Notes under the pieces: model-generated
Told to the model about the DNA's origin: nothing
Database searches by the model: none
The model's input: only the letters and a program-made list of their open reading frames with translations
Assembly: GCA_021800515.1 (NCBI GenBank)
Contig: JAJYYU010000003.1
Coordinates: 1-39,358 of the forward strand
DNA from: Microcaldota archaeon
Lineage (GTDB): Archaea > Micrarchaeota > Micrarchaeia > Micrarchaeales > Micrarchaeaceae
Reading direction: 5' to 3'
DNA length: 39,358 bases
Position numbers and translations under genes: made by a program
Shown: one piece after another, positions 1 through 39,358 of the stretch
How the letters are laid out: every line of letters starts with the position of its first letter
How positions within the stretch are numbered: the stretch's first letter is position 1

Positions 1-1
1 A

Positions 2-133
2 AGATGGTCGATTGAAAGAATATTTTCAAGGCTAAAAGAAGTATTTTATCTTGCAAAGAACAGATTTATTGGGATAAAAAGGCAGCAATACATATCTACT
101 CACGTATTATTGCATATATATTGGGATTTTTAA
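2..133 (+). CDS. IS transposase, C-terminal end only (cut by window edge)
   Basis: An open frame runs from the window edge to a TAA stop at 131-133. It encodes 43 residues beginning RWSIERIFSRLKE, followed by KNRF.G and a histidine/leucine-rich tail. The W-x-(I/V)-E-R-x-F-S-R-L-K signature is typical of the C-terminal end of DDE transposases of the IS4/IS5/IS1182 type, where the glutamate is the last catalytic acid. The rest of the gene lies outside the window, so I cannot say whether it is intact or which family it belongs to. No inverted repeat matching the 2651-3025 element is visible downstream of the stop, so there is no evidence that this transposase moves that element. Confidence 0.7.
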   Translation, partial: RWSIERIFSRLKEVFYLAKNRFIGIKRQQYISTHVLLHIYWDF

Positions 134-341
134 TTATTCATTAACAATTGAGGTAATTATTACATTGATTTTATTTACACTGCTGCTTTTTATGTCAAAT
201 TACAAAAAATCAGCAAAACAATTATCTAATATTTTATTTAAATTCAAATATAAACAGATTTAGCAGGATGCAGAAACAAAGTATTTTATTCAAAACTGAA
301 AAATACTCAGCAATTTATTTTTTAAGTTCTGATTCAGACAA
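134..341. other. AT-rich intergenic stretch, no gene seen
   Basis: About 200 AT-rich bases lie between the transposase stop and the end of the first membrane-protein gene. The outer end of the insertion sequence should lie here, but I see no convincing terminal repeat. The two genes converge, so transcription termination for both probably also falls here. Confidence 0.5.
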
Positions 342-1385
342 TTATTTAACAAAGTCCTTAAGGTCAGGTGAATCACCTGTCTGGAAAAGGTTGCCCACAA
401 TGTTCTGTTTTTGACTCGAACCTGGTTTGCCACGGGCTACAATGCCTCTGGCTCCAGTCGAATGCTTGATAGAAGCTTTGATGAGGCTTTCATCCATTCC
501 CTTAGGTATATCCCCATTCTTGACGTAATCATATATGACAAGATAGTATATATGCAGCATAACATAATTGAACAGCATACCAATTATTGCTATTGCTATA
601 CCCATGGCGAATATTGCTGCCACCACCACCAAATTGGTTGGCCCAATCAGCGTGAACCCGAATAACATAACAGTAGTTGATTTGAAGAGAAACATCATTA
701 CTGGATCTAGTAAGTGCAAGTCATACATGCCCATAAGTATGGCAGATACTATGAAGATAATGCCAATAATCTTTATAACAAACGAAATAATGTCAAAGTA
801 TATGATGCCAGAGAACGTCTTGCCTATATTGTTTATTATAAACTGGGAGCTCCTCTTTACTGCTTCGATCGGTCCAACTTTATCCTCAAATATTATAGGG
901 GGCGCGAATGTCATCCCGAGAAATAAGCCTATGCTGGCCAGTATATCTATGAACATACCAAGCAAACCCCTAAGCTGGCTTTCCAGGAGCTTTACCACAG
1001 TCATCACAATGGTGTAAAAGACTGCCCATCTGAATATGTACGCACTATACTGCCCTGCAGATGAGAGAGCCTGCATCATGCTGATCTTTTTCCCTTGAAT
1101 GAAGGCCTTATATGCAATATACATCGCAAAGAGGAAGTAGGTTGACATATAAGTAAGCACGAAATAGTAAGCAAGCAGCGCGAACAGTATGAATACAGGA
1201 CCCAGCACGAGTGCCCCCCCTAATATCAATGGCGCGAAGATGAGCGCCAGCAACACGAAAGAAAGCAACGCCATCACTATTGGATATACAAAGAGCCCCC
1301 TGTCCTTTAGCACTGACTTTATGACCTGATTTGAGATCTGTATGCCAAGTTTTGCATTACTAAAAATCGCGTTGAATAAGCCCAT
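342..1385 (-). CDS. Multi-pass membrane protein, DUF6159-like
   Basis: The 347-residue protein has a short N-terminal amphipathic stretch and then about six hydrophobic segments, near residues 33-58, 60-95, 118-158, 195-218, 228-255 and 260-285. It ends in a polar tail of about 50 residues rich in Gly, Ser and Lys, probably cytoplasmic. The architecture resembles archaeal and bacterial integral membrane proteins of the DUF6159 type, whose function is unknown; that assignment is from memory. It is the last gene of a minus-strand trio, 9 bases after the tubby-like gene, so the three are likely co-transcribed. The ATG at 1385 is the only good start before the first hydrophobic segment. A transporter or lipid-handling role is possible but not shown. 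Confidence 0.7.
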   Translation of the reverse strand: MGLFNAIFSNAKLGIQISNQVIKSVLKDRGLFVYPIVMALLSFVLLALIFAPLILGGALVLGPVFILFALLAYYFVLTYMSTYFLFAMYIAYKAFIQGKKISMMQALSSAGQYSAYIFRWAVFYTIVMTVVKLLESQLRGLLGMFIDILASIGLFLGMTFAPPIIFEDKVGPIEAVKRSSQFIINNIGKTFSGIIYFDIISFVIKIIGIIFIVSAILMGMYDLHLLDPVMMFLFKSTTVMLFGFTLIGPTNLVVVAAIFAMGIAIAIIGMLFNYVMLHIYYLVIYDYVKNGDIPKGMDESLIKASIKHSTGARGIVARGKPGSSQKQNIVGNLFQTGDSPDLKDFVK

Positions 1386-1394
1386 AATATTTCC

Positions 1395-2096
1395 TTAAAT
1401 CTTAAAGCCACCTATTCCAATGCCGCCCCCTCCTAGACCACCCATACCCACTCCTCCCATCGGAGTGCTCGCTTTTGAAAACATCTCATCTAGCACCACT
1501 ATCAACTCCAGTATTAACAACCTTGATAGGTCATTTATTCCACTTGACACTATCTCCACCTTATATGCACCGAATCCGAATGCCATCATAGTTCCTGCGA
1601 TCTTGTTCAGCATGCCTTCGTCAGTGCCTGGCTTATGCATTATCTTCTGCAACAGCTCCTTATCCTGCGAAATATTCACCAGGACTTTATTAAGATTTGG
1701 ATCTGTTATCGAGTAATTGGCATTCATGAAGCTTCCCTGCGCCACTGCTGCCACATTGCCTTGAGGATCCTTTATAGATATGGTCTCTTTAAGTCCAGTC
1801 CAGCCGGAGCTTATCTCCGCCTCCCCTATTTGATTGTTGTTTCCGTCAAAAAAAAGATAGGTTGCCTTGTTCATTATTGATATGCCTTTCTTCTTGATTG
1901 ACCCTACATTCTTGCCATTTTGATCAGTGAGAGTGGAGCCCCTATCCATTATTCCGACTTTGGCCGTCAGCATAATATTACCGTCGATATCTCTAAACAA
2001 AAGAGGCTGTTGGCCCATGCTCATATGGGGCTTGCTTTGCCATGTGGAAACCACATAGGTGTCAACTTGCAGATATTGAGGTTTGTCTTCACTCAT
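1395..2096 (-). CDS. Tubby/LURP-one-like beta-barrel protein with glycine-rich tail
   Basis: The 233-residue protein has a mid-region of short repeating beta-type motifs: D-x-x-G-N, I-x-D-x-x-G, GKNVGSIKKKG, FFDGNNNQIGEAEI, DPQGN. This is how LURP-one-related/tubby C-terminal (scramblase-like) domains look. Residues about 165-205 include a hydrophobic helix pair, and the last 25 residues are almost all Gly, Met and Ile (MGGLGGGG type). I chose ATG 2096 over an upstream GTG at 2105 because AGTGATA lies just before it, matching ribosome-binding spacing elsewhere in the window. It sits in the middle of a three-gene minus-strand unit with two membrane proteins, so membrane or envelope association is a reasonable inference. 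Function unknown. Confidence 0.6.
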   Translation of the reverse strand: MSEDKPQYLQVDTYVVSTWQSKPHMSMGQQPLLFRDIDGNIMLTAKVGIMDRGSTLTDQNGKNVGSIKKKGISIMNKATYLFFDGNNNQIGEAEISSGWTGLKETISIKDPQGNVAAVAQGSFMNANYSITDPNLNKVLVNISQDKELLQKIMHKPGTDEGMLNKIAGTMMAFGFGAYKVEIVSSGINDLSRLLILELIVVLDEMFSKASTPMGGVGMGGLGGGGIGIGGFKI

Positions 2097-2117
2097 AGTT
2101 ATCACTCATAAACATTT

Positions 2118-2630
2118 TTATTTCAAATACGTCACATTCAAGGTTACATTCACACTTGAAGGCGTGTCTGAGGATGGCGGTATCTGACCTAGACTGGAAT
2201 ACGATTGCCCTGCAAAGTTATAAAAGATGCCGTTGGTGTAATAATCCCCATTCGTAAAATAAACTGTACCCACCTTTATACTGATGTTTTGTCCATCATA
2301 AACAAAATACCCAGTAGAATTAGAAGCTATAGTCTGCGATCCTATCTTTGTCTTGTTTTGGTATATATCAAAGTTTATGTTAGGGGTGTACCCGATTTGG
2401 CTTGAGCTGCTCCATGCAATGTAGAAGTTACCGCACCGAAGCCATAAATCCGCAGATGGCGAGGCAAATATGGCGTGCGGCTGAAGTTGGGTCTGTATGT
2501 TGCACTCTGAACTTGCATTTAGTATTGGTAATGACGTTTTGGTAACTGATGAATGCATCATTACATACGCGAAGCCTGAAATTAGTAATATTACAATCCC
2601 AATTCCCAATAAAATGGAAAATAATGACAT
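2118..2630 (-). CDS. Membrane-anchored extracellular protein, family not recognised
   Basis: The 170-residue protein has one N-terminal hydrophobic segment (residues about 5-25, LLGIGIVILLISGFAYVMM). A polar, aromatic-rich, probably all-beta domain follows. It contains two cysteines (in SSECNI and LRCGNF) and several N-x-S/T sequons (NAS, NKT, NST, NIS, NVT), consistent with an N-glycosylated exported protein. The short N-terminus could be a type-IV-pilin-like signal, but there is no clear class III peptidase motif. It is the first gene of the minus-strand trio; its promoter region abuts the 2651-3025 element, which could therefore affect its expression. I do not recognise a family. Confidence 0.55.
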   Translation of the reverse strand: MSLFSILLGIGIVILLISGFAYVMMHSSVTKTSLPILNASSECNIQTQLQPHAIFASPSADLWLRCGNFYIAWSSSSQIGYTPNINFDIYQNKTKIGSQTIASNSTGYFVYDGQNISIKVGTVYFTNGDYYTNGIFYNFAGQSYSSLGQIPPSSDTPSSVNVTLNVTYLK

Positions 2631-2650
2631 TTCAAAACCTTGCTTATATT

Positions 2651-3025
2651 GAGGCTGTTGAAAATCTTAAATTTTCAAACAATTCCAATAAAATATAATG
2701 AACAATAAACTTAAAAAATACGCACTAAAATTATTTTGCAGCTTTAAAAATGTTTTCCATACATTCTGCCATTCTCATACCAATGGCCAAATTATTGCAT
2801 TTAAAACCAATCTCTGAAATTATATAAGGTATTATATTTTTTATTTTCTTTATGATTTTCATATTTATCTTTTGTCAATGGCTCGCCGCTGATACAGCGA
2901 CGGGCTCCGCTAAGGTTTATGGATATCCATTTACAAAATGACCATCAGGGTCGTCCTTGTCACCAATTTATTAGTGGAAAGAAAAAAACAAAATTCTTAT
3001 GTGCAATTAAATTTTCAACAGCCTC
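2651..3025. mobile_element. 375-bp MITE-like element with 15-bp perfect terminal inverted repeats
   Basis: GAGGCTGTTGAAAAT at 2651-2665 is the exact reverse complement of 3011-3025. The left end also folds on itself (TTGAAAAT then ATTTTCAA, 2658-2678). Inside, 2881-2905 forms a GC-rich imperfect hairpin (GCTCGCCGCTG / CAGCGACGGGC, one mismatch) and a shorter hairpin lies near 2941-2955; both stand out from the AT-rich surroundings. There is no full-length gene. The minus strand has one stretch of about 42 codons without a stop ending at 2801, which may be a transposase scrap. I see no clear target-site duplication. Best read as a non-autonomous element or an internally deleted insertion sequence. 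Confidence 0.6.
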
Positions 3026-3050
3026 TCTCAATGCAAATTCTAAACAGGAT

Positions 3051-3180
3051 GGAGGCAGTTCTCGAGGAACTGAGAACCGATAAAATACATCCTTTGCAGG
3101 ATGCGGTAATCGCATGACGCAAAGGAAGCCCACACCATTTATGGGTGGGAGGATGTCACGTAATAGTCAGTTCCCGGATA
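3051..3180 (-). mobile_element. IS200/IS605-like right-end remnant (palindromic, omega-RNA-like)
   Basis: On the minus strand this reads GTGACATCCTCCCACCC, a short loop, then GGTGTGGGCTTCCT, the style of hairpin found at the right end of tnpB-bearing IS200/IS605 (IS1341-type) elements. The pieces nest: 3066-3073 pairs with 3167-3174 (8 bp); 3087-3092 with 3151-3156; 3091-3097 with 3119-3125 enclosing 3101-3105/3111-3115; and 3129-3133 with 3145-3149 plus CCA/TGG. Together they form a branched fold around a three-way junction. No tnpB or tnpA coding sequence is adjacent, so this would be a solo end or palindrome-associated element. A stand-alone structured RNA upstream of nuoA is the alternative. 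Confidence 0.5.
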
Positions 3181-3220
3181 CATGCAAGTTAAAGCAAAAC
3201 TCTAATAAAATAACTGCAAT

Positions 3221-3230
3221 AAAATATATT
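3221..3230 (+). promoter_or_regulatory. TATA box, putative nuoABCD promoter
   Basis: AAAATATATT lies 33-42 bases before the ATG at 3263. A start of transcription about 26 bases downstream of its centre falls near 3252, giving a very short leader. That position is downstream of the GTG at 3242, which argues against the GTG as start of nuoA. Confidence 0.45.
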
Positions 3231-3262
3231 GCGCACTGCAAGTGCATTCAGTTTGGCCCAAT

Positions 3263-3631
3263 ATGTATGGTTCTATGATTTCAACATATATTGTATTGGT
3301 TGTTTCATTCTTATTTGCAGTGTTCATGCCATTGTCGTTTCTTGCAGCATCAAAATTGCTAAGGCCTAACAAGGCTAAGAATCCTGTTAAAAATGCCCCT
3401 TATGAAAGCGCAGAGCAGACAGTAGGCAAATCAATGGATGTGATAAATGAATACCTGGGGTTTTTTTCAATATTCCTTGCATTTGAGATAATTATAATTG
3501 CAATGGTCCTCTGGGCGTATTCTTCAAGATACTTCTCTTATGGCGCAAGTTTATTAATCATTCTTTCATTAATATTGAGTATGGTATTTTCATTGATTGC
3601 GTATAAGCTTTCAAGTGAGGTTCATGGATGA
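3263..3631 (+). CDS. nuoA: NADH-quinone oxidoreductase (Nuo/Fpo-type) subunit A
   Basis: This is a small integral membrane subunit of complex I, 122 residues from ATG 3263. Three hydrophobic segments are visible (near residues 4-27, 65-84 and 92-115). Between the first two is the family signature loop N-A-P-Y-E-S-A-E, followed by NEYLGFFSIFLAFEI, where conserved acids face the quinone-site loop. An upstream GTG at 3242 would add seven residues but lies before the predicted transcription start. It is the first gene of nuoABCD and its end overlaps nuoB by eight bases. The length is normal for the family. In complex I, NuoA contributes to the membrane arm next to the quinone channel. Confidence 0.85.
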   Translation: MYGSMISTYIVLVVSFLFAVFMPLSFLAASKLLRPNKAKNPVKNAPYESAEQTVGKSMDVINEYLGFFSIFLAFEIIIIAMVLWAYSSRYFSYGASLLIILSLILSMVFSLIAYKLSSEVHG

Positions 3632-4232
3632 GACAAAAGATTCAGAATTTTTTAATGCAGAGCAGAAAATGAACAGACTCCTCTATAAAAACAAGTCCCC
3701 AGAGCAGCCGAATGTGCTGTTTGTCAAGCTTGCTGACCTAATGAAATATACTAATTCATTAAAAACCTGGTCAAGGAAAAACTCTGTATGGCCTATGCTT
3801 TTCGGATTGGCATGCTGCGCAATAGAGTTAATGGATTTCGGCGCAGAGAGGATTGATGCGGAGCGCAAGGGATATCTTTTATTCAGAGGAACACCTAGGC
3901 AGTGCGATGTAATGATTGTTGCTGGCTGGGTGACTAAATCAATTGCGCCTAGGTTGCGGACTCTTTATGAGCAGATGTCATCGCCAAAATACGTGATTGC
4001 ATATGGCGAATGTGCTACATGTGGAGGGCCCTGGTTTGAAAGCTATAATATAATACATGGAATAGACCAGATACTGCCAGTCGATGTATATGTCGCCGGC
4101 TGTCCGCCAAAGCCTGAAAACCTGTTTCAGGCCCTGATAAACCTGCAAAAAAAAATAGGAGGTGAAACCCTTGGAAATTCAGAAAGAAGCATTAGCCCAA
4201 GTATTGGAAGAGCACAAGAGAAAAGGATTTGA
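3624..4232 (+). CDS. nuoB: NADH-quinone oxidoreductase subunit B (cluster N2 protein)
   Basis: This peripheral-arm subunit carries the terminal 4Fe-4S cluster N2, which passes electrons to quinone; 202 residues from ATG 3624. Ligands are visible: C64-C65 in GLACCAIE, C130 in YGECATCGG, and C160 in AGCPP. The VAGWVTKS and GCPPKPE motifs are standard for the family. The start chosen is the ATG overlapping the end of nuoA; an in-frame upstream ATG at 3597 lies well inside nuoA and adds nothing family-like. The C-terminal tail of about 25 residues overlaps the start of nuoC. Four-base or longer overlaps along the cluster point to translational coupling. Assembly requires Fe-S delivery, which the suf operon in this window could provide. 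Confidence 0.93.
   Translation: MDETKDSEFFNAEQKMNRLLYKNKSPEQPNVLFVKLADLMKYTNSLKTWSRKNSVWPMLFGLACCAIELMDFGAERIDAERKGYLLFRGTPRQCDVMIVAGWVTKSIAPRLRTLYEQMSSPKYVIAYGECATCGGPWFESYNIIHGIDQILPVDVYVAGCPPKPENLFQALINLQKKIGGETLGNSERSISPSIGRAQEKRI
4158..4166 (+). promoter_or_regulatory. Shine-Dalgarno GGAGGTGAA deciding the nuoC start
   Basis: GGAGGTGAA is a full match to the archaeal 16S 3' end and lies four bases before TTG 4171. The GTG at 4162 is part of this site, so TTG 4171 is the likelier start. Confidence 0.65.
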
Positions 4233-4545
4233 CTATCTTAAGAAGGTGCTATGCGTTGATTACCAGTCATACCTAGAAGTTGTTTATATAATTTACAATA
4301 CAGAATCCAAAGAGCAGGTACTGATCAGCGTCAAGCTAAGTGATACAAAACGCCCTTTGATAGATTCTATAATTCACATATATCCAAGCAGCGACTGGCA
4401 TGAAAGGGAAATCCATGAAATGTTTGGCATAACATTCAAAGGAAGGGAAAAGATGGATAGACTGCTTTTGCTTGAGTGGAATAGCAATGACTTTCCTTTA
4501 AGGAAGAGCTTTACTTGGGGTGCAGAATACAATAAAAAGGAATAG
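4171..4545 (+). CDS. nuoC: NADH-quinone oxidoreductase subunit C (30-kDa type), short
   Basis: This is the 124-residue peripheral subunit that packs against NuoD. The diagnostic C-terminal block is present: DWHEREIHEMFGITFKG, then LLLLEWNSNDFPLRKSF. The protein is shorter than the typical 150-200 residues and begins close to the conserved core, so it is a reduced NuoC. The start is taken as TTG 4171, placed by the strong Shine-Dalgarno site at 4158-4166; the GTG at 4162 is the alternative. The gene overlaps the end of nuoB by 62 bases and is followed after 12 bases by nuoD, so the four genes form one transcript. Unlike some lineages, C and D are not fused. Confidence 0.85.
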   Translation: MEIQKEALAQVLEEHKRKGFDYLKKVLCVDYQSYLEVVYIIYNTESKEQVLISVKLSDTKRPLIDSIIHIYPSSDWHEREIHEMFGITFKGREKMDRLLLLEWNSNDFPLRKSFTWGAEYNKKE

Positions 4546-4557
4546 AAAAGTGTTGCA

Positions 4558-5661
4558 ATGTCAATAATGAGGATAAATATAGGGCCAATACATCCCAGCA
4601 CGCACGGTCTTTTACGCTTAATTGTAGATGTTGACGGAGATACGATAGAGAACATAGATACTCGCATAGGATTCCTGCATCGCGGAGTTGAAAAACTACT
4701 TGAAAATAGGATATACATGCAAAGCCCCCCATTCATGGAAAAAATAGATTATGTTGCTCCTATGAGTTGGGATGAGCTTTTTGTGGCAACAGTAGAGCAG
4801 GCAACAGGAACAGAAGTTAAAGAAGGTGCGCAATACATAAGAATGATACTTCTAGAATTCCAGAGGATCGCATCACATTTATTATGGATAGGAACATTCC
4901 TGAACGACCTTGGCCAGATGTTCACTATATTTATGTGGACCTTTAGGGAAAGGGCAGCTGTGCTAAAACTGCTTGAGGATGTCGCTGAGGGCAGGATGTT
5001 CTATGTGAATTTCAGGGTCGGCGGCATGAAATCCCAGCCCCCGAATGATTTTGTAGACCGTGCGTACAAGCTGGTAGACTACTTAGAAGAGAAAGTATCT
5101 GAATATAAAGATCTCATCGATAACAATCCTGTGTTTATGCAGAGAACAAAGCATATAGGCATACTCAAAAGAAAAGACGCAGTTGAATACGGAGTTTCTG
5201 GCCCTGTGTTAAGGGGATCAGGAATTTATGAAGATGTAAGAAAATCAAAACCATACTACAAATTTGATAAAATAAAATTTTCAGTGCCGACAATGGTAAA
5301 TGGAGATGTTTATGACAGATACAAGGTAAGGTATGAGGAGATTTTTGAGAGCATAAAAATAATAAAGCAGTGCCTGCAGGCGTATGAGTCTCTTGAGAAT
5401 AAGGATGTGTTAGGGCTTAAGATAAAGCTTGTAGGGCCTAATGCAAAGCCTGACCCGGTCCTTGTTAGCAGAGAGCTTCCACGAGGCGAAGGTATGATAT
5501 ATATGGTTCCGGAGCCCCAAAAACCATACAGAGCTGCATTCAGGTCTCCGTCATTTTCAAATATCTTTGCACTTAAAAAAATTGCAGTAAACTCAAAATT
5601 CGCAGATCTTTTTGCAATTCTTGGCAGCCTTGATATTGTGATGCCTGACATTGACAAGTAG
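4558..5661 (+). CDS. nuoD: NADH-quinone oxidoreductase subunit D (49-kDa type)
   Basis: This 367-residue subunit forms the quinone-reaction cavity with NuoB. The N-terminal GPIHPSTHG carries the conserved histidine (H12/H16 region) and EKIDY carries the tyrosine (Y65) that contacts quinone in characterised complex I. LRGSG and DVRK follow. The C-terminus ends LDIVMPDIDK and has no Cys-x-x-Cys pair, so this is a Nuo/Fpo protein and not a NiFe-hydrogenase large subunit. The protein is about 40 residues shorter than Thermus Nqo4; the missing part appears to be the segment before the RELPRGE motif. It is the last gene of nuoABCD here: panD follows on the opposite strand, and membrane subunits H-N are not at this locus. 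Confidence 0.92.
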   Translation: MSIMRINIGPIHPSTHGLLRLIVDVDGDTIENIDTRIGFLHRGVEKLLENRIYMQSPPFMEKIDYVAPMSWDELFVATVEQATGTEVKEGAQYIRMILLEFQRIASHLLWIGTFLNDLGQMFTIFMWTFRERAAVLKLLEDVAEGRMFYVNFRVGGMKSQPPNDFVDRAYKLVDYLEEKVSEYKDLIDNNPVFMQRTKHIGILKRKDAVEYGVSGPVLRGSGIYEDVRKSKPYYKFDKIKFSVPTMVNGDVYDRYKVRYEEIFESIKIIKQCLQAYESLENKDVLGLKIKLVGPNAKPDPVLVSRELPRGEGMIYMVPEPQKPYRAAFRSPSFSNIFALKKIAVNSKFADLFAILGSLDIVMPDIDK

Positions 5662-5683
5662 CAGGAGTTCAATTCAAATGCGT

Positions 5684-6028
5684 TTATTGCTTGCGTTTGT
5701 TGAGTTCATCAACATATATTATTGCAGGCTTGAATGGCTTTTCATCCTCTGCAATTGCAAATGATGCAATTATAACTATATCTCCTGTACTTGCAAGCTT
5801 CGCCGCGGCCCCATTCACTATGATCTTTCCTGAGCCCTTTTCTGCAGGCAGTGCATATGTTTCAAATCTGCTGCCATTGCTAACATTCCATACACTTACT
5901 TTTTCATATTTGTGTATGTCTGCCATCTGCATAAGCTCTTCATCTATTGAGATAGATCCCTCATAGTCTATATTTGAATCAGTGACATGCGCCCGGTGAA
6001 TTTTTGATTTGAGCAATATCCTCATCAT
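5684..6028 (-). CDS. panD: Aspartate 1-decarboxylase, bacterial pyruvoyl type
   Basis: PanD makes beta-alanine from aspartate for pantothenate and CoA. The protein is 114 residues. K9 lies in LKSKIHRA; the self-cleavage site is Y22-E-G24-S25, whose serine becomes the pyruvoyl group; R53 and Y57 lie in NGSRFETYALP; and NGAAA (71-75) and GDIVII follow. Length and motifs match bacterial PanD end to end. Many archaea use an unrelated PLP-dependent decarboxylase, so this looks like a bacterial acquisition, although codon use is not visibly different. It converges with nuoD and is divergently transcribed from prefoldin beta. Two tandem ATG codons make the start (6028 or 6025) uncertain by one residue. 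Confidence 0.92.
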   Translation of the reverse strand: MMRILLKSKIHRAHVTDSNIDYEGSISIDEELMQMADIHKYEKVSVWNVSNGSRFETYALPAEKGSGKIIVNGAAAKLASTGDIVIIASFAIAEDEKPFKPAIIYVDELNKRKQ

Positions 6029-6135
6029 GAAAACACATTATTTTTATAAAAATTAGTAAATAATAAAATAAAAGATAAAAATATAAAAAGCAACTACTAT
6101 AATGTAATGTCTATTCTTAATCTAAATGTGATATA
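6029..6135. promoter_or_regulatory. Divergent promoter region panD / prefoldin beta
   Basis: The 107-base AT-rich gap between divergent starts contains TTTTTATAAAAA (6040-6051) positioned for a very short panD leader. On the other strand AAAAATATAAAAAG (about 6077-6090) would serve prefoldin. GTGATATA directly precedes the prefoldin ATG at 6136 and is a likely ribosome-binding site. Confidence 0.4.
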
Positions 6136-6480
6136 ATGGAGAATGAAATTGAAAAACTGTCGAAAGAATACCAAGATACTCAGGAGAAACTGCAGGCGCT
6201 GGAATACCAAAAGATACAATTTAATGCCCAAATGCAGGAATATGAAAATGCTGAGGCTGAACTGGATAACGCGACACAAAAAATCTATACTGTAATAGGA
6301 GGGGTTATGATAGAGACTACAAAGGAAAAGGCAAAGGCAGACATAAAAGAAAAAAAAGAGTCTATTGAAATGAGGCTTAATATAATAAGCACACAGCAAT
6401 CAAAGGCTACATCACGGGAGCAGGAACTTAGGGAACAGTTGACAAAGCTTTTAAGCACTCCTCAAGGAAGCAAGCAGTAA
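6136..6480 (+). CDS. pfdB: Prefoldin subunit beta
   Basis: This 114-residue protein is almost entirely coiled coil. Two long charged helices (about 1-45 and 70-108) flank a short beta-hairpin segment with KIYTVIGGVMIETTK, the hallmark of prefoldin beta (the VGxVLV-type hairpin). In archaea the hexamer of two alpha and four beta subunits holds unfolded proteins in the cytoplasm before they reach the thermosome. The alpha subunit is not in this window. The gene is 11 bases upstream of a DHH phosphoesterase on the same strand, so the two are probably co-transcribed. The start ATG is preceded by GTGATATA. Confidence 0.88.
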   Translation: MENEIEKLSKEYQDTQEKLQALEYQKIQFNAQMQEYENAEAELDNATQKIYTVIGGVMIETTKEKAKADIKEKKESIEMRLNIISTQQSKATSREQELREQLTKLLSTPQGSKQ

Positions 6481-6491
6481 CATATGATGCT

Positions 6492-7484
6492 ATGCAAAAG
6501 CTAAATTACGAGGCACTGAAAAATTTTATTTCGGGCAGGCGTCAAAAAAAAGCAATAATAACATTTCATTCAATCGGCGACAGGGATTCAGTTGCATCTG
6601 CATTTGCAATATCCCAAATATTTCAAAATTCTAAGATACTGTCACCAGACTTCATAACATCAAATTCAAATTTAATGTTAAAAAAGCTAGGATACCCTGC
6701 CACAATATCCTCTGAATTCGATGATTCGGCAGAGCTGGCAATCATTCTTGATGCCAATGATTTTGCTGAATGCGGGCCATTTGCAGAAAAGCTGCAAGCA
6801 TTCAATAATGAAATTTTAATAGTAGACCATCACTCACCAAAGATATTAAGTAATGACAATGTTTATTGCTTCAATGATGAGTCTTATAATTCTGCAACAA
6901 GCATAGTATACAATTTACTGCAAGACTTTTCAGTTTCTATTGATACGAGGCTTGCAAAGCTTATTGCAATGGGAATAATCTCTGATTCTGCAGAATTTAA
7001 AAATTCAACTGCTGATACATTTCTGCAGATAGGCACCTTATTAAAACAGGCTGGCGTAGATTATACTTCTTTGCTTGCTGAATTTGAGCAAATTTCTGAT
7101 GTCAGGGAAAGGGCAAAGACAATAAGTGAGATGTTCAATTCAACAGTGATTATAAAAAACAAAGTGCTATTTGTTTTTGGCAGGACAGAAACTCATTCAA
7201 ATATAGCTGCTGAAAATGCAATAAAAATAGGTGCGGACATCGCGCTTTTCCATTCAATAAGCAAAAAGGAAATATCATTTTCCGCAAGGATGCGACCAGG
7301 CCTTGATAAGGCACTTGGTATAGACCTTGGTCGCATAATGAAGTCCATTGCCCCATCAATAAGTGGCATAGGAGGCGGCCATCCCTGCGCAGCAGGTGCA
7401 TATGGTCCAATGCAGTTCAAAAAAGACGAGTTCATAAATCATTTTATAACTAGAATTTTAAGCAGAATCGAAAACTTAAGCTAA
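6492..7484 (+). CDS. DHH/DHHA1 family phosphoesterase
   Basis: The 330-residue protein has a complete DHH domain followed by DHHA1. The motifs are GDRDSVASA (residues 29-37, motif I), LDAND (87-90), VDHHSP with the name-giving D112-H113-H114, GIISDS (D165), and the DHHA1 substrate loop GGGHPCAAG (294-302). These ligands bind two divalent metals. The family hydrolyses phosphodiester bonds in oligoribonucleotides, cyclic dinucleotides or single-stranded DNA (NrnA, GdpP core, RecJ-like). Without accessory domains I cannot choose among these; a nanoRNase or archaeal RecJ-like role is likeliest. It follows prefoldin beta closely and precedes Mre11. Confidence 0.85.
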   Translation: MQKLNYEALKNFISGRRQKKAIITFHSIGDRDSVASAFAISQIFQNSKILSPDFITSNSNLMLKKLGYPATISSEFDDSAELAIILDANDFAECGPFAEKLQAFNNEILIVDHHSPKILSNDNVYCFNDESYNSATSIVYNLLQDFSVSIDTRLAKLIAMGIISDSAEFKNSTADTFLQIGTLLKQAGVDYTSLLAEFEQISDVRERAKTISEMFNSTVIIKNKVLFVFGRTETHSNIAAENAIKIGADIALFHSISKKEISFSARMRPGLDKALGIDLGRIMKSIAPSISGIGGGHPCAAGAYGPMQFKKDEFINHFITRILSRIENLS

Positions 7485-7551
7485 GGCCAAAAAATATAGC
7501 ATTATTTGGTGTAAATTATACAAAATCTCTTTACTTTAATCATGTGAGCTA

Positions 7552-8739
7552 ATGAAAATTGCAATTGTGTCGGATTTGCATCTTGGATATGATACCTTCA
7601 GAAATGATGCATTCAACCAGGCAATGCAGGCGCTCGATATGGCGAACGAGCTTGCAGATGCAGTATTGATACCAGGTGATGTATTCGACAGGCATTATCC
7701 CAAACCGGATGTAATTGCAGAAGGGATAAATTTATTCAGAAACCTTTCAAAAAAAAGGTGGGGCGCAGAGGTTATTGAAGTAAATGGTACGCATGCATTC
7801 ACAGATGTGCCAATAGTTGCAATACCTGGAAATCATGAAACGACAGTGCAGAATTCTGAAAATCCTTTAACTCTTCTTGCTCTTGCAGGTCTTTTGATAG
7901 ATACAAGCCATGCTCATACAGTGCTGCAGAAAGGCTCAGAAAAGGTAGCAATATACGGATTTGGAAGCATTGCAGAGTCCAGCGCAAAGCAGAAACTCTC
8001 AGAGCTGCAACCAAAACCAATTTCAGGGGTATTCAACATATTTATGTTCCATCAAACAATGTACGAATTAATGCCATTCAATGAAAACTTCATGCGCATG
8101 AATGATCTTCCAAGCAATTTTGATTTATATATATGTGGCCACATGCACAATTTCTATGAAGAGACCGTGCATGGCAAAAAGCTTATAATTCCAGGAAGTA
8201 CTGTACTTACACAGCTTAATGATATAGAAAAAAGAAAAGGGTTCATAATATTTGACACAGAGTCATATTCTTATGAGTTTATTGAAATAAATTCTAGACC
8301 ATTCCTAATAGAAACTATCGAATTTAAAGATGCAGATGATATACAGATACTTAGCAAATGCATTGATGAAATAGATAAACTTGCAAAAGGCCATGAAAAG
8401 CCAATCATAAAAATCCACCTTAAGGGTTCTGCAAGCATAATGAACTATAGCCTTTTGATCCAGAAGTTGAAGCTGAAATACGCTGAAAGCATTTACCTCT
8501 CAATTGATGCATCACAGCTCACAGATAAGTCTATAGATAAAAACCTAGAAGAACTGAGGGATAATAGGATAGGTGAAATGCCAATAAAGCAGCTTGGAAA
8601 TGCTCTTTTCATACAGAAATTAAATGATCTTGAATTTGATTTCAGCCTTACGGATGCAAATACATTATATGAACTGCTGAGCCAAGAGGAAAGCAAAGAA
8701 AAGGCAGTCAAGAAGTCTAGGGAATTCCTTAATATATAA
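7552..8739 (+). CDS. mre11: Mre11-like DNA-repair nuclease
   Basis: This 395-residue calcineurin-like phosphoesterase has the full motif set: D8-L-H10, PGDVFD (D43), PGNHE (N94, H95), FHQTM (H167) and CGHMH (H197, H199), for two manganese ions. The C-terminal half (about 230-395) is the less conserved capping region with a helical tail, giving Mre11/SbcD size. The family resects double-strand breaks with Rad50. Unusually for an archaeon, no rad50, herA or nurA lies next to it; it follows a DHH phosphoesterase and is convergent with rpoK. GTGAGC just before the ATG is the likely ribosome-binding site. Mre11 is the best fit; a DNA-repair exonuclease of the wider YhaO/SbcD group remains possible. 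Confidence 0.8.
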   Translation: MKIAIVSDLHLGYDTFRNDAFNQAMQALDMANELADAVLIPGDVFDRHYPKPDVIAEGINLFRNLSKKRWGAEVIEVNGTHAFTDVPIVAIPGNHETTVQNSENPLTLLALAGLLIDTSHAHTVLQKGSEKVAIYGFGSIAESSAKQKLSELQPKPISGVFNIFMFHQTMYELMPFNENFMRMNDLPSNFDLYICGHMHNFYEETVHGKKLIIPGSTVLTQLNDIEKRKGFIIFDTESYSYEFIEINSRPFLIETIEFKDADDIQILSKCIDEIDKLAKGHEKPIIKIHLKGSASIMNYSLLIQKLKLKYAESIYLSIDASQLTDKSIDKNLEELRDNRIGEMPIKQLGNALFIQKLNDLEFDFSLTDANTLYELLSQEESKEKAVKKSREFLNI

Positions 8740-8832
8740 TATTGTATAATCCGTAACTATGGTTTTCACTAACTCTTTACAGATGTACAAAAGGAATGTA
8801 AGCAGCAACTAAATTTTCAAGAAGTTCAAGAT

Positions 8833-9015
8833 TTATGTAGCATTGCGCATGACTGTTATTGGTATTAAATCCTTCTCAAATTCTATCTCTGCAAGCTTCA
8901 ATGGATCAAATACATCCTTTACTTTGATCAAAGGTGGGGCGCCATATGCCAGCTGCAGTGCTCTTGCGCCAATTATTCTTGCTTTCTCAAATTTTGTATA
9001 TGTTTCATGTTCCAT
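8833..9015 (-). CDS. rpoK: DNA-directed RNA polymerase subunit K (Rpb6/omega homologue)
   Basis: The 60-residue protein matches archaeal RpoK: KFEKARIIGARALQL, then GAPPLIKV, and the C-terminal LAEIEFEKDLIPITVMR. It helps hold the large subunits together, like bacterial omega. The frame stays open upstream of ATG 9015 for many codons, but no other ATG, GTG or TTG occurs in it, so this start is the best one. It lies 78 bases downstream of the geranylgeranyl reductase gene on the same strand and may be read from the same transcript. It is not in the usual archaeal neighbourhood of rpoN, enolase and rps2, none of which is in this window. Confidence 0.9.
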   Translation of the reverse strand: MEHETYTKFEKARIIGARALQLAYGAPPLIKVKDVFDPLKLAEIEFEKDLIPITVMRNAT

Positions 9016-9093
9016 TTCATCATCTTTTGTTTTATCAAGCTGACTATTATCTATAATTTTTATATTATTTTTTATATGATTTGCCTGTACCCT

Positions 9094-10530
9094 CTATATA
9101 GGTGATGGCTTAAAGTACTGCTTTACCTCATGCATGTTATTTTTTATTGCCTCCTTCCATTTAGGGAACTGCTCTATTGTCGGGTATGTCTCGTACATTT
9201 TATTGAATTCCTTCATTTTCTTAACTGCATACAGGAGGTTTGAAAATGCATTTATATTTGCTGCCCCTTTCAGTATCATTTTGAATTTTGAAGCAATTGA
9301 AAGCTCAGGCACATTGCCATAGCTCAATGCCTTTCCCTCATTCACTGATAGGAAGTTTTTCATACCATAATTAATTATATCATTGTTGAGCGATTGCAGA
9401 TATATTCTGAATACCTCTAGTCCGGCAGTTTTTTTCCCGTATTCCTCATTAAAGTCCTTGTTGTATTTCCAAAGCCCACGTATGCTTACATCGTTGTTTC
9501 TTATCGCTTCTGCAGCATTTTCTCCAGCAAGCGCGCCAGCAACTAGCGCTGGGCCTATGCCTCCTGCGCTGATAGGGTTCGGCATTGCCATGCTGTCTCC
9601 TGCCCCCATATATCCATTGAATACAAGGCTTTCCATCTGTCTGCGTACAGATACAGACCAGTAACCTTTTCCATTGTTGAATTCATTGAACAGCCTTAGG
9701 TTTTTCAGCACAGGATTCATTTTTACGTATTTGTCCATTAATGTATGCAGGTTGTCGTTGGAGTTTAGCTTCTTGTTCCTTATCTCAAGGCTCTGCTTTT
9801 GTACGCCTATACCTATATTGACTTTATGCCCACTTTTCGGAAACACCCAGCCGTATCCTCCAGGTGCAAGCTCTTGGTTCAAGTGAATTAGCGCATTCTT
9901 TGGATCATAATACGACATATTATCATTGTCTTGGTCGAACTCGTATATAAACCTGCCTGTAGACTCAAGGTCGTCAATGTCAATAGTCTTATCTACATAA
10001 TCATTTTCAGGAAGCTTCCTTCTCAGTACTGTTGAGATTCCAAGGCTGTCTATTGTAATCTTTGCTTCAAATTTCCTCTGGTTCATTTCTTTGTCTCTTC
10101 CGAATATGCCTGTAATGAAGTTATTCTCCATGAGCGGCCCTTCGATATTGAATTCAGTAATGTACTCTACATTGTTTGCAACTGCATTTTCGATAAGTTT
10201 CTTCTCAAATAGAGGCCTGTTTAGTATATATCCTTTTCCGTCAAAGAGATACTTGCTCTGTAAATCAGGGGATAGTGCGTATACGCCGTCTACCTCAAGA
10301 TCAAGCTCTGGGAATCCGAAGTTGATGTTTATCTTAGACTTCAAATAGTCTAGATGCGATGCTGCAATAGCGTCTCCGCATACCCATCCCCAGTTAGTTT
10401 TTTTGCCAGGCTCCTCTGGTTTGTTTTTGTCCAGCATGAGCACTTTCAGCCCTTTTTTGGCTGCGACTGAGGCTGCGATTGATCCCGCAAGACCTGCGCC
10501 TGCGACTATAATATCATATTTTTCTGCCAT
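9094..10530 (-). CDS. Digeranylgeranylglycerophospholipid reductase (geranylgeranyl reductase family)
   Basis: This 478-residue FAD enzyme opens with a Rossmann dinucleotide fold: GAGLAGS at residues 11-17, then LDKN. It continues with the WGWVCGDA region, GGYGWVFPKSGHKVNIG, and GYMGAGDSMAMPNPISAGGIGPALVAG, the FAD-contacting GD motif of the family. In archaea this enzyme saturates the isoprenoid chains of membrane ether lipids; it acts at the cytoplasmic face of the membrane. It is longer than the typical 390-450 residues, with extra sequence in the last 100 residues. A TATA box at 10551-10560 suggests a leaderless transcript beginning at ATG 10530. rpoK follows downstream. Confidence 0.85.
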   Translation of the reverse strand: MAEKYDIIVAGAGLAGSIAASVAAKKGLKVLMLDKNKPEEPGKKTNWGWVCGDAIAASHLDYLKSKININFGFPELDLEVDGVYALSPDLQSKYLFDGKGYILNRPLFEKKLIENAVANNVEYITEFNIEGPLMENNFITGIFGRDKEMNQRKFEAKITIDSLGISTVLRRKLPENDYVDKTIDIDDLESTGRFIYEFDQDNDNMSYYDPKNALIHLNQELAPGGYGWVFPKSGHKVNIGIGVQKQSLEIRNKKLNSNDNLHTLMDKYVKMNPVLKNLRLFNEFNNGKGYWSVSVRRQMESLVFNGYMGAGDSMAMPNPISAGGIGPALVAGALAGENAAEAIRNNDVSIRGLWKYNKDFNEEYGKKTAGLEVFRIYLQSLNNDIINYGMKNFLSVNEGKALSYGNVPELSIASKFKMILKGAANINAFSNLLYAVKKMKEFNKMYETYPTIEQFPKWKEAIKNNMHEVKQYFKPSPI

Positions 10531-10550
10531 ATTAACACTAAATATTTTTA

Positions 10551-10560
10551 GGTTTATAAA
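10551..10560 (-). promoter_or_regulatory. TATA box for geranylgeranyl reductase
   Basis: On the minus strand TTTATAAACC is centred about 25 bases before ATG 10530, which fits a leaderless transcript. Confidence 0.5.
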
Positions 10561-10685
10561 CTTCTAAAACATGTAAAAATGCTGCACTAAGTGCAAGGCA
10601 TATTAAAATACAGTAAAAATATATAGCATGCAAACAAATAAAATAACTTTTTTAAATACCTTGTAGCTGTCAAGTGATGTCACTT

Positions 10686-10788
10686 TGCAGGAGGTGAGAT
10701 TCGAACTCACGAAGGCGCTAAGCCACAGGATCTTAAGTCCTGCGCATTTTTCTGTGGCATCGGCCAAACCAGACTTTGCTACTCCTGC
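10686..10788 (-). tRNA. tRNA-Leu (anticodon TAA) with about 20 extra bases in the D-loop
   Basis: The acceptor stem GCAGGAG/CTCCTGC is perfect (10782-10788 with 10687-10693), with A73 from 10686 and no encoded CCA. The T arm is GTGAG TTCGAAT CTCAC. The anticodon arm CAGGA CTTAAGA TCCTG reads UAA. A long variable arm (GGC/GCC) confirms a class II tRNA-Leu. The D stem is GCA/TGC (10777-10779 with 10744-10746), but its loop is 30 bases (10747-10776) against a usual 8-11. The extra part holds its own hairpin (GGC CGAT GCC, flanked by TCTG/CAGA). It may be an intron at a non-standard site or an unusual enlarged D arm; I see no textbook bulge-helix-bulge. Confidence 0.85.
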
Positions 10789-10810
10789 ATAATCAAAAAA
10801 TAAAGCACTG

Positions 10811-10823
10811 ATATTTTATTAAA
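10811..10823 (-). promoter_or_regulatory. TATA box for tRNA-Leu
   Basis: The minus-strand TTTAATAAAATAT is centred about 29 bases upstream of the tRNA 5' end, consistent with transcription starting at or just before the mature end. Confidence 0.4.
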
Positions 10824-10872
10824 CCCAAAAATTAAAGTTTTTACGCCAAATTTCAGTGCAAGCGTAAAACAA

Positions 10873-11637
10873 TTATACATACATAGGGTTTCCAGGCGAT
10901 TCTGCTTCCTTTTCCCCTGTGCTTGCTTTGTATTGATTATGTGTATCCCTGCTTTTCTTTATTATTGCTTTAATTCTTGACTCTACTTCCTTTGCCTCAT
11001 GTTCAAGTTCATCTGTATTTATATCGAGGCTCAAAAGCTTGTTTAAGCCCTGTATTGCATTTTCAGCATATTTTGGGTTAATGATTGCAGGATTTATTTG
11101 TACTAGAATATTAATATCCTCTATTTTTTCGTCAATTGCCTTTAGCATCAAAACAGCATTTATTCCGCTTGAAATTCCTTCCTGCACGGATTTCATACCT
11201 ATTTTTTCAGCGTTCTTTGTCATCTCCTTTCTGGATGATACTACATAGATATTGCTTTCAGATTCCTTTTCCTCTTCTGCTTTCATTACAGGGATTCCTG
11301 CAATTGATATTATTTTTGCTATCTTCTTAGCTTTTATAAATTCTATTAATGCATCTGTAATCTTATATGTCGTGCTTGCAGGGATGGAAAATTCAGAGAA
11401 TATAGTGATAATTTTATATTTTTCAGAAGCATATATTCTTATGCTATGCATTGGTATACCGTCATGTATAGACATAAGAGGAGGGAACTCTTCGCTTTCA
11501 AGATACCCTATATTCTCAAGTCCAAGTTTTTCTATAACATAGCTTATTGACATTGCGCCTACAAGCCCTATTCCTGGAAAGCCTTCCAAGAATGTGAATC
11601 CTTCAAAATCTAGATCCTTTGTAAGTTTTATCTGCAT
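10873..11637 (-). CDS. PAC2 (proteasome assembly chaperone 2) family protein
   Basis: The 254-residue cytoplasmic protein begins with the family signature FLEGFPGIGLVGAMSISYVIEKLGLENIGYLES, followed by PLMSIHDGIPMHSIRIY. A central alpha/beta core contains the ISIAGIPV segment. The last 40 residues are charged and probably helical. Archaeal PAC2 proteins are thought to help proteasome assembly; direct evidence in archaea is thin. I chose ATG 11637 over GTG 11646 because AT-rich TATA-like sequence (11646-11665) sits at leaderless distance. It is transcribed away from the 78-residue repeat protein and stands alone, next to the tRNA-Leu gene. Confidence 0.8.
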   Translation of the reverse strand: MQIKLTKDLDFEGFTFLEGFPGIGLVGAMSISYVIEKLGLENIGYLESEEFPPLMSIHDGIPMHSIRIYASEKYKIITIFSEFSIPASTTYKITDALIEFIKAKKIAKIISIAGIPVMKAEEEKESESNIYVVSSRKEMTKNAEKIGMKSVQEGISSGINAVLMLKAIDEKIEDINILVQINPAIINPKYAENAIQGLNKLLSLDINTDELEHEAKEVESRIKAIIKKSRDTHNQYKASTGEKEAESPGNPMYV

Positions 11638-11885
11638 CTGTAACACATATTTAAATTTTTAAAGTAATTGGGACTATAAGACTACAACTTTCCTTTGCTC
11701 CAAGCCAGACCTGCTCTAGCATAATGTGCAGGATAAGTTAATTAATGTTAATTTTCCAATTAATGAGTATCTATTTGATGGCAAATAATAAATATATATT
11801 GACTAAAATCTGCGCGATATGCAAGCCATGAGTCTTTGTTATCATTTATGCACCTGTCCAATAAGCCAAAATCACCTCGGTTCTC

Positions 11886-11924
11886 CGACGCTATATTGCG
11901 ATATATATTTAAATCTATGCGTCG
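11886..11924 (+). promoter_or_regulatory. TATA box between inverted CGACGC/GCGTCG half-sites
   Basis: CGACGC (11886-11891) and GCGTCG (11919-11924) are exact inverted repeats flanking a TATA box (ATATATATTTAAAT, 11901-11914). A start near 11930 would give about a 30-base leader before ATG 11962. A protein bound to both arms would cover the box, so this could be an operator. The rest of the 11638-11885 gap shows no gene; a 67-codon minus-strand frame there (11760-11963) has no family features. Confidence 0.35.
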
Positions 11925-11961
11925 AATATTAATTATAAATAAAATAATAAATGGTGAAACC

Positions 11962-12198
11962 ATGGCAGAAAAAGTATCAAAAGAGCAAATTGAAAGAGAA
12001 GATGGTTATCTTTACTATTTAGGTAAGGATGGATATATATGGAAGTCTCCTATGAGATCAAATACAAGAGGCAAAAAAGCAAGAGTAGGCAGTGAGAAAA
12101 TACAAAGAGCAGAAGGCTATTTATACTTCCTTGACAAGAAAGGATATGTTTCAAGAACTGAAATGAAAAGGAGAACTTCAAAGAAGAGCAGAAAGTAA
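11962..12198 (+). CDS. Small basic two-repeat protein (DPANN-type)
   Basis: The 78-residue lysine- and arginine-rich protein is built of two copies of one motif. Residues 9-31 carry GYLYYLGKDGYIWKSPM and residues 46-68 carry GYLYFLDKKGYVSRTEM, joined by a basic linker with GKKARVGSEKI. The start ATG 11962 is preceded by GGTGAA three bases away, the ribosome-binding spacing common in this window; the longer upstream frame has no such site. I have seen this repeat style in small uncharacterised proteins of DPANN archaea. The basic charge and small size suggest nucleic-acid or ribosome binding, but that is a guess. The strong promoter-like upstream region and long T-tract downstream suggest a highly transcribed single gene. 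Confidence 0.75.
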   Translation: MAEKVSKEQIEREDGYLYYLGKDGYIWKSPMRSNTRGKKARVGSEKIQRAEGYLYFLDKKGYVSRTEMKRRTSKKSRK

Positions 12199-12202
12199 TT
12201 AT

Positions 12203-12305
12203 TCATTCCTTTTTTCTTTTTTCTTTTTAATTTTTTTATTATTTATTATTATTTATTATTATTTATTATTTTTATTATTTTTATTTATTATTATTTCTTA
12301 TTCCT
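12203..12305 (+). terminator. T-rich low-complexity tract with TTATTATTTA repeats
   Basis: Directly after the 78-residue gene the plus strand is about 100 bases of almost only T and A, starting with runs of six or more T, then repeated TATTATTTAT units. Archaeal terminators are T-runs on the coding strand, so several in series would end this transcript efficiently. The repeat units are too short and irregular to be a CRISPR array. Confidence 0.5.
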
Positions 12306-12325
12306 ATTTTTTTAATACTGTTATG

Positions 12326-12337
12326 CTTTATATAAAG
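12326..12337 (+). promoter_or_regulatory. Palindromic TATA box for the 490-residue gene
   Basis: CTTTATATAAAG is a perfect 12-base palindrome 70 bases before ATG 12407. Transcription would begin near 12358, leaving a leader of about 50 AT-rich bases without a clear ribosome-binding site. Confidence 0.35.
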
Positions 12338-12406
12338 GTATTATCTCTAAAAATTTAACTTATAAAGACAAATTCAATATAAAACAAAAATAAATGATGA
12401 TAACAT

Positions 12407-13879
12407 ATGACGTCATTATGTAATAAGCCTTTCAATGAAAAAGATATTAAAATTGCGCAACGCACATATGAATTTTACTTGAAAGAGTATTCATCAATAT
12501 TGCGACAGGATTTTACCAATTGCCATTCTGCAATGCTAGGAAAAAATAAAAAGCCATTGCTTGACGAAAATAAAATACAGGAATCTAAAATAAATGTATT
12601 CAAAAATAGCATTGCATATAATAATCATTTAAAATTAGCATTAAGCATTTCAAAAACAATCAATGATGAGAACAAATTTGTTCTAAATCATATTACTAAG
12701 GATGCAATAATAAACAGGCTAAATGAGAAAAATATAGATTATGCTGCTATTGAAAATTTGATTGAAGTCTTTAAAATCAAAAGAAGTGAGTTAGAGGAAG
12801 GTATCGCCAAAACAATCAAAAAAGATATTGATGGATATGATACCTATATGAATGCCATTAATCTGACACTTTATTTTAAACAAGATTTAAGGGACAGTAC
12901 AATTAAACAGATATCTAAAAAACTACTTGAAAAAGCTGCAGATATCTGCTTAGAACTTCCTTTAAACCAAGATGGGCAAAAGAAAAATCTTGATTTTTTA
13001 TATGAAATTTCAGATAAGCTTAGTTTAACACGTGATGAAGTAGCAGAATTGTTAGATGCTCATATTAAAGAAAAATTAAAAGAATATATTTTATTTGAAT
13101 TAAATGCACAGATATATGAGCCGGAACGATATAAAGATGAAGTGCTGCATGAAAATGTGAAAACAGTTGCATCAATACTTAGTTTAGATTCAAATGAATT
13201 CAAAAATATTGTAATAAATACACTTACAGAAGATATAAAGTATATAACAAATTCATCGCTAAAATTTAATTCTTATTTAACTAATATTATAAAAATCGCC
13301 ACTCAATATGGTATTGAAAGTGACGGAGTATTAAAGGATAAATTGAAGGCAGCTATAATAAATTCAGTTATAAGTACAGATACATATATATATGAAAAAT
13401 GGAATGGATCTCATTCTGAATTTACTAAAAATTTAATTACTGTGGTTGATGTAGTAAATATTGCGAGACAGCATGGCATTATAGATAATAATGACTTAAA
13501 AGACAAAGTATTAGATGTTATAAAAAGTGAAGAAATTTATAGGCTCGAATCATTAAGGTATTGGCATCCAATGTCTGAATATTATGAATATGATTCAGAT
13601 TACTATAAGGATAACAGCAAAGCTTATGAAAAAATTAAAACTGCTTTTTCTTTAACAGATCTAGAAATTAAAAATGCAATGGCAAAAGCAAAAAAGGAAA
13701 TAAAAGATTCTGATGATTATTTTAAAGATCTTGAAAAAAAAGAAAAAGCAATGAAGAAATTAAAAGAGATAGATGCAAAATTTAGAGCATATGGACATAG
13801 AAAGAGGATATTTATAGAGGGTCCCTACCCCCAACCTATGGGGTTATGTCAGTTTCTTAGAACTTTCCTTCCCCTATAA
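12407..13879 (+). CDS. 490-residue helical protein, family not recognised, with odd C-terminal tail
   Basis: I do not recognise this protein. It is lysine-, asparagine- and isoleucine-rich, predicted soluble and almost all helical, with no signal peptide or membrane segment. Sections look like diverged repeats of about 60-80 residues in which a helix with D/E-E-x-x-x-x-I/A is followed by (I/L)K(E/D)xI; spaced examples are ITKDAIINRL, LTRDEVAEL, LDSNEFKNI and LTDLEIKNA. This gives a solenoid-like impression. The last 20 residues (GPYPQPMGLCQF...) are unlike the rest: proline-rich, encoded by a GC-rich patch at 13815-13876 with hairpins, so the native end may have been replaced. The base composition is AT-richer than the housekeeping genes nearby. 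Its function is unknown. Confidence 0.6.
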   Translation: MTSLCNKPFNEKDIKIAQRTYEFYLKEYSSILRQDFTNCHSAMLGKNKKPLLDENKIQESKINVFKNSIAYNNHLKLALSISKTINDENKFVLNHITKDAIINRLNEKNIDYAAIENLIEVFKIKRSELEEGIAKTIKKDIDGYDTYMNAINLTLYFKQDLRDSTIKQISKKLLEKAADICLELPLNQDGQKKNLDFLYEISDKLSLTRDEVAELLDAHIKEKLKEYILFELNAQIYEPERYKDEVLHENVKTVASILSLDSNEFKNIVINTLTEDIKYITNSSLKFNSYLTNIIKIATQYGIESDGVLKDKLKAAIINSVISTDTYIYEKWNGSHSEFTKNLITVVDVVNIARQHGIIDNNDLKDKVLDVIKSEEIYRLESLRYWHPMSEYYEYDSDYYKDNSKAYEKIKTAFSLTDLEIKNAMAKAKKEIKDSDDYFKDLEKKEKAMKKLKEIDAKFRAYGHRKRIFIEGPYPQPMGLCQFLRTFLPL

Positions 13880-13924
13880 TATTATTTTTTATATAGACTG
13901 TATTTAATAAATTATATTTATGGC

Positions 13925-14371
13925 CTAAAGTGGAGTAAGTGCCTTTGATAAAATCCTTAACATTTTCTTTTCATTGCAAAATACATTTGTATACTCCTTA
14001 TGATTTTTAATGTCGCTCATTAGCGCCCATCTGAATTTGCTATTTTCTATATTTAGTTTTACTTTTCTTGTATTTGAATAAAAAATAAAAACAGTATTTT
14101 GCCACTGCCTTCCATTATATATATCAAATAATCTTGCTCTGAATGGTTTCATTACAAGAATTAAATTATCCTTTGTTATCTTAGTTTCTTCTTCTATCTC
14201 TCTGTAAGCTGCTGATAAATAGGACTCTTTTTTATTTAATTTACCTGTAATAAATGACCACACCCCATGATTTATAATAAAAGGAATTGCCAATCTTTTA
14301 AGGAGTAGAAGTCTTCTTCTATTAATTAGTATGCAAAGGACCCCGTCATTAATTTTTAACTGGTTCTGCAT
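13925..14371 (-). CDS. Nudix hydrolase
   Basis: The 148-residue protein has a Nudix box at residues 43-65: G43-x5-E49-x7-R57-E58-I-x-E61-E62, followed by T-K-I where the consensus has x-G-U, so the usual glycine is lysine. The metal-binding glutamates are all present, so activity is expected. Nudix enzymes cleave nucleoside diphosphates linked to another group; the substrate cannot be read from the sequence. WSFITGKLNKKES corresponds to the usual W-x-x-PGG-x-x-E region but lacks the PGG. It converges with the 490-residue gene and diverges from the CDP-alcohol transferase. The gene is AT-rich like its neighbours. Confidence 0.78.
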   Translation of the reverse strand: MQNQLKINDGVLCILINRRRLLLLKRLAIPFIINHGVWSFITGKLNKKESYLSAAYREIEEETKITKDNLILVMKPFRARLFDIYNGRQWQNTVFIFYSNTRKVKLNIENSKFRWALMSDIKNHKEYTNVFCNEKKMLRILSKALTPL

Positions 14372-14541
14372 ATTACATCACAAGTCTATTTTATTTTAAG
14401 TCGTATATAATATGGGATATAAAAATATTAAAAATAATCTTCAAGTAGTACAAAAAATTAGCTTAAATAAAAATGAGGCCTAAGAATACTTATTGCTTAA
14501 ATGTATCCTATTTTAAATAATTATTCTTTTAAATTATATTT

Positions 14542-15114
14542 ATGAGATACGCAGATATTTTAACATTGTTTAGAACAGGTCTTATTTTTTTAATTGTTTA
14601 CCTTGTTCTGATCCATTTCAGTGCAGTTATAACTTTATTTATAATACTTCTAATGTTTGGACTTGATGGGCTTGATGGTACAGTTGCAAGATATGAAGTA
14701 CATAAGCTTCATAAAACACCCTCAAAATATGGAGCAAGGCTAGATGTTGCGGGAGATAGGGTAACAGAGTATGTATTTTGGATACTATTCGTTTTTGTAC
14801 ATATAATTCCAATGTTTATTCTACTACTAATTGTTATAAGGCACTCTTTTGCAGATGCATTTATGGCTGCTAAAGGAACCTCATCTAAGATGAAATCTAA
14901 GTTTGCAAAAATAGTATACTCATCAAATATAGGCCGTGGAGGAGTAAATGTAGTAAAAATAATAACTTTTTCATATCTCTCCTGGTTATATATAACTCAA
15001 AATTTTTTAAATGCAAATTATATGATGGTAGGCTGGATATTGACTGGGGTGTTGTTTGTATATATTATGGTTAGAGGCATTGCAGAAATATATGAAAGTA
15101 GCCTCAATGATTGA
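14542..15114 (+). CDS. CDP-alcohol phosphatidyltransferase family protein
   Basis: This 190-residue membrane enzyme carries the family signature D42-x2-D45-G46-x2-A49-R50 and then G64-x3-D68-x3-D72. The gap between R50 and G64 is 13 residues instead of the usual 8, so there is a small insertion in the active-site loop. About five hydrophobic segments are visible, near 12-40, 75-100, 130-148, 152-180 and the end. The family swaps CMP in CDP-diacyl or CDP-archaeol lipids for an alcohol such as inositol phosphate, glycerol phosphate or serine; the substrate is not evident. ATTTTAAATAAT centred about 26 bases upstream suggests a leaderless transcript. It lies upstream of an unknown 7-TM protein. 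Confidence 0.8.
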   Translation: MRYADILTLFRTGLIFLIVYLVLIHFSAVITLFIILLMFGLDGLDGTVARYEVHKLHKTPSKYGARLDVAGDRVTEYVFWILFVFVHIIPMFILLLIVIRHSFADAFMAAKGTSSKMKSKFAKIVYSSNIGRGGVNVVKIITFSYLSWLYITQNFLNANYMMVGWILTGVLFVYIMVRGIAEIYESSLND

Positions 15115-15189
15115 TGTTAATCAAGCAGTATTAATAAAATTTTACTTATTTATAATACATAAAATGCAAATATATTTTTGGCGAACAAA

Positions 15190-15852
15190 ATGCAATTAAC
15201 CCAACAATTTATTGCAGTCTTATCAACTTTAATCTCATTGATTCTAAGCTCTGCAATTGTATTTTCTTTTATGAAAAAATTAAGTCATGACTATAGACAT
15301 AAGAAAGATGTACATAGTATACAGATGCGCAATTCGAATCTTTTTTGGGGGCTAGGCATGTTCATATTTGCAGTTGCCGTCCTAATCGAATTGGTGTTTG
15401 CACTTGGGGTATATTCAACAATTCTAGCAAAAGCTTACTTCTTCATAGTACTGTTTTTAGTTGAACTTCTCGCGATAGGCTCTATCCAGATTTTTAATAG
15501 CAAGTTTGTAAAAAATATATATTATGCATATACTTTCGCAGTGACCTTAGTATCTATCCTACTTATAGCTGTCAGCAAAATGCCTAATCCTGTAGTGAAT
15601 TATGTCGTAATAGGTATGCCCTCACAGTCTGTAATAATAATTTCTTCTCTTGCTACATCTGTTGCTGTAATAATTATATTAGCCGGAGCAATCTTAAGTT
15701 ATATGAAAACAAAAAGGATAAAGATTTTAAGTATAATAATCGGTGTAATTTTATTTAGCGCTGCAGGGACATTGTATATTGTATCATTTCCTGAACTACT
15801 TTATTATGGTGAATTGATTGCAGTAATATTCTTATGGCTAGGAATGGTATAA
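15190..15852 (+). CDS. Seven-helix membrane protein of unknown function
   Basis: The 220-residue protein is almost entirely hydrophobic, with about seven membrane helices (near 7-28, 48-70, 76-97, 104-125, 140-162, 175-193 and 197-218). Short basic loops include SHDYRHKKDVHS after helix 1 and KTKRIK before helix 6. I see no conserved lysine in the last helix, so it is not an evident rhodopsin, and no catalytic motif. ATG 15190 is preferred to TTG 15178 because of the better context. It follows the CDP-alcohol transferase by 75 bases on the same strand and may be co-expressed. I do not recognise the family. Confidence 0.6.
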   Translation: MQLTQQFIAVLSTLISLILSSAIVFSFMKKLSHDYRHKKDVHSIQMRNSNLFWGLGMFIFAVAVLIELVFALGVYSTILAKAYFFIVLFLVELLAIGSIQIFNSKFVKNIYYAYTFAVTLVSILLIAVSKMPNPVVNYVVIGMPSQSVIIISSLATSVAVIIILAGAILSYMKTKRIKILSIIIGVILFSAAGTLYIVSFPELLYYGELIAVIFLWLGMV

Positions 15853-15946
15853 GTACAAAATTAAATCTGATGGTGATGAGCACATAAATATGTGGATAAA
15901 GCATAATAAGACGCTTATGGTGCGTTAATATACTATAATAAATCAA

Positions 15947-17116
15947 TCAAAATATCCCAAATCTTTTTCTTTTATCCTCTTTGTCCATGTCTTCTTTGTC
16001 ATGGCTATGTGCACTCTCTTGAATTTGTTGGAATCTTTCAATCAATTTTAATTCCTCTCCAACCAAGGTTTTTGGTATCTTAATTTTAATATGCATTATC
16101 TGATCTCCGTAACTATTTGAGTTGAATTTTGGCATTCCCTTGCCTCTAAGTATTATTTTTTCATTATCTTGTATGCCTTTTTTTATTAAAACTTCTTCTT
16201 CTCCATAAAGTGTTCTGGCAGTTACTTTTCCGCCGAGAATTGCGATATAAAATGGAACTTCTAAATCATAATATATATCCTCTCCTTTCCTTATAAACTC
16301 TTTATCTTTAGGAATATGCACGTCAATATAAAGATCGCCAGATCTATGTTGGGAATAATCCCCTTCTCCAGCAAGCCTAAGTCTCATTCCGTCCTCTACG
16401 CCTTTCGGTATCTTTACATCAATGGTATCCTGTTTTTTGTTCCTACCGCTCCCACTGCATTTTCTGCATAGCTGTTCATAAATTTTACCACTTCCCCTGC
16501 ACTTCGGGCAAGAGGTTATTGTCTGCATTATCCCGAATGGTGTTCTCTGCACATTTTTTATCTGTCCATAACCTTTACATACATCACATGTTATTACTTT
16601 GCTGCCTGGCTCTACACCGCTTCCTTTGCAGGCATCACATTTTACAAAATGGGTTATTGATATTTTTTGGATGGTATCCTTTGTTGCCTGCTTTAAATCT
16701 ATTGTTACCTGTATGAGTTTATCGCTGCCACCTGAATTTGAAGACTGCCTTCCGCGCTGCCCTCCTGAAAATCCGAACAGATCATCAAAAAGATCATTTG
16801 GGGATTCATTGAAATCAACATCAAAATCAAATCCCATAGATCTGAAAATATCTTTGAAGTCAAATCCTCTGAAAATATCCTGTTCATTGTATTTCTGGCT
16901 AAACTGCTCTGGGCCAAACATATCATATTGCTTCCTCTTTTGCTCATCGCTGAGTACAGCATATGCCTCATTTATTTCCTTAAATTTCTCTTCAGCATCC
17001 TTGTCTTTATTCTTATCAGGATGGTATTTCATGGCGAGCTGTCTGTATGCTTTTTTAATGTCTTCTCCTGATGCATTCTTTGGAACGCCCAGAACATCAT
17101 AATAATCTTTTGGCAT
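15947..17116 (-). CDS. dnaJ: Chaperone DnaJ (Hsp40)
   Basis: This 389-residue type I DnaJ has all parts: J-domain (1-68) with HPD at 32-34, a short Gly/Phe region (about 84-120), and a zinc finger with four Cys-x-x-Cys-x-G-x-G repeats (C160/C163, C177/C180, C203/C206, C217/C220). C-terminal substrate-binding domains follow (about 230-350, with [24 protein letters not shown]). It stimulates the DnaK ATPase and delivers unfolded clients. It is the last gene of wHTH-grpE-dnaK-dnaJ, 60 bases after dnaK. The Hsp70 system in archaea is widely held to be of bacterial origin and is patchy, so its presence is informative. The length is normal. Confidence 0.95.
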
Positions 17117-17176
17117 GTTATCGTTTCTTTATTTTTTGCCATTTCAGAATATGGCAATGGAAACCAAAGGTTTCCA

Positions 17177-19036
17177 CTACTTCTCAACCTTGAAGTCTGC
17201 ATCAACAGGCTCCTCATTGTTTCCTCCACTACTATTGTCTGCATCACTGCCGTTTTCTGCCCCCGTTCCAGCTTCAGAATTAGATCCTGCAGCTCCTTGG
17301 CTATATACGCTTGAGCCTATTTTTTCAAGTGCTTGTTTCAGCTCATCTGTCTTCTGCTTTATGCCTTCATAATCTTCTCCTTTTGTAGCCTCCTCAAGCT
17401 TGTTTTTCGCCTCATTTATAGAGTCTATTATGTCCTTTGGAATTTTATCTTTATATTCCTCTAAGCTATGCTCTGCAGTATATATCATTGATTCTGCGTT
17501 GTTCTTAATCTCTATATTTTCGCGTATTTTTTTATCCTGCTCTGCATATTTCTCAGCGTCTTTTATTTTATTCTCTATATCCTCTTTATTCATTTTATGT
17601 GGCGCGATGATATCTATTGACTGTGCCTTTCCAGTTCCTTTGTCTTTTGCAGTTACGTGTAATATCCCATTTGAATCTATATCAAATGTCACTTCTATCT
17701 GAGGTACTCCCCTTCTTGCAGGAGGTATCCCTGTAAGATTGAACTTTCCAAGCTCAATATTGTCTTTTGCAAGTGGTCTTTCACCTTGTACAATATGTAT
17801 ATCTACACTTGTCTGTGAATCTTCAGCAGTTGTAAATACCTGCGATTTCTTTATAGGAATTGTTGTATTCCTCTCAATAAGAGGGGTTGCAACTCCTCCA
17901 AGAGTCTCAATTCCGAGTGTAAGAGGCGTTACATCAAGTAACACAATATCTTTAATCTCCCCTGTAAGCACTCCTGCCTGTACTGCTGCACCAAGTGCTA
18001 CAACTTCCATCGGATCTACTCCTCTTTCTATTTTTTTGCCAAGAAGTTGCTCAACATATCTTTGAGTTATTGGCATCCTTGTGGGTCCGCCTATAAGAAT
18101 TATTTTGTCAAGATCTGTTGGTTCAAGCTTTGCATCCTTTAATGCCTGCATCACAGGTTTTGCAGATCTTTCTATGATAGGTATTACAAGGCTCTCAAGC
18201 TTTGCTTTTGTAAGGGAGTATGTGAAATTTATTGGCCCGTCTTTAGTTTGTGTTAAAAATGGCAGATTTATTTCTGAAGTGAGCACTGTAGACAGCTCTA
18301 TTTTAGCTTTTTCAGCAGCTTCCCTCAATCTCTGCATTGCCTGGTGTTCATTTGATATATCTACATGATATTTTGTTTTTATTTCATTTAGTAAGAACTC
18401 TACTATCTTATTATCCATATCTGTTCCTCCCAGCTGGGTATCCCCACTTGTGGATTTAACTTCAAAGACGCCATTTCCAAATTCCATTATTGTAACATCA
18501 AGCGTGCCTCCTCCAAGGTCGTATATTAATATCTTCATTTCCTTGTCTGATTTGTCAAGTCCATATGCAAGGCAGGCTGCAGTTGGTTCATTTACAAGCC
18601 TTACTACCTCTAGTCCGGCAATCTCTCCGGCGTCCTTTGTTGCCTGCCTTTGATTGTCATCGAAATATGCAGGTACTGTTATTACTGCCTTCTTTACAGG
18701 TTCTCCTATAAAAGCCTCTGCATCTTCCTTTATTTTTTGCAGCAGAAAAGCTGAAAGTTCTTGGGGCTTATAAGATTTTCCATGTAATTTATAAATATAA
18801 TCCGTCCCCATTTTTCTTTTGAATGCGTAAGCTGTGCCATCAGGATTTGCAATAGCCTGTCTTCTTGCAGGTTCCCCTACAAGTTTTTGGCCATCCTTTG
18901 TAAATGCAACAAAGCTTGGAAATGCTTTCCCATATAATGATGCACCTTCTCCACTAGGTATTATTGTAGGCCTTCCTCCTTCAAGTACTGCAGCTGCAGA
19001 GTTTGATGTTCCTAAATCTATTCCTATTATTTTCAT
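17177..19036 (-). CDS. dnaK: Chaperone DnaK (Hsp70)
   Basis: This 619-residue ATP-dependent chaperone has an N-terminal ATPase domain with [10 protein letters not shown] (residues 4-13), [21 protein letters not shown] and LIGGPTRMP. The substrate-binding domain has [14 protein letters not shown] and the lid helices follow. The tail is acidic and rich in Gly, Asn and Ser, ending DADFKVEK; bacterial-type DnaK tails end similarly (EEVDAEFEEV style). GGTGAG three bases before the ATG is its ribosome-binding site. It follows grpE by 168 bases, so a second internal promoter is possible in the T/A-rich gap at 19037-19204. It works with DnaJ and GrpE from the same cluster. Confidence 0.97.
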
Positions 19037-19204
19037 TTTCTCACCTATTTTATTTGTTTTTTATTTATTATTTTTTGTTTTTCTGTTCTACTTTTTTAAT
19101 ATTTTAATATTCAATTTTCGTTTCATCTGTCAAATTTTTATGCATTATATGTTTTATTTTTCTCCTACGTATGCCTTATAGTCTCTACTACTGAAAATAA
19201 CTTA

Positions 19205-19798
19205 CTAACTATTTTTTTTATTTGTTTCTGCCTTGTTTTCGCTTTCAGTTCCTTTTTCATCTTTTTTGTTTCCATTTCCATCAGAAATTATTACAGATGC
19301 AGGTCTTAGCATTATACCGTTGAACATATATCCTTTTTTTACTACTTCAATGATTGTTCCATAAGGCTCTGAACTTTGTTTAGATATTACTATCTCATGT
19401 TTATATGGATCAAAGACGCCATCAGAGTCGGTTTCTTCAAGTCCTTCCTTCCTTAGCTGACTGATAAAATTGCTATAAAGCAGTTCTATTCCTTTTATTA
19501 CAAGCTTATCCTGCATTTGCGAAAGCGACATAAGTGCAAGATCAAATTCATCAATAATTGGAAGAAGATTCTTGATAAGCTCTGCCTTACCTATTATCTT
19601 TGCATTGTCTATGTCTTTTTTGGTTCTTTTTTTATAATTGTCAAATTCTGCGATAATTCTTAAAACCTGTTCTTTTGGATCAGCGTTCTCTGTAACATTT
19701 TCATTAACCTTTGAGTCATTAGCATCAGATTCTCCATTGCTTTTTATCTTCTCATCATTTTTTTCCTCAATGGCATCTATATTGTCTTTTTTATTCAT
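19205..19798 (-). CDS. grpE: Nucleotide exchange factor GrpE
   Basis: The 197-residue protein has a charged, disordered N-terminal tail (about 1-40), a long coiled coil (45-110) with FDNYKKRTKKDI, and the C-terminal beta domain with DGVFDPYKHEIVISKQSSEPYGTIIEVVKKGYMFNGIMLRPASVIIS, the signature of GrpE. It releases ADP from DnaK. A second low-complexity lysine/glutamate tail follows. Its ATG overlaps the stop of the upstream wHTH gene (ATGA, 19795-19798), so translation is coupled, and GGAGGCGAT lies just upstream as ribosome-binding site. Confidence 0.95.
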   Translation of the reverse strand: MNKKDNIDAIEEKNDEKIKSNGESDANDSKVNENVTENADPKEQVLRIIAEFDNYKKRTKKDIDNAKIIGKAELIKNLLPIIDEFDLALMSLSQMQDKLVIKGIELLYSNFISQLRKEGLEETDSDGVFDPYKHEIVISKQSSEPYGTIIEVVKKGYMFNGIMLRPASVIISDGNGNKKDEKGTESENKAETNKKNS

Positions 19799-20229
19799 CT
19801 TAATCGCCTCCTAATTCTTGCTGATTTTTTGGGCATGTTAAGCATTTTATCAAACTCTATTGCAGTATCTAGCATTTTTTGGAATTCCTTGTTGATATCA
19901 TATTCTATCTCTTCAATGGCACGCAAAAGGTTTGTTGCTCGTAAATAATACTTCCTGCCTTTTTTTACAATAAGCCCACTGCTTATAAATCTATTTAGAT
20001 GGTAAATTGCAGTGCTTTTAGGCACTCTAGGGCTGAGTTTTAGATCAGAGCTTGAAAGCCCACTGCCACTGCTAGTTGAATTCATTATAAACTTTTTTAA
20101 TATTTGAACCCCTATGTCATTGCTGTTGTCCTTATCTGACAATCCAAATACCATGCAAAACCACTCTATTATTTTTTCAGGGTTTTCGCTGCTTGGCCTT
20201 TCAATGACACGTATTACTATCTTTTCCAT
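19795..20229 (-). CDS. Winged-helix transcriptional regulator of the chaperone operon
   Basis: In this 144-residue protein, residues about 40-100 form a winged helix-turn-helix: a helix with VQILKKFIMN, then SSSDLKLSPRVPKSTAIYHLNRFISSGLIVKKGRKYYLRA, with the recognition helix near PKSTAIYHLNRF and a GRKYY wing. The flanks are helical and basic at the end (ARIRRRLR). It is the first gene of the wHTH-grpE-dnaK-dnaJ unit and overlaps grpE by ATGA, which strongly suggests that it controls the operon, as HrcA does in bacteria, although the sequence is unlike HrcA. TATA box and start are spaced for a leaderless transcript. Two inverted repeats just upstream are candidate sites for it. Whether it represses or activates is unknown. 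Confidence 0.75.
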   Translation of the reverse strand: MEKIVIRVIERPSSENPEKIIEWFCMVFGLSDKDNSNDIGVQILKKFIMNSTSSGSGLSSSDLKLSPRVPKSTAIYHLNRFISSGLIVKKGRKYYLRATNLLRAIEEIEYDINKEFQKMLDTAIEFDKMLNMPKKSARIRRRLR

Positions 20230-20246
20230 AATATTAATATGAACAG

Positions 20247-20287
20247 AATATTTAAATATTTTTTGTTTAATTCAATAAATTATTGAA
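20247..20287 (-). promoter_or_regulatory. Chaperone operon promoter with two inverted repeats
   Basis: AATATTTAAATATT (20247-20260) is a perfect 14-base palindrome that includes the TATA box, centred 24-25 bases before ATG 20229. TTCAATAA-A-TTATTGAA (20271-20287) is a perfect 8-base inverted repeat directly upstream of it. The first would suit a repressor blocking TBP; the second sits where an archaeal activator or BRE-overlapping regulator would bind. Confidence 0.5.
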
Positions 20288-20324
20288 AATTCAAAAAAAA
20301 GTTGTACCAAATTAATTAATAAAT

Positions 20325-20756
20325 TCAATGCTTTCCTGATGAGTATACCTTATCCAGCCAGCGAGAGATATATCTAATAGTTGCTTTCCTAAGTTCTGCA
20401 AGGCCTATACTTATTCCTACTATTATGATTGCATCAATTACACTCTCTTTTAATATATTAAGAGTTCCTGAATTATAGTAGGAATAGGACTTTTTTTGTC
20501 TTTCTATATTAACATCATTATTATGAGTTTTTACCCCATTTTCTATGGCAAAAATATTTTTATTATTCTCTTTTTTCAAGAATCCTTGCAGTCGCAATGA
20601 ACTGCTTATAATTTTTCTGGTTGATGTGGTTTTTCCTTGGATAAACAACTGCGGCGGTTTCTTTTGTATTAGCTGCTGGCTAAGGGCCGACGAAATTGTC
20701 AGCGCGGTGGCAGTTGTAATGATGGCAGCATATTTTGCAGTTTTTTTAATGTTCAT
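20325..20756 (-). CDS. Small membrane-associated protein, not recognised
   Basis: The 143-residue lysine- and serine-rich protein has an N-terminal hydrophobic stretch (about 8-27, with TAKYAAIITTATALTISSALS) that could be a signal peptide or anchor. A polar middle follows, then a second hydrophobic segment near 110-125 (VIDAIIIVGISIGLA) before a basic end. No family is recognised. It lies upstream of the chaperone operon on the same strand but has its own AT-rich upstream region. An opposite-strand frame overlaps it; I prefer this one because of its protein-like layout and TATA-like sequence near 20774-20785, but the call is tentative. ATG 20765 would add three residues. Confidence 0.45.
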   Translation of the reverse strand: MNIKKTAKYAAIITTATALTISSALSQQLIQKKPPQLFIQGKTTSTRKIISSSLRLQGFLKKENNKNIFAIENGVKTHNNDVNIERQKKSYSYYNSGTLNILKESVIDAIIIVGISIGLAELRKATIRYISRWLDKVYSSGKH

Positions 20757-20975
20757 AGGATCCATCTTGTTTATTATTAAGTACTGTGTTATGTATTATG
20801 CGCCAAAATAGATATTTACACTTTTCTACCCTCTACATATCCTCTATATTATATATGATGAGTATGAATTACAAACCCTCTAAAATAAAGAAGCACAGAT
20901 TTTTTGTTAAGGTAATCACTTTGCAGATATTATCTAATTTCAGTTCTCCCTTGGGTAAGGCATGCTGTGCAGCGA

Positions 20976-22214
20976 TCATTCTATCTTTATAGTTTCTCCT
21001 AGCTGAGGCGCGTATGCATCAAATCCCTGTTCCCTAAGATCGTCTGCAAGTGCAACAGCATTATCTTTGTCTCCGTGCACACAAACAATTGTTTCTGGTG
21101 AACTTTTCTTTGCATATTCAATTAAATCGTTCTTGTCTGCATGCGCTGAAAAATCAAAGAATGTATATGGTGTGTTTATTTTTTTCTTCTCCCCGTTGTC
21201 TACAATATAACCGGAATCCATAAGCATCCGTCCATTCGTGCCTTCGACTTGGTATCCTGTTAGGAATATATGGGAATTATTTGGCAGTTTGTCTATATAT
21301 TTTAGAACAGGCCCTCCATTCAGCATTCCTGCAGTAGTTAGTATTATTGCAGGCTCATCAAGGATTCTTTTCTGGTGCTTCTTGTCAATGAATTCAACAT
21401 GGGACATTGCATTTTCAAGAAGATGTGGATTACTCATAAATTCTTTGTGGTTTAGGGCAATGCCTGAGGCCTTTTTAATCATGCCTGCAAGGAAGACTCT
21501 CGGCGTAAGGTTGTTTTTTTCGAGCATTGAGAGAATATCCTGACCCCTTCCGACGGCAAATGCAGGTATCAAGGCAGTGCCACCGTTGTCAAGAGTCTCT
21601 TTTATTTTCTCTATAAACTGCTTTGTTAATTCATCCCTTACAGGATGGTTTTTTCTTGCATATGTAGATTCTGTTATAAGCACATTGCTTTTTACGATTT
21701 CAGCACCGTTATGAAGGAGCTGATGACTTAGTTTGAAATCCCCTGTATATACAATAGTTTTACCATCATTTTCTATTCGTGTTATTGCGCTTCCGCACAC
21801 ATGACCTGCATCATGAAATGAGATTCTAGAATTTCCGAATTCAAATTCTGAGTGGTATCTCTTAGGCCTTTGCATCATTTTGAATTTTGAGAGGTTTTTT
21901 TTGTTGAATTGGGATTTAGTTCGGTTTTTTTTAGCGATGTTTATCGAATCTTTCAACAAAAGATCAGAAAGCTTGAAAGTAGGGTTTGTTGCAAATGCAG
22001 GGAAATCCTGGTCCTTGTATAACGCAGGCACATCTCCAGAATGGTCAAGGTGGGCATGGCTGAGCAAGAGTGCATCAATTTTAGGCTCTGATACAGGAAT
22101 CTGGATCTCAGTTCCAAGTTTTATCCCATAATCAAGCATAAATGTTTTATCTAATTTAAGGACAATCGCGGATCTGCCTACCTCCTGCGCAGCCCCATAA
22201 AATTTAAGTATCAT
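20976..22214 (-). CDS. Beta-CASP metallo-beta-lactamase ribonuclease (aCPSF2-like)
   Basis: This 412-residue RNA-processing enzyme has motif 2 H53-x-H55-x-D57-H58 (SHAHLDHSGD), HDAGHVCGSA and TGDFK. The beta-CASP insert has LITESTYA, IPAFAVGRGQD and TTAGMLNGGP, and the C-terminus has FSAHADKNDL and CVHGD. These are the ligands of two zinc ions in CPSF73-like nucleases. It lacks the N-terminal KH domains of aCPSF1, and the N-terminus GAAQEVGRS does not match aRNase J, so the aCPSF2 group fits best. Expected role: endo- or exonucleolytic mRNA 3'-end or decay processing in the cytoplasm. It lies 7 bases after the eS1 gene, so uS15-eS1-aCPSF2 likely form one operon. Confidence 0.85.
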   Translation of the reverse strand: MILKFYGAAQEVGRSAIVLKLDKTFMLDYGIKLGTEIQIPVSEPKIDALLLSHAHLDHSGDVPALYKDQDFPAFATNPTFKLSDLLLKDSINIAKKNRTKSQFNKKNLSKFKMMQRPKRYHSEFEFGNSRISFHDAGHVCGSAITRIENDGKTIVYTGDFKLSHQLLHNGAEIVKSNVLITESTYARKNHPVRDELTKQFIEKIKETLDNGGTALIPAFAVGRGQDILSMLEKNNLTPRVFLAGMIKKASGIALNHKEFMSNPHLLENAMSHVEFIDKKHQKRILDEPAIILTTAGMLNGGPVLKYIDKLPNNSHIFLTGYQVEGTNGRMLMDSGYIVDNGEKKKINTPYTFFDFSAHADKNDLIEYAKKSSPETIVCVHGDKDNAVALADDLREQGFDAYAPQLGETIKIE

Positions 22215-22221
22215 CTAAACA

Positions 22222-22788
22222 TTAATTCAATTCTATCTTTTTAATCTCAAGCTTTGAGATAGGCACAATTTTTCTTAGCTTTGCTATCAGTTGCGACTGC
22301 ATTTTCTTTTCTATTATGTCCTTAATGACAGAATCTGAATCAAGATTCTTGCAGTACTGAGTTATAAAGGCATTCACTTCATTGCGCAGCCCCTTTATCT
22401 TTGTGTGTGCTACTCTTTGTTTTGTTATTACTATCCCTTTTATTGTAATTCCCTTGCTATCTTGTGTATTTATTTTCATTCTTGTTTCGATTGCTGAATG
22501 AGCCTTTCTCACAATTGAATTTATATAGCTGTCAAGTAGTTCTATCCTAAGAATTTCCGTGTGAGCAGAATCGTTCTCAGCATCTGTTATTCGTAATATC
22601 ACATTTGCATTTGAATTGTATACGTTGTTGGTCAGTGCATCAAGTCCTATTTTTATGTTCCTGCCCGCAACACCTTTCTCGCTGTTTGCAGGTATCTCGC
22701 ATACTGCCTTGTTCTCAAATACCTTTGGTGCATATACTGAAAACCATTTTTTAAGCTTCCATTTGTCTACTGTTTTTTGATAAGCCAT
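22222..22788 (-). CDS. rps3ae: Small-subunit ribosomal protein eS1 (S3Ae)
   Basis: The 188-residue basic protein begins VDKWKLKKWFSVYAPKVFENK and has the KGVAGRNIKIGLDALT, VRKAHSAIETRM and KGIVITKQRVAHTKIKGLR segments of the archaeal/eukaryotic S3Ae family. It is part of the 30S platform. It lies between uS15 and the beta-CASP nuclease on the minus strand, 8 bases from one gene and 7 from the other. GTGAT three bases before the ATG is its ribosome-binding site. The length is near the archaeal norm. Confidence 0.92.
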   Translation of the reverse strand: MAYQKTVDKWKLKKWFSVYAPKVFENKAVCEIPANSEKGVAGRNIKIGLDALTNNVYNSNANVILRITDAENDSAHTEILRIELLDSYINSIVRKAHSAIETRMKINTQDSKGITIKGIVITKQRVAHTKIKGLRNEVNAFITQYCKNLDSDSVIKDIIEKKMQSQLIAKLRKIVPISKLEIKKIELN

Positions 22789-22796
22789 TCAATCAC

Positions 22797-23258
22797 TTAT
22801 TTCTGTTTTATCAGCAATTCAGCTGTTGCAGGGTCGTATCTCCAGTCCTGAGGGAGCATGCCCTTGCTGATGTAATATTTTGTCAGCCTCCATATCTTGG
22901 CCTTCGCCCGTGCGAGCACTACCTTATTGCTTATGTCCTGCTTGTTTTTTTCAAGGTGCTTTTGCATGTTAACTGCTTTCTTTATCAGATCAAGCAAATC
23001 ATAAGGCAGGTCTGTTTTTATATTGTTCTCGTTAAGTATCTGCGTGATGCTCTTTCCAAATATGAGCTTTGTATATGGGACCTTGTGCTCTTTTTTAAGC
23101 GTCTCGCCTATAAGCGCAGGTGCCATGCCCTTTTTGGCATAATTGACAATTATTTTTTCTATCTCTTTTTTATCCACATTGCTTCCAGCTTTGCTGGCGT
23201 CTATGATAGGCTTTCTTGATTTGGCCTTTCCGTGTTTTTTGGAATGCATTCTTGCCAT
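22797..23258 (-). CDS. rps15: Small-subunit ribosomal protein uS15 (archaeal long form)
   Basis: The 153-residue protein has the archaeal N-terminal extension MARMHSKKHGKAKSRKP and the core ending LTKYYISKGMLPQDWRYDP, the equivalent of the canonical R-L-x-x-Y-x-x-G-x-L-P-x-x-W-x-Y end. It binds 16S rRNA helices in the platform. It is the first gene of the uS15-eS1-aCPSF2 group. AT-rich TATA-like sequence occurs upstream at about 23290-23320. Confidence 0.95.
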   Translation of the reverse strand: MARMHSKKHGKAKSRKPIIDASKAGSNVDKKEIEKIIVNYAKKGMAPALIGETLKKEHKVPYTKLIFGKSITQILNENNIKTDLPYDLLDLIKKAVNMQKHLEKNKQDISNKVVLARAKAKIWRLTKYYISKGMLPQDWRYDPATAELLIKQK

Positions 23259-23578
23259 AAAATCATTTGATTAAATTTTCGTTATAGTTGTTGTATATTT
23301 TTTATAAAATATAAAATATTTTAATTCTATTAATTCTATAAAAATAGCATTTTCTATTTTTGCGATTATGATTATTAATTTATTTTTCAGCTTTGGGCGA
23401 TATAACGATAAGAAAATATTAACCCAAATAAATTAATATATTATAAGGTTAATTAGTTTAACTCAAAAGCGTTAAAGCCTGTACAAATAATAAAAACAAT
23501 TATATAATTTCATAAAAAAATATTTAAAGCTGTTGATTTAAACATGACTCATTGCAATCAGCAAACAATTATATTTGT
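23259..23578. other. AT-rich divergent intergenic region before thrS
   Basis: About 320 bases separate the divergent rps15 and thrS genes. It contains TATA-like sequence for rps15 (near 23290-23320) and AAAAAATATTTAAAGC (about 23515-23530) as a candidate thrS promoter. No open frame, tRNA or convincing RNA structure is visible. Confidence 0.45.
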
Positions 23579-23646
23579 TTATAGCGATTCATATTATAGC
23601 GATTCATAATTTACTGCTATTGCAGTAATATTGATGAATATTGATG
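23579..23646 (+). repeat. Repeat-rich thrS leader: 15-bp tandem pair, hairpin, 10-bp tandem pair
   Basis: TTATAGCGATTCATA occurs twice head to tail (23579-23593, 23594-23608). TTACTGC/GCAGTAA (23611-23617 with 23622-23628) makes a 7-bp hairpin with a four-base loop. AATATTGATG then occurs twice in tandem (23627-23636, 23637-23646). The block ends 14 bases before the thrS ATG, so it may be a regulator-binding array or part of a transcribed leader. Confidence 0.6.
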
Positions 23647-23660
23647 TATAAGATGGTATT

Positions 23661-25526
23661 ATGAAAATTTTGCAATTAGACGTTGACAAAGTAGAATTCA
23701 GGCTTATAAAGCCTGAGTCTAATGTTTATGAGGAATCTGAGGAGAAGGATTTTGTGGTAGAAGATTCTTTGTTCCTTCTAGTTTCTATTGAAAAGAATGA
23801 TACTAACGCAGTCGCTGAAAAAGCAGTTTCAGACGCAATTTCTTTCATGTCAAACCTCAAGCGCGCACGTATTACAATATATCCATTTGCACATCTTAGC
23901 AATTCCCTTGAAAGCCCTCAGAAGGCGCTGCAGATATTCAAGCATATGAGGGACTTTGCAGTGCAGTCAGGGCTTGAAGTATACTCTGCGCCGTTCGGTT
24001 GGAACAAGCAGTTAAGCATTGATATAAAAGGCCATCCACTTGCAGAGCAGTCAAGAAGCTATTCTCCTGAAAGCAGCCAGTCTGCGACTGCACCTACAGA
24101 AGGGGAATCGCAGGCCTTGAAGGAGGAGGAGAAGGTAAAGTCATTCTGGTATATATTAGATGAAAAGGGCGTGCTGACAGAGACCAGCAATTTTGATTTT
24201 TCAGGCCATGAAAACCTTAAAAAATTTGCTGATTATGAAATAAAGAAGCAAAGAGTCTATGCAAAGCCTCCTGTTCATATACAGCTTATGAAGAAGTTAG
24301 GAATCAGCGACTATGAGTCTGGATCAGATTCAGGCAATCTTAGGTTTTATCCTAATGGCAGACTAATAAAAGGGCTTCTTGAGGCATTCGTCACAAAGAC
24401 CGCTGTCGAATATGGCGCTGTTGAGCTTGAGACTCCATTAATGTATGACTATGGCCACAAAGCGCTTAATGAGTACTTGAATAGGTTTCCATCAAGGCAT
24501 TATATTGTAAAGTCTGATGACAAGGATTTCTTCCTGAGGTTTTCAGCAGATTTTGGCCAGTTCCTTCTGATAGGAGATACTGTGATTTCATACAAGCAGA
24601 TGCCGTTCAAGTTTTACGAGCTTACCAGGTACAGCTTCAGAAGGGAGAAGAGCGGCGAGCTGGTCGGCATGAAAAGACTTAGGGCTTTCACAATGCCTGA
24701 TATGCACACAATATGCACTGATCTTGACCAAGCAGAAGAGGAGTTCAGGAGGCAGTTCTGGCTTTCCAAGGATGTCCTGTCGAAAATAGGCATAGACGAA
24801 TCGAAATACGAGACTGCGATAAGATTCACCCAGGATTTCTGGAAAGACCACCAGGACTTCATAAAAGGTATAGTGAAGGAGCTGAAGAGGCCTGTTCTGA
24901 TAGAAATGTGGAATTACAGATATGCATACTTTGATCCAAAGTTCGAGTTTAACATAATTGATTCTCTGGACAAGGCAACTGCACTTTCAACAGTGCAGAT
25001 AGATCATGAGAATGGCAAGAGGTATGACATGACGTATATTGACAGCCAAGGCAAGAAGCAGTACCCACTGGTCCTCCACTGCTCTCCGAGCGGCGCGATT
25101 GAGCGTGTGATATATGCTCTGCTTGAAATCTCTGCGCTTCAGGATTCAAAACCACATCTTCCACTCTGGCTTTCGCCAACGCAGATAAGGCTCTTGCCAT
25201 TGTCTGACAAATTCATAAGCAAGTGCGAGGAGATAGCTGCAAAGATCCAGGCAAGGAACATACGGGTAGACATCGATGATACAGAGTCGACGCTTAGTAA
25301 GAAAATAATGAACGCTGAGGAGGAATGGATCCCGTACATATGCGTGGTCGGCCAGAAAGAAATCGAAGAGAACAAGCTCTCTGTGAGAGAGAGGGAGACA
25401 GGTGCAAACAATAATATGGACTTGGAGTCTCTTATGGATAAGATAGATGCAGTGGTCAAGGATATGCCAAAAGCAAGGTCAAGCCTCCCTATGCTGGTTT
25501 CAAAAAGGCCTATCTTCAACAAATGA
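23661..25526 (+). CDS. thrS: Threonyl-tRNA synthetase, archaeal type
   Basis: The 621-residue enzyme charges tRNA-Thr. Residues 1-145 are the archaeal editing domain related to D-aminoacyl-tRNA deacylase, which removes mischarged serine. The class II core follows (about 200-510), with YSFRREKSGELVGMKRLRAFTMPDMH as the motif 2 region, and then an anticodon-binding domain (about 515-621, PLWLSPTQIRLLPLSDK). Of the three zinc ligands that read threonine, two histidines are visible (H349 in PDMHTIC, H473 in VLHCSPSG). The Cys position appears as Asp, D297 in FSADFGQF. The gene is GC-richer than most of the window. It has its own repeat-rich leader and is followed by an S2P protease after 101 bases. 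Confidence 0.95.
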   Translation: MKILQLDVDKVEFRLIKPESNVYEESEEKDFVVEDSLFLLVSIEKNDTNAVAEKAVSDAISFMSNLKRARITIYPFAHLSNSLESPQKALQIFKHMRDFAVQSGLEVYSAPFGWNKQLSIDIKGHPLAEQSRSYSPESSQSATAPTEGESQALKEEEKVKSFWYILDEKGVLTETSNFDFSGHENLKKFADYEIKKQRVYAKPPVHIQLMKKLGISDYESGSDSGNLRFYPNGRLIKGLLEAFVTKTAVEYGAVELETPLMYDYGHKALNEYLNRFPSRHYIVKSDDKDFFLRFSADFGQFLLIGDTVISYKQMPFKFYELTRYSFRREKSGELVGMKRLRAFTMPDMHTICTDLDQAEEEFRRQFWLSKDVLSKIGIDESKYETAIRFTQDFWKDHQDFIKGIVKELKRPVLIEMWNYRYAYFDPKFEFNIIDSLDKATALSTVQIDHENGKRYDMTYIDSQGKKQYPLVLHCSPSGAIERVIYALLEISALQDSKPHLPLWLSPTQIRLLPLSDKFISKCEEIAAKIQARNIRVDIDDTESTLSKKIMNAEEEWIPYICVVGQKEIEENKLSVRERETGANNNMDLESLMDKIDAVVKDMPKARSSLPMLVSKRPIFNK

Positions 25527-25627
25527 TTCTCGCCTCTGCATCCATCATTGCGCACCAGATGCATCATGCATAGGCAGACTTGCTTGCAACAGCATAAAAA
25601 TCAAAATCAATAAAAACAGGTATATCA

Positions 25628-27136
25628 ATGCATACAAAAAACAAGATAGCAATACTCTTGCTAGCAGTGCTCTTTTTTGCGCTCCTTTATTTTGACTATA
25701 TATTTCCTTTTTTTGAGCTGCTTACAAAAGTGCTTTTCGCAATACTGCTGCTGGTCAGCTTTGGCATTGTAATTCAGAGGCTAGGCTCTTTCGATGGCAC
25801 GTTTTTCGGCATATATATGGTCGGGACAAAGAAAGGCGTAGCCACCATGCAGCATCTTTCGCGCAAGTACAAGGGATTTCTCGACGCGATGGCGCTCTGG
25901 GGTATGTTCCTTGGTTTTGGGCTTATGTCATACAGGTTCCTTAAAGGGAATTCCGGCCGCATTAGGCTCTGGAAGATACTTGTGCCAGGCATTATGTCAA
26001 TGATATTCATTTCTCTTGCGCTTCCTGCCCTTTCCGTAATGACGCTCCAAATAATAAAGATACCTCAGATCTCTAGCTTGCTTTCAGGGGCAAATCCTCT
26101 TGCTATCTCTCTCCCAGGAATTATAAAGCAGTATGTGCTTAGTTACAACTTTTATGTGCTTCTTGCAGTTGCAGTGGTTTTTGGCTTTTCAGGTATAATG
26201 GTTGCACTTCTTGCATTTTCCACTTATACGACTCTTTCTCAAATAGGCATTTCTCTATATAAATATTTACAAGTAATCAATATACCAAATTCCCATTACT
26301 CCCCGCCTCTCAATGTCGTGCCAGGGGTTGTGCCAATAATACCAGGCATAGATATTCCTCTTGTTGCAGGGATACTTGCATTAATAGGGATAATAGCAGT
26401 GCATGAGCTGTCCCATGGCATACTGGCAAACGCATTCAAGATAAAGGTAAAGTCTCTCGGAGTTGTACTTCTTGGGCTCATACCGATTGGAGCATATGTA
26501 GAGCCTGATGAAAAAATGATGAAAAAACTCAGCAATGCAAGGCAGACAAAAATTCTATCTGCAGGTCCGTCTGCGAATTTCCTTTCAATGATTATCTTTT
26601 CAGTGCCTGCTTTGCTTATAGCTATATTTGTTATTCCTGTTATCATGTCAACAGGAGTGTTCGTAACTGCTGTGCAGCCAAATTACCCTGCAAGCAGTAT
26701 ACTCTCTCCAGGTATGCGTATCATATCTTGGAACGGCCATAACATAACAAATGTTTCTGCAGTGGCTGCAGCAGCTGCTCAGGATAAGCCAGGCAGCATC
26801 GTAAACATTACAACAAACACAGGGTCATATAGCTTTACAGCAGTAGCAGATCCCTCAAACAAGTCCAAAGGCCTTGTAGGCGTGGAGCTTTCGCAGAACC
26901 AGTCCCTTAATAATACACCATATGCAAAATCAATGTATTTTGCGTATACTTTATTTGCGCTTCTGTTCTCATTAAATTTCTTCATAGCAGTGGTGAATCT
27001 TCTTCCTGTGCCGGGCCTTGATGGCTGGAGGATATACAAAACAAATATAAAAAACAAGAAATTTATTAATTTATTGACAATATTAATTGTATTTGCAATT
27101 GTTGTAAATGTGCTGCCGTGGTTTTTTATTGCATAA
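25628..27136 (+). CDS. Site-2 protease family (M50) membrane metalloprotease with PDZ domain
   Basis: This 502-residue intramembrane protease has HELSH at residues 259-263 (HExxH zinc motif inside a membrane helix) and NLLPVPGLDG with D465 as the third zinc ligand. A PDZ-like domain lies between them (about 345-420, FVTAVQPNYPASSILSPGMRIISWNG). Several N-terminal membrane helices (about 5-25, 30-50, 75-95, 115-140, 175-205) make it longer than the minimal enzyme, as in other archaeal S2P proteins. The family cuts membrane-anchored regulators or leftover signal peptides; the substrate here is unknown. It follows thrS on the same strand with a gap, so co-transcription is possible but not certain. 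Confidence 0.88.
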   Translation: MHTKNKIAILLLAVLFFALLYFDYIFPFFELLTKVLFAILLLVSFGIVIQRLGSFDGTFFGIYMVGTKKGVATMQHLSRKYKGFLDAMALWGMFLGFGLMSYRFLKGNSGRIRLWKILVPGIMSMIFISLALPALSVMTLQIIKIPQISSLLSGANPLAISLPGIIKQYVLSYNFYVLLAVAVVFGFSGIMVALLAFSTYTTLSQIGISLYKYLQVINIPNSHYSPPLNVVPGVVPIIPGIDIPLVAGILALIGIIAVHELSHGILANAFKIKVKSLGVVLLGLIPIGAYVEPDEKMMKKLSNARQTKILSAGPSANFLSMIIFSVPALLIAIFVIPVIMSTGVFVTAVQPNYPASSILSPGMRIISWNGHNITNVSAVAAAAAQDKPGSIVNITTNTGSYSFTAVADPSNKSKGLVGVELSQNQSLNNTPYAKSMYFAYTLFALLFSLNFFIAVVNLLPVPGLDGWRIYKTNIKNKKFINLLTILIVFAIVVNVLPWFFIA

Positions 27137-27257
27137 CTATAAATTAAATTCTGTTAAATTTATTATAAAATTTCCATTAACAAAATTACATAATAAGAAA
27201 TTGCAAACAAAGTTTTAAAATAAAAACAGAAATTAATATCCAATCTGATGTATAAAT

Positions 27258-28802
27258 ATGAAGTCAAAAAAAGACCTTTTGTTAAGGATGCTTATAGTTT
27301 TTACATTCCTGCTGATTTCGGCTACGAGCATAGCTTTCAGTGCGTATCTTATATTTATGGCTCATGGAAATGCAGAGCTAATGGTCCTAGCAGGGCTATT
27401 TCTTGCAATATCTCTGATTTCAATAGTATTTAATTTCACAATAGGGATGTTTTATTATAATTCCTTTTTTTACAGCAAATACCAGAAAAAAATTCTTGCT
27501 GCAGCCTCATCAATGCAGACTATGAAAAGCATGCCGAGTGTCAGCGTTGTACTGCTTGCGTATAATGAGGATCCTAGCATAATAAAAACAAATTATACAG
27601 AGCTCTTGAAGATGGACTACCCTAAAAACAAATTGCACTTTTTTCTTTCGGACGATTCTACAAATCAAAGCATATCAATGCAGCTGAAAGACTTTTGTAA
27701 TAAAAACAATATTAGGTATATACATAGGAAAAAGAACACCAATTTCAAGGCAGGTGCCCTCAACAATTTCCTCAAGTACTCAAAAGACGACCTTATAGCG
27801 ATATTTGACTACGATGAATATTTGAAGAACAAGAATTTCCTCAATGACCTTGTACCTTATTTCAGGGACAAGTCAGTTTCATTTGTACAGACTCAGAAAA
27901 GATACTCTAAAGGTAGCCTATTCTCTGATTCAGTTGACCTCTTTGATGCATTCTTTTTCCATTTCATACAGCCTGCAAGGGCCATCAATAACACTGCTAT
28001 ATTCGCAGGCTCCTGTGGGATAATAAGAAGGTCTGTCCTTGACGAAATAGGAGGCTTCCCTAATAATGTGATAGAAGACACATTCTTTAGTTTTGAGTCA
28101 GATGTGCATAATTATAAGGGTATATTTACTGAAAAAATATATGCAGTAGGCAAGCCTATAACGAAATTTTCAGCTCTTGTCAAGCAGCAGATAAGATATA
28201 ACTATGGCGACAACCAGTTCCTAAGATATGTAGTGCGCAGCAAGAAGACAAAGAATCTTCCTCTTGTGTCAAAGCTTGATTATATCAGCCATGGATTCGG
28301 CCTTAATTATCTTTCAGTAATGCTGCTGCTCTTTACAGTCCTTTCAATATTTGTTGTATTTTACATACCTTTTGTAAAGATCCCTCCACAGGATTTGTTT
28401 AACCTTAAAATGCTCAACTACAAACTGGAACTGCTCGGGCTTTTCGGGTTCACTATATCATTGTTCTTCCCTGTGATTCTTACAAAAATATATTTTAAAT
28501 CCTTAAAAAAAGGGCTTATGATATTCTTGCTTAACTTTGCCTTAATAATTATAAGGACAAAGGCGGCAATATATGCTATTTTCAACAAGAATATAGATTT
28601 ATGGAGTAGAAGTACTATAATGCCGAATAAGAGTTTCCTTCAGTCAGTAAATCTTACAAAACTTGAGCTTTCATTTTCTTCAGTACTGTTCATCCTTGGC
28701 GCATTTGCAATATACAAATCAATAATATATGGAGGAATATTCCTTATATGGTATGGCTTCATGTATGTGTCTACAACTATATTATTCTACAAATACGGCT
28801 GA
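27258..28802 (+). CDS. Family 2 glycosyltransferase, membrane-bound (cellulose-synthase-like)
   Basis: The 514-residue protein has two N-terminal membrane helices (about 10-35, 40-68), a GT-A catalytic domain, and C-terminal membrane helices (about 355-380, 395-415, 420-445, 465-485, 490-510). Catalytic motifs are VVLLAYNEDP, LSDDST (D132-D133), FDYDEY (D184/D186, metal-binding D-x-D) and KQQIRYNYGD, which stands for the Q-x-x-R-W motif with Tyr in place of Trp. The type polymerises or transfers sugars across the membrane for exopolysaccharide or surface glycan. The closely following DUF424 gene (4 bases) is probably co-transcribed by chance of proximity. Its substrate is not readable. Confidence 0.85.
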   Translation: MKSKKDLLLRMLIVFTFLLISATSIAFSAYLIFMAHGNAELMVLAGLFLAISLISIVFNFTIGMFYYNSFFYSKYQKKILAAASSMQTMKSMPSVSVVLLAYNEDPSIIKTNYTELLKMDYPKNKLHFFLSDDSTNQSISMQLKDFCNKNNIRYIHRKKNTNFKAGALNNFLKYSKDDLIAIFDYDEYLKNKNFLNDLVPYFRDKSVSFVQTQKRYSKGSLFSDSVDLFDAFFFHFIQPARAINNTAIFAGSCGIIRRSVLDEIGGFPNNVIEDTFFSFESDVHNYKGIFTEKIYAVGKPITKFSALVKQQIRYNYGDNQFLRYVVRSKKTKNLPLVSKLDYISHGFGLNYLSVMLLLFTVLSIFVVFYIPFVKIPPQDLFNLKMLNYKLELLGLFGFTISLFFPVILTKIYFKSLKKGLMIFLLNFALIIIRTKAAIYAIFNKNIDLWSRSTIMPNKSFLQSVNLTKLELSFSSVLFILGAFAIYKSIIYGGIFLIWYGFMYVSTTILFYKYG

Positions 28803-28806
28803 TTCA

Positions 28807-29118
28807 ATGATGTTTATAAAAGTGCATGATACTGAAAATGGGAAGATACTTGCGCTATGCGATCAAATTCTTATAGATGAAGTCATTGTAGAGGACGGCA
28901 TTGAATTGAATATAAAGGAGTACAATAATTTTTACAAAGGTAAGCTGATAGATAATAAATACAACCTGTCCGAATCTCTTCATTCTGATGAGATTATTTC
29001 AGCGAATATAGTTGGGCATGAGTCTGTTTCCTATGCAATTGATAATAATATAATAGAGCAGGAAAATATAAAGCTTATAAATAGTATCCCTTATGCGCAA
29101 GCTTATAAAATGTACTAA
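28807..29118 (+). CDS. DUF424 family protein
   Basis: The 103-residue protein begins FIKVHDTENGKILALCDQ and ends INSIPYAQAYKM, with a central segment SANIVGHESVSYAIDNNII. This matches the archaeal DUF424 family, small soluble alpha/beta proteins that are often encoded near translation genes; some are thought to be linked to ribosome or initiation-factor genes, but no function is established to my knowledge. I start at ATG 28807, four bases after the glycosyltransferase stop; a second ATG follows at 28810, and an upstream frame start at 28729 lies inside the glycosyltransferase gene. It converges with the NAC gene. Confidence 0.82.
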   Translation: MMFIKVHDTENGKILALCDQILIDEVIVEDGIELNIKEYNNFYKGKLIDNKYNLSESLHSDEIISANIVGHESVSYAIDNNIIEQENIKLINSIPYAQAYKMY

Positions 29119-29145
29119 GCTTCAGCTCAGCACTCCTATTTTACA

Positions 29146-29490
29146 TTAATTTTGAGTAAGATTTATTATAGTAAGTGCGACGTCTCCATTGTTCTTTTTT
29201 AGTTCATCTATGATTTTATCCCTGTCAGAGATGCCTGTTTTCTCTGCTATGAGGTTAATATCATCATTGTTGATTTCAATTTCTATGGATTTTCCAGTCT
29301 CAGAAACATTTCCAGATATCTGGAAACTAGTATTCCCCTGCATCTCTATTTTCATGACTTCTGGATTTGATATTACAATATTTTTATCCGTGCATTCTAT
29401 TATCACTTTTATAGCATCTATATCTTCGCTTTTCATACCCATTCTATTCATCATGCTTTTTATTGCCTTTGGATCTAAATTTGGAATCAT
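29146..29490 (-). CDS. nac: Nascent polypeptide-associated complex protein (archaeal NAC)
   Basis: The 114-residue protein has a NAC domain (about 25-72, with VIIECTDKNIVISNPEVMKIEMQGNTSFQISG) and a C-terminal UBA domain (about 75-114, INLIAEKTGISDRDKIIDELKKNNGDVALTIINL). The N-terminus DPKAIKSMMNRMGM is the ribosome-binding region. Archaeal NAC forms a homodimer that binds ribosomes and emerging chains. GTGAT three bases before the ATG is a ribosome-binding site. The length is normal. Confidence 0.93.
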   Translation of the reverse strand: MIPNLDPKAIKSMMNRMGMKSEDIDAIKVIIECTDKNIVISNPEVMKIEMQGNTSFQISGNVSETGKSIEIEINNDDINLIAEKTGISDRDKIIDELKKNNGDVALTIINLTQN

Positions 29491-29561
29491 TCCATCACTT
29501 GTTGTTTATATATAGTCTGTAAACTTATTTATTATTTTATTTGTTGATTGTTGATATCTTG

Positions 29562-30017
29562 CTATTCTACTAATTCTTTTTTAATCAGTTCAATTGCATC
29601 ATCTATTGAACCAGATTGTCTTACACCATATCTCCTGCATATTATATCTATATTTCCTTTCCTCCAAAATCCATCAGGGCAAACAACTACTAATTTGCCG
29701 GTTTTGGCGAACAAGCCGAGCTCTGCCATACTGACTGGGGACAGCGTGCCCGGCTCAAAATACATAAGTATCCTATCTGCTATTTCTTGCGAGGACAATT
29801 CCCATTCGACTTGAGCTCTGAACTCAGGGTTTTCTACTGATTGCTCCCATTTGCCCCAATTCTCTCTTCTTGGGTTGAGTATTGTTAGATCAGTATCTTT
29901 GAGCATGCAGACTACCTTCCTCTGCCAATCTGTTGCCTTACCAAGCTCAATGCTTCCGCCCAAAAACAGTTTCTTTCCATTGCCCTGGATTTTTCCAGGA
30001 GGTTTTATCTCAAGCAT
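29562..30017 (-). CDS. Nucleoside 2-deoxyribosyltransferase-like protein
   Basis: The 151-residue soluble protein has KLFLGGSIE (17-24), LTILNPRRENWGKW, E-W-E-L/DRILMYFEP, and the catalytic-type motif S93-P-V-S96-M-A-E99-L-G, where glutamate is the nucleophile in the family. It looks like the Nuc_deoxyrib_tr_2 branch. Members cleave or exchange the glycosidic bond of 2'-deoxynucleosides or related nucleotides, as in salvage or modified-nucleotide sanitation; the true substrate is uncertain. GGTGAG three bases before the ATG sets the start. It lies 24 bases downstream of the family 4 glycosyltransferase, so the two are likely one transcript. Confidence 0.75.
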   Translation of the reverse strand: MLEIKPPGKIQGNGKKLFLGGSIELGKATDWQRKVVCMLKDTDLTILNPRRENWGKWEQSVENPEFRAQVEWELSSQEIADRILMYFEPGTLSPVSMAELGLFAKTGKLVVVCPDGFWRKGNIDIICRRYGVRQSGSIDDAIELIKKELVE

Positions 30018-30041
30018 GTCCTCACCAATATCCTGTATGTA

Positions 30042-31193
30042 TTACTTGTATTCTCTGCTTCTTGTCAGATTCCTGTAAACCATTATGGTATTCTTATCAG
30101 AGAAATTTTCAATCGCTTCCTCACTTTTGCTATTAACCTCTTTTGCAAATACTGAGTTATTCTTAACTATTCTGTTTATTACAGAATGCAATTCTTTCCT
30201 TTTTACCTGTATGCATAATCTCTTTACTTCACGAGGTAGGTTTGTAGTCTCTGTGATTATTACAGGTACTCTTAATGCGACTGCCTCTAGTGTCGCAAGC
30301 GAAAGCCCTTCACGTTCAGACATCATAAGCATACCTGCACTAGACTTTATAACATTTATCATTTCTGTTCTACGTAATCTCTTTTTAAATATTATTCTTT
30401 TGCCGAGACCAAGCCTCTCTGCAAGTTTTGTAAGTTTTTTGCTTTCAGGTCCACTACCTATTATTTCAAGTCGTGCTTCTGTTCTATATATTTCTTCTAT
30501 TGCATAATCAAATCTTTTTTCAGGTATAAGCCTGCCTATAGCCACAAATAAATTACTTGATTTTATGCCAATGCTTGCGGCGCCAGATAAGTTAGCTTTA
30601 ACTATCTCCTCGCTGCTTATTGCGCAAGGAAAAATTGCAATCTTTTTATTACTGTTGTCAAATAACTCTGTGAATTCTGTCTTTGTTTTTGACGAATTCA
30701 TTATATGATACTCTGACAACCCTGAGGACAGTTTCTCAATAAAAAAGCCTATCCTGCCTATAATGCCACCTGCATAACTCATCCAATATTCTTCATCCCA
30801 TACCTCTGCCCAGGAAATTATAAATTTCGCTTTTTTAAGCTTTGAATAAATTGCTGTAGGCATAAGATGCAGATACGGCATGGCATCAGCATCTACTATA
30901 TCAAATTTATATTTGCCAAGTTTGAATAAAAGCAAAAATGCAAATTTCAATGCCCATGTAATGTTTCTGCGTCCATTAACATACATTTTTGATTCGTCTG
31001 TTGCATTTCCTACGCAGTGAAAATATATTTTGTCATATTTGAATTCATAGCCAGGCATGCCTTTTCTAAACATTGTGAAATAATGAACTTCATCGCCATT
31101 TTCAACAAATTTTTTTGCTATCAACATCCTGCGTCTTTCAATACCCCCATTAAACCAGGGATATGCGCTGTCGTAAATAAATGCAATCTTCAT
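30042..31193 (-). CDS. Family 4 glycosyltransferase (GT-B fold)
   Basis: The 383-residue cytoplasmic or membrane-peripheral enzyme begins IAFIYDSAYPWFNGGIERR, the donor-side glycine loop of GT4 enzymes. The C-terminal domain has FVAIGRLIPEKRFDYAIEEI, LEIIGSGPESKKL and SEREGLSLATLEAVALRVPVIIT, the E-x7-E motif that binds the nucleotide sugar. It likely adds hexoses to a lipid or glycan for surface glycosylation. The N-terminal hydrophobic segment around LKFAFLLLFKLG may touch the membrane. It is the first gene of a pair with the deoxyribosyltransferase-like gene and has its own AT-rich upstream region. Confidence 0.88.
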   Translation of the reverse strand: MKIAFIYDSAYPWFNGGIERRRMLIAKKFVENGDEVHYFTMFRKGMPGYEFKYDKIYFHCVGNATDESKMYVNGRRNITWALKFAFLLLFKLGKYKFDIVDADAMPYLHLMPTAIYSKLKKAKFIISWAEVWDEEYWMSYAGGIIGRIGFFIEKLSSGLSEYHIMNSSKTKTEFTELFDNSNKKIAIFPCAISSEEIVKANLSGAASIGIKSSNLFVAIGRLIPEKRFDYAIEEIYRTEARLEIIGSGPESKKLTKLAERLGLGKRIIFKKRLRRTEMINVIKSSAGMLMMSEREGLSLATLEAVALRVPVIITETTNLPREVKRLCIQVKRKELHSVINRIVKNNSVFAKEVNSKSEEAIENFSDKNTIMVYRNLTRSREYK

Positions 31194-31444
31194 TAAATCC
31201 TGCTATCTGGCAAATTTTAAACTTATCTATCTATAATACTAATTTAATCTGTTTTTTTAATTTAATAATGAGTTTACTAATTTAATTACGGGCTGAATAA
31301 GTTTTTCCATTGTATGAATGGAAGTGGGCAATGTATTTATAGTTATGTAAATAAATATAATAATGATGAGGGTAAATGGTACTTGTGGCAGAAAAATTGT
31401 ATAATAAATTAATAAAAAATATATAGGATAATTCTAGTGGTCTT
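31194..31444. promoter_or_regulatory. Divergent intergenic region, glycosyltransferase / agmatinase
   Basis: The 251-base AT-rich region lies between divergent starts. TATA-like TATAATAAATTAATAAAAAA (about 31398-31417) is placed about 30-45 bases before agmatinase ATG 31445. A second AT-rich tract near 31225-31265 would serve the glycosyltransferase. No gene is seen. Confidence 0.35.
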
Positions 31445-32320
31445 ATGAAAATATTGCATTCATTGCCTCCATATACCTTATTTGGCTCTGCGCCAAAATA
31501 TGAAGAAGCAAAAATAGTTATTCTTCCTGTTCCTTATGATTCAACTGCATCCTATAAGGCAGGTACCAGAGACGGCCCGCATGAGATAATAAGCGCTAGT
31601 AGAGTTCTTGAGCCATATAATGAAGAGCTTGACATTGATATAAATGATATAAATATATACACAACAGAAGAACTTGAACCTGATGTTAACTCCCCGAAAG
31701 CAATGGCAAATAGGATAGAGAAAGAGGTAGATGTTATTTTGCAGGACCAGAAAATACCTATAGTCCTAGGGGGGGATCATGCAGTATCCATAGGTGCCGT
31801 AACTTCAGTTGCAAAATTTGAAAAAGATTTTACCTACCTGCATTTCGATGCGCATTCTGATTCTAGGAATGAATACTCCGGCTCAAATTATTCCCATGCC
31901 TGTGTTATCGCAAGGGTCAATGAAATAACAGAGCATTACAGTGTTGGTATAAGAAGCATTCAAAAAGAAGGTATGGATTTTTACAAAAGCATATTATTTA
32001 GAAAGGACATGCACGGGCTGAGCCTTCAGGAGATCTCTGAAATCATAATAAAAAATACAAAGGATAAAATATATCTATCCGTAGATTTTGATGTACTTGA
32101 TCCTAGCCAAATGCCTAGCACAGGAACACCAGAGCCTGATGGATTGTCCTTCTATGAACTAAAAGAGATATTGAGAATGGTCCTTTCTAAAAAACAGGTT
32201 ATAGGAATGGATTTTGTCGAACTTAGCCCTATTCCAGGGTTTATAGCGCCAAATGTCCTTGCAGCAAAACTAATATATTTTACAATAGGATATGCATTTA
32301 ATAAAGATTTGCTGAAATAA
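31445..32320 (+). CDS. speB: Agmatinase/ureohydrolase family enzyme
   Basis: The 291-residue binuclear manganese hydrolase has GGDHAVSIG (H112), HFDAHSD (D135, H137, D139) and SVDFDVLDPSQMP (D214, D216), all six metal ligands of the arginase/agmatinase fold, plus GTPEPDGLSFYE. Agmatinase splits agmatine to putrescine and urea in polyamine synthesis. Where agmatinases usually have HTD, this one has HSD, a mild change. I prefer agmatinase over arginase or formiminoglutamase from overall length and the GTPEPDG loop, but the substrate is inferred. It converges with the suf operon (57-base gap) and shows no link to it. Confidence 0.85.
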   Translation: MKILHSLPPYTLFGSAPKYEEAKIVILPVPYDSTASYKAGTRDGPHEIISASRVLEPYNEELDIDINDINIYTTEELEPDVNSPKAMANRIEKEVDVILQDQKIPIVLGGDHAVSIGAVTSVAKFEKDFTYLHFDAHSDSRNEYSGSNYSHACVIARVNEITEHYSVGIRSIQKEGMDFYKSILFRKDMHGLSLQEISEIIIKNTKDKIYLSVDFDVLDPSQMPSTGTPEPDGLSFYELKEILRMVLSKKQVIGMDFVELSPIPGFIAPNVLAAKLIYFTIGYAFNKDLLK

Positions 32321-32376
32321 TCTTAATTGCCCTAATTTTGGCATAATCCTTATATTAGATTAAGCTGGATTATATA

Positions 32377-32757
32377 CTATTTTTTAATTTTATATCTTTC
32401 AATTGCTTCCTTAATCGCTCGTAAACTCAATGTTGCGCATTTCATTCTTACTGGACCTGGATCTATTCCTAAAATATTTTTGATTATATCCCCATTATAT
32501 TGCTCTATCTCTTTAATGCTTTTGCCTTTTATGAAATCCGTAATCATGCTCGCAGAAGCCATGCTTATTGCGCATCCTCGCCCTATAAATTTAACATCTT
32601 TTATTTTTTTATTATTAATTATTATATAAACCTCTATCTCATCCCCACAGACTTGGTTGTATTCCTTAAAATGTGTATTTGCACCTTTTAATATGCCTTT
32701 ATTATGAGGATGCTCATAATTTAGTATTATTTTTTCCGCGTAAATATCATAAGACAA
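32377..32757 (-). CDS. sufU: Fe-S cluster scaffold protein SufU/IscU-like
   Basis: The 126-residue protein has the three conserved cysteines of the NifU N-terminal/SufU fold: C37 in VCGDE with D39, C62 in GRGCAIS, and C107 in KCATLS. The extra residues around GPVRMKCA fit SufU more than IscU; neither the IscU LPPVK motif nor its His is seen. It accepts sulfur from SufS and acts as scaffold or sulfur shuttle. The start is TTG 32757: GGTGAT lies three bases upstream, and there is no in-frame ATG nearby. It is the last gene of the suf operon, 4 bases after sufS. Confidence 0.9.
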   Translation of the reverse strand: MSYDIYAEKIILNYEHPHNKGILKGANTHFKEYNQVCGDEIEVYIIINNKKIKDVKFIGRGCAISMASASMITDFIKGKSIKEIEQYNGDIIKNILGIDPGPVRMKCATLSLRAIKEAIERYKIKK

Positions 32758-32761
32758 AAAA

Positions 32762-33997
32762 TCACCTAATATTAAATTTATTTTTTATTTTATTTATTGC
32801 ATCCACTGCTGCATCTACCTCCTCTATAGTATTATACAAATAGAAGCTCATCCTAGATATCGAATGCTCCTTTGACAATTCAGATACAACAGGCATTGCG
32901 CAATGATGGCCAGCACGTATTGCTATTCCTTCTTTATCAAAAAGATATGCGATGTCATGAGGATGGACCTTGTTTATCGCAAAGGATATTATCCCTACTT
33001 TATTTTTTTCATCATTCCCTCCAAATACCTCAAGGTTATTTATGTCATTTAGCTTATCAAAAGCGTATTTTAAAAGATTCTGTTCATGCTTTCTTATATT
33101 ATTTATACCTATTTTATTAATGTAGTCAATAGCGCCTGCAAGGCCTATTGCACCCTCAATATTCTGAGTACCTGATTCAAATCTCCAAGGTAAATCATTT
33201 AATGTGCATGAGTACTTATTAACCTGTTTTACCATTTCTCCTCCCCCAAATAATGGCTTAATATTATCCAAAACAGATTTTTTTGCAAAGAGAATACCTA
33301 TTCCTGCAGGACCCATCATTTTATGCGCAGATGCAGCAAAAAAATCACACCCTATGTCCTTTACATCTATTTTTATATTAGGTATTGATTGTGCGCCATC
33401 AATAAGGACTGTGCTATTCTTTTTATGGGCAAGCTGTGTTATATATTTAATATCATTTATCGAGCCGAGCACGTTAGATGCATGAAATACGGCCGTTATC
33501 TTTGGTTCCTTTTCAAGATGCGCTTTAAAACTTTCAATATCCAGCCCTGTTTTTTCTTTATTAAGCTTTATATAATCTAAGTGTGCTTTTTTTCTTTTTG
33601 CTAGCCATAGCCATGGCAGTAAGTTGCTGTGGTGCTCTGCCTCTGAAATTAATATATGGTCCCCTTCCTTTATTACTTCATTTCCGAATGCTAGTGCAAC
33701 AAAATTTATTGCCTCTGTGGTATTCCTCATATATACAATTTCTTCAATTGACCCCGCATTTATAAATTTGGCAAATTTTGTCTTTGATTCAATATATTTT
33801 TCTGTTGCTGTTTCTGCTATTTTATATATCCCTCTATGTATATTAGAATTATAGTTTTCATAGTAATATTTTATTTTATTGATTACTTGAATGGGTTTTT
33901 GCGTTGTTGCTGCATTGTCAAAATAAACAAGCTTTTTTCCATTGACTTTTATTTTTAATATTGGAAAATCCTCCCGGATTTTATTTACATCGTACAT
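32762..33997 (-). CDS. sufS: Cysteine desulfurase SufS
   Basis: This 411-residue PLP enzyme takes sulfur from cysteine for cluster assembly. YFDNAATTQKP (25-35), EAEHHSNLLPW (119-129), IDGAQ (199-203) and the PLP lysine K226 in SAHKMMGP are clear. The active cysteine is C366 in IRAGHHCAMP, the short SufS-type loop, not the longer NifS/IscS loop. It lies between sufC (9 bases) and sufU (4 bases) in one operon. The gene is very AT-rich. The length is typical of group II desulfurases. Confidence 0.95.
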   Translation of the reverse strand: MYDVNKIREDFPILKIKVNGKKLVYFDNAATTQKPIQVINKIKYYYENYNSNIHRGIYKIAETATEKYIESKTKFAKFINAGSIEEIVYMRNTTEAINFVALAFGNEVIKEGDHILISEAEHHSNLLPWLWLAKRKKAHLDYIKLNKEKTGLDIESFKAHLEKEPKITAVFHASNVLGSINDIKYITQLAHKKNSTVLIDGAQSIPNIKIDVKDIGCDFFAASAHKMMGPAGIGILFAKKSVLDNIKPLFGGGEMVKQVNKYSCTLNDLPWRFESGTQNIEGAIGLAGAIDYINKIGINNIRKHEQNLLKYAFDKLNDINNLEVFGGNDEKNKVGIISFAINKVHPHDIAYLFDKEGIAIRAGHHCAMPVVSELSKEHSISRMSFYLYNTIEEVDAAVDAINKIKNKFNIR

Positions 33998-34006
33998 ATT
34001 TACACT

Positions 34007-34741
34007 TTACTTTTTTATATATTTCCCAAATCCTTCCCTTTCTATTTCTTTTGCAATATCTTTCTTGCCCGACGCAACAATTTTGCCGTTAACCAATACA
34101 TGTACAAAATCTGGTTTTATATATGAAATTATCTTATTGTAATGAGTAATTAGTATTACTCCTAATTTTTTCTTTTTTATGGATTCATTTAGAATTTCAG
34201 CTATATTTTTTATTGCATCTACATCAAGGCCAGAGTCTGGCTCATCAAGGATTGCAAACTTAGGATTTAAAGTAAGCATCTGCATTATCTCCATCTTCTT
34301 TTTTTCTCCTCCTGAAAATCCAAAATTAAGATCCCTCTCAATAATCTCTTTTTTTAGATCCAACTTTTTTAGATTGATCTCTATTTCTTTTTCTAAATTC
34401 TCTATATTTCCTCCCTTTTTAATAGAAGTATATGCATTATAAAGGAAGTTTATATATTTTACATCACTTATTTCAGAGGGGTTTTGGAATTGCAAAAATA
34501 AGCCAAGTTTTGCTTTTTTGTCAGTAGATAATCTAGTTATATCCTTTCTATCAAGGATAATATTTCCAGTTGTCTTTAATTTTGGATATTTCATAATCGC
34601 TTTTGCGAATGTAGTTTTTCCTGACCCATTTGGTCCCATTATAATATGAATCTCACCACTTTTAATCCTAAGGTTTATTTCAGATATTATTTTATTATCA
34701 TTTATGCCCGCGCTAAAATTCTTTATTATCAATTCGCTCAT
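34007..34741 (-). CDS. sufC: Fe-S assembly ATPase SufC
   Basis: This 244-residue ABC-type ATPase powers the SufBCD complex. Walker A is GPNGSGKTT (36-44), the Q-loop FLQFQNP (82-88), the signature FSGGEKKKMEI (142-152), Walker B ILDEPDSGLD (164-173) and the switch His in LITHYNKI. The D-S-G-L-D and F-S-G-G-E-K-K forms are typical of SufC and not of transporters. It is encoded between the HTH regulator (40 bases) and sufS (9 bases). It has no membrane partner in the cluster, as expected. Confidence 0.96.
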   Translation of the reverse strand: MSELIIKNFSAGINDNKIISEINLRIKSGEIHIIMGPNGSGKTTFAKAIMKYPKLKTTGNIILDRKDITRLSTDKKAKLGLFLQFQNPSEISDVKYINFLYNAYTSIKKGGNIENLEKEIEINLKKLDLKKEIIERDLNFGFSGGEKKKMEIMQMLTLNPKFAILDEPDSGLDVDAIKNIAEILNESIKKKKLGVILITHYNKIISYIKPDFVHVLVNGKIVASGKKDIAKEIEREGFGKYIKK

Positions 34742-34781
34742 TTAACCATCTACTTGTTCTATTTGTACTAAGTTGCATATT

Positions 34782-35099
34782 TTATATCGGATATGAATTC
34801 TTGCAGATTTTGCATATGGTCTTTCTTGCTTTGCCTGCGTCTCCCATAACCATATACCTCACTAATTTATCTAATATTTTTTTGTCAAATCCTCTCTCAA
34901 TATTTTTAATTTTTTCAGAGTATTTATCATTTATATATTTGCTTACTGCAGCCTGTGTTAACCCAAGCAGCATAGCAACTTCCTCTTGTTTTAACCTGTA
35001 TTTATTTGTCATTACTTTTGTAGCACCTGCTCTAACTGCGGGGAGAAGTTCCTCAATCTCAAATTTTATATTGTTGACAGCGTAGTTTTTTTGTTTCAT
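34782..35099 (-). CDS. XRE/Cro-type HTH regulator with C-terminal Cys-x-x-Cys inside the suf operon
   Basis: The 105-residue protein has a helix-turn-helix at about 37-58 (KQEEVAMLLGLTQAAVSKYIND), resembling archaeal predicted regulators of the COG2522 type. The tail has C96-K-I-C99, a pair of cysteines that could bind iron, a cluster or zinc, or sense redox state; such C-x-I-C tails are common in this family. Its ATG overlaps the sufD stop (ATGA), so it is made together with the Suf proteins. It plausibly controls the operon in the way SufR or IscR do elsewhere, though the sequence is unrelated to those. Inverted GTTATAA sites at the sufB promoter are candidate targets. Confidence 0.8.
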   Translation of the reverse strand: MKQKNYAVNNIKFEIEELLPAVRAGATKVMTNKYRLKQEEVAMLLGLTQAAVSKYINDKYSEKIKNIERGFDKKILDKLVRYMVMGDAGKARKTICKICKNSYPI

Positions 35100-36184
35100 T
35101 TAATCATTTTAAGTATCTTTTCTTCAACAAACCTATAATTATCCGCATACTCCTGTTTTAAGTCTGAAAATGCAAATTCTTTAATTATAAATTTGTTTAT
35201 ATTTTGTTTATTAATGCCTCTACATTTCATATAAAATCTTGCATCCTCATCAAGTTTATAAATTGATGAACTATGAGTTGCATTAACTTCTTTTTCTTTT
35301 ATAATCATGAAAGGCATAGAATGTATTTTTGCATTGTTGTTTATAATCCCTTTATGGCTTATATGTATTACATTATTTTTTGCATTTTTAAATACCCTTG
35401 GCATACTTTTTAGGAAACAAATAGAATTATCAGACATTATTGTTTTGTAATTAATATTATTTTTTGAATTATCTTTATGGTTCAGGATATTAGAACTTAT
35501 ATCAAATTTTTGGTTATTGCTTCCTATCACCAATCCATTTATCTCTATATTAGTATTTAAATTTCCATCAAAAGTATTTCTTGCAATTGTGTTTATACCT
35601 CCTGCATATATAGAATTAAATACTACTTCAGAATCTGCACTCATCACAGTAAAGTGCTTAACTTCTGAATCATTATTTTGTTGATAATTAAATAAATTTA
35701 TTTTGATTTTTGAATTTTTTCCAAGATAGAAAAGATTTGTAATCCTATTTTGGGTATTACCAGAATTATATTCAAATAATTCACATTCAGAATTCTTTTT
35801 TAGCACAAATTTAATGTAAATATTTGTTGCATTAAAGCTTAGTATATTAAGGTGCTTTAGATTCTGGGGTATGTTAATAACTAATAGTCTATCAACTTCA
35901 TCATACCTCTCTACATTATTAATTTCCTCTTTGCCAGCAACTACAGAAATATCATTCATAAGATTCTTGTCAGCTAGGATTTCATTATTTTTTATTACTA
36001 TATCAAATAATGGTAACTGCTTTATTTTTAAAATATTTTTTAGTTCATTCAGAGGTATATCAATAAATCTAGTTTTAATTGTCTTTTTTTCTATGCTATT
36101 CCAGTCTATTTTTATTTCCTCTTTTTTAAATAATTCATATTCTGACTCATTAACATTAATATTATCTAACTCCCTTGTAATTAT
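35096..36184 (-). CDS. sufD: Fe-S assembly protein SufD, starting at a non-AUG codon
   Basis: SufD pairs with SufB and SufC. The first ATG (35959) would give only 287 residues. However, the same frame is open for 75 more codons upstream and reads family-like (residues near the start IITRELDN, then EEIKIDWNSIEKK, TRFIDIPLNELKN, LPLFDIVIKN), with no ATG, GTG or TTG in it. GGTGAT at 36188-36193 lies three bases before ATA 36184-36182, the same spacing used by other genes here, so I start at ATA, giving 362 residues; ATT 36181 is the alternative. The C-terminal half is the usual right-handed beta-helix ending in a helical tail. The gap from sufB is then 10 bases, and the stop overlaps the regulator start. 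Confidence 0.8.
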   Translation of the reverse strand: MITRELDNINVNESEYELFKKEEIKIDWNSIEKKTIKTRFIDIPLNELKNILKIKQLPLFDIVIKNNEILADKNLMNDISVVAGKEEINNVERYDEVDRLLVINIPQNLKHLNILSFNATNIYIKFVLKKNSECELFEYNSGNTQNRITNLFYLGKNSKIKINLFNYQQNNDSEVKHFTVMSADSEVVFNSIYAGGINTIARNTFDGNLNTNIEINGLVIGSNNQKFDISSNILNHKDNSKNNINYKTIMSDNSICFLKSMPRVFKNAKNNVIHISHKGIINNNAKIHSMPFMIIKEKEVNATHSSSIYKLDEDARFYMKCRGINKQNINKFIIKEFAFSDLKQEYADNYRFVEEKILKMIK

Positions 36185-36187
36185 AAA

Positions 36188-36193
36188 ATCACC
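36188..36193 (-). promoter_or_regulatory. Ribosome-binding site that places the sufD start
   Basis: On the minus strand GGTGAT immediately follows the sufB stop, then TTT, then ATA. dnaK, NAC, eS1, sufU, the deoxyribosyltransferase-like gene and the 78-residue gene all have GGTGA or GTGAT exactly three bases before the start codon. Confidence 0.6.
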
Positions 36194-36194
36194 T

Positions 36195-37589
36195 TTATGC
36201 TATCATCTTTTTACTGTCTATCTTCAAAAGCCTCCTTAGCTCAATGCTATATTCTAAAGGCAGTTCTTTAACTAAAGGATCAATAAATCCAAGTAATATA
36301 AGCGTTATTGCATCCTCTTCACTGAATCCTCTTGACATCAGATAAAAAATATCATCATCATTAATCCTACCTGTTGATGCCTCATGATTTATATTTGATT
36401 CGCTATTATTTATTTTAATATAAGGGAAGGTATTAGCAGAGGACTCTTTGCTAATCATCAACGAATCGCATTTTTGGAATGAAACTGAACTTGTTGCATT
36501 TTCAGAAACCAATAAATTACCTCTAAATGTTGATGACCCACTACCAATGCTTATACTTTTTGATATTACTTTTGAAGTTGTGTGCGGAGCAAGATGAAAT
36601 ATTTTACCTCCATTGTCAAATACCTGATTATTCTTGGCAACTGCTACTGACACTATTTCTCCAACAGAATTTTTGCCGCTTAAGTAAATTGCAGGATATT
36701 TCATATTAACTTTACTTCCAATGTTGCAGTCAATCCATTCAACATGCGCGTCTTCCTTTGCAATTGCACGTTGTGTTACTAGATTATATATATTTTTTGA
36801 CCAATTTTGTATTGTTATATATCTTACATGTGATTTTTTGTTTGCAATAATTTCTACAACACCGGAATGCAATGAATATGTTGAGTATACAGGGGCTGAG
36901 CACCCCTCAATATATGTGACTTCTGCTCCTTCATCTGCAATAATCAGAGTTCTTTCGAATTGTCCCATATTCTCTGCATTTATTCTAAAGTATGCCTGAA
37001 GAGGGATTGTAAGCTTTACATTTTTTGGAACGAAAAGAAAGGTTCCTCCGCTCCATGCAGCTGTGTTCAATGCTGCAAATTTATTATCATTTGCAGGAAT
37101 TACTGTGCCAAAATATTTTTTTATTATTTCTGGATATTTTTGTACAGCAGTATCCGTATCTGTAAATATTACGCCTTGAGATTCAAGCTCTTTCCGTATG
37201 TTTGAGTATATTACTTCTGAATCAAATTGGCTTTCAACACCTGCAAAAAATTTTTTTTCATATTCGGGTATCTGCAGCTTGTCAAACGTATCTTTGATTT
37301 CTTTTGGTACATCTTCCCATTTTCTAGCTTTTGCATTATGTGCAGAAACATAGTAATAAATACTATCCAGATCAAGTTCTGTCAGATCTGGACCCCATTC
37401 TGGCAGCTTCATTTTCTTAAAAATATTATATGCTGCAATCCGTTTTTCCAACATCCATTTAGGTTCTTTTTTTATTTCAGAAATTTTGCGTATTATTTCT
37501 TCATTAAGCCCTATATTTATTTTTTTAATATAATTAATGTTTTTTTTAAATCCATACTTTTTTTTATATATTTTATTATCCCTATCCAT
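36195..37589 (-). CDS. sufB: Fe-S assembly scaffold SufB
   Basis: The 464-residue SufB family protein has the N-terminal helical part (EEIIRKISEIKKEPKWMLEKR), the GVIFTDTDTAVQKYPEIIKKYFG segment, VPANDNKFAALNTAAWSGGTFLFVPKNV, and the C-terminal GRINDDDIFYLMSRGFSEEDAITLILLGF, all diagnostic. The core is a beta-helix that, with SufD and SufC, builds 4Fe-4S clusters. The start is ATG 37589; a TTG at 37598 would add three residues. TATA sequence 33 bases upstream implies a leader of only a few bases. It is the first gene of the six-gene suf operon and, with the following genes, is AT-richer than most of the window. Confidence 0.96.
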   Translation of the reverse strand: MDRDNKIYKKKYGFKKNINYIKKINIGLNEEIIRKISEIKKEPKWMLEKRIAAYNIFKKMKLPEWGPDLTELDLDSIYYYVSAHNAKARKWEDVPKEIKDTFDKLQIPEYEKKFFAGVESQFDSEVIYSNIRKELESQGVIFTDTDTAVQKYPEIIKKYFGTVIPANDNKFAALNTAAWSGGTFLFVPKNVKLTIPLQAYFRINAENMGQFERTLIIADEGAEVTYIEGCSAPVYSTYSLHSGVVEIIANKKSHVRYITIQNWSKNIYNLVTQRAIAKEDAHVEWIDCNIGSKVNMKYPAIYLSGKNSVGEIVSVAVAKNNQVFDNGGKIFHLAPHTTSKVISKSISIGSGSSTFRGNLLVSENATSSVSFQKCDSLMISKESSANTFPYIKINNSESNINHEASTGRINDDDIFYLMSRGFSEEDAITLILLGFIDPLVKELPLEYSIELRRLLKIDSKKMIA

Positions 37590-37617
37590 AAGAATCAATC
37601 TGTAAAAATCTAAACTT

Positions 37618-37670
37618 ATTTATAATCTGGTTATAATTTTATAACTAAGTTATATTAAATAATTATTTAA
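37618..37670 (-). promoter_or_regulatory. suf operon promoter with inverted GTTATAA sites
   Basis: The minus-strand TATA box TTATAAATA (37618-37626) is centred about 33 bases before sufB ATG 37589. Just upstream, GTTATAA-TT-TTATAAC (37630-37645) is a perfect inverted repeat, with a third GTTATA half-site at 37649-37654. TTAAATAATTATTTAA (37655-37670) is a perfect 16-base palindrome. The first repeat abuts the box where BRE would be, making it the best candidate operator. Confidence 0.5.
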
Positions 37671-37825
37671 CCCTTGCTATAAAAAATTATGCTTTGTATA
37701 CAGTGATGTAGCTTTGCATTAAAAAGAAAGAATGAGGAAAAGATGCGTTGATAGTAAATATCAACATAGACAATCAACGAAATATAAAAGCTTTTTTATA
37801 AAAAAAATATTATTAAAATAGTAGT

Positions 37826-37888
37826 CTTTAAATACTTTTCAACTATTATTTAAGTTAAGCTGAATAATAATTTTAAACTTATGTGATA
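37826..37888 (+). promoter_or_regulatory. S-layer gene promoter and ribosome-binding site
   Basis: CTTTAAATAC (37826-37835) is a TATA box; transcription from about 37856 would give a leader of about 35 bases. GTGATA (37883-37888) just before ATG 37891 is the ribosome-binding site. A further TATA-like AATATAAAAG lies near 37780-37790. Strong expression would be expected for a surface-layer gene. Confidence 0.45.
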
Positions 37889-37890
37889 AA

Positions 37891-39358
37891 ATGAAAAGTG
37901 CAAACGTAAAGAAAATTGCCGCTGTCGTGGCAGGAGCAACATTGTTAGGAGTAGGCCTTGCATTCGCAGGCTCAGTTTCATTCCAGAATATTCCTATAAT
38001 AAGCAATAGCGGGCAACCGGTAGTGCAGATTGTCGTAGGTTCTGGAGCAAAGCCTTCAGATGGAGTTGCAGCAGCAAACATTGCAGCAGCGATTGGAAAC
38101 CTTGCATACACAAGCGTTCCGGTTACAGCATCTGTAAACGCAACACAGGCAGCAAAGGTTCTTGGAGCATCCCCATCACAATACTCATTGTCAAATCAGG
38201 CAGTATATATTAATTCAACAAGCGTTTCAACAGGACCATCAGGAACATACTCATTCCAAGCACTGATTGGATCAGTTCTTAACAGAGCAGTGAAGGTCGG
38301 ACCTGTATCAGCAACAAAGTACTTGGCAACATACACATCAGGAGACGCATATTATAATACTAATTACAACACATCAGCATCACCTGTATTCTCTCCATAT
38401 GTATCATCAGGAGTGCCTATGAATACAACAGTTTCAGCAGGAACAAATGGAGGAGGAGTAACATTCTCATCATTTACAAACAGCACAGGAGACAACTTAT
38501 TGAGAGTTACATCAACAAATCTTGCAAGCTTAGAAAATAATGCAGGAACAAGCGGAGAGTCTGAATACTTGTGGTTGACAGGAGTACCTGTATACAATCA
38601 GCATTCAAAGTCCTTGCAATTAATGGATGCAAACGGCGCATACCAGATAGTATTCAACAAATACATCGCAGCAAACTTTACTCCATCATCAGGAAACTAC
38701 ATGAATGCAAACAATGCAACATTCTCATTATTGGGACAGAACTACACAATAATAAAAGTAATAACAGCACCTTCAAACAGCGTAACATCAACAACAAAGG
38801 CAATATCAGGAGGCAAACTGCAAGTTGCAACAGCATTGGCACCTGCATCAACAGTATATGTAGGAAAGAACATCTCAGCAGGCAACTTTACAGTTGAACT
38901 GACAGACTTAGGACAGCCTGCATCAGGAATCAGCCCTGCATCATTGAACATTTACTACAACGGCCAATTAGAAAAGGTCACATCACAGTCACCTGGATTG
39001 CAGTCATACAACATTTCAGGACATACATTAGCAGTTGATGTGAAAAGCACATTCGCAGGTCTTTACTCATACCAGAAATACGCAAACATAGAGCTGTATT
39101 CAGGAATAGAGAATATAACAAACAACCAAGTATTCAACCAAACAAGAAACCCTGACTGGTACACAAAGATCTTATGGATGAACACAACTACAACACAGAC
39201 AGCAACCTCAAATGCACTTCCTAACCAGTTATACAGCATAATAATATATGGAGGAACAAAGGCATCAGCAAACCTAATGCCTGGACAGAGCTTCTCATTC
39301 ATAACAGACCCTGCAATGTACAAGTTGTCATTCATAAACTCAACAGGAGTTTCATATG
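37891..39358 (+). CDS. S-layer protein, N-terminal 489 residues (runs off the window)
   Basis: One long open frame runs from ATG 37891 to the window end with no stop. It has a signal peptide (about 1-27: basic MKSANVKK, hydrophobic AAVVAGATLLGVGLAF, cleavage near AGS). Then comes FQNIPIISNSGQPVVQIVVGSGAKPSDGVAAANIAAAIG, which resembles the N-terminal domain of methanococcal-type archaeal S-layer proteins. The rest is Thr/Ser/Asn/Ala-rich beta-type sequence with many N-x-S/T glycosylation sites. Codon choice is strongly biased to GCA, ACA, TCA, GGA and AAC, a sign of very high expression. The protein forms the cell's outer lattice; nearby glycosyltransferases may decorate it. The minus-strand frames overlapping it are antisense artefacts of this bias. 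Confidence 0.85.
   Translation, partial: MKSANVKKIAAVVAGATLLGVGLAFAGSVSFQNIPIISNSGQPVVQIVVGSGAKPSDGVAAANIAAAIGNLAYTSVPVTASVNATQAAKVLGASPSQYSLSNQAVYINSTSVSTGPSGTYSFQALIGSVLNRAVKVGPVSATKYLATYTSGDAYYNTNYNTSASPVFSPYVSSGVPMNTTVSAGTNGGGVTFSSFTNSTGDNLLRVTSTNLASLENNAGTSGESEYLWLTGVPVYNQHSKSLQLMDANGAYQIVFNKYIAANFTPSSGNYMNANNATFSLLGQNYTIIKVITAPSNSVTSTTKAISGGKLQVATALAPASTVYVGKNISAGNFTVELTDLGQPASGISPASLNIYYNGQLEKVTSQSPGLQSYNISGHTLAVDVKSTFAGLYSYQKYANIELYSGIENITNNQVFNQTRNPDWYTKILWMNTTTTQTATSNALPNQLYSIIIYGGTKASANLMPGQSFSFITDPAMYKLSFINSTGVSY

Follow-up and report, generated by a model that had tools for sequence, protein, structure and literature searches.

The sufD gene of this micrarchaeon almost certainly starts at an AUA codon and not at AUG. 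Very probably, this start is one case of a genus-wide rule under which AUA, AUU and AUC (collectively AUH, where H is A, C or U) would be accepted as start codons when placed by a strong Shine-Dalgarno (SD) sequence and read by the initiator tRNA with anticodon CAU. The window, that is, the whole stretch of 39,358 nucleotides that was analysed, is one entire contig of an 803-kb genome (90% complete, a metagenome assembly). This genome is labelled G000, and G001, G002 and G003 are other members of its genus. The features of the window on which the argument draws are the following.

35096..36184, minus strand: sufD, full coding frame from the proposed ATA (362 codons and the stop), based on homology and on SUFBD_core (96 bits) at residues 126-337
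36182..36184, minus strand: proposed ATA start codon of sufD, three bases (N3) behind GGTGAT, based on the ATT at that register in G002 and on a genome-wide register test
36179..36181, minus strand: ATT, alternative and less likely start of sufD at N6 (genome-wide, N6 has 5 ATG vs 60 at N3)
36188..36193, minus strand: SD sequence GGTGAT, a 7-base match (AGGTGAT) with A 36194, read from the sequence and conserved in G002
35960..36184, minus strand: N-terminal part of sufD, 75 codons without ATG, GTG or TTG, homologous to other SufD N-termini
35957..35959, minus strand: first in-frame ATG of sufD, rejected as start (the conserved N-terminal part would be lost, and in G002 no canonical codon occurs over about 150 codons)
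36195..37589, minus strand: sufB, whose stop precedes the ATA by 10 nt (SUFBD_core, 270 bits; 70% to G002)
34782..35099, minus strand: small gene of helix-turn-helix (HTH) type, sharing ATGA with the end of sufD, read from the sequence (gene order alike in G002 and G003)
34007..34741, minus strand: sufC (ABC_tran)
32762..33997, minus strand: sufS (cysteine desulfurase), named by protein sequence
32377..32757, minus strand: sufU-like scaffold gene with a TTG start behind ggtgatttt (N3), named by protein sequence

Read on the minus strand, the sufB/sufD junction runs GCA-TAA-A-GGTGAT-TTT-ATA-ATT-ACA-AGG, where TAA (36197-36195) is the sufB stop, followed by A 36194, the SD sequence (36193-36188), TTT (36187-36185), ATA (36184-36182) and ATT (36181-36179). 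A TAG precedes the sufD frame, which is open between 36199 and the TGA at 35098-35096. A first-pass annotation of this DNA had claimed that the frame holds no ATG, GTG or TTG before 35959, that it encodes the peptides IDWNSIEKK and TRFIDIPLNEL, and that its ATA lies three bases after GGTGAT, close behind the sufB stop; all of this is exact, and 75 codons separate the ATA from the first ATG. The same spacing, which it had noticed at several genes, is indeed found at sufU (ggtgatttt-TTG), at dnaK (ggtgagaaa-ATG) and at the starts at 30017 (ggtgaggac-ATG) and 11962 (ggtgaaacc-ATG). The GC content of the 75-codon stretch is 22%, and with this composition the probability that 75 codons are free of stops by chance is about 2e-4, falling to about 7e-6 for 75 codons free of both stops and starts. 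The identity of the gene is supported by the match to PF01458 SUFBD_core (E=2.9e-27, 96 bits against a cut-off of 27) and by its suf operon context, with sufB upstream, sufC downstream and sufS recognised by sequence. The HTH-type gene lying between sufD and sufC, which also follows sufD in G002 and G003, appears as a conserved, regulator-like member of the operon.

The closest comparison is provided by G002 (Ca. Micrarchaeota MAS3.bin46, JAJZMY01), the only relative matched when genome contigs were searched with a two-row SufD alignment; the same search with the window SufD alone matched no relatives. Its SufD is 39% identical to that of the window over nearly the full length, and its start region reads TAA-TT-GGTGAT-ATT-ATT-AAT-AAA, with ATT at N3 where the window has ATA. 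The first canonical codons of its open frame are a TTG at codon 158 and an ATG at codon 201. The contig title of this assembly gives a coverage of 1.8, and all the genomes compared are metagenome assemblies; sufB and sufD are absent from the G001 assembly, and of sufD the G003 assembly covers the last 49 codons only. The alignment with related SufDs that had been proposed as a check finds homologous N-termini: the 75-residue extension matches that of G002 with 38% identity over 63 residues (E=2e-8 in BLASTP, as a single comparison), and its family motif E..L[YF]K[KR] (E..LFK in the window) lines up with that of 28 other Micrarchaeota SufDs. Scored with an HMM of those 28 relatives alone, the extension reaches 8.9 bits, whereas the highest of 200 shuffles reached 7.9, a modest signal when taken by itself. 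The other Micrarchaeota SufDs share with the window the gene order sufB-sufD, the E..L[YF]K motif and the SUFBD_core, but in 28 of the 28 loci read the region of the L[YF]K-type motif is preceded by a canonical ATG, GTG or TTG start, whereas the window has ATA. One distant relative has ggtgacttt-GTG at sufD, in the N3 register of the window. Given the homology of the extension and the canonical starts that the relatives have upstream of this region, the N-terminal part of sufD is, on these comparisons, translated, with an N3 codon that would be AUA in the window, AUU in G002 and GUG elsewhere. Initiation at ATA or at the following ATT had been proposed earlier; the SD register and the ATT at N3 in G002 point to ATA 36184 rather than ATT 36181, which could be used instead.

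The simplest alternative is a SufD of 287 residues starting at ATG 35959, the upstream frame being open by chance. This codon is the first canonical one, the SUFBD_core begins after it, and an HMM of the relatives scores the long and the short protein alike (188 vs 187 bits). Nevertheless, such a start would discard the 75 residues with their homology to G002 and the family motif, would call for the improbable open frame (about 2e-4) and would leave the SD sequence standing at the ATA, and the same reasoning would cut about 150 residues off the SufD of G002, all of which makes it very unlikely.

In all, 802 kb of the window's genome (nearly the whole) and 247 kb of G002, read in stretches, were covered by a register test. 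In it, the codons of each long ORF were considered as far as its first canonical start, that one included, an SD being a match of at least 5 bases to GGAGGTGATC; AUH starts with weaker SD runs fall outside the count. In the window's genome, ATG stands behind such runs 60 times at N3, 8 at N4 and 5 at N6, and the N3 codons comprise 60 ATG, 8 TTG, 1 GTG, 17 AUH and 7 of all other kinds. AUH thus accounts for 17 of the 24 non-canonical codons at the exact register, against 3.2 expected (p=1.7e-10), and for 8 of 9 when the run is of at least 6 bases. G002 behaves alike, with 6 AUH and 4 other codons among its 10 non-canonical ones (p=0.0024). Registers shifted by -3, +3 and +6 showed no significant AUH excess, and neither did the exact register in G008 and G067, from other genera of the same order, so that among the genera sampled the genome-wide excess is confined to the genus of the window. 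The ratio of AUH to canonical starts climbs with SD strength (0.06, 0.20, 0.24 and 0.75 for runs of 4, 5, 6 and 7), which fits a compensation of the codon by the SD.

Two further features of these SD-marked starts were observed. GTG is scarce among those of G000 (1, vs 60 ATG and 8 TTG), while 6 were counted in G008 and 4 in G067. At the strong-SD register of G008, the non-canonical codons include CTG (3) and ACG (2), possible CUG and ACG starts in another genus.

Individual genes illustrate the pattern, since several long ORFs without an early canonical start have a GGTGAT-like site at N3 before ATA, ATT or ATC. The gene for ribosomal protein uS4 in the window's genome has an ATA with GGTGAT and an in-frame TAA directly before it, its next canonical codon lying 28 codons in. 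In G000, G001 and G003, the Met1 column of uS4 is AUA, accompanied by GGTGAT and immediately preceded by an in-frame TAA; G002 has ATG there, and 26 other genomes have ATG or TTG. For aIF2-gamma, the start is AUA, AUA and AUU in G000, G001 and G003 (three species), and the first canonical codon comes 41 codons in, past the P-loop GHIDHGKT, which would therefore be lost if translation started there. RNase HII has ATA in the window's genome and its next canonical codon after the catalytic motif DEAGRG, so that this motif would be lost in the same manner. To these can be added aIF1A (ATT behind an N3 GGTGAT-like site), aEF1B (ATT, with TAA directly before), TyrRS (ATC), a Hel308-like helicase (ATA) and, in G002, MetRS (ATT, with TGA directly before and upstream of the HIGH motif). 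In the proteins as initiated at AUH, the Pfam domains RNase_HII and GTP_EFTU begin at residues 4 and 5, respectively. Altogether, the starts collected here support the view that this Micrarchaeota genus routinely begins genes at AUA, AUU and AUC.

The case of RNase HII (rnhB) extends beyond the genus. Its start is AUH in G000, G001 and G002, and the Met1 column is AUH in at least 99 genomes of the window's order (covering both families), to which those three have to be added because the search pattern missed them; only 2 genomes with AUH lie outside the order, and NTG occupies the column in 24 of the order's 164 genomes. Among 38 distinct loci read, GGTG lies in the register or at most one base off it in 35, and in 24 the interval from the upstream stop to the AUH is free of canonical codons. 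The remaining 14 contain such a codon, sometimes inside the SD sequence, and for them the AUH start is not proven. In G013, an in-frame stop stands directly before the AUH. These counts support an AUH start on RNase HII throughout the order, and its distribution shows a sequence pattern that would be older than the habit of the genus and spread through the whole order; in G008 and G067, where no genome-wide excess exists, rnhB would be a separate, older case. At the same column, one locus (G066:C18:17102-17791, minus strand) has GTT behind ggtgatctt with no upstream canonical codon, a possible GUU start.

These other genes also bear on the remaining explanations. As improbable as the ATG 35959 start is one in which translation begins at the out-of-frame ATG 36156 and enters the SufD frame by a -1 slip at U_UUA_AAA, although its two elements are present in the window and in G002, namely a +1-frame ATG and, where the LFK codons lie, the heptamer T_TTA_AAA. 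Both elements follow from the conserved N-E and L-F-K amino acids of the SufD frame, ATG 36156 has no SD before it, and the conserved SufD-frame residues upstream of the slip site (NE.E..LFK) would go untranslated. The SufD-frame peptide ITRELDNINVNESEYELFK would not be expected from the frameshifted product (ELDNINVNESEYELFK is a predicted internal peptide of SufD), and the slip explains none of uS4, RNase HII and aIF2-gamma. Even less likely is a SufB-SufD protein joined by frameshifting or stop readthrough, in which sufD would need no start at all. The sufB stop is indeed only 10 nt from the ATA and both proteins are known to work in one complex, but going from sufB to sufD the frame changes by +1 in the window and by +2 in G002, and a single shift could not serve the two genomes, which both retain GGTGAT. 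A joined protein is also opposed by the in-frame stops that immediately precede the AUH of uS4, G002 MetRS and G013 rnhB. Equally remote is the loss of an ATG to sequencing or assembly error, conceivable in metagenome assemblies, because AUH occupies the start column in genes taken from separate assemblies, namely two divergent sufD (that of the independent genome G002 also being without an ATG there), three uS4, three aIF2-gamma and dozens of rnhB, and all these variants change the third base of AUG, whereas errors would not keep to the SD register.

The preferred reading, a sufD start at AUA, would work as follows. The strong SD (AGGUGAU) would set the archaeal 30S subunit so that the codon three bases downstream sits in the P site, where the ordinary initiator tRNA (CAU) would accept AUA with a mismatch at the third base only, presumably inserting Met. 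Ribosomes that have just finished sufB, 10 nt upstream, would help, and the strength of the SD would compensate for the AUH codon. The genus as a whole would follow the same rule, AUA, AUU and AUC being starts where they follow a strong SD at the constant N3 spacing. In a bacterial in-vitro survey, the third base is the position at which initiation is most tolerant (PMC10158994). The first-pass annotation had described the ATA as a very rare start codon, perhaps an adaptation to low SufD dosage: a non-AUG start is required, but it is not a lone one, given the use of AUA, AUU and AUC across the genus. The dosage proposal finds no support, the SD being among the strongest of the genome and the essential uS4 and aIF2-gamma sharing the start type, so that compensation fits better than down-regulation.

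The components of the initiation machinery were inspected as well. The initiator tRNA gene (L075; C37:12083-12157, minus strand) is ordinary, with A1-U72, a GC-rich anticodon stem (CTGGG/CCCAG) and the anticodon CAT, and an altered anticodon was accordingly rejected as the cause. Many tRNA genes of this genome have introns, and such genes are overlooked or wrongly typed by ARAGORN used alone. No elongator tRNA-Met or CAU-bearing tRNA-Ile was recognised; for the former, a gap or an intron may be the reason. A missing or unusual aIF1 was likewise rejected as the permissive cause: this factor, which disfavours non-canonical starts in Sulfolobus according to work cited in PMC6237735, is encoded in 4 of the 4 genus members and looks ordinary, its loop RNL resembling the KDN of P. 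abyssi aIF1. The search for the 16S 3' end found the anti-SD word only inside two other contigs, in an apparently non-rRNA context, and the anti-SD was taken from the SD sequences. A more far-reaching proposal, possible but somewhat doubtful, is that the start-codon rule itself is altered in the genus, any AUN being a full start with a strong SD at N3 through a change in the initiator complex (a factor, a tRNA modification or rRNA) that relaxes third-base discrimination, and that the AUH of RNase HII is kept across the order by selection as a regulatory device sensitive to start fidelity, like the AUU of bacterial infC.

Non-AUG starts are a known kind, and single AUU or AUA starts are known as curiosities. 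The bacterial infC gene, encoding IF3 in E. coli, starts at AUU and is a single, autoregulated gene. It resembles the present case in that an AUH codon behind an SD is read by the CAU initiator tRNA, is conserved in relatives and belongs to a translation factor gene (here aIF1A and aIF2-gamma), and differs in being one bacterial gene, whereas here the three AUH codons are all in use, on many unrelated genes of an archaeal genus. AUH starts on translation factor genes invite, speculatively, a comparison with its autoregulation. The factors aIF1, aIF1A and aIF2 are common to archaea and eukaryotes. Canonical SD-led initiation in archaea is exemplified by the P. abyssi aEF1A mRNA, with GGAGGUGAUUUAAAUG and AUG (PMC6237735); its SD sequence is as in sufD and its spacing nearly so (N4, compared with N3), while its codon is AUG and not AUA. 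For GUG and UUG starts, weaker codons are known to pair with stronger SDs (Belinky et al. 2017, PMC5622118), and the same study counts 1 switch to AUU among 61,358 ancestral AUG starts and does not mention AUA. The combination of weak codon and strong SD is shared with that system, but here AUH (17) outnumbers GTG (1) and TTG (8) together among SD-marked starts. Outside subscription journals and preprints, which the literature search did not cover, no earlier report was found of an archaeal lineage with routine AUA, AUU and AUC starts, which here extend even to uS4, aIF2-gamma and RNase HII, nor of a gene whose AUH start persists throughout an order.

In practical terms, gene finders that allow only ATG, GTG and TTG would shorten or miss the Micrarchaeota proteins started at AUH, leading to biased gene counts and apparent losses in these poorly known archaea. 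Furthermore, the genus offers a natural system for asking what sets the fidelity of start-codon choice in archaea.

A separate observation concerns a protein of unknown family in G002 (L116:18073-18606, minus strand), whose frame runs for 139 codons without a canonical codon and has an ATC directly after a TAA and behind ggtgat. Its homologue in G000 (C29:2400) has ATT, followed by GTG two codons on.
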